In this document: piece after piece, positions 1-33,431 of the stretch
Layout: the number at the start of each line of letters is the position of its first letter
How positions within the stretch are numbered: the stretch's first letter is position 1
Source: Sedimenticola thiotaurini
GTDB lineage: Bacteria; Pseudomonadota; Gammaproteobacteria; Chromatiales; Chromatiaceae
Direction: 5' to 3'
Assembly: GCA_011051715.1 (NCBI GenBank)
Contig: DRKP01000062.1
Coordinates: forward strand, 1 to 33,431
Length of the DNA: 33,431 nt
Translations under genes and position numbers: made by a program
Notes under the pieces: model-generated
Database searches by the model: none
Told to the model about the DNA's origin: nothing
What the model saw: the letters and a program-made list of their open reading frames with translations, nothing else

Positions 1-132
1 AGCTCCCCTGTAAGGACAGAGGATATCCTTGCTCGACTCACGTCTTCGGAATTGAAGATGCTTCGTCGATCATGGCCTCTCGGCCACCAACGGAGCACCC
101 ACACAAATTACCTGACTAGTTGTTAAAGAACC
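1..132 (-). promoter_or_regulatory. rRNA operon leader with boxA; 16S gene lies beyond the left edge
   Basis: Read on the minus strand, the leader contains GGTTCTTTAACA (132-121), matching E. coli boxA TGCTCTTTAACA at 10 of 12 positions. It is followed by TTTGTGTGGGTGCTC (107-93), close to the boxC-region text of E. coli rrn leaders. A small hairpin TGGCC-GAGA-GGCCA lies at 86-73. In E. coli the mature 16S 5' end lies roughly 160-170 nt after boxA, so here 16S should begin a few tens of bases outside the window. boxA is the NusB/S10 antitermination site in the nascent rRNA. An rrn operon directly downstream of tyrS and in the same direction also occurs in Pseudomonas. Confidence 0.85.
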
Positions 133-163
133 GCGGAACACTTCTGATCCGCTGAGACGGTCG

Positions 164-192
164 ATATTAACCGACCACCCCATCAGGGTCAA
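164..192 (-). promoter_or_regulatory. rrn promoter P2 (proximal)
   Basis: Minus-strand -35 TTGACC (192-187) and -10 TAATAT (169-164) are separated by 17 bp, in the position of an rrn P2, about 30 nt before boxA. The -10 lies inside an inverted repeat GGTCG-N8-CGACC (177-160), which may be chance or a protein site. Start site and activity are inferred only. Confidence 0.6.
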
Positions 193-261
193 CACCTCGC
201 GCCAACCCCCTCCACCCAGCACCCCCGGCCAACAACCCCGGCAGCCCCAGGCGAGCCGCGC

Positions 262-289
262 ATTCTACCCACTATTTCCAGGGCGTCAA
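262..289 (-). promoter_or_regulatory. rrn promoter P1 (distal), stringent-type
   Basis: Minus-strand -35 TTGACG (289-284), a 16-bp spacer and -10 TAGAAT (267-262) are followed at once by the GC-rich discriminator GCGCGG. The 16-bp spacer plus GCGC discriminator is the signature of rRNA P1 promoters, which are sensitive to ppGpp/DksA and the initiating NTP. An A6 tract (300-295 region) lies just upstream of the -35 and could act as part of an UP element. Region 1-368 has no protein gene; the leader and these two promoters account for most of it. Confidence 0.75.
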
Positions 290-368
290 GGCCTTTTTTG
301 CATTCACGGTTAAAGCTGGCCGGTTACGGCGATCACCAGCCCTGCGGCAGCCTCCCGACAGGCTGGAA

Positions 369-1568
369 TCAGGCCAGGGTGACGCGGGCGAAACGCCGCT
401 TTCCCACCTGGTAGACCGCGGTCCCGCCCGCAATACAGCGCAAACCACGGTCCTCGACCCGCTCACCGTCGATCTTCACGGCGCCCTGCTTGATCATCCG
501 CATCGCCTCCGAGGTACTCGACACCAGGCCCGCATCCTTCAGCAGGTTGGCGATGGGCAGCCCGTCGTCACCCGCCTCCAGGGTCACTTCCGGCATATCG
601 TCGGGTATGGCGCCCTTGCGGAACCTGGCCACGAAGTTCTCGTTCGCCCGCTGCGCCGCCTCCCGGTCGTGGAAACGCTCCACGATCTCCTCCGCCAGCT
701 GCACCTTGGCGTCGCGCGGATTCATGCCTTCCTCGACCCGCTTCCGCAATGCCCCGATCTCGCTCATCGGGCGGAAGCTGAGGAGTTCGAAGTAGCGCCA
801 CATGAGATCGTCCGAGATCGACATCAGCTTGCCGAACATCTCGTCCGGTGCATCGGCGATACCAACATAGTTGTTCAGGGACTTGGACATCTTCTGCACC
901 CCGTCCAGGCCCTCAAGAATCGGCATGGTGAGCACCACCTGGGGCTCCTGGCCGTAGGCCTCCTGCAGCTGCCGCCCCACCAGCAGATTGAACTTCTGGT
1001 CGGTACCGCCCAGTTCCACGTCCGCCTTCAGCGCCACCGAGTCATAGCCCTGGACCAGGGGGTAGAGGAACTCGTGGATGGCGATGGGCTGGCCGCTCCG
1101 GTAGCGCTTGCTGAAATCGTCGCGCTCCAGCATCCTGGCAACGGTGTGTCTGGCCGCCAGCTGGATCAGATCGGCGGCGCTCATCTCGCCCATCCAGCTG
1201 GAGTTGAACACCACCAGGGTCTTCTCGGGATCGAGGATCCTGAAGATCTGCTGCTCGTAGGTCTTGGCGTTCTCCAGCACTTGGTCACGGGTAAGGGGCT
1301 GGCGGGTGACGTTCTTGCCGGTGGGATCCCCGATCATGCCGGTAAAGTCGCCGATCAGGAAAAGCACCTCGTGCCCGAGCTCCTGGAACTGGCGCAACTT
1401 GTTGATCAGCACCGTATGACCCAGGTGGAGATCGGGCGCCGTGGGATCGAAACCCGCCTTGACGCGCAGCGGCCTGCCACGCTCCAGCTTCTTCAGCAGT
1501 TCCTCTTCCAGCAGGATCTCGTCGGCTCCGCGACGGATGATCTCCATCGCCTCGGCAGGTGATGTCAT
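369..1568 (-). CDS. tyrS: Tyrosyl-tRNA synthetase
   Basis: Cytoplasmic class I enzyme that charges tRNA-Tyr with tyrosine using ATP. The 399-residue protein has the HIGH-type motif HLGHT at 48-52 after DPTAPDL, and KMSKS at 226-230. The tyrosine-site segment [14 protein letters not shown] is at 187-200, and a C-terminal S4 RNA-binding domain spans about 337-398. The compact layout and [12 protein letters not shown] text fit the TyrZ-like subclass. The frame stays open another 53 codons upstream, but that part has no homology-like character. ATG at 1568 is preceded by GAGAGG at a good distance, so I use it. The gene is divergent from the M23 peptidase (211 bp between starts) and is followed by the rrn promoters. 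No clear terminator separates it from rrn P1; a small hairpin at 348-365 has no T-run. Confidence 0.97.
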
Positions 1569-1779
1569 GACAGACCTCTCGTCAGAACTATGCAAGGCCG
1601 CACAATTTACAGGATGGGGGGTAAAAAAGTAACCGACCGGGCCGCTACCCTGATGAACGGGGAACCGTGACCGGCAGCCGGGGCAGGCCGATACGCTTCG
1701 GAAGGCGGAAAGAGCGCTGGGAATCAAGCGATTTTTCCGCCATAATCAAACCAATTTTCCATGGGTTTAGCGCCGCAAC

Positions 1780-3405
1780 ATGACAAACGACTACAAAGCC
1801 ATTGACGCCTCTCGACACATGGATGGTTGGAGCAGGTCCCGCCTGCTGGCGGTGACCGCCGGCATCGCCCTGGTCACCGCCATCGCCCTCTACCTGGTTC
1901 CGTCCGGCGGGGATGTGGAGACGGCCGCCAACGCCCCCGATGCAGCGGCCGACGAACCACTGGCCGGGCCGGTGCAGCAGGAGATCAGGCTGACCCTGCC
2001 GGCACTGGGGGGAGAAACGGACGAATCCGCCCCCGTGAAGCAGGAGGAGCAGGTGACCGGGGTGCCGGCCGATGAACCGCCTGTTGCCGGAAAGAGCGCT
2101 GAACACCCCGGCCAGGGCGGGGAGTCGTTCCAGCTGAGCCTGTCGAGCGAGGCGCCGGAGACAGCGGCCCTGTCCATCTCCGATCCTGCGGATGACGCCA
2201 CCACGGTGGATCCGGAACCGGAGACCCTCTCCATTATCGAGACCGCCGAGCAGATCCTGGCCGAGACCACCTTCCACGAAGCAGCCGCCCCGATCGAGGA
2301 GAGCAGCCGCTGGATCGAGGAGACGGTGAAGAAGGGGGACTCCCTGTCGCGCATCTTTTCCCGCATGGGCCTCTCCGCCGGGCTGCTCCACCGCATCGTG
2401 AACAGCAGCAAGGAGGCGAAGCAGCTGGCCCGCATCCGCCCCGGCCAGTCGCTGAAGGTCAAACTCGACAAGGATGGCAGGCTGCTCGCCCTGGTCCACC
2501 AGCGCTCCGCCATCGAGAGCCTGCAGGTACTGGCGGACGGCGACGGATTCGAGACCCGGATCGTGGAGCGGGGACTGGAGACGCGGGTGGCCGAGACTTC
2601 CGGCACCATCACCAGCTCCCTGTACGAGGGGGCGAAACGGGCCGGGCTGTCGGACCAGCTGATCATGGAGCTGGCCAACATCTTCGGCTGGGATATCGAC
2701 TTCGCCCTGGAGATCCGCGCCGGCGACCGCTTCAGCGTCATCTATGAAGAGGAATACCTGGACGGCAAAAAATACGACACCGGCCCCATCCTGGCCGCGG
2801 AGTTCGTCAACCGCGGCAAGAGATTCCGCGCCGTGCGCTACGAGGACGAGAGCGGCAATGCCGGCTATTTCTCTCCCGACGGCAGGAGCATGCGCAAGGC
2901 CTTCCTGCGGGCGCCGGTCGATTTCCGCCGCATCTCCTCCCGCTTCACCAAGGCGCGCTGGCATCCGGTGCTGGGGAAGAAGCGCCCGCACCGGGGGGTC
3001 GACTATGCCGCCGCCACCGGCACCCCGATCAAGGCGGCCGGTGACGGCCGCGTGATCTTCCGAGGTCGCAAGGGTGGTTACGGCAACACCATCATCATCA
3101 AGCACGGCAGCCAGTACACCACCCTCTATGCCCACATGTCCCGCTTCAACCGCAAGGTCAGGAAGGGGTCGCGGGTGAAGCAGGGCCAGATCATCGGCTA
3201 CGTCGGCAAGACCGGCATGGTCACCGGCCCGCACCTGCACTACGAGTTCCGGGTGAACGGGGTCCACCGCAATCCCCTCACGGTGAAGATCCCCGCCGCC
3301 GCCCCGTTGGAGAGGAAATACCGGGAGGACTTCCTCCGCAAGAGCAAACCGCTGCTGGCGGAACTGGACAGCCTCGACCGGACGGTGCTGGCCGAAGCCG
3401 ACTGA
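1780..3405 (+). CDS. Membrane-anchored M23 peptidase with LysM/OapA-like domain
   Basis: Predicted periplasmic DD-endopeptidase that cuts peptidoglycan cross-links, of the MepM/YebA type (541 aa). The order is a short cytoplasmic N-terminus, one membrane segment (about 19-40), a low-complexity acidic linker (45-175), a LysM/OapA-like module (about 178-240) and an M23 domain (about 385-500). The zinc ligands are present: HRGVD (H404, D408), H452 in LYAH, and HLH (485-487). It should therefore be active, unlike EnvC-type homologues. ATG 1780 has only a weak ribosome site; ATG 1819 is an alternative that still leaves the membrane segment. anmK starts 17 bp downstream, giving a wall-cutting plus wall-recycling pair. 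From memory the same pair lies beside tyrS in Pseudomonas aeruginosa. Confidence 0.93.
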   Translation: MTNDYKAIDASRHMDGWSRSRLLAVTAGIALVTAIALYLVPSGGDVETAANAPDAAADEPLAGPVQQEIRLTLPALGGETDESAPVKQEEQVTGVPADEPPVAGKSAEHPGQGGESFQLSLSSEAPETAALSISDPADDATTVDPEPETLSIIETAEQILAETTFHEAAAPIEESSRWIEETVKKGDSLSRIFSRMGLSAGLLHRIVNSSKEAKQLARIRPGQSLKVKLDKDGRLLALVHQRSAIESLQVLADGDGFETRIVERGLETRVAETSGTITSSLYEGAKRAGLSDQLIMELANIFGWDIDFALEIRAGDRFSVIYEEEYLDGKKYDTGPILAAEFVNRGKRFRAVRYEDESGNAGYFSPDGRSMRKAFLRAPVDFRRISSRFTKARWHPVLGKKRPHRGVDYAAATGTPIKAAGDGRVIFRGRKGGYGNTIIIKHGSQYTTLYAHMSRFNRKVRKGSRVKQGQIIGYVGKTGMVTGPHLHYEFRVNGVHRNPLTVKIPAAAPLERKYREDFLRKSKPLLAELDSLDRTVLAEAD

Positions 3406-3422
3406 ACCGGGCCCGGCAGGGC

Positions 3423-4535
3423 ATGGGGGAGCAGTACTATATCGGCCTGATGTCCGGCACCAGCATGGACGGCATCGACGCCGCCCTGATGGCGTTCACC
3501 GACCACTCCCAGCGTCTCGCCGGATTCGTCAGCAGGCCCTGGCCGCAACCCCTGGCACAACGGCTGCGCTCCCTCGGCACCCCCGGGCATGACGAGATCG
3601 ACCGTCTCGGTGTGCTCGATGCCGAGGTGGCGGACGGCTTCGCCGCGGTGGTGAAGGCACTGCTGGCGGCGGCCGCGATTCCCGTCGCAGAGATCCGGGC
3701 CATCGGTTGCCACGGCCAGACCATCCGCCACCGCCCCACGGCCTCCCCCCCCTTCACCCTGCAGATCGGGGATCCCAACCGCCTCGCCGAGCGCACCGGC
3801 ATCACGGTGGTCGCCGATTTCCGCCGGCGCGACATGGCCGCGGGGGGGCAGGGTGCCCCACTGGTGCCGGCCTATCATGCGGCCTGGTTCCGCGATCCCG
3901 CCGAGCAGCGCGCGATCCTGAACATCGGCGGAATCGCCAACCTGACCCTGCTGCCGGCGGATCCCGCCCTCCCGGTCACCGGTTTCGATACCGGTCCCGG
4001 CAACACCCTGCTCGACAGCTGGATCCGCCACCACCGGGGAGAGGGGTACGATCGCGACGGCGCCTGGGCAGGGAGCGGCCAGGCCGATCCCGGGCTCCTG
4101 TCCCGGCTCCTGGACGACCCCTATTTCCGGCTGCAGCCGCCGAAGAGCACGGGGCCGGAATATTTCAACCTGGGCTGGCTGCAGCGCCACCGGCAGACCG
4201 GACGACTTCCGCCCCAGGACGTGCAGGCGACATTGCTGGAACTCACCGCCCGCAGCATCGCCGAAGCCATCACCGGCGGCGGTGGTGTCGAACGGCTCAT
4301 CTGTTGTGGCGGCGGGGTGCACAACACCGTCCTGATGCGGCGCCTGGTAGAGCTGCTGCCAGGGCTGACGGTCGAGCCCAGCGACGGCTACGGAGTGGGC
4401 CCGGACCAGATGGAGGCGGCCGCCTTCGCCTGGCTGGCGCGCCAGACCCTGCTGGGACTGCCGGGCAACCTGCCGTCGGTCACCGGTGCAACCCACCCGG
4501 TGGTCCTGGGCGGGATCTACCCGGCCGGACGCTGA
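3423..4535 (+). CDS. anmK: Anhydro-N-acetylmuramic acid kinase
   Basis: Cytoplasmic kinase of peptidoglycan recycling. It opens the 1,6-anhydro ring of anhMurNAc and phosphorylates it to MurNAc-6-P using ATP and water. The 370-residue length is typical. Visible family signatures are GLMSGTSMDGID near the N-terminus (8-19), HGQTIRH, DFRRRDMAAGGQGAPLVP with the catalytic Asp region, NIGGIANLT, and GFDTGPGNTLLDSWI. The start at 3423 follows the M23 stop by 17 bp, so the two probably share a transcript. The hairpin at 4548-4569 just after the stop separates it from the convergent erpA gene. Confidence 0.96.
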   Translation: MGEQYYIGLMSGTSMDGIDAALMAFTDHSQRLAGFVSRPWPQPLAQRLRSLGTPGHDEIDRLGVLDAEVADGFAAVVKALLAAAAIPVAEIRAIGCHGQTIRHRPTASPPFTLQIGDPNRLAERTGITVVADFRRRDMAAGGQGAPLVPAYHAAWFRDPAEQRAILNIGGIANLTLLPADPALPVTGFDTGPGNTLLDSWIRHHRGEGYDRDGAWAGSGQADPGLLSRLLDDPYFRLQPPKSTGPEYFNLGWLQRHRQTGRLPPQDVQATLLELTARSIAEAITGGGGVERLICCGGGVHNTVLMRRLVELLPGLTVEPSDGYGVGPDQMEAAAFAWLARQTLLGLPGNLPSVTGATHPVVLGGIYPAGR

Positions 4536-4547
4536 TCCGCAACGGAA

Positions 4548-4569
4548 AAAGGGGGCCGAAGCCCCCTTT
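4548..4569 (-). terminator. Rho-independent terminator of erpA, possibly bidirectional
   Basis: Perfect 9-bp inverted repeat AAAGGGGGC / GCCCCCTTT around a 4-base loop. Read on the minus strand the loop is TTCG and the stem is followed by a T5 run, giving a strong terminator for erpA. Read on the plus strand the T tract is only three bases, so it may work more weakly for anmK. Confidence 0.85.
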
Positions 4570-4592
4570 CGTACAGCCGCGACAAGGCGGCG

Positions 4593-4955
4593 TCAAACGG
4601 AAAAGGAGGAGCCGCAGCCACAGGTGGTGGTGGCGTTGGGATTGCGGATCACGAACTGGGACCCCTGCAGGCCCTCGGTATAGTCCACCTCTGCCCCCAT
4701 CAGGTACTGCAGGCTCATGGGGTCGATCAGCAGGGTCACGCCGTCGGTCACCACCCGCGTATCCCCCTCCTTCTCCTCCTCGTCGAAGGTGAATCCGTAC
4801 TGGAACCCGGAGCAGCCGCCCCCCTGGATATAGATCCTGAGCATCAACTCCGGATTGCCCTCCTCCTCGATCAGGCTGGCCACCTTGGCGGCGGCCGCGG
4901 AGGTGAACACCAGCGGGCTGTCGGTCTCGGCTTCTGCGGTATGGGTCATGGTCAT
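4593..4955 (-). CDS. erpA: A-type Fe-S carrier protein ErpA
   Basis: Small (120 aa) cytoplasmic A-type carrier that passes Fe-S clusters to apo-targets, including isoprenoid-synthesis enzymes in E. coli. The three ligand cysteines are C48 in [11 protein letters not shown], and C112 and C114 in the C-terminal [11 protein letters not shown] 4955 (MTMTH) is chosen because AGGA lies 9 nt upstream; ATG 4949 is also in frame. It is last in the argC-DUF6776-bactofilin-erpA series but has its own strong promoter and an IscR-like box in the 78-bp gap after bactofilin. A second A-type carrier is encoded at 8624-9001. Confidence 0.95.
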
Positions 4956-5009
4956 GATGATCGGTCCTGAATACGCTTGCGCCGCCGTGGATGGCGGTCA
5001 TTGGATCCC

Positions 5010-5037
5010 ATTATGCTTTTCTGAGGGATTTAGTCAA
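5010..5037 (-). promoter_or_regulatory. erpA promoter
   Basis: Minus-strand -35 TTGACT (5037-5032), a 16-bp spacer and -10 CATAAT (5015-5010) lie in the gap between bactofilin and erpA; the -35 overlaps the bactofilin stop codon. Each hexamer matches the sigma-70 consensus at 5 of 6 positions. The expected start near 5003 gives a leader of about 50 nt. Confidence 0.7.
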
Positions 5038-5041
5038 CTAT
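5017..5041 (-). promoter_or_regulatory. IscR type-1-like operator over the erpA -35
   Basis: The minus-strand text beginning ATAGTTGACTAAATC (5041-5027) fits the left half of the E. coli IscR type-1 consensus, ATASYYGACTRWWWY, at all 15 positions. The right half (5026-5017) keeps 5 of 10. It overlaps the erpA -35, as expected for repression by [2Fe-2S]-IscR. erpA is IscR-repressed in E. coli. The match was made by eye against the consensus, and no iscR gene lies in this window. Confidence 0.6.
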
Positions 5042-5489
5042 TGCCCTCGACCGCCTCGTCGACGACATCCCCGGGCACCGCGGTCTCTTCACGGTGACTG
5101 GAACCATCGTAGTCCAGCAGCCGCTGCTCCACATCCTCGGTATAGATCAGCTGGCCGTTGACCTCCGCCCCCATGGCCATCTCCAGCAGCGGATAATAGA
5201 GGGTTCCGGTGACCCGGGCATTGGGCAGCAGCTCCACCCGGCGGCTGGCGTAGACATCACCCACCACCTTGCCGTCGAGAATGACGTTGGGAACCCGGAC
5301 GTCCCCCTCGATGCTCCCCTCCCGGCTCAGGATCAGGGTGGAACGTTCGTCCTGCTCGGCCAGCACGCTGCCATGGATGGCACCATCCACGTGAATGCCG
5401 CCGGTGAAGCGGAGATCCCCGTCGAGCACGGTTCCGGTCCCGATCACGGTGGCGATCTTCGGTGGTTTGAAACGTTTTCTCCATGCCAT
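5034..5489 (-). CDS. Bactofilin (polymer-forming cytoskeletal protein)
   Basis: A 151-aa protein with the bactofilin/CcmA (DUF583) beta-helix core at about 12-115. It is made of short repeats with regularly placed V/I and G, such as GTVLDGDLRFTGGIHVDGAIHG and VILDGKVVGDVYASRRVELL (first ten or so residues of each are diagnostic). An acidic disordered tail follows. Bactofilins assemble nucleotide-free filaments at the inner membrane and often place peptidoglycan enzymes. ATG 5489 has GAGGGA upstream. The gene lies 12 bp after the DUF6776 gene, so the two are probably co-translated. The membrane-anchored DUF6776 protein is a plausible partner, and the M23 peptidase nearby is a plausible client; both links are inference from position. 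Confidence 0.92.
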   Translation of the reverse strand: MAWRKRFKPPKIATVIGTGTVLDGDLRFTGGIHVDGAIHGSVLAEQDERSTLILSREGSIEGDVRVPNVILDGKVVGDVYASRRVELLPNARVTGTLYYPLLEMAMGAEVNGQLIYTEDVEQRLLDYDGSSHREETAVPGDVVDEAVEGNS

Positions 5490-5501
5490 TGCAGTTCCCT
5501 C

Positions 5502-6218
5502 TCAGCCCGTCACCTTCCAGTCGAAACGCTGCTTCACCGGCGGCAGCTTCCTGTTGCTCGGCTTCACCTCAATGATCACCTTCAGTGGCTTGAAGTCGTC
5601 CGGCAGCTGAATCTCTCCCTCGATATCCTGGAAGTTCCTGAACTTCATCTTCAGCTTCTCGGTACCCTCTTCCGTGATCTCGCGCAGCGGCAGCCAGGCC
5701 GGTTTGCCGCCGCGGGTCCCATCCACCGCGAAGAACACCCAACCGCTGGCGGTACCGCCGTTCTGCATGTTGCGGGTGATGGTGAAGCGGTAGCGGTAGC
5801 GCCCCTCGGCGCCCCCCTTTTCGATCACCAGGCGCTGGACCCGGATGGCCTCGCGATCCTCCCGGGTGGAGACCATGCTGCGCAGGAAGGTGAGCTCCTC
5901 CTCCATCTTCGAGCGCTCCTGCTGGAACGCGGCCAGCTGCTCGCGCACCTGCTGCACCGCTGCACGGTCGATCTGGCTGGTCTGTTCCAGCATCGCCACC
6001 TGCTCCAGCAGCTGCCCGCGCTCCTTCTCCAGCGCCTTGATGCGGGCACTGTCGGCGGCGATCCTGGCCTGCAGCCGCTCGGGATCCGGCCCTCCGTTCT
6101 GCCCCACCTGCAGCCACAGATAGCCGCCGGCGGCGAACAGGCCGAGCAGCACCAGCAGGGTCCACAGCAACGGCCGGCCGCTGCCGGGCTGGACGATGCG
6201 TGGAGTGCGATAGTGCAT
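5502..6218 (-). CDS. DUF6776 family single-pass membrane coiled-coil protein
   Basis: A 238-aa protein of unknown function. It has a short basic N-terminus, one membrane segment (about 17-37), then a long coiled coil (about 47-115) rich in E, Q, R and A. A C-terminal globular domain (about 120-238) contains RYRYRFTITRNMQNGG and GWVFFAVDG. I assign DUF6776 from this layout and from the conserved place between argC and bactofilin, which I recall for Pseudomonas aeruginosa PA0663. The gene is 18 bp after argC and 12 bp before bactofilin. A role in anchoring the bactofilin scaffold at the membrane is inference from linkage only. Confidence 0.8.
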   Translation of the reverse strand: MHYRTPRIVQPGSGRPLLWTLLVLLGLFAAGGYLWLQVGQNGGPDPERLQARIAADSARIKALEKERGQLLEQVAMLEQTSQIDRAAVQQVREQLAAFQQERSKMEEELTFLRSMVSTREDREAIRVQRLVIEKGGAEGRYRYRFTITRNMQNGGTASGWVFFAVDGTRGGKPAWLPLREITEEGTEKLKMKFRNFQDIEGEIQLPDDFKPLKVIIEVKPSNRKLPPVKQRFDWKVTG

Positions 6219-6236
6219 GGCGCCGCCGAACCCGGC

Positions 6237-7265
6237 TCAGGGAAGCAGGGCCACCTGGTCGAGCCCCATGCGCTCGTCCAGTCCCAGCATCAGATTCATG
6301 TTCTGCACCGCCTGTCCTGCCGCTCCCTTGACCAGGTTGTCGATGACCGAGAGGATCACCACGGTGTCGCCCCCCTGGGGCCGGTGCACGGCGATGCGGC
6401 AGTGGTTGGCGCCGCGAACGCTGCGGGTCTCCGGATGGCTCCCCTCCGGCAGCACGTCGACGAAGGGCTCGCTGGCGTAACGGTCCCGGTAGAGGGCCTG
6501 CAGATCGGCCTCACCGGTCAGCCTGGCATAGAGGGTGGCGTGGATGCCACGGATCATGGGCAGCAGGTGGGGCACGAAGGTGAGATCCACCGCCGCGCCG
6601 GCGGCCCGGGCCAGGTTCTGGCGGATCTCCGGCAGGTGCCGGTGGCCCGGCACGGCATAGGCCTTGAAGCTCTCGCCCACCTCGCCCATCAGCATGCCCA
6701 CGCTGGCGCCCCGGCCGGCGCCGCTGACGCCGGACTTGCAATCGGCGACCAGCCCGTCCAGGGCCACCAGTCCCTGTTCCACCAGCGGCAGCAGGCCAAG
6801 GGTCGCGGCGGTGGGATAGCAGCCCGGATTGGCCACCAGGCGCGCCGCCCTGATCTGCTCCCGGTTCGTCTCCGGCAGGCCGTAGACCGCCTCGGCCACC
6901 AGCTCCGGGCAGGCGTGGGCCATGCCGTACCACTGCTCCCACACCGGGATCTCCTGGATGCGGAAATCGGCCGCCAGGTCGATCACCCGGGTACCCGCCG
7001 CCAGCAGCTCCGGCACCAGCTTCATGGCGGTGCCGTTGGGGGTGGCGAAGAACACCAGGTCACAGGCCGCCAGGCGCCCGGGCTCGGGCTGGGAAAAACG
7101 GATATCCAGGTGACCGCGAAGGTTGGGAAACAGATCCGCCACCGGGCGCCCCGCCTCGGAGCGGGAGGTGATCAGGGACAGATCCACACCGCCGTGGGCC
7201 GCCAGCAGGCGCAGCAGCTCGACCCCGGTATAGCCGGTTCCGCCGACGATTCCGATCTTGGGCAT
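6237..7265 (-). CDS. argC: N-acetyl-gamma-glutamyl-phosphate reductase
   Basis: Third step of arginine synthesis: NADPH-dependent reduction of N-acetylglutamyl-5-phosphate to the semialdehyde, in the cytoplasm. The 342-aa protein has the NADP-binding GGTGYTG (8-14), ATPNGTA (75-81), and the catalytic cysteine C149 in NPGCYPT. GHRHLPE carries the active-site histidine. ATG 7265 has AAGGTG six bases upstream and is preferred over GTG 7274. It heads the minus-strand series argC-DUF6776-bactofilin, and a candidate promoter lies at 7324-7352. Its tie to cytoskeletal genes is a conserved gammaproteobacterial oddity with no known metabolic reason. Confidence 0.96.
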
Positions 7266-7323
7266 GTCAGACACCTTGCATCACTCCAGCAGACGGCCGC
7301 TGCGGCCGGACATCGAGGCTGCA

Positions 7324-7352
7324 ATCATACGGCGCGGCGCCTGAAAGCTAAA
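7324..7352 (-). promoter_or_regulatory. Candidate promoter of the argC operon
   Basis: Minus-strand TTTAGC (7352-7347), a 17-bp spacer and TATGAT (7329-7324) lie about 60 bp before the argC start. The -10 is 5 of 6; the -35 is weak. The 180-bp gap between argC and the DUF4126 gene must serve both directions. On the plus strand only a poor CTGAAA-16-TACACT (7341-7368) is seen. Confidence 0.35.
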
Positions 7353-7453
7353 GCGCCCGTGCTACACTGGCTGCATTTCATGACACCGGTCACAGGCGGC
7401 CGTGCGCAGCCCGGCTCCATCGCCATCCACCCCCCCGGAGCGGAGCATCTCCC

Positions 7454-8134
7454 TTGGATCCGATCCAGACCATCGCCCTCACCCTCGGCAGTGCCTGGGC
7501 CTCGGGCATCAATCTCTATGCCACGGTACTGGTACTCGGCTACCTCGGCAGCAGCGGGGATGTCACGCTGCCGCCGCAGCTGCAGATCCTCACCCATCCG
7601 CTAGTGATCGGGGCCGCCGGCCTGATGTACCTGATCGAGTTCTTCGCCGACAAGATCCCCGGTGTCGACACCGGCTGGGATCTGCTGCACACCTTTATCC
7701 GCATCCCTGCCGGCGCCCTGCTCGCCGCCGCTGCCGCCCAGGGTCTGGAAGTGAGCCAGGGGGCGGAGCTGGCCGCCATGCTGGTGGGTGGCGGGATCGC
7801 CGCCACCAGCCATGCCACCAAGACCGGCACCCGCATGCTGATCAACAGCTCGCCGGAGCCGGTCAGCAACTGGACCGCCTCCATCGGCGAGGACCTGACG
7901 GTGATCGGCGGCCTGTGGGCCTCGTTGCACTACCCCTGGGCCTTCGTCACCGCCCTGGTGCTGTTCCTGCTGCTGGCCGCCTGGCTGCTGCCGAAACTGT
8001 GGCGACTGCTGAAGAGGGGTTTCGGGGCCGTCGGCCGCTACGTCCGCCGCCGCCGGCTGGAGCGGGACGGACGGCTGCCGGCCGCCCCGGCCCGGGATGA
8101 TATACTCCGCGCCCTCTACCGGGACGAGGAGTGA
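7454..8134 (+). CDS. DUF4126 family membrane protein
   Basis: A 226-aa integral membrane protein of unknown function. About five hydrophobic segments are visible (roughly 5-30, 48-66, 80-100, 105-125, 155-185), and conserved-looking text includes GINLYATVLVLGY, IEFFADKIPGVD and SHATKTGTR. The C-terminal 45 residues are basic and cytoplasmic. The start is TTG at 7454, with GGAG eight bases upstream and no better ATG in frame. The stop overlaps the start region of hemJ, so the two are translationally coupled. A membrane role linked to HemJ is possible, but the sequence does not show it. Confidence 0.85.
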   Translation: MDPIQTIALTLGSAWASGINLYATVLVLGYLGSSGDVTLPPQLQILTHPLVIGAAGLMYLIEFFADKIPGVDTGWDLLHTFIRIPAGALLAAAAAQGLEVSQGAELAAMLVGGGIAATSHATKTGTRMLINSSPEPVSNWTASIGEDLTVIGGLWASLHYPWAFVTALVLFLLLAAWLLPKLWRLLKRGFGAVGRYVRRRRLERDGRLPAAPARDDILRALYRDEE

Positions 8135-8139
8135 TGCCC

Positions 8140-8562
8140 ATGCTCTGGGTCAAGGCGCTGCATCTGTTTTTCGTGATCAGCTGGTTCGCCGGCGTGTTCT
8201 ACCTGCCACGGCTGTTCGTCTACCACGCCATGGCCACCGACCAGGCCACCCGCGACCAGCTCAAGGTGATGGAACGCAAGCTCTACCGCTTCGTCACCCC
8301 GATGATGTGGCTGACCATCGCCCTGGGACTGTGGATGCTGTGGGCCTACGCCTGGAGCGCCTGGTCCTCCATGGGCTGGCTGCACGCCAAGATCGTCCTC
8401 GTCACCCTGCTGGTGATCTACCACTTCTACTGTGGCCACCTGGTGAAGCGCTTCGCCGCCGACGACAACCGGCGCAGCCACGTCTGGTACCGCTGGTTCA
8501 ACGAGGTGCCGGTGCTGATCCTGCTGCCGGTGGTGATCCTCACCATCGTCAAGCCATTCTGA
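8140..8562 (+). CDS. hemJ: Protoporphyrinogen IX oxidase HemJ
   Basis: Membrane enzyme that oxidises protoporphyrinogen IX to protoporphyrin IX late in heme and tetrapyrrole synthesis. The 140-aa protein has about four membrane helices and the family signatures LWVKALHLFFVISWFAG (His8), YLPRLFVYHA (Arg24, His29) and GWLHAK (His82, Lys84). Three in-frame starts are possible (GTG 8131, ATG 8134, ATG 8140). I choose 8140 because AGGAG at 8127-8131 is then 8 bases away, and family members usually begin MLWxKA. With hemL 2.7 kb away, the window has two heme steps in separate operons. The terminator-like repeat after the stop reads better on the other strand. Confidence 0.93.
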   Translation: MLWVKALHLFFVISWFAGVFYLPRLFVYHAMATDQATRDQLKVMERKLYRFVTPMMWLTIALGLWMLWAYAWSAWSSMGWLHAKIVLVTLLVIYHFYCGHLVKRFAADDNRRSHVWYRWFNEVPVLILLPVVILTIVKPF

Positions 8563-8569
8563 ACGGCGT

Positions 8570-8602
8570 AAAAAACCCGCGGGGCCGGGAAGGCCGCGCG
8601 GG
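8570..8602 (-). terminator. Rho-independent terminator of the IscA-like gene
   Basis: An 11-bp stem (8576-8586 with 8592-8602) has a single G-G mismatch and a 5-base loop, so it is almost all GC. On the minus strand it is followed by a T6 run (8575-8570). It lies between the convergent hemJ and IscA-like genes and is oriented to stop the latter. Confidence 0.85.
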
Positions 8603-8623
8603 CTGCTCGGAGGGGGGCCGGGC

Positions 8624-9001
8624 TCAGGAGCAGCCGCCGCCCTGGGCCGAGCCGCAGGAGCCGCAGGCACTGCCCACCGGCTGCAGGTTGTTGAAGACGA
8701 AGGTGGCCTGGCCATCGCCCCGATCGACGAAATCGATCTCGACGCCGCGCAGGTACTGCATGGTGTCGTTGTCGACGATGACGCTGAAGCCGTCACACTG
8801 CAGCACGGCGTCGTTGCCGTTGATCTGGTCGGTGAAGGTCATGCCGAAGCTGATGCCGCTGCAGCCGCCGGGGGTGGCGTAGACGCGGACGCCCTTGATC
8901 TCCTCTTCCACCTGGCCGATGAGCTCCGCCATCTTGCCCTGGGCCGGGCTGGTAAGGCTGAGATCGCTCTCGGTCAGGACACTGGCTGTGGATTCACTCA
9001 T
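8624..9001 (-). CDS. IscA/HesB-family Fe-S accessory protein with variant Cys tail
   Basis: A 125-aa second A-type carrier. The core matches the family: GVRVYATPGGCSGISFGMTF with C47, DNDTMQYLRGVEIDF, and a C-terminal cysteine cluster. The tail is unusual: it reads ACGSCGSAQGGGCS, so the last two ligands are C113 and C116 (CxxC) rather than the normal CxC of CGCG. There are extra cysteines at C69 and C124. ATG 9001 is preceded by GGAG nine bases upstream; an upstream extension in frame looks non-coding. It probably holds or passes a cluster, but the target is unknown. It has its own promoter and terminator, so it is a single-gene unit. Confidence 0.88.
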   Translation of the reverse strand: MSESTASVLTESDLSLTSPAQGKMAELIGQVEEEIKGVRVYATPGGCSGISFGMTFTDQINGNDAVLQCDGFSVIVDNDTMQYLRGVEIDFVDRGDGQATFVFNNLQPVGSACGSCGSAQGGGCS

Positions 9002-9040
9002 GGGGTATTGCTCCAAAATGGGATTGAATCGGATCGGGGC

Positions 9041-9049
9041 ACTATAACA
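9041..9049 (-). promoter_or_regulatory. Extended -10 promoter of the IscA-like gene
   Basis: Minus-strand TGTTATAGT is an extended -10 element (TGnTATAAT type) about 40 bases before the ATG. The best -35 (TGGTAA, 9069-9064) is poor, which is normal for extended -10 promoters. No IscR-like box was found here, unlike at erpA. Confidence 0.45.
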
Positions 9050-9206
9050 GAAACCGCCGGCCATTACCAGAGTATTTCCCTGGGTTATTCCACTGCGGCC
9101 CCGGCCGGCCGGCGAAGGCGCGGCACCAACCGCTTGAATCTCAAGGATTGGGGCCGGTGTCGGCATGGGCCGGAGGCAACCCCAGAGCCGGTTCCTGCTC
9201 TCAATC

Positions 9207-9716
9207 CTAAAGCTGATTCCTGCTCTTCAGCTCGTAGAGGTGCCGCTCCGCATCCACCAGGTGCTGGCCCCAGTGCATCTGGAAACCACAACGCCAGTCC
9301 TCGAAGGCCCGCTGCGGTTCCTGCTCCAGCAGCCGCAGGCCATGCTTCAGCTCACAGTAGATATCGGTCAGATCGTCGGCCAGGCTGCCGCTCATACCCT
9401 GCTCGTCCTGGGCCACGTCGAATTCCATCCAGTAGCCGTCGCGGTTGCCCAGCATCTCCCGCAGGTGGGCGAACAGCTCGAAGCGGGCATCCAGATCCGG
9501 GCTCATGGAGTGGTTGATGTCCCCTTTCTCCGGTTCCAGCTCGGCCACCGCCGCATGCAGCCGCGGCAGCACCGCCGCCATCTGTTGCAGCCAGTCGGGA
9601 TCGTTCACCGCCGCCCGCTCGATCAGGTTGCAGTAGTCGGTGGCCACCTCTGCCATTTTTTCGAGGCGGGGGCCGAGATCGGTCCCGTCGGTGGTTCTGT
9701 CGTCGTTGACCGCCAT
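9207..9716 (-). CDS. DUF5063 family protein
   Basis: A 169-aa soluble, largely alpha-helical protein of unknown function. The assignment rests on the pattern ATDYCNLIE near the N-terminus, LADDLTDIYCELKHGL in the middle, and a C-terminal DWRCGFQMHWGQHLVDAERHLYEL, which fits my memory of DUF5063. No signal peptide or membrane segment is visible. ATG 9716 lacks a clear ribosome site. A TACACT element at 9729-9724 would put the start site almost at the ATG. The gene is divergent from thiD (94 bp between starts), and nothing links it functionally to its neighbours. Confidence 0.8.
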   Translation of the reverse strand: MAVNDDRTTDGTDLGPRLEKMAEVATDYCNLIERAAVNDPDWLQQMAAVLPRLHAAVAELEPEKGDINHSMSPDLDARFELFAHLREMLGNRDGYWMEFDVAQDEQGMSGSLADDLTDIYCELKHGLRLLEQEPQRAFEDWRCGFQMHWGQHLVDAERHLYELKSRNQL

Positions 9717-9810
9717 GCGGATAAGTGTAGACGAGAATCGAATTCATCAGAAGGAAAGGCACCACCGCCATGGGATAGAATCGGGTCACACTCCCGCGAG
9801 GCTCCTGCAG

Positions 9811-10620
9811 ATGCACCCGGCACCACCACCCATGATCCTCTCCATCGCCGGCCACGACCCCACCGGCGGGGCCGGTATCCAGGCGGACATCGAGGCGATC
9901 GCCGCCTGCGGCGGCCGCGCAGTGACCGCGGTCAGCGCCCTGACGGTCCAGGACACCCGCGACGTACGACTGCTGGAGGCGGTCGCTCCGGAGCTGCTGG
10001 AGGCCCAGCTCCAGACCCTGCTGCAGGACATCCCGGTCCAGGCGATCAAGATCGGCCTGATCGGCAGCGTCCAAAATGCCCGGGTCATCGCCCGGATCCT
10101 GGGGCAGCGTCCGGCACTGCCGGTGGTGCTGGACCCGGTGCTGGCCGCCGGCGGCGGGGGCGACCTGGCATCCGCCGGGCTGCCGGAGGCGATCGTCGAC
10201 ACGCTGTTGCCACGGGTCGGCCTGCTGACCCCCAACACGCCGGAGGCCCGCCGCCTCGGCGGTGACGGGGAACTGGCCACCTGCGCCCACCGGCTGCTCG
10301 AACGGGGCTGTGGAGCGGTGCTGATCACAGGTACCCATGAACGGGAGGAGGCGGTGATCAACCGGCTGTTCCGCCGTGACCTGCCGCCGCTGGCCGCCAG
10401 CTGGCCGCGCCTGCCGGAGAGCTATCACGGCTCCGGCTGCACCCTGTCCGCGGCCATCGCCACCCTGCTGGGCCGGGGGTTCCCCCTGGAGCAGGCGGTG
10501 GAGCGGGCCCAGGCCTTCACCTGGAACAGCCTGCGGCTGGGCTACCGGCCGGGAGCGGGACAGTATCTGCCCGACCGTATGGCGGTGGAGCGGACGGAAG
10601 CAGCGGGACCCCGGCCATGA
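9811..10620 (+). CDS. thiD: Hydroxymethylpyrimidine (phosphate) kinase ThiD
   Basis: Makes HMP-PP, the pyrimidine half of thiamine, by two successive ATP-dependent phosphorylations; cytoplasmic ribokinase-like fold. The 269-aa protein has SIAGHDPTGGAGIQAD (11-26), GLIGS (82-86), VVLDPVLAAGGGG (105-117), TPNTPEARRL (140-149) and the catalytic GSGC (207-210). ATG 9811 has GAGG upstream; ATG 9832 is closer to the usual family start but has no ribosome site. A TAGAAT at 9776-9781 may be its -10, without a good -35. No TPP riboswitch fits in the short leader. The stop overlaps thiE by ATGA. Confidence 0.95.
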   Translation: MHPAPPPMILSIAGHDPTGGAGIQADIEAIAACGGRAVTAVSALTVQDTRDVRLLEAVAPELLEAQLQTLLQDIPVQAIKIGLIGSVQNARVIARILGQRPALPVVLDPVLAAGGGGDLASAGLPEAIVDTLLPRVGLLTPNTPEARRLGGDGELATCAHRLLERGCGAVLITGTHEREEAVINRLFRRDLPPLAASWPRLPESYHGSGCTLSAAIATLLGRGFPLEQAVERAQAFTWNSLRLGYRPGAGQYLPDRMAVERTEAAGPRP

Positions 10621-11261
10621 CCCACCACTTCGATCTGCGCGGGCTCTATGCCATCACCGACCCCGGTCTCGCGGCCGGGGATCTGGCCGGCCGGGTCGAG
10701 AGCGCCCTGCTGGGAGGCGCCCGTGCCATCCAGTACCGTGACAAGGGTGACGACGGGGAACGGCGCCGGCACGAGGCCCGGACCCTGCAGGCCCTGTGCC
10801 GCCGCTTCCGGGTACCGCTGATCGTCAACGACGACCTGGAGCTGGCCCGCCTGATCGGCGCCGACGGGGTCCATCTGGGACGGGACGACCCGGATCCGGC
10901 CCGGGCGCGGGCACTGCTCGGCCCGGACGCGGTGATCGGTGTCTCCTGTTACGACCGGCTGGAGCTGGCCCGCGCCGCCGCCGCAGCAGGGGCCGACTAC
11001 GTCGCCTTCGGCCGCTTCTTTCCCTCCCGCAGCAAGCCGGAGGCGGTCCCCGCCACAGCGGATCTGCTGCACCGGGCCCGGGACGAACTCTCCCTGCCCC
11101 TGGTTGCCATCGGCGGGATAACGCCGGAGAATGGCGGCCCACTGGTGGCCGCCGGGGCCAGCATGCTGGCGGTGATCCACGGGGTCTTCGGCCAGCCCGA
11201 CGTCCGGGCCGCCTGCCAACGGTTCCAGCCCCTATTCGCCCAGCGAGGACAGACGACATGA
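10617..11261 (+). CDS. thiE: Thiamine-phosphate synthase
   Basis: Joins HMP-PP and thiazole phosphate to thiamine phosphate in a cytoplasmic TIM barrel. The 214-aa protein has IQYRDK (38-43), NDD (71-73), GVHLGRDD (84-91), the phosphate loop GRFFPSRSK (132-140) and AIGGIT (164-169). The usual TKTK loop is here PSRSK, a variation seen in other proteobacterial ThiE. It is coupled by 4-bp ATGA overlaps to thiD before and hemL after, so one transcript serves thiamine and heme synthesis. Confidence 0.96.
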
Positions 11262-12538
11262 CCGGTTCCCATCAGCGCTTCATTCAGGCCCAGCAGCACA
11301 TCCCCGGCGGGGTCAACTCCCCGGTACGGGCGTTCAAGGGCGTGGGTGGCGACCCGGTCTTCGTCGATCGCGCCGAGGGCCCCTTCATCGTCGATCCGGA
11401 CGGCAACCGCTACATCGACTACGTCGGCTCCTGGGGGCCGATGATCCTGGGCCACGCCCATCCGCAGGTGATCGAGGCGGTCGCCGCGGTGATCCGCAAG
11501 GGACTGTCGTTCGGCGCACCCACCGAGCTGGAGACGCGCATGGCGGAGAGGGTGTGCGAGCTGGTGCCGTCGGTGGAGATGGTGCGCATGGTCAGCTCCG
11601 GCACCGAGGCGACCATGAGCGCCATCCGCCTGGCCCGCGGCTTCACCGGCCGCGACAAGCTGATCAAGTTCGAGGGCTGCTACCACGGCCACTCCGACGC
11701 GCTGCTGGTGAAGGCCGGCTCCGGCGCCCTCACCCTGGGTGAACCCAGCTCCCCCGGCGTCCCCGCCTCGGTCACGGAGCACACCCTGAACCTCACCTAC
11801 AACGACCTGGAGCAGGTGCGCGAGGTATTCCGCCGCACGGGCGGGCAGATCGCCTGCATCATCGTTGAACCGGTGGCCGGCAACATGAACTGCATTCCTC
11901 CCGCCCCCGGCTTCCTCGAGGGACTGCGGGAGCTGTGTGACGAGTACGGCAGCGTACTCATCTTCGACGAGGTGATGACCGGCTTCCGCGTCGCCCTGGG
12001 CGGCGCCCAGGGGCGCTATGGCGTCACTCCTGACCTCACCACCCTGGGCAAGGTGATCGGCGGTGGCATGCCGGTGGGCGCCTTCGGCGGCCGCCGCGAG
12101 ATCATGGAGCGGATCGCCCCGCTGGGCCCGGTCTACCAGGCCGGCACCCTGTCCGGGAACCCGGTGGCCATGACCGCCGGACTGACCACCCTGGAGCTGA
12201 TCTCCCGGCCCGGTTTTTTCGACCGGCTGGAGCAGCAGACCGGGCGCCTGGTGGAGGGTATCCTGGAGCAGGCGCGCGGGGCCGGCATTCCCCTGAGCGC
12301 CAACCGTGTCGGCGCCATGTTCGGCCTGTTCTTCACCGATGCCGGCCAGGTGACCGACTTCGCCGGCGCCACCGCCTGCGACCAGGAGCGGTTCAGGGCC
12401 TTCTTCCACGCCATGCTGGAGCGCGGCGTCTACCTGGCGCCGTCGGCGTTCGAGGCCGGCTTCGTCTCCGCCGCCCACGGTGACGCGGAGATCGATGCCA
12501 CCATCGCGGCGGCGGGCGAGGCCTTTGGCGTGATCTGA
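11258..12538 (+). CDS. hemL: Glutamate-1-semialdehyde 2,1-aminomutase
   Basis: PLP enzyme that turns glutamate-1-semialdehyde into 5-aminolevulinate, the C5-pathway entry to heme, siroheme and (if present) bacteriochlorophyll. The 426-aa length equals that of E. coli HemL. Signatures are [10 protein letters not shown] (17-26), [15 protein letters not shown] (52-66), [15 protein letters not shown] (113-127), [10 protein letters not shown] (235-244) and the PLP lysine K265 in [13 protein letters not shown]. The frame is open far upstream, but ATG 11258, inside the thiE stop with GAGG upstream, is the family start. thiD-thiE-hemL linkage is also found in Pseudomonas. Confidence 0.97.
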
Positions 12539-12552
12539 ACGACCGCCGGGGC

Positions 12553-12581
12553 GCGGCCCGTCCGGTGCAACCGGGGGCCGC
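12553..12581 (+). other. GC-rich hairpin between hemL and the DedA-PAP2 gene
   Basis: GCGGCCC (12553-12559) pairs with GGGCCGC (12575-12581), with an inner CCGG/CCGG pair and a TGCAA-type loop. There is no T-run, so it is not a standard terminator. It may stabilise the hemL 3' end or reduce read-through in the 76-bp gap. Confidence 0.3.
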
Positions 12582-12614
12582 ACCATTCCCCTGCCCCCCT
12601 CCGGCCCCGACTCC

Positions 12615-14621
12615 ATGGAGACCTACTTCCACGCCATCCTCGCCTGGGTCGCCCTGCACCCCTGGTTCTCGGGCGGCATCGTGTTCCTGGTGGCGATGGC
12701 CGAGTCCCTGGCCATCGTCGGCATGCTGGTGCCGGGGGTGGCGATCATGTTCGGCATCGGCGCCCTGGTGGCGGCGGACGCCATCCCCTTCTGGTGGGCC
12801 ATGGGCTGGGCGGTGGCGGGGGCGGTGGCCGGCGACGGCTTCAGCTTCTGGCTCGGGCGCCACTACCGCCACCGGCTGACCACCATCTGGCCGTTCACCC
12901 GCCACCCCGGAACGCTGGAGCGGGGCATCGCCTTCTTCCGGCGCTACGGCGGCAAGAGCGTGGCCATCGGCCGCTTCTTCGGGCCGGTGCGGGCGGTGAT
13001 CCCCCTGGTGGCCGGGATGATGGCGATGAATCCGTGGCGCTTCGTCGTCGCCAACGTGCTGTCGGCGCTGGCGTGGGCCCCCGCCTACCTGCTGCCCGGG
13101 ATGGTCTTCGGTGCCTCCCTGGAGCTGGCTTCGGAGGTGGCGGTGCGGCTGGTGGCGCTGCTGCTCCTGCTGCTGCTCGTGCTGTGGCTGGCGGGCTGGC
13201 TGGGGCACCGGGTCTTCCTGTTCCTGCAACCCCACAGCCACGCCCTGGTCCAGCGGCTGCTGCGCTGGGGCCGGGATCATCCCCGGGCCCGCGCCATCAC
13301 CCTGGCCCTGGCCGACCCCGACCACCCCGAGACCCGGGGGATGATCCTGCTGGCCAGCCTGCTGCTCCTGGCCACCGGGCTGTTCTCCCTGGTCCTGGGC
13401 TGGGTACTCGGTGTGGGCCGGCACCACCAGGGCGTCGACGGTGCCGTGCTCGACGGCCTGCAGGCCCTGCGCACCCCCTGGGCCGATCACCTGATGGTGG
13501 TGTTCACCGGGCTGGCCGACCTGGAGGTGATCCTGCCCCTGTTTCTGGTGGTGCTCGGCTACCTGCTGTGGCGACGCCAGCGTCCCGGCGCCCTGCACTG
13601 GCTGGCCGCCGGCGCCTTCTGCCTGGTGGCGGTACCGCTGCTGAAACACGGCTTTGGCATCTCCCGGCCCGGGGTGGTGGCCGGTACTGCCGGCAGTTAC
13701 GCCTTTCCCAGCGGCCACACCCTGTGGGCGGTGGTGATCTACGGCTACCTGTCGGTGATGGTGGCACGGGCAACGCCATCACGCTGGCGCTGGCTGCCCT
13801 ACAGCCTGGCGGCGATGCTGGTGCTGGCAGTCGCCCTCTCCCGCCTCTACCTGGGGGTGCACTGGCTCTCCGACGTCCTCGGCAGCCTCACTCTGGGGCT
13901 GGCCTGGGTGGCGGCCCTCGGTATCGCCTACTACCGGCACTGCGACGGTGAGCGCCGCGCCCTGCCGCTGTCACTGGTCGCCGGCACCACCCTGGCCGCC
14001 GCGGTTCTGCTCCAGGGCCTCACCCTGCACCAGCAGAAACTGGCCTTCTACACGCCACGGCCGGAGGTGACGCAGATGCCGGCATCCGTCTGGTGGCAGC
14101 AGGGCTGGTCCAGCCTGCCCCGGCTGCGGGACGATCTCTGGAACCGGCGGCAACAGCCGCTGCAACTGCAGTACGCGGGCTCCCCGGAGGCGCTGGCGGG
14201 ACAGCTGGCCGCGGCCGGCTGGAAGCAGGCAGAGCGCCTCGGCTGGCACAACCTGCTCAAACTCCTGACCCCCAGCCTGCCGCTGCAGCAGCTGCCGGTG
14301 CTGCCCCACGTCCACGATGGCAGCCACGAGCGGCTGGTCCTGGTGCGGCCACTGCAGGACGGCACCCGCCTGGTATTGCGGTTGTGGGCGGGCGGGGTGC
14401 GACTGACGCCGGACGGGGTGCCACTCTGGCTGGGGCGGGTCGCGCAGGAGAGGAAGAAGGGGATCCTGGGGATGGTGGCCTACCCCACCGCCATCCCGGC
14501 CGCCGACCCCCTGGCGCTGCAGTGGCTGCAGCGGGACCTGACGGGCCGGCTGCCGCTGCGGAGGGTCGCCGACGGGCTCCTGCTGGTACACCGGCCCGGG
14601 CTCCTCACTGCACCAGATTGA
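12615..14621 (+). CDS. DedA-PAP2-LssY three-domain membrane protein
   Basis: A 668-aa polytopic inner-membrane protein. The N-terminal DedA/SNARE-associated domain (about 10-205) has ESLAIVGMLVPG and GRFFGPVRAVIPLVAG, typical of DedA lipid transporters. The central PAP2 phosphatase domain (about 230-460) has all three motifs: K344-x6-RP (351-352), PSGH (365-368) and SRLYLGVHWLSD (R410, H416, D420), so it should hydrolyse a lipid phosphate or pyrophosphate on the outer face. The C-terminal LssY-like soluble domain (about 490-655) is of unknown function. A likely role is combined undecaprenyl- or phospholipid-phosphate dephosphorylation and flipping; the substrate is inference. The 3' end overlaps the convergent LON gene by 17 bp. 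Confidence 0.9.
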   Translation: METYFHAILAWVALHPWFSGGIVFLVAMAESLAIVGMLVPGVAIMFGIGALVAADAIPFWWAMGWAVAGAVAGDGFSFWLGRHYRHRLTTIWPFTRHPGTLERGIAFFRRYGGKSVAIGRFFGPVRAVIPLVAGMMAMNPWRFVVANVLSALAWAPAYLLPGMVFGASLELASEVAVRLVALLLLLLLVLWLAGWLGHRVFLFLQPHSHALVQRLLRWGRDHPRARAITLALADPDHPETRGMILLASLLLLATGLFSLVLGWVLGVGRHHQGVDGAVLDGLQALRTPWADHLMVVFTGLADLEVILPLFLVVLGYLLWRRQRPGALHWLAAGAFCLVAVPLLKHGFGISRPGVVAGTAGSYAFPSGHTLWAVVIYGYLSVMVARATPSRWRWLPYSLAAMLVLAVALSRLYLGVHWLSDVLGSLTLGLAWVAALGIAYYRHCDGERRALPLSLVAGTTLAAAVLLQGLTLHQQKLAFYTPRPEVTQMPASVWWQQGWSSLPRLRDDLWNRRQQPLQLQYAGSPEALAGQLAAAGWKQAERLGWHNLLKLLTPSLPLQQLPVLPHVHDGSHERLVLVRPLQDGTRLVLRLWAGGVRLTPDGVPLWLGRVAQERKKGILGMVAYPTAIPAADPLALQWLQRDLTGRLPLRRVADGLLLVHRPGLLTAPD

Positions 14622-15195
14622 GCGCCCCCAGCAGCTGATCCAGCCGCTGCCGCGGGTCATCCAGCTGCAACAGCCGCTGTTTCTGCACCAGCCCCAGGGG
14701 CAGCAGCTCGAGCAGCCGGCAGCCGACCCAGCCGGCATCGTCGAAGCGGGCATCGGTCCCCGGCGGCCGGCCGGCCCGCTCCATCAGCTGCCGCAGCAGG
14801 GTGACCAGTGGCTGGTGGCTGCGGCCGGGCTCCACTCTTGGACAGGCGGACAGCACCCGGACCCGGGCCCGGACCAGCTGATTTGCGGCCACCTCCTGCG
14901 ACAGGATGCGGAAGCGGCGCCCCCCGACACAGGAGATCTCCAGCAGGCCGTCGGCCTGCTGGTCCCAGTCGCTGATATGGGCCAGCGTACCGAGGTCGTG
15001 ACATTGGGCCGCGCGTCCTGTCTCCTCTCCCTCGCTGATCAGGGCCACCCCGAACGGCTGCTCCCGCTTCATGCAGTCACTCACCAGGTCCAGATAGCGG
15101 GGTTCGAAGATACGCAGGGTCAGGCGCCCCTCCGGCACCAGGATCCCGTGCAGTGGGAACAGGTGGATCTCGCGCTCGGAGCGCAGCTCAGTCAC
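14605..15195 (-). CDS. Stand-alone LON substrate-binding domain protein
   Basis: A 196-aa protein with only the Lon N-terminal (LAN/PUA-like) domain and no ATPase or protease part. [21 protein letters not shown] at the start, DLGTLAHI in the middle and a helical C-terminus with [18 protein letters not shown] match the YbgW-like LON-domain family. The start is GTG 15195 with GGAGAGG upstream, overlapping the end of ubiX by 8 bp. It probably binds a protein or nucleic-acid partner; the partner is unknown. It is last in the mpl-ubiX-LON series. The catalytic Lon at 27369-29771 carries its own N-domain. Confidence 0.9.
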
Positions 15196-15805
15196 GCCCC
15201 TCTCCCCAGCGCCGCACCAGCCCGTGCTCGATCCCCAGATGGTCGAGAATGCGCGCCACCAGGAAGTCCACCAGCTGTTCCAGCCGTTCCGGCCGATGGT
15301 AGAAACCGGGGCTGGCGGGCATCACCACCACCCCCAGCCGCGCGAGCCGGAGCATGTTCTCCAGGTGGATCGGCGACAGTGGTGACTCGCGCACCACCAG
15401 GATCAACCGGCGCTGCTCCTTCAGCACCACGTCGGCAGCCCGTTCGATCAGGTTGTCACTGGACCCGGCGGCGATGGCCGCCAGGGTACCGGTGCTGCAG
15501 GGGCAGACCACCATCGCTGCCGGCGCGCTGGAACCGCTGGCCACGGGCGCCAGCCACTGGCGCCGCCCGAACACCCGCAGCCGGCCGGGGCGGACAGCGA
15601 AGCGCTCTGCCAGCAGCGCCTCCGCCTCGGCCGGTTGCGACGGCAGCTGCAGGCCGGTCTCCAGCGGCAGCACCACCTGGGCCGCCTCCGAGACCATCAG
15701 CCATACCTCGCGCCCGGCCCCGAGCAGGACCTCCAGCAGGCGCAGGGCATAGGGCGCCCCGGAGGCCCCGGTGATCGCCAGGGCGATCGGTCGCCGGTCA
15801 GGCAT
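15188..15805 (-). CDS. ubiX: Flavin prenyltransferase UbiX
   Basis: Prenylates FMN with dimethylallyl phosphate to make prenyl-FMN, the cofactor of UbiD decarboxylase in ubiquinone synthesis. The 205-aa protein has the FMN site [17 protein letters not shown] at the N-terminus, [26 protein letters not shown], and the catalytic-region text [18 protein letters not shown] 15805 is used; it overlaps the end of mpl by 8 bp, which gives tight coupling. No ubiD lies in the window. Confidence 0.96.
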
Positions 15806-17171
15806 CGCCGCCCCCCCGCTCCTGCGCCAGGGCGTCGAGCAGGCGCTGGTGGATACCACCGAAGGCACCGTTGCTCATCACCAGCAGGTGGTCGCCCGGA
15901 CGTGCCTCGTCGACCACCTCCTGGACCAGCCGGTCGATGGTGTCCAGCACCCGGGTGCCACCGCCCCGAAACAGGGCCGCCGGATCCCAGCCGAGACCGT
16001 CGCCGGCGTAGAGGAACACCCGGTCGGCGGCCGCCAGCGCCTCTGGCAGCCGCGCCGCCTGCACGCCCATGCGCATGGTATTGGACCGGGGCTCCAGGAT
16101 CGCCAGGATACGGGCGTCACCGACCCGCGCCCGCAGGCCCTCCAGGGTGGTGGAGATGGCGGTGGGGTGGTGGGCGAAGTCGTCGTAGACCCGGATACCG
16201 CCGACCTCGCCGCGCAGTTCCATGCGCCGGCGCACGTTACGGAAACCGGCCAGGGCCTCCAGCGCCAGGGCCGGTGGCACCCCGGCATGGCGGGCGGCAG
16301 CGATGGCGGCCAGGGCGTTGGCGACGCTGTGGCGGCCGATCTGGTCCCAGGCCACCTCGCCCACCGCCTCGCCGTCGCAGACCACCTGGAAACGGCTCCC
16401 GTCGGCGCTCACCCGGTCGGCGTGCCAGTACGCCTCCAGCTCGGGATCGAAGTACTCCACCGGGGTCCAGCAGCCCATGTCCAGGACCTCGCCCACGTTG
16501 CCGTCGTAGAGGGGCGCCACGATCAGCCCGGTACCGGGCACGGTCCGTACCAGGTGATGGAACTGACGCTGGATCTGCTCGATATCGTCGAAGATGTCGG
16601 CGTGATCGAACTCGATGTTGTTGATCACCAGGGTGCGTGGCCGGTAGTGGACGAACTTGGACCGCTTGTCGAAAAAGGCGGTGTCGTACTCGTCCGCCTC
16701 CACCACGAAGAAGGGGTCGGAGCCGGGACGGGCGGAGACGCCGAAGTTGCCCGGCACGCCACCGATCAGGAAACCGGGATCGAGGCCGGCATGCTCCAGG
16801 ATCCATGCCAGCAGGCTGGCGGTGCTGGTCTTGCCATGGGTGCCGGAGACCGCCAGCACCCAGCGCCCCTGCAGCACCTGTTCGGCCAGCCACTGGGGGC
16901 CGGAGGTATAGGGCAGACCGCGGTCGAGCATCGCCTCCACCGCCGGGTTGCCCCGGGACAGGGCGTTGCCCACCACCACCACGTCCGGTGCCGGCTCCAG
17001 GTGCTGCGGCAGATATCCCTCCAGCAGCCGGATCCCGGCCTGCTCCAGCTGGCTGCTCATGGGCGGATAGACATTGGCATCGGAGCCGCTGACCCGGTGG
17101 CCGAGGGCGCGGGCCAGCAGGGCGATACCGCCCATGAAGGTGCCGCAGATACCGAGGATGTGGATATGCAT
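15798..17171 (-). CDS. mpl: UDP-MurNAc:L-Ala-gamma-D-Glu-meso-DAP ligase
   Basis: Murein peptide ligase of wall recycling. It joins the recovered tripeptide to UDP-MurNAc using ATP. The 457-aa length and Mur-ligase layout are typical: N-terminal [17 protein letters not shown], the ATP site [11 protein letters not shown] (110-120), [23 protein letters not shown] in the carboxylate-binding region, and [10 protein letters not shown] near the C-terminus. It starts 22 bp after the small membrane protein and overlaps ubiX. With anmK it gives the window two steps of peptidoglycan recycling, in separate operons. Confidence 0.96.
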
Positions 17172-17193
17172 GTCCGGGTCGTTCGCGCGGTTG

Positions 17194-17703
17194 TCAGACG
17201 AAGAGCAGCTGGATCAGCCAGTTGACCATGAAGAAGTAGCCCAGCGCAACGAGCACCGCGGCACCGAAACGGATCGCCAGGGCATGGCGCAGGATATGGG
17301 CGGTCACCAGCAGCGCCCACAGGATCAGCGCAAGGTAGAGCAGGGCCGCCAGCTCACCGAACAGGGAGGCCGACGGGTCCTCGCCCACGGTCAGCTGCAG
17401 CGGCATGGTGATCAGGTTGATGAAGGTACCCGCCCCCAGCAGCGCACTGGCGCTCTGCAGGAAACGCCCCCCCTTGCCGAGGGCGGTGAGGGCGGCCCGC
17501 AGCAGGCCCAGCATCAGGGCCATGTCCAGCAGCTGGGCCAGCAGCGCCTGACCGGCGCCACCGAACATGTCGACGATCACCAGGGTGCCGGTGAGGAGGT
17601 TGAGGGCGGCGGTCAGCCAGAGCAGGAACGGCGACGCCGGCAGCTCCTGGGGGCCGGCCCGGAACAGGCAGATATCCACGAACAGGTTCAGCAGTCGTAC
17701 CAC
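17194..17703 (-). CDS. Uncharacterised small multi-pass membrane protein before mpl
   Basis: A 169-aa hydrophobic protein whose family I do not recognise with confidence. Four to five membrane segments are visible (about 23-45, 55-72, 80-100, 112-135 and 140-166), with few charged residues. The N-terminal VRLLNLFVDICLFRAGPQ is amphipathic. The start is GTG 17703 with AGGAG five bases upstream; the frame stays open to 17820, but that extension overlaps the rnd start. It leads the series that continues with mpl (22-bp gap), ubiX and the LON gene. A role at the membrane in wall recycling is possible only by association. Confidence 0.75.
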   Translation of the reverse strand: MVRLLNLFVDICLFRAGPQELPASPFLLWLTAALNLLTGTLVIVDMFGGAGQALLAQLLDMALMLGLLRAALTALGKGGRFLQSASALLGAGTFINLITMPLQLTVGEDPSASLFGELAALLYLALILWALLVTAHILRHALAIRFGAAVLVALGYFFMVNWLIQLLFV

Positions 17704-17819
17704 GGGGTCTCCTCTCTCGCCCGGCCCCATACTGCCAGCCGTTGATGCGATCGACAAACCCGGACTCCGGGAGAGTGGTATCCTGTGCCACCGACGACCA
17801 GAGCGGGAATACCCCTCCA

Positions 17820-18983
17820 ATGGAAGAGCGCCTCATCGAGACCACCGCCGACCTGAACACCCTGTGCCAGGACATCCAGGGCAGTCCCTGGCTGGCCCTG
17901 GACACCGAGTTCATGCGCGAGAAGACCTACTCGGCCCGGCTCTGCCTGCTCCAGCTCCACAACGGTGAGGTGAGCGCCGGCATCGACCCGCTGGCCCTGG
18001 AGGATCTCGGGCCGCTGCTCGGGATCCTCTACGATCCCGGGGTGGTGAAGGTATTCCATGCCGGCCGCCAGGACCTGGAGATCTTCCAGCAGCTGTGGGG
18101 ACGGCTGCCGTCCCCCCTGTTCGACACCCAGCTGGCGGCCGCCATGCTCGGCCTGGGCGACCAGATCGGCTACGGCAACCTGGTCCAGCAGCTCCTGGGA
18201 AGAGAGCTGGAGAAGGGCCATACCCGCACCGACTGGTGCCGGCGGCCGCTGGAACCGGCGCAGCTGCGCTATGCCCTGGACGACGTCATCTACCTGGGCC
18301 AGATCTACCAGGTGCTGGAACGGCGGTTGCGGGAGCAGGGTCGCCTGGAGTGGCTGCAGGAGGAGTTCGCGCTGCTGGCGGATCCGGCCACCTACCGGAT
18401 CGACCCCCGGCAGATGTGGAGGCGGGTCAAGGGTCAGCAGCGGCTGAAGGGGGTGCAGCTGGCGGTGCTGCAGGAGCTGGCCGCCTGGCGCGAGGAGCAG
18501 GCGATCCGCAGCGACCGGCCGCGACGCTGGATCCTGAAGGACGAGGTGCTGCTGGAACTGGCGCGGCGCCAGCCGGCGAAGCGCAGCGAGCTGCAACGCA
18601 TCCGCGGCCTGGAGGAGGGCACGATCAAGCGCCACGGGGAGCGGCTGCTGGCCCTGATAGCCGAAGCGAGACAGCGCCCCCGCGAGCAGTGGCCGGTACT
18701 GCAGCGGCCGCCACCGCGCCTGTCGCCGGAACAGGAGGCGATGGTCGATCTGCTGATGGCGGGCCTGCGACTGCTGGCGGAGGAGGCCGGGATCACCCCG
18801 TCGGCGATCGCCGGACGACGCGATCTGGAGCGGCTGGCGGCCGGGGACAGCGACGGGCTGGAGCTGCTCCGCGGCTGGCGACGGCGGGTGGCGGGTACGG
18901 CGCTGCAGCAGATCATGACCGGTGAACGGGCGTTGCGGGTGGAGGATGGCAGGCTGCGGCTGATCCACCAGGACGGGGATTGA
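17820..18983 (+). CDS. rnd: Ribonuclease D
   Basis: 3'-to-5' exonuclease that trims tRNA precursors and other stable RNA ends. The 387-aa protein has the DEDDy exonuclease residues D28 and E30 (ALDTEFMRE), D85 (FHAGRQDLEIF), and Y151 with D155 (YALDD). The HRDC domain falls at about 210-285, and a second HRDC-like helical region follows. ATG 17820 is the family-like start; its ribosome site (GGGA) is rather far upstream. The gene is divergent from the membrane-mpl series and convergent with lnt, 31 bp between stops. Confidence 0.95.
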   Translation: MEERLIETTADLNTLCQDIQGSPWLALDTEFMREKTYSARLCLLQLHNGEVSAGIDPLALEDLGPLLGILYDPGVVKVFHAGRQDLEIFQQLWGRLPSPLFDTQLAAAMLGLGDQIGYGNLVQQLLGRELEKGHTRTDWCRRPLEPAQLRYALDDVIYLGQIYQVLERRLREQGRLEWLQEEFALLADPATYRIDPRQMWRRVKGQQRLKGVQLAVLQELAAWREEQAIRSDRPRRWILKDEVLLELARRQPAKRSELQRIRGLEEGTIKRHGERLLALIAEARQRPREQWPVLQRPPPRLSPEQEAMVDLLMAGLRLLAEEAGITPSAIAGRRDLERLAAGDSDGLELLRGWRRRVAGTALQQIMTGERALRVEDGRLRLIHQDGD

Positions 18984-19014
18984 GCAGCGGGCCTTCCGCG
19001 GAAGAGGAGACCGG

Positions 19015-20529
19015 TCAGCGGCGGCGTCCGCTCCAGACCAGCAGGCCGCTGCCGGCCAGCGCCAGCAACAGCAGGGGCCAGTCACCGATGCGGACGTACG
19101 GCGTGCGCCCGGCCAGCGGGAGCACGCGACCGTCGAGAACGGTGCGCCGGAACGCCGGTGCCACCGCTGCCAGCCCGCCGTCCGGATCGATGATGGCGGA
19201 GATGCCGGTGTTGGTGGCGCGCAGCAGGAAGCGGCCGCTCTCCAGTGCCCGCATGCGGGCGATCTGCAGGTGCTGGGGCAGGGCCAGGGAGTCACCGAAC
19301 CAGGCGTCGTTGCTGGCGTTGACCAGGAACGCCGCCGTCGGCAGCCCCGCGGCCACCTCGTCGCCGAAGGCATCCTCGTAGCAGATGGAGATACCGGCCG
19401 GATATCCGGCCAGGGTCAGCAGTGGCGGCCGGCTGCGGTCGCCGGGGGCGAAATCGGACATGGGGATCTGCAGCCAGTCGATCAACGGCCGCAGCCACGC
19501 CTTCAACGGCATGTACTCGCCGAACGGCACCAGATGGCGCTTGCGGTAGCTGGCCCGTCCGCCGCTGCCCAGGGCGAGCATGCTGTTGTAGTACTGCCCC
19601 CGATCCCGGTCCCACTCGGCGATTCCGAGCAGCAGGGTGGTGTCCCGCTCCTCCAGCTGCCGCTGCAGCGGCCGCAGGAAGGAGGCGTCCACCCGCCCGA
19701 CGAACGAGGGCACCGCGGTCTCCGGCCAGATAACCAGATCCGCCTCCCGCTGCGCCAGCGTCAGCCGCCGGTACATGGCCAGGGTCGGACGCAGGTTGGC
19801 CGGCTTCCACTTCTCCGCCTGGGCGATATTGCCCTGCACGATGCTCACCCGCAGCGACGGCCCCGCCGGCACCACCCAGTTGACCTGCTGCAGGGCGTAA
19901 CCACCGAGCCAGATCGACAGCAGCAGGAGCCCGGCCGCCAGCCGCCGGCTCCAGGGTCCGGTGACCAGCAGCACCAGCGATACCGCGCTGACCAGCAGCA
20001 GCAGGCCGATGCCATGGACCCCGATCACGGGCCCCCATCCGGCCAGCGGCGAATCGATCTGGGAGTAGCCCAGGGAGAGCCAGGGAAAGCCGGTCAGGAA
20101 CCAGCCGCGGGACCACTCCGCCAACAGCCACAGCAGGGCCGCCAGCAGCAGGAACGAGGGTCGATCTTCCGCCTGCGGCAGCAGACGCCGGGCGAGCCAG
20201 CCGGGCAGGGCGTAGAACAGGGCCAGCAGCAGCACGAACAGCAGCGTGATGAGGATGGCCAGGGGAGTGCCGACGTTGCCGAACTGGTCGATGCTGATAT
20301 GCAGCCAGGAGACCCCCGGGCCCAGCAGGCCGACTCCGAACAGCCAGCCGGCGAGCAGGGCCTGGCGTGCACTGGAGCGGGACCAGATCCACAGCAGCAG
20401 TGCCGGCCCCGCCACCGCCAGCGGATAGAGCCCGAACGGCGCGAAGGCGAACAGGGTGAGGACACCGGCACCGAAGGCGAGCAGCGCCGCCAGCCGCGGC
20501 GACAGCCCGCCGGGACTAGCGGACGGCAT
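19015..20529 (-). CDS. lnt: Apolipoprotein N-acyltransferase
   Basis: Inner-membrane enzyme that adds the third acyl chain to bacterial lipoproteins, needed for Lol sorting. The 504-aa protein has about six N-terminal membrane helices, a periplasmic nitrilase-type domain (about 225-475) and a final C-terminal helix. The catalytic triad is E270 (WPETAVP), K330 (YRKRHLVPFGEY) and C383 (SICYED). ATG 20529 lies within the last codons of corC (14-bp overlap). It ends the miaB-phoH-ybeY-corC-lnt operon, an order widely conserved in gammaproteobacteria. Confidence 0.97.
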   Translation of the reverse strand: MPSASPGGLSPRLAALLAFGAGVLTLFAFAPFGLYPLAVAGPALLLWIWSRSSARQALLAGWLFGVGLLGPGVSWLHISIDQFGNVGTPLAILITLLFVLLLALFYALPGWLARRLLPQAEDRPSFLLLAALLWLLAEWSRGWFLTGFPWLSLGYSQIDSPLAGWGPVIGVHGIGLLLLVSAVSLVLLVTGPWSRRLAAGLLLLSIWLGGYALQQVNWVVPAGPSLRVSIVQGNIAQAEKWKPANLRPTLAMYRRLTLAQREADLVIWPETAVPSFVGRVDASFLRPLQRQLEERDTTLLLGIAEWDRDRGQYYNSMLALGSGGRASYRKRHLVPFGEYMPLKAWLRPLIDWLQIPMSDFAPGDRSRPPLLTLAGYPAGISICYEDAFGDEVAAGLPTAAFLVNASNDAWFGDSLALPQHLQIARMRALESGRFLLRATNTGISAIIDPDGGLAAVAPAFRRTVLDGRVLPLAGRTPYVRIGDWPLLLLALAGSGLLVWSGRRR

Positions 20530-21376
20530 CGGCCTCGGGCAGCAGGCGGATGCTGAGCAGATGGATGCGGCGGCTGTCGGCGCGCAGCACCTTGAAGCGG
20601 AAGCGGCCGATGTCCACCGTCTCCCCGCGCTGGGGCAGGTGGCCCAGGGCGTGACTCACCAGGCCGGCGATGGTGTCGAACTCGTCGTCGGGAAAATCGG
20701 TGCCGAAGTAGTCGTTGAAGTCATCGATGGTGGTATGGCCCTTGGCGGTGAATTCGCGCTCGCTGCGCTTCAGGATCGCCACGTCCTCGTCGAAATCATA
20801 TTCGTCCTCGATCTCGCCGACGATCTGCTCCAGCACGTCCTCGATGGTCACCAGGCCGGCGGCGGCACCGTACTCGTCCACCACGATGGCCATGTGGTTG
20901 CGGCTGGTACGGAACTCCTTCAGCAGCACATTGAGGCGCTTGCTCTCGGGGACGAACACCGCCGCCCGCAGCACATCACGCATGTCGAAGCGGCGGCTGC
21001 CGCCACCGCAGTAGGCCAGCAGATCCTTGGCCAGCAGCAGCCCCACCACCTCGCCGCGATCCTCGCCGATCACCGGAAAGCGGGAGTGGGCCGACTCCAC
21101 CACCACCGGCATGAACTTCTCCATCGGATCGTCACGGTCGATCACCACCATGTGGGCACGGGGGATCATGATGTCGCGCACCCGCAGCTCCGATACCTGC
21201 AGCACCCCCTCGATCATGGACAGGGCGTCGCTGTCGAGCAGCGCCCGGCGCCTGGCGCTGCGCAGCAGGCGGAGCAGCTCCTCCCGGTTGTCCGGGCCAT
21301 CGCCGCCGAACCGCCGCAGCAGCCGTTTCAACCATCGGCGGGGTAACGGGCCGCCGCCCGGGTCATGCTCGCTCAT
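20516..21376 (-). CDS. corC: CorC/YbeX-family CBS-domain protein
   Basis: A 286-aa cytoplasmic protein with tandem CBS domains (about 65-190; [15 protein letters not shown] and [22 protein letters not shown]) and a C-terminal CorC_HlyC domain (about 205-283; [18 protein letters not shown]). It is named for magnesium/cobalt efflux, but the E. coli homologue YbeX is more recently tied to ribosome and RNA metabolism, which fits the ybeY linkage. ATG 21376 has AAGGAG close upstream and overlaps the ybeY end by 14 bp. No DUF21 membrane domain is present, so this is the short soluble form. Confidence 0.95.
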
Positions 21377-21842
21377 GGTCTCCTTCCCCGCCCCCGCGGT
21401 AGGGATCGCCGAATCCCAGCCCGGCCAGTATGGCGCTCTCCAGCGCCTCCATCTCCTCTGCCTGCGCCGGCTGCTGATGGTCGTGGCCGAGCAGGTGCAG
21501 GATGCCGTGGACCACCATGTGAGCCCAGTGGGCCGCCGCCGTCTTGCCCTGTTCCCGCGCCTCGCGCGCAACCACCGGGGCGCAGATCACCAGGTCGCCG
21601 AGCAGCCGGCTGGGCACCTCGGGTGGCGCCTGGAACGGAAACGACAGCACATTGGTGGGCCGGTCCCGGTGCCGGTAGTCCCGGTTCAGGGCGCGGCTCT
21701 CCTCTTCGTCGACGATGCGCAGGGTCAGCTCCGCCCCCTCGCGCCGACCGGCCAGGGCCGCCTCGGCCCAGGCCTGGAACTGCCGGTCCGTGGGCTGGCC
21801 CGGGGCCTGGCTGATCCGCTGGATCGCCAGCTCCGGTCTCAC
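21363..21842 (-). CDS. ybeY: Endoribonuclease YbeY
   Basis: Zinc-dependent RNase involved in 16S rRNA 3'-end maturation and ribosome quality control. The 159-aa protein has the metal motif H112-x3-H116-x5-H122 in [13 protein letters not shown], plus [10 protein letters not shown] and LGDLVI. The start is GTG 21842, forming a GTGA overlap with the phoH stop. The same frame runs open upstream through phoH but is not coding there. With rsmA, rnd and the rRNA operon the window has several rRNA/tRNA maturation genes. Confidence 0.96.
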
Positions 21843-22822
21843 GATTCGTCCCGTGGGCGGGAGAAGGCGTCGTAGGCACCGACGATACGCTGCACCAGCG
21901 GGTGCCGCACCACGTCGCGGGCATTGAAGAAGGTGAAGCTGATCCCCTCCACCCGGGCCAGCACCTCGGCCGCCTGGCGCAGGCCCGATGCCTGCCCCCG
22001 CGGCAGGTCGACCTGGGTCACGTCGCCGGTGATCACGGCGGTGGAGCCGAAGCCGATGCGGGTGAGGAACATCTTCATCTGCTCCGGCGTGGTGTTCTGG
22101 GCCTCGTCCAGGATGATGAAGGACTCGTTCAGGGTGCGCCCGCGCATGTAGGCCAGCGGGGCCACCTCGATGACATTGCGCTCGATCAGCCTGGCCACCC
22201 GCTCGAACCCCAGCATCTCGTACAGGGCGTCGTAGAGCGGGCGCAGGTAGGGGTCGATCTTCTGCGCCAGGTCGCCGGGGAGGAAGCCGAGCCGCTCGCC
22301 CGCCTCCACCGCCGGCCGCACCAGCAGGATGCGTCGCACCTGGTCGCGGTCGAGGGCGTCCACCGCACAGGCCACCGCCAGGTAGGTCTTGCCGGTACCG
22401 GCCGGGCCGATGCCGAAGTTGATGTCGTGGGTCACCACTTTGTGCAGGTATTCGCGCTGGTTGGGCCCGCGGGGCCGGATCAGGCCGCGCCGGGTCTTGA
22501 TCACCACCTCGGGGGCCTGGTCCTGGAGCCGGCTCTGCAGCAGATCGTCGATGCCGGAGGTCTGCAGGAACAGGTGCACCTGTTCCGGCGTCAGCACCTG
22601 GCTGCCCGCCTCGTCGTAGAGATTCTCCAGCACCTCGCCACCGGCGCGGATGGAGCTGGCCTCGCCGATCAGGCGGAAATGGTTGCCGCGGTTGTTGATC
22701 TCGATCCCGAGACGGCGCTCGATCTGGCGCAGGTGCTCGTCCAGCTGGCCGCACAGGTTGGCCAGACGGTGGTTGTCCACGGGGGTGAGGGTCAGGTCGA
22801 GGGATTCGGGCAGGTCGGACAC
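21839..22822 (-). CDS. PhoH-family ATPase (YbeZ)
   Basis: A 327-aa P-loop ATPase, the usual partner of YbeY and often called YbeZ or PhoH-like. Walker A is GPAGTGKT (139-146) and Walker B is IILDEAQN, with [16 protein letters not shown] between them. An N-terminal KH-like region (1-120) is typical of the PhoH-like group. The start is GTG 22822, 19 bp after miaB, without a good ribosome site, so coupling to miaB translation is likely. Its phosphate-starvation name is historical and nothing here shows phosphate control. Confidence 0.95.
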
Positions 22823-22841
22823 TTGGGGGCCGGTCGGCAGC

Positions 22842-24188
22842 TCAGGCGCTCATCTTCAGATCTAGTGTACCACGCAGGGAGTTGGGCAGGGCCTCGGTTA
22901 TGCGCACCTCCACGAAGCGACCGATCAGCTCCGCCGGGCCGGTGAAATTGACCACCCGGTTGTTCTCCGTGCGCCCGGCCAGCTGGCCCGGGTCCTTGCG
23001 CGACGGGCGCTCCACCAGGATGCGCTCGACGCCGCCCACCATGCGCCGGCTGATCTGCCGGGCCATTCCGTCGATGCGTCGCTGCAACCGTTCCAGCCGG
23101 GCCTGCTTCACCGCCAGCGGTGTATCGTCCGGCAGCTCCGCCGCCGGGGTGCCCGGGCGCGGGCTGTAGATGAAACTGAAGGAGTGGTCGAAGCCGATCT
23201 CCTCGATCAGGGCCATGGTGTGCTCGAAGTCCTCGTCGGTCTCCCCGGGAAAGCCGACGATGAAGTCGGACGACAGGCTGATGTCCGGCCGCACCTGCCG
23301 CAGACGGCGGATCCTGGCCTTGTAGTCGAAGGCGCTGTGGCCCCGCTTCATCAGGGCGAGGATGCGATCGGAGCCGCTCTGCACCGGCAGGTGCAGGTGG
23401 CTGACCAGCTCCGGCACCTCGCCGTAGACCTCGATCAGGCTGTCTGAGAACTCCACCGGATGGGAGGTGGTGAACCGGATACGGTCGATGCCGTCGATGG
23501 CGGCGACATACTGGATCAGCAGGGCCAGGTCGGCACCGGTGCCGTCGTGCATGCGCCCGCGATAGGCGTTCACGTTCTGGCCCAGCAGGTTGACCTCGCG
23601 CACCCCCTGGCGGGCCAGGCTGGCCACCTCGGCGATGACGTCGTCGAACGGCCGGCTGATCTCCTCGCCTCGGGTATAGGGGACGACACAGTAGGTGCAG
23701 TACTTGGAGCACCCTTCCATCACCGAGACGAAGGCGGTGGGACCTTCGGAACGGGGCTCCGGCAGGCGGTCGAACTTCTCGATCTCGGGGAAGGAGACGT
23801 CCACCACCGGCGCCCGGCTGCGCCGGCTCCGGTCCAGCATCTGCGGCAGCCGGTGCAGGGTCTGGGGACCGAACACCAGGTCCACGTAGGGGGCGCGCCG
23901 GCGGATCTCGTCGCCCTCCTGGCTGGCGACACAGCCGCCGACACCGATCACCAGCCCCGGTCGCCTCTCCTTCCAGGGACGCCAGCGCCCGAGCTGGGAG
24001 AACACCTTCTCCTGGGCCTTCTCGCGGATGGAACAGGTGTTGAGCAGCAGCACATCCGCCTCTTCCGGCCGCGCGGTCAGCTCCAGCCCGTGGGAGACCC
24101 GCAGGACGTCCGCCATCTTGGCCGAGTCGTATTCATTCATCTGACAGCCGAAGGTCTTTATGTAGAGTCTGCCTGCCATGTCCGCCAT
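22842..24188 (-). CDS. miaB: tRNA-2-methylthio-N6-dimethylallyladenosine synthase
   Basis: Radical-SAM methylthiotransferase that converts i6A37 to ms2i6A37 in tRNAs reading UNN codons. The 448-aa protein has the N-terminal cluster cysteines C15 ([12 protein letters not shown]), C52 (NTCSIREKA) and C86 (GGCVASQ). The radical-SAM triad is C160, C164 and C167 (GCSKYCTYC). A TRAM domain lies at about 380-445. ATG 24188 ([10 protein letters not shown]) is chosen; 24179 is also possible. The frame is open to 24290, but that part overlaps AT-rich promoter-like DNA. It holds two 4Fe-4S clusters, so it is a plausible client of the carriers in region 1. It heads the operon through lnt. Confidence 0.97.
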
Positions 24189-24213
24189 CGGAGATTCCAG
24201 GAAAAGGGTCGTA

Positions 24214-24242
24214 AGACTACCGCCACCAAGGATTTTTTTCAA
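24214..24242 (-). promoter_or_regulatory. Candidate promoter of the miaB operon
   Basis: Minus-strand TTGAAA (24242-24237), a 17-bp spacer and TAGTCT (24219-24214) lie just before the miaB start. The -35 is 5 of 6, but the -10 is weak. The text TTTGAAAAAAAT occurs twice on this strand, about 43 bp apart (24244-24233 and near 24287-24276), giving an AT-rich upstream block that could act as an UP element. Confidence 0.3.
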
Positions 24243-24371
24243 AACCATGCTGGCAGGTGCGGTGAGGGCATTTTTTTCAAATTTCGTCACAGATGGCCGC
24301 TATTCTTAGGAATGATCCGGCAAGCGAGCATTGTCGGAGGCGACACGACCGGCCAATAACCCGGCAGCGAG

Positions 24372-26459
24372 ATGCACGAAAGGCAACAACCCAGCCACCA
24401 GATCTTTCGCGAGCAGGTCGAGATGCTGTTCAGCAACGGCGTCTCCGCCAATGTCTCGGTGATCGTGATCGCCTTCCTGTTCAGCCGCACCCTGCCCGAC
24501 ACCCTGGAAGCGGGACTGCTGCAGACCTGGTTCTATCTGATCACCATCGCCGCCCTGATCAGGTTGTGGATCTGGCACCGCTATCAGGTCGGCTACCAGT
24601 CGGCGACCCCTCTGCAATGGGCACGGCGCTACACCTGGGCCACCCTGCTGACCGGCACCGGCTGGGCCATGCTGGCACTGTTGTTCGCCGACAATCCGGA
24701 GCCGATACTGCAGGGCCTGATGTTCATCCTGCTGCTCGGCATCATGAGCACCGCCGTCTCCATCCTCGCCCCCTACACCCCGGCATTCTTCGCCTACGCC
24801 CTGCCCCAGGCAAGTGCCCTGATCGTGATCCTGCTGATGAAACCCGGCACCGAGCGGATCTGGTTCGCCATCGGCGTCATCGTATTCACCCTGTTCCTGT
24901 CGGTATCGGTACGGCGCAGCAACCAGAGTATCGTCAGGCTGCTGCTGCTGCAGCACCAGAACCAGGACCTGATCCGGCAGCTGAACAGCGAGATCGAACA
25001 GCGCCGGAGCGCACAACGGCAGCTGGAGCGGCACGGCGAGGAGCTGGAGGACCAGGTCACCAGCCGCACCCGCCAGCTGATCCGCATCAACCGGGAGCTG
25101 CAGCAGGAGATGGAGGAGCGGCGCCGGGTGGAGGAGAACCTGAAGCATCTGGCCCACCACGACGCCCTCACCGACCTGCCCAACCGCCTGCTGCTGCAGG
25201 ACCGTCTCGGCCACGCCATCGAGCGGGCGCGCCGTGACCACAGCCAGCTGGCGGTGATGTTTCTGGACCTGGACCACTTCAAGCACATCAACGACAGTCT
25301 GGGGCACGCCCTCGGTGACGAGCTGCTGCGCGAGGTGGCGAAACGGCTCTCCGGACGGGTGCGCAAGGGTGACACGGTGGCCCGTCTTGGCGGCGACGAG
25401 TTCATCATCGTCATGGAGCACATCGACGGGCCCGACGACGCCGACACCCTGGCCCAGGAGTTGATGGAGACCCTGCGCCACCCCTTCAATCTCCGCGGTC
25501 ACCGGCTGTTCGTGGACACCAGCATCGGCATCTGCCTGTTCCCCAGCGACGGCGACAACTGCGACGAACTGCTGAAGAACGCCGACGCCGCCATGTACCA
25601 GGCCAAGGAGGACGGGCGCAACAACTACAGCTTCTACCAGGCCCATCTCACCGAGTCCTCGATGGACCGGGTGAACATGGTCAGCAGCCTGCGTCAGGCC
25701 CTGGACCGGGAGGAGCTGGAGGTCTTTTTCCAGCCCCAGGTATCGCTGCCGGACCGGCAGGTGATCGGAGCCGAGGCGCTGGTCCGCTGGAACCATCCGG
25801 AGACCGGTGTGCTGCAGCCGGCCCGTTTCCTGGCGCTGGCGGAGGAATCGGGGCTGATCGTGCCCATGGGACTGTGGGTGCTGCGCAGCGCCTGCGCCCA
25901 TGTCACCCGCTGGAAGGCGGCGGGCCTGCCGATCCAGCGGGTGGCGGTGAACCTGGCGGCCAAACAGATTCGCCGGGCCGATCTGCTGCCGGAGATCCTC
26001 GACGTCCTCCACGACACCGGCTGTCGTCCCGAGTGGCTGGAACTGGAGATCACCGAGGGCTTCATCATGCGTGAGACCGACAGTGCCATCGAGATCCTGC
26101 GCCAGCTGCGCCAGGTCGGGATCAACCTGGCGATCGATGACTTCGGCACCGGCTACTCCTCGCTCAGCCACCTGAAACGGCTTCCCGTCAACAAACTGAA
26201 GATCGACCGTTCCTTCATCCGCGACCTGGCACGGGATCCCAGCGATGCGGCCATCGCCCGGGCGGTGATCGCCCTCGGGGCCAGCCTGAATCTGGAGATC
26301 ACGGCGGAGGGGGTGGAGAACGCCTACCAGGAGCGCTTCCTGGTGCGCGAATCCTGCCAGCAGGCCCAGGGGTTCCGCTACGGACGCCCGATGCCGGCCG
26401 CCAAGTTCAACCGCATGCTGGAGCGACAGCAGCACAATTTCCCCGTCCGCGCCGTCTGA
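24372..26459 (+). CDS. Membrane-bound GGDEF-EAL cyclic-di-GMP protein
   Basis: A 695-aa inner-membrane protein. About six N-terminal helices (25-185) look MASE-like but are not one I can name. A coiled coil follows (about 195-255, ending RRRVEENLKHLAHHD), then GGDEF (about 255-420) and EAL (about 435-685) domains. The cyclase signature is intact, RLGGDEF (338-344). The phosphodiesterase residues also look intact: EAL (468-470), LELEITEG, DDFGTGYS, KIDRSFI and TAEGVE. It could make or degrade c-di-GMP depending on the signal sensed by the membrane part. The start at 24372 has a weak ribosome site. It is monocistronic and divergent from miaB, with rsmA 48 bp after it. Confidence 0.93.
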   Translation: MHERQQPSHQIFREQVEMLFSNGVSANVSVIVIAFLFSRTLPDTLEAGLLQTWFYLITIAALIRLWIWHRYQVGYQSATPLQWARRYTWATLLTGTGWAMLALLFADNPEPILQGLMFILLLGIMSTAVSILAPYTPAFFAYALPQASALIVILLMKPGTERIWFAIGVIVFTLFLSVSVRRSNQSIVRLLLLQHQNQDLIRQLNSEIEQRRSAQRQLERHGEELEDQVTSRTRQLIRINRELQQEMEERRRVEENLKHLAHHDALTDLPNRLLLQDRLGHAIERARRDHSQLAVMFLDLDHFKHINDSLGHALGDELLREVAKRLSGRVRKGDTVARLGGDEFIIVMEHIDGPDDADTLAQELMETLRHPFNLRGHRLFVDTSIGICLFPSDGDNCDELLKNADAAMYQAKEDGRNNYSFYQAHLTESSMDRVNMVSSLRQALDREELEVFFQPQVSLPDRQVIGAEALVRWNHPETGVLQPARFLALAEESGLIVPMGLWVLRSACAHVTRWKAAGLPIQRVAVNLAAKQIRRADLLPEILDVLHDTGCRPEWLELEITEGFIMRETDSAIEILRQLRQVGINLAIDDFGTGYSSLSHLKRLPVNKLKIDRSFIRDLARDPSDAAIARAVIALGASLNLEITAEGVENAYQERFLVRESCQQAQGFRYGRPMPAAKFNRMLERQQHNFPVRAV

Positions 26460-26507
26460 CGCTCCTTCGCCACAGCAGCCTCCGGGGGTTTTTGTTATTC
26501 TGCACCG

Positions 26508-27302
26508 ATGTCCCATCGGCCCCGAAAACGCTTCGGTCAGAACTTCCTCCACGACCAGGGCACCATCCGGCGCATCCTGCAGGCGATCGATCCCCGGCCC
26601 GGCCAGCACCTGGTGGAGATCGGGCCAGGCCAGGGCGCGATCACCGGCGGACTGCTGCAGGCGGCGGGCCAACTGGATGCGGTGGAGCTGGACCGGGACC
26701 TGATCCCGTTGTTGCAGCGACGCTTCGCCGCTGCCGGAGAGCTGCGGCTGCACAGCGGCGATGCGCTGCGTTTCGACTTCTGCTCCCTGCGCGACGGGGA
26801 CGAACGGCTCCGCATCGTCGGCAACCTGCCCTACAACATCTCCACACCGCTGCTGTTCCACCTGCTGGACCAGGCCGACTGTGTCGAGGACATGCACTTT
26901 CTGCTGCAGCGGGAGGTGGTGGAGCGGATGGCCGCCGGTCCGGGCTCGAAGACCTACGGCCGGCTCAGCGTGATGCTGCAGGCGCGCTGCCGGGTGGAGC
27001 CCCTGTTCGCGATCGGGGCGGGCGCCTTCCGGCCGGCACCGAAAGTGGAATCCGCATTCGTCCGGCTGCAGCCGAAACGCCGGGACGCCCCCCGCATCGA
27101 CCGGCCGGAGTGGTTTGGGGAACTGGTCACCCACGCCTTCTCCCAGCGGCGCAAGACCCTGCGCAACAGCCTGCGCGAGCTGGTCACCGCAGAGCAGCTG
27201 GAGGCGGCCGGAGTCGATCCGAAACTGCGCGCCGAGCGCCTGTCGGTGGCCGACTTCGTCCACCTCGCCAACACTACTTGCAATCGGTCGGCCACGACCT
27301 GA
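26508..27302 (+). CDS. rsmA: 16S rRNA dimethyladenosine transferase RsmA (KsgA)
   Basis: Dimethylates A1518 and A1519 near the 16S 3' end and acts as a late 30S assembly checkpoint. The 264-aa protein has the N-terminal [13 protein letters not shown] motif VEIGPGQG (36-43), ELD, and the catalytic NLPYNIS (106-112). The C-terminal rRNA-binding part has [15 protein letters not shown] 26508 lies only 7 nt after a TATTCT element (26496-26501), so a leaderless message is possible, but no -35 is seen. Unusually, it sits between a GGDEF-EAL gene and lon rather than in the [24 protein letters not shown] cluster. Confidence 0.96.
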
Positions 27303-27368
27303 TATAGGCAGCTGGATACCTTTGCCCAAGCGGCGATACACCAGGCTGCAGCAGCCACGCGAGACGAC

Positions 27369-29771
27369 ATGACCGAGATCAACCAGGACCCCACGATAGA
27401 CCTGATCACCGACCAGGTACCGGCGCGGCAGGGCGAGGTGATGCCCGGCATCCTCCATCTGCTGCCGGTCACCACCCGCCCCTTCTTCCCAGGCCAGGGT
27501 ATCCCCCTGCTGATGAACGCCGAGCACTGGACCTCCACGATGAAGGCGGCCACCGAGGCCGGCAACAGCTTCCTGGGAATCGTGCTGGCCGACGCCGAGA
27601 GCGCGGAGAAGGCGGCCCCGCCGGACTTCCGGCGCATCGGGGTCGCCTGCCGCATCCACCGCATCCAGCAGGTGGACGGCCAGCTGCACGTGCTGGTGGA
27701 GTGCATCCAGCGCATCCGTATCGAGGAGGTGCTGGAGCAGCAGGCCCCCTTCACCGGCCGGGTGAGTTATCTCAGCGAGACCGCACCGGAGGAGCAGAAG
27801 GGCGAGATCAAGGCCTACTCCATGGCGATCATCAACACCATCAAGGAGCTGCTTCCCCTCAACCCGCTGTACGGTGAGGAGCTGAAGATGTTTCTCGACC
27901 GCATGGGGCCGGACGATCCCTCCCACCTGTCCGACTTCGCCGCCAGCCTCACCACCGCCGACAAGCACCAGCTGCAGGAGATACTGGAGACGGTGGAGCT
28001 GCTGCCACGGATGGAGAAGGTGCTGGTGCTGCTCAACCGCGAGCTGGAACTGGCCCGGGCCCAGCACCGGATCCGCAAGTCGGTGGAGGAGCGCATGGAG
28101 GGACAGCAGCGCGAGTTCTTCCTGCGGGAGCAGCTGAAGGCGATTCAGAAGGAACTGGGCATCGAGAAGGACGACCGTACCGCGGAGCTGGAGAAGTTTC
28201 GCCAGCGGCTGGAACGGCTGACCCTGCCGGAGCAGGCGATGGCGCGGCTGGACGAGGAGATGGAGAAGCTGTCGGTACTGGAGCCGGGGTCACCCGAGTA
28301 CGGGGTGACCCGCAACTACATCGACTGGATCACCCTGCTGCCCTGGGGCATCCACTCCAGGGACCGGCTCGACCTGAAGGCGGCCCGCAAGGCCCTGGAC
28401 CGGGACCACTATGGTCTGGAGGACGTGAAGGAGCGGATCCTGGAGTTCCTCGGCCTGGGCATCATGAAGGGGGAGATCTCCGGCTCCATCATCCTGCTGG
28501 TGGGTCCGCCCGGGGTCGGCAAGACCTCCATCGGCCGTTCCATCGCCAACGCCCTGGACCGGCGGTTCTACCGCTTCTCGGTGGGTGGCATGCGCGACGA
28601 GGCCGAGATCAAGGGCCATCGCCGCACCTACATCGGCGCCATGCCCGGCAAGTTCATCCAGGCGATGAAGGAGGTGGAGACCCAGAACCCGGTGATCATG
28701 CTGGACGAGGTCGACAAGATCGGCAGCTCATTCCAGGGCGACCCCGCCTCGGCCCTGCTGGAGGCGCTGGATCCGGAGCAGAACAGCGAGTTCCTGGACC
28801 ACTACCTGGATCTGCGCTTCGATCTCTCCAACGTGCTGTTCGTCTGCACCGCCAACCAGCTCGACACCATCCCTCCGCCGCTGCTCGATCGCATGGAGGT
28901 GATCTCCCTGGCCGGTTACATCGCCCAGGAGAAGCAGCAGATCGCCCGCCGCTACCTGCTGCCACGGCAGCTGGAGAAGGCCGGGTTGAAGCGCGGCGAC
29001 GTCAGGATCGGCGCCCCCGTGCTGCGTGCCATCATCGAAGGGTACGCCCGGGACGCCGGAGTACGGCGGCTGGAGAAGCAGATCAGCCGCATCGTGCGCA
29101 AGGCAGTGGTGGAGATACTGGAGGGCCGTGAGAAACCGGTGGTGATCGGGAAGGAGGAGTTGCGCCACTACCTCGGTGCCCCGGTGTTCCGCGACGAGCG
29201 CAAGCTGGGTGGCCCGGGGGTGGTCACCGGCCTGGCCTGGACCGCCATGGGCGGCGCCACCCTCAGCATAGAGGCGGTGCGCACCCACGGCTTCACCCGC
29301 GGCTTCAAGCTCACCGGCCAGCTGGGGGACGTGATGAAGGAGTCGGCCGAGATCGCCTACGGCTACATCGTCAGCCACGCCGAGAAGTACGGCGCCGACC
29401 CGGCCTTCTTCGAGAGCTCGTTCATCCACCTGCACGTACCGGCCGGCGCCACGCCCAAGGACGGCCCCAGTGCCGGCATCACCATCGCCTCGGCGCTGCT
29501 GTCGCTGGCCCGCAACCAGCCGGTACGGCCCATCGCCATGACCGGGGAACTGACCCTGACCGGCCACGTCTTCCCCATCGGCGGCGTGCGCGAGAAGATG
29601 ATCGCCGCCCGCCGTGCCGGCATCCGTGAGCTGATCCTGCCGGAGGAGAACCGGGGCGAGTTCGAAGAGGTCCCGGAACACATCCGCAAGGGTTTCAGGG
29701 TCCATTTCGCCAGCACCTTCGACGATGTGGCGCCGCTGCTGTTCGGGCGCGGGCGCCGCGCAGGTCGCTGA
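27369..29771 (+). CDS. lon: ATP-dependent protease, LonA type (AsrA-like)
   Basis: Soluble AAA+ protease that degrades misfolded and regulatory proteins. The 800-aa protein has a LON N-domain (about 20-215), a coiled linker (215-300), the AAA+ module with Walker A GPPGVGKT (K385) and Walker B IMLDEVDKIG, and the protease domain with catalytic Ser701 (DGPSAG) and Lys743 (REKMIAA). The N-terminus, with ILHLLPVTTRPFFPGQGIPLL, differs from the LPLRDVVVYP-type start of classical Lon. It recalls the second LonA of Pseudomonas aeruginosa (AsrA, PA0779), so a classical lon elsewhere in the genome is likely. ATG 27369 has only a weak ribosome site. No sigma-32-type promoter was recognised. rsmA ends 66 bp upstream. 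Confidence 0.93.
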   Translation: MTEINQDPTIDLITDQVPARQGEVMPGILHLLPVTTRPFFPGQGIPLLMNAEHWTSTMKAATEAGNSFLGIVLADAESAEKAAPPDFRRIGVACRIHRIQQVDGQLHVLVECIQRIRIEEVLEQQAPFTGRVSYLSETAPEEQKGEIKAYSMAIINTIKELLPLNPLYGEELKMFLDRMGPDDPSHLSDFAASLTTADKHQLQEILETVELLPRMEKVLVLLNRELELARAQHRIRKSVEERMEGQQREFFLREQLKAIQKELGIEKDDRTAELEKFRQRLERLTLPEQAMARLDEEMEKLSVLEPGSPEYGVTRNYIDWITLLPWGIHSRDRLDLKAARKALDRDHYGLEDVKERILEFLGLGIMKGEISGSIILLVGPPGVGKTSIGRSIANALDRRFYRFSVGGMRDEAEIKGHRRTYIGAMPGKFIQAMKEVETQNPVIMLDEVDKIGSSFQGDPASALLEALDPEQNSEFLDHYLDLRFDLSNVLFVCTANQLDTIPPPLLDRMEVISLAGYIAQEKQQIARRYLLPRQLEKAGLKRGDVRIGAPVLRAIIEGYARDAGVRRLEKQISRIVRKAVVEILEGREKPVVIGKEELRHYLGAPVFRDERKLGGPGVVTGLAWTAMGGATLSIEAVRTHGFTRGFKLTGQLGDVMKESAEIAYGYIVSHAEKYGADPAFFESSFIHLHVPAGATPKDGPSAGITIASALLSLARNQPVRPIAMTGELTLTGHVFPIGGVREKMIAARRAGIRELILPEENRGEFEEVPEHIRKGFRVHFASTFDDVAPLLFGRGRRAGR

Positions 29772-29780
29772 CCTGAGTCA

Positions 29781-29805
29781 TTCGCGGCGAGGGTGCCACT
29801 CCCAC
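29781..29805 (-). repeat. REP element, left copy
   Basis: Read on the minus strand this 25-mer begins GTGGGAGTGGC and ends GCCGCGAA, the head-plus-hairpin form of gammaproteobacterial REPs (GTAGGAGCGGC...GCCGCGA type). The stem is GTGGC/GCCGC with one G-T pair. It is 10 bp after the lon stop and head-to-head with the next copy. Confidence 0.7.
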
Positions 29806-29819
29806 AGGGCACCGCACCA

Positions 29820-29844
29820 GTAGGAGCGCCGCCCCCGGCGCGAA
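29820..29844 (+). repeat. REP element, right copy
   Basis: The plus-strand 25-mer has head GTAGGAG, perfect stem GCGCCG/CGGCGC with a short C-rich loop, and tail GAA. It matches the left copy at 19 of 25 positions, and one stem pair (positions 10 and 19) is exchanged G-C for C-G, keeping the hairpin. A degenerate third copy with head GCAGGAG may lie on the minus strand at about 29871-29893. Such elements are moved by TnpA_REP (RAYT) transposases; none is in this window. Confidence 0.7.
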
Positions 29845-29942
29845 CCGGAACGGCACACCAACCGGAATCCTTTACGGCGGGGGCCTCTCCTGCCGGTCAT
29901 GTCGACGCGACGGGGGCGGCGCATCCTCGGCCTTCATCAAGT

Positions 29943-29978
29943 GCCGGAAAAACACGGAATGTCGAGGGTTTTTCCGGC
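29943..29978. repeat. 11-bp inverted repeat upstream of the globule gene
   Basis: GCCGGAAAAAC (29943-29953) is exactly repeated in inverse as GTTTTTCCGGC (29968-29978) around 14 bases. No T-run follows, so it is not a clear terminator; a regulator site or a barrier to lon read-through is possible. Its left arm overlaps AAAAACACGGAATGT (29948-29962), which recurs with one mismatch at 30134-30148 just before the globule-gene ribosome site. The remainder of 29772-30162 holds the REP pair and the promoter, and no gene. Confidence 0.6.
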
Positions 29979-30041
29979 TCCCCAATGCCCTTCACAGCCA
30001 TGGATATTGGACTATTTTTTAATCTGCGGGAAACGGAGTAC

Positions 30042-30070
30042 TTGACTTTTTAAGCAATTACTAATAGACT
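30042..30070 (+). promoter_or_regulatory. Promoter of the sulfur-globule gene
   Basis: TTGACT (30042-30047), a 17-bp spacer and TAGACT (30065-30070), with a markedly AT-rich block (30004-30023) upstream. The predicted start near 30077 leaves a leader of about 85 nt. The base composition differs sharply from the surrounding GC-rich DNA, as expected for a strong promoter. Confidence 0.65.
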
Positions 30071-30106
30071 CCAACTCAGAAAGTGTTCCAGCAGTACCCC
30101 GAGCGC

Positions 30107-30136
30107 TTTCGAATCACTCGACTGAGTAACTCGAAA
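30107..30136 (+). other. 5'-UTR hairpin of the globule-gene mRNA
   Basis: TTTCGA (30107-30112) pairs with TCGAAA (30131-30136), and inside it ACTC (30116-30119) pairs with GAGT (30124-30127) around GACT, with a 3x3 internal loop. It ends 14 bases before the AGGAG ribosome site, leaving that site free. It may stabilise the message or be a regulatory stem. Confidence 0.5.
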
Positions 30137-30162
30137 AAAACGGAATGTTCAGGAGATTACAG

Positions 30163-30519
30163 ATGAAAACGATCGTGAAAGCTGCTGCCGTTGCTGCAAT
30201 GCTCGCCGCCTCTGCGTCTGCTTCCGCATGGTGGGGTGGCCCGTGGGGTGGGTATCCCGGTTATGGTGGTTGGGGTGACGACTGGCTGGGTGACGGCTGG
30301 GGTGACATGTTCGGCGACTTCAACATGAACTTCAGCGGTGGCGGTTATGGCCGCGGCCGCGGTTACGGCTATGGCCGTGGCTATGGCTATGGTTACCCCT
30401 ACTACGGCTACGGCCCCTACTGGGGCGCCCCCTATGGCTACGCCCCGTATGCCTATCCGTATGCCGCTCCGGTTGCTCCGGTCGCCCCCCAGGCTCCGGC
30501 TGCCACCGAGTCCAAGTAA
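30163..30519 (+). CDS. Sulfur globule protein (Gly/Tyr-rich, secreted)
   Basis: A 118-aa secreted structural protein of the family that coats periplasmic sulfur globules in sulfur-oxidising bacteria such as Allochromatium (SgpA/SgpB type). It has a Sec signal peptide [22 protein letters not shown] with cleavage after ASA (residue 22). The 96-residue mature part is almost entirely G, Y, W, P and A: a WWGGPWGG start, [13 protein letters not shown], then GYG/GRG and [10 protein letters not shown] repeats ending in a Pro/Ala/Val tail. ATG 30163 is set by AGGAG (30151-30155) seven bases upstream. It is monocistronic with a strong promoter and terminator, suggesting abundant expression. A generic Gly-rich secreted protein is the alternative, but the DMFGDF and WGGPWGG text favours Sgp. 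Confidence 0.85.
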
Positions 30520-30545
30520 GATCTTCCGATCCTCACTTGCGGCAG

Positions 30546-30595
30546 GGTACCCTTGGGGTACCGGAAAATGCGGGCTTCGGCCCGCATTTTTCTTT
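30546..30595 (+). terminator. Double-hairpin terminator of the globule gene
   Basis: First hairpin: GGTACCC-TTG-GGGTACC (30546-30562), a perfect 7-bp stem. Second: AAAATGCGGGC-TTCG-GCCCGCATTTT (30565-30590), a perfect 11-bp stem with a UUCG loop, followed by TCTTTT. The second is a textbook Rho-independent terminator; the first may protect the 3' end of an abundant mRNA. Confidence 0.92.
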
Positions 30596-30772
30596 TCGGC
30601 TGGGCTGAAATCCGGCCGTGATGGTGCTGCCGCGGGTGGCTGTGAATGGTCGGGAAAACCAGGATTCAGCGATCCGCCCGCCGCTGTCTGCCGTCAGGAG
30701 CGTCCATGTACGGCCGAATGTCCCCGCTGATCGCCCGTTCTCCAACGCCATGGCCAGCCACGTGGTGCGGGA

Positions 30773-30813
30773 TTGACGGACATCAAAGCGGCGGCGTGGA
30801 CATCGGCTATGCT
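30773..30813 (+). promoter_or_regulatory. FNR/DNR-type operator and -10 of nnrS
   Basis: TTGAC-GGAC-ATCAA (30773-30786) matches the FNR/NNR/DNR consensus TTGAT-N4-ATCAA at 9 of 10 defined bases. A -10-like TATGCT lies at 30808-30813. This puts the box centre about 41 bp before the predicted start (near 30820), the class II activator position. No -35 hexamer is needed or seen. The rest of the 332-bp stretch 30520-30851 holds the globule terminator and otherwise nothing I can name. Confidence 0.7.
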
Positions 30814-30851
30814 GCCTCCCACGTCCACCTCCGCAGGCAAGCGACCGTTCC

Positions 30852-32051
30852 ATGTTGAAGATCCACTCCGAACCCCCCAAGCCGAGGCTGCAGTACCAGG
30901 GCATCCCGGTCCTGGCCCTCGGTTTCCGTCCCTTCTTCAGTCTGGCCGGGATCACCGCCGTCGTCCTGCTGCTGTTCTGGCTCGGCATCTGGAGCGGCGG
31001 CATCGCAGCCCCCGACTACTATGGCGGCATCGTCTGGCACAGCCACGAGATGCTGTTCGGATACGCCGGGGCGGTGATTGCCGGCTTCCTCCTCACCGCG
31101 GTGCGCAACTGGACCGGCGCCGAGGTACCCACCGGGCGCGCCCTCGGGCTGCTCGCCCTGCTGTGGCTGGCCGGCCGGCTGGCACCACTGTTCAGCGGCA
31201 TCCTGCCCACCAGCCTGGTCGCGGCGATCGACATTGCCTTCCTGCCGGCGGTGGCCGTGGCCCTGATCCCGCCATTGTGGCAGGGCCGGCAGAGGATCAA
31301 CCGCATCTTCGTGCCGCTGCTGTTGGCCATGGGGGTGGCCAACCTGCTGGTGCATCTGCAGCCCCTGAGCATGGCCGACCTGGCCTCCCGCGGTATCGAC
31401 ATGATGCTCTACCTGGTGCTGTTCCTGATCACCATCATCGCCGGACGGGTGGTCCCCTTCTTCACCCAGGCCGTGATCCCCGGTTACCAGGTCTCCAGCC
31501 GCCCCTGGGTCGAGGCGCTGGTCACGGTCTCCCTGGGCCTGCTGGTCCTGCTGCAGCCGTTCGGTCTGCCGGAACAGGCGACCGGCCTGGTCGCCCTGGT
31601 GGTGGCCATCGCCCAGGCCCTGCGCATCCAGCTCTGGCATGACCGGCAGGTCTGGGGGATCCCCATCCTCTGGGTGCTGTACAGCGGCTATCTGTGGCTG
31701 GTGGCCGGTTTTCTGCTGCTGGGCCTGTCCGGTTTCGGGCTGCTGCCGGCCAACCTGGCCAAGCACGCACTCACCATCGGCGCCATCGGTATCCTCACCC
31801 TGGGCATGATGGCACGCGTCGCGCTGGGCCATACCGGCCGCCCCATCGATCCGCCACGGCTGATGCTGCCGGCGTTCGTGCTGCTCAACCTGGCCGCCCT
31901 GGTGCGGGTGTTCGCACCGCTGCTGTGGCCGGGACAGTACGCCCTCTGGGTGCACCTCTCCGGCAGCCTCTGGATCCTGGTCTTCGCCCTCTTCTGCGCA
32001 CTCTATCTGCCGATGCTGTCCCGCCCCCGGATCGACGGCAAGGCGGGCTGA
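30852..32051 (+). CDS. nnrS: NnrS family membrane protein
   Basis: A 399-aa heme- and copper-containing inner-membrane protein family linked to nitric oxide defence and denitrification. About twelve membrane helices are visible. Family text includes ALGFRPFFSLAG (22-33), the histidine-rich WHSHEMLFGYAGAVIAGF (62-79), LTAVRNWTG, RVVPFFTQ and ARVALGHTGRP near the C-terminus. The N-terminal GFRPFF and HSHE motifs are the hallmark. NnrS relieves NO-derived damage to Fe-S and dinitrosyl-iron targets in Vibrio cholerae. ATG 30852 lacks a strong ribosome site. The FNR/DNR-type box upstream fits induction by low oxygen or NO. No NO reductase or nir genes are in the window. Confidence 0.94.
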   Translation: MLKIHSEPPKPRLQYQGIPVLALGFRPFFSLAGITAVVLLLFWLGIWSGGIAAPDYYGGIVWHSHEMLFGYAGAVIAGFLLTAVRNWTGAEVPTGRALGLLALLWLAGRLAPLFSGILPTSLVAAIDIAFLPAVAVALIPPLWQGRQRINRIFVPLLLAMGVANLLVHLQPLSMADLASRGIDMMLYLVLFLITIIAGRVVPFFTQAVIPGYQVSSRPWVEALVTVSLGLLVLLQPFGLPEQATGLVALVVAIAQALRIQLWHDRQVWGIPILWVLYSGYLWLVAGFLLLGLSGFGLLPANLAKHALTIGAIGILTLGMMARVALGHTGRPIDPPRLMLPAFVLLNLAALVRVFAPLLWPGQYALWVHLSGSLWILVFALFCALYLPMLSRPRIDGKAG

Positions 32052-33431
32052 TCAGTCGGCGCCCAGCAGCTGCCAGCCGAGGCGGTAGCTGCGCCCGTCA
32101 GAGAGGCGGTAGGGCCGCTCGATCACACCGGACCGCCCAGGCGGTGGCAATCCCGGCCCCAGGCGTCGCTCCAGGTAGACCGTCACCGCCTCCGGCACCG
32201 CCGGTGACTCGTCCGCATTCCAGACCAGCAGCACCGGTCCGCCCCGCTGCCGGTACAGCCGGTGCAGGGGGAAATCGACCCGCGGGGCGGCCACCAGAGC
32301 CGCCGGCAGATAGGGTTTCAGGTTGCCGCCGATGAAGGTGTTCTGGGCCACCACCAGGGGCGCCGCGCCGGCCACCCGCCGCAGCCCGGAGGCCAGCTCC
32401 GCACCCGGAAAGTGAGGCTTGGTATAGTTGCCCGTCAATGGTGCCAGGTAGACCCGCGCCGCCAGCCCGACCGGGATCAACAGCATCACCAGCAGCAGCG
32501 CGCCCTGGTAGCGCCGTACTGCCCGTGGCTGCCAGATGCCAGGGCCGGCGAGGGCAAACAGCAGGACCGGCAGGAAGTGCAGCAGCGGCAGCATCCAGCG
32601 GCTGCGGAACACGGTGCCACCGCTGACGACCAGGAACAGCACCAGGATCCCCAGGGTGACCCAGAACAGCCGCAGCAGCAGCCGCAGCCCGGGGGGTCGG
32701 GAGGCGGGATCGGCGGAAGCCGGCTGGCGCCAGGGCCGGAACAGGGCCAGGAACAGGAGCAGCAGCAGGGCAGCGAACTCGAGAGAGGACTTCACCAGCG
32801 AATAGAGACCCTTGCTGAAATGGATCCAGTAGCCACCGGTTGTGCTCTCCAGCTTGTAACTGGTGGCGGTGGCCACCTCCAGGTTGGAGATCATCCACAA
32901 CAGGAAGGGAGCGGCGACCAGCAGGGCAAGGAGCCCGGCGGCGGCGAAGCGCCGGTTGAACAGCAGCCGCGGCTCCAGGCTGCCCAAGCTGACCAGCAGG
33001 GCGGCGGCGAACAGCCAGTAGTTCCACTTGGAGACGAGCCCGAGCCCCAGCAGCAGGCCGAACAGCAGGTACTGTCCCCAGCCACGGCGACCGTCGAGCA
33101 GGGCCAGGGCGGCCCACAGGGTGGCGGCCGCCAGGGTGGTGACAAGTACCGTGTGGGTCAGGTCGCGCTGGGACTCCCAGCCGATGCCGGGCAGCAACAG
33201 CAGGGAGAGGGCCGCCAGCGCCGCCTGGTCCCGGCCAAGTCCGGCGTGACGCGCCACGAACCAGCTGCAGGCATAGAGACCGAACAGCAGCAGGTTCTTC
33301 AGCAGGCTCAGGGCCACCACCCCCTCCCCGAACAGCCGCAGCAGCGGGATCTGCAGCCAGGTGTAGAGCGGAGGATCGGGGCTGTAGCCGAGCTGCAGCC
33401 GCTGACCGAGGATCAGCTGCTCCGCCTCGTC
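32052..33431 (-). CDS. GT39/PMT_2-type membrane glycosyltransferase, 5' end outside window
   Basis: Incomplete: 459 codons plus stop, with the start beyond 33431. It is a polytopic membrane protein of the ArnT/PMT_2 class that uses a polyprenyl-phosphate sugar to glycosylate a lipid or protein on the outer face. The first visible residues, DEAEQ, carry the acidic catalytic pair of the first loop, followed by LQLGYSPDPPLYTWLQ, which is typical of the family. About nine membrane helices are seen, then a soluble C-terminal domain (roughly the last 130 residues). The acceptor is unknown; lipid A is one possibility only. Its stop directly abuts the nnrS stop, with no base between. Confidence 0.88.
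   Translation of the reverse strand, partial: DEAEQLILGQRLQLGYSPDPPLYTWLQIPLLRLFGEGVVALSLLKNLLLFGLYACSWFVARHAGLGRDQAALAALSLLLLPGIGWESQRDLTHTVLVTTLAAATLWAALALLDGRRGWGQYLLFGLLLGLGLVSKWNYWLFAAALLVSLGSLEPRLLFNRRFAAAGLLALLVAAPFLLWMISNLEVATATSYKLESTTGGYWIHFSKGLYSLVKSSLEFAALLLLLFLALFRPWRQPASADPASRPPGLRLLLRLFWVTLGILVLFLVVSGGTVFRSRWMLPLLHFLPVLLFALAGPGIWQPRAVRRYQGALLLVMLLIPVGLAARVYLAPLTGNYTKPHFPGAELASGLRRVAGAAPLVVAQNTFIGGNLKPYLPAALVAAPRVDFPLHRLYRQRGGPVLLVWNADESPAVPEAVTVYLERRLGPGLPPPGRSGVIERPYRLSDGRSYRLGWQLLGAD

Follow-up and report, generated by a model that had tools for sequence, protein, structure and literature searches.

The window (the whole 33,431-nt stretch of DNA analysed here) carries a gene for a new member of an already known family of sulfur globule proteins (SGPs; Pfam PF17228), and this gene is preceded by a promoter element that is shared by SGP genes of related bacteria and contains a dyad within its spacer (Table 1). 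The gene call is ordinary; the family-wide promoter dyad is the new part and worth following. If it is an operator, it provides a handle on how cells match the synthesis of a coat protein to the supply of sulfur.

Table 1. Features of the SGP gene and its flanks, in positions of the window
Feature	Positions	Strand	Basis
-35 box TTGACT	30042..30047	+	Promoter scan; dyad analysis
Dyad TAAGCAATTACTAA in promoter spacer, candidate operator	30051..30064	+	28-bp motif; 5/7 pairs complementary
-10 box TAGACT	30065..30070	+	Promoter scan and motif; aligned-promoter consensus TAT[T/A][C/A]T
Ribosome-binding site AGGAG	30151..30155	+	Read directly in sequence
Sulfur globule protein gene	30163..30519	+	ORF, 118 aa plus stop; Pfam PF17228 at aa 23-114
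Signal peptide, aa 1-22, cleavage expected after A-S-A	30163..30228	+	Sequence; A20/A22 invariance
Mature low-complexity part, 96 aa	30229..30516	+	Sequence composition, 64.6% G/Y/W/P
Terminator-like hairpin, then T-rich tract	30563..30592	+	Folding: -24.1 kcal/mol, z -4.39

The gene, its product and its neighbours

The start codon at 30163 lies seven bases downstream of an AGGAG; an alternative in-frame ATG at 30145 would extend the protein to 124 residues, and of the two it is the start at 30163 that has the AGGAG. The N-terminus possesses the features of a signal for export, namely a basic start, an Ala-rich hydrophobic core and A-S-A ahead of the first Trp, and alignment reveals that Ala20 and Ala22 are invariant in 56 of 56 SGPs, the window protein included. 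In the mature part, Gly makes up 28.1% of residues, Tyr 17.7%, Pro 11.5% and Trp 7.3%. Both features cited in the original prediction of a sulfur-globule protein gene, a signal peptide and a Gly/Tyr/Trp/Pro-rich mature part, are thus confirmed.

Low-complexity sequence generally weakens claims of homology. The similarity search gave a match to PF17228 at 76.1 bits (E 4.1e-21), the curated cut-off being 26.7, and matches to this family were found in none of 14 control genomes, which indicates that the likeness exceeds mere composition. A search of NCBIfam with the window protein returned no matching model, and a PDB sequence search with the mature part no similar chain at E ≤ 0.01. It is highly improbable that the product is a Gly/Tyr-rich secreted structural protein of the surface or matrix, SGP-like in composition only and with no role in sulfur metabolism: its low complexity and the lack of an NCBIfam match would suit such a protein, but against it stand the position-specific score, the empty control genomes, the association of PF17228 with dsrA across genomes and the sox and dsr genes of the same genome (see below). 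On its sequence the product is a PF17228 sulfur globule protein, and very probably one that belongs to the envelope of sulfur globules in the periplasm, a location suggested by the signal peptide together with the family.

SgpA and SgpB of Allochromatium vinosum are Gly/Tyr-rich proteins. Like SgpA and SgpB (PMC10386293), the window protein is small, predicted to be exported and repetitive, with regular prolines, and has a closely similar copy at another locus; this likeness is one of description rather than of direct sequence comparison, and, unlike A. vinosum, the host here has no detected photosynthetic reaction centre. According to the same source, the A. vinosum SGPs form the globule envelope, mutants without SgpB and SgpC make no globules and fail to oxidize sulfide or thiosulfate, and sgpD is 28-fold up on sulfide (PMC10386293).

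The gene was also thought to be a lone transcription unit, and its surroundings agree with this. A promoter-like TTGACT-17-TAGACT at 30042-30070 is one of two such sites in 29760-30860, where shuffled sequences average 0.2; the hairpin downstream was equalled by none of 200 shuffles; and of the flanking genes the upstream one, identified by eye as Lon protease, ends at 29771, and nnrS (PF05940, 30852-32051) begins at 30852. A simple terminator scan found no sites near the gene, we guess because its stem, extended to the maximum, takes in some of the T run, and an Rfam search of 29700-30900 revealed no RNA element. A set of 74 loci (L002-L075, including two from the same genome as the window and with some places represented twice) was compared with the C-terminus of Lon and with NnrS. 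The order lon-sgp-nnrS is found again in L017, L019, L026 (the same match as L059) and L030, whereas in L037 and L063 (overlaps L069) lon lies ahead of sgp with no nnrS match within the stretch compared, and in L041, L044 and L075 nnrS lies ahead of sgp. This recurrence in relatives indicates that the window copy is not a stray and that its position is partly inherited. NnrS is linked to nitric oxide stress; in several relatives the NnrS-family gene keeps its place after lon and sgp.

Sulfur oxidation genes, paralogs and distribution

The original prediction placed sox and dsr genes elsewhere in the genome, and they are present: soxY and soxB (881 bits) are found together on contig C143, C157 encodes the FccB flavin-binding domain of flavocytochrome c sulfide dehydrogenase, and a dsr operon occupies C52. 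The host therefore possesses both periplasmic sulfur-producing and cytoplasmic sulfur-oxidizing enzymes. Two observations had been named in advance as refuting the prediction, a genome devoid of sulfur-oxidation genes and a likeness to Sgp proteins in composition alone; neither was made. On C52 the end of dsrA is followed by dsrB, dsrE, dsrF, dsrH, dsrC, dsrM, dsrK, a gene for a DsrL-like NAD(P)-binding protein and more genes to dsrP. NCBIfam cut-offs were passed by dsrB (532.7 bits), TusD/DsrE, TusC/DsrF, TusB/DsrH, the DsrC family and DsrK; the matches of DsrM (174.2 of 300 bits) and DsrP (56.9 of 350) fall below theirs, and the names DsrL, J and O rest on gene order. The dsrA gene appears as four pieces at contig ends, two with the N-terminal part (C16, C139) and two with the C-terminal part (C52, C179), and because it is cut in this way no single piece reaches the cut-off. 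The arrangement suggests two dsrA copies that broke the assembly. Several relatives possess two full copies of dsrA.

Neither SoxC nor the photosynthetic reaction centre (Photo_RC) was found in a search of the genome. Sox without SoxCD leaves sulfane sulfur for deposition, and reverse Dsr consumes that sulfur. Judged by its sequence, the gene set agrees with a sulfur oxidizer that is not phototrophic and stores sulfur in its periplasm. In ecological terms, the SGP gene allows the organism to be read with confidence as an oxidizer of sulfur that stores it in globules and in which no photosynthetic reaction centre was detected.

A second SGP operon with two more SGP genes is found on the reverse strand of contig C191 (L058, C191:7318-10680). 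The shorter product (121 aa; PF17228 at 89.4 bits) shares 104 identical aligned residues with the 118-residue window protein. The second gene, which starts at 1983 on the reverse complement of L058, specifies 317 residues with an SGP head (PF17228 at residues 23-99, 46.4 bits; DUF5320 at residues 25-121, 29.6 bits against a cut-off of 27) and a long charged tail with a near-exact repeat around DARFEQMRKQMEARRGPFGMNRPAPF. The tail looks helical from its sequence, and our guess is that such tails link the coat to something else. Thirteen of 69 distinct SGP-like proteins have at least 160 residues, and 11 of the 13, the C191 protein among them, sit behind a short SGP gene at the same locus.

Relatives are encoded at 32 loci from Sedimenticola, a symbiont of Solemya velesiana, Thiocystis, Thiolapillus and other gammaproteobacterial MAGs, and the window protein finds matches in 24 of 38 related whole genomes, its own included. 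Matches to PF17228 above the cut-off occur in 69 of the 77 genomes from the same taxonomic family and in 42 of the 274 of a class-wide sample. In the latter, dsrA (TIGR02064) exceeds its cut-off in 86 genomes, or 94 when broken copies at E ≤ 1e-30 are included. At this threshold dsrA is present in 38 of the 42 PF17228-positive genomes against 56 of the 232 others (Fisher p 2e-16, which ignores kinship); G108, with PF17228 below its cut-off, was counted as negative. The four positives lacking dsrA at this threshold are G143, G210, G261 and G298, and 56 of the 94 dsrA genomes have no PF17228, which makes the association a loose one whichever way it is read, and dsrA is no predictor of this coat family. 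Genomes with PF17228 and without convincing dsrA may use another route of sulfur oxidation or may be incomplete. Within the taxonomic family, G055 (72% complete), G065, G069 and G086 (70% complete) show this combination.

A promoter element shared by SGP genes

The upstream regions of short SGP genes contain one common motif. Seventy-five hits gave 69 distinct proteins, 56 of them under 160 residues and 54 of these with enough upstream sequence. An unsupervised search of the 54 regions (at most 200 nt) yielded a single 28-bp motif at 25.0 bits per sequence, compared with 8.5-9.1 for three letter-shuffled sets. When each site was scored with itself and near-identical sites left out, 49 of the 54 promoters reached at least 12 bits, against none of 1080 letter-shuffled regions, and 48 of these 49 sites start 85-125 nt before the start codon. 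The 54 promoters include near relatives; merging sites with at least 25 of 28 identical bases reduces the 49 to 32. The five promoters without the element are those of L032, L035, L051, L055 and L063; L035 is the SGP gene of G011, the closest relative among the matches listed (protein 85% identical to that of the window), and L063 is a lon-linked copy. In about 1.05 million positions (the loci and the window, both strands) a further 43 places reach 12 bits, many of which, by eye, are the opposite strand of known sites or missed SGP promoters. The text pattern used for SGP genes had missed some, and the promoters of L041, L044 and L075 came up as strong extra matches.

The element begins with a -35-like sequence, continues with the dyad T(A/T)A(G/T)nAwwTnCTAA (hereafter TWAGnAwwTnCTAA) and ends in TAT(T/A)(C/A)T; the dyad thus sits within the spacer, directly ahead of the -10 box, which forms the last six columns of the motif. 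Across the 32 non-redundant sites a mean of 4.5 of 7 pairs are complementary, against 2.39 ± 0.21 in shuffles, and no other even centre tested scores as high (the nearest reaches 3.31 pairs). Perfect palindromes are found in L017 (TTAGTAATTACTAA) and L019 (TTAGAATATTCTAA). Upstream of the 13 long SGP genes a 17-letter version of the element is matched at best in 9-12 letters, near the shuffled level, as expected for genes inside an operon; L012 and L064 reach 12 letters, one above their own shuffles, but at -38 and -29.

The sgp promoters of A. vinosum have already been predicted in print, and the prediction for sgpD, TTGATA-N13-TTATATACT, which ends 79 nt before the ATG (PMC10386293), fits the -35/-10 frame and the position of the element, the N13 letters lying outside this comparison; its spacing to TATACT would be 16, against 17 here. 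No report of a shared dyad of sgp promoters, or of its regulator, was found among the best-ranked matches in the open-licence literature, as far as the accessible portions of those sources extend.

A candidate operator and its possible regulon

In 15 genomes of the taxonomic family, chosen by us, a 20-bp pattern with one mismatch allowed matched 127 times and its reversal 17 times. At least 34 of the matches lie before listed SGP genes, four are the reverse of such sites and 89 are elsewhere. Since the pattern was derived from SGP promoters, its matches there are partly circular, and since the reversed control ignores real -10 boxes, ordinary promoters make up part of the excess. In the genome of the window itself this pattern gave seven matches against one reversed, whereas a loose 16-bp pattern gave 12 against 14; the latter is no enrichment, and we make no claim of a large regulon there.

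We consider it about an even call that the element is the operator of a putative regulator of globule genes. Doubtful, although still worth weighing, is the alternative that it is an ordinary sigma-70 promoter, devoid of an operator, that has been kept by the common descent of the SGP genes. Such a promoter would explain why the motif ends in a six-column -10 box, why some of the 89 sites elsewhere lie at the housekeeping-looking tgt, lepA and nuoA (named by eye), why the 16-bp pattern is not enriched and why five of the 54 SGP promoters, those of L035 and L063 among them, lack the element. It accounts poorly for the symmetry of the dyad, which is beyond chance in the non-redundant sites, for the excess of 127 matches over 17 in the 15 chosen genomes, for a site of 30.9 bits before an SgpD-like proline-repeat gene with no PF17228 match, and for the conserved CTAA ahead of the -10 box and the left half TWAG, as we know of no sigma-70 element that contains either.

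On the operator reading, one putative dimeric regulator would bind TWAGnAwwTnCTAA in sgp promoter spacers family-wide (PF17228 genes, operons with tailed SGPs and the SgpD-like gene), and perhaps before some sulfur or thiol genes (thioredoxin, molybdopterin oxidoreductase, TauE), switching with the supply of reduced sulfur; the arguments for and against such a regulon seem to us equally balanced. For the membership of the genes other than those of SGPs our expectation is lower. The sites of the sulfide-responsive repressors SqrR, BigR and YgaV likewise form a dyad; their deduced sequence is ATTC-N8-GAAT (PMC9774250) as opposed to TWAG-N6-CTAA here, and by eye neither half-site occurs at positions 30041-30071 of the window. 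YgaV binds its own promoter at the RNA polymerase recognition site (PMC9774250). The published sites of HlyU, SqrR and YgaV that were compared, taken from the accessible portions of their sources, do not fit the dyad, and for SoxR and sHdrR the literature in its accessible portions yielded no site sequence for comparison.

We envisage that the SGP would be exported by Sec, as its signal peptide implies, and that its Gly/Tyr/Trp/Pro-rich mature chain would assemble on the surface of periplasmic sulfur released by Sox (without SoxCD) and flavocytochrome c sulfide dehydrogenase. The coat would keep this sulfur reachable, to be oxidized later by the cytoplasmic reverse-Dsr pathway. The near-duplicate encoded on C191 is perhaps interchangeable with the window SGP, as are SgpA and SgpB in A. 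vinosum, and the tailed SGP may serve to anchor the coat or to extend it. The spacer dyad would be the candidate operator that ties coat synthesis to sulfur supply, and its sequence is defined well enough to be used in gel shifts and pull-downs in A. vinosum.

All but one of the 89 sites that are not near a listed SGP gene were read (the exception overlapped its neighbour), and 12 of these 88 have no ORF of 60 residues starting within 260 nt. At least four precede SGP-looking genes (L148, L167, L168 and L219). The SgpD-like gene noted above (L156, in G021) specifies a secreted PMPEF-repeat protein for which Pfam gives only a sub-threshold formin proline-region match. Its proline spacing resembles the P-X2-P-X2-P of SgpD (PMC10386293), a likeness of pattern as distinct from a test of homology; SgpD, with its proline repeats and predicted helices, is a different protein from the window SGP. 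In the genome of the window the element lies directly before a thioredoxin gene (L143, C190:5162-5181, 22.4 bits), and thioredoxin genes of relatives have sites of 15.9 bits (G082) and 11.9 bits (G020), with a weak one (4.2 bits) upstream of the same reading frame in G010. The element is also found before a molybdopterin oxidoreductase gene in G054 and its relative in G039, which we take to be SoeA-like, before TauE in G021 and before a sulfate-permease-family gene in G020; many of the genes that bear it, such as tgt, nuoA and lepA, are unrelated to sulfur. At L209 (G091, C1:1347461-1348580) an element of 20.9 bits precedes a gene whose secreted product has an OmpA domain and an SGP-like stretch rich in Gly and Asn.
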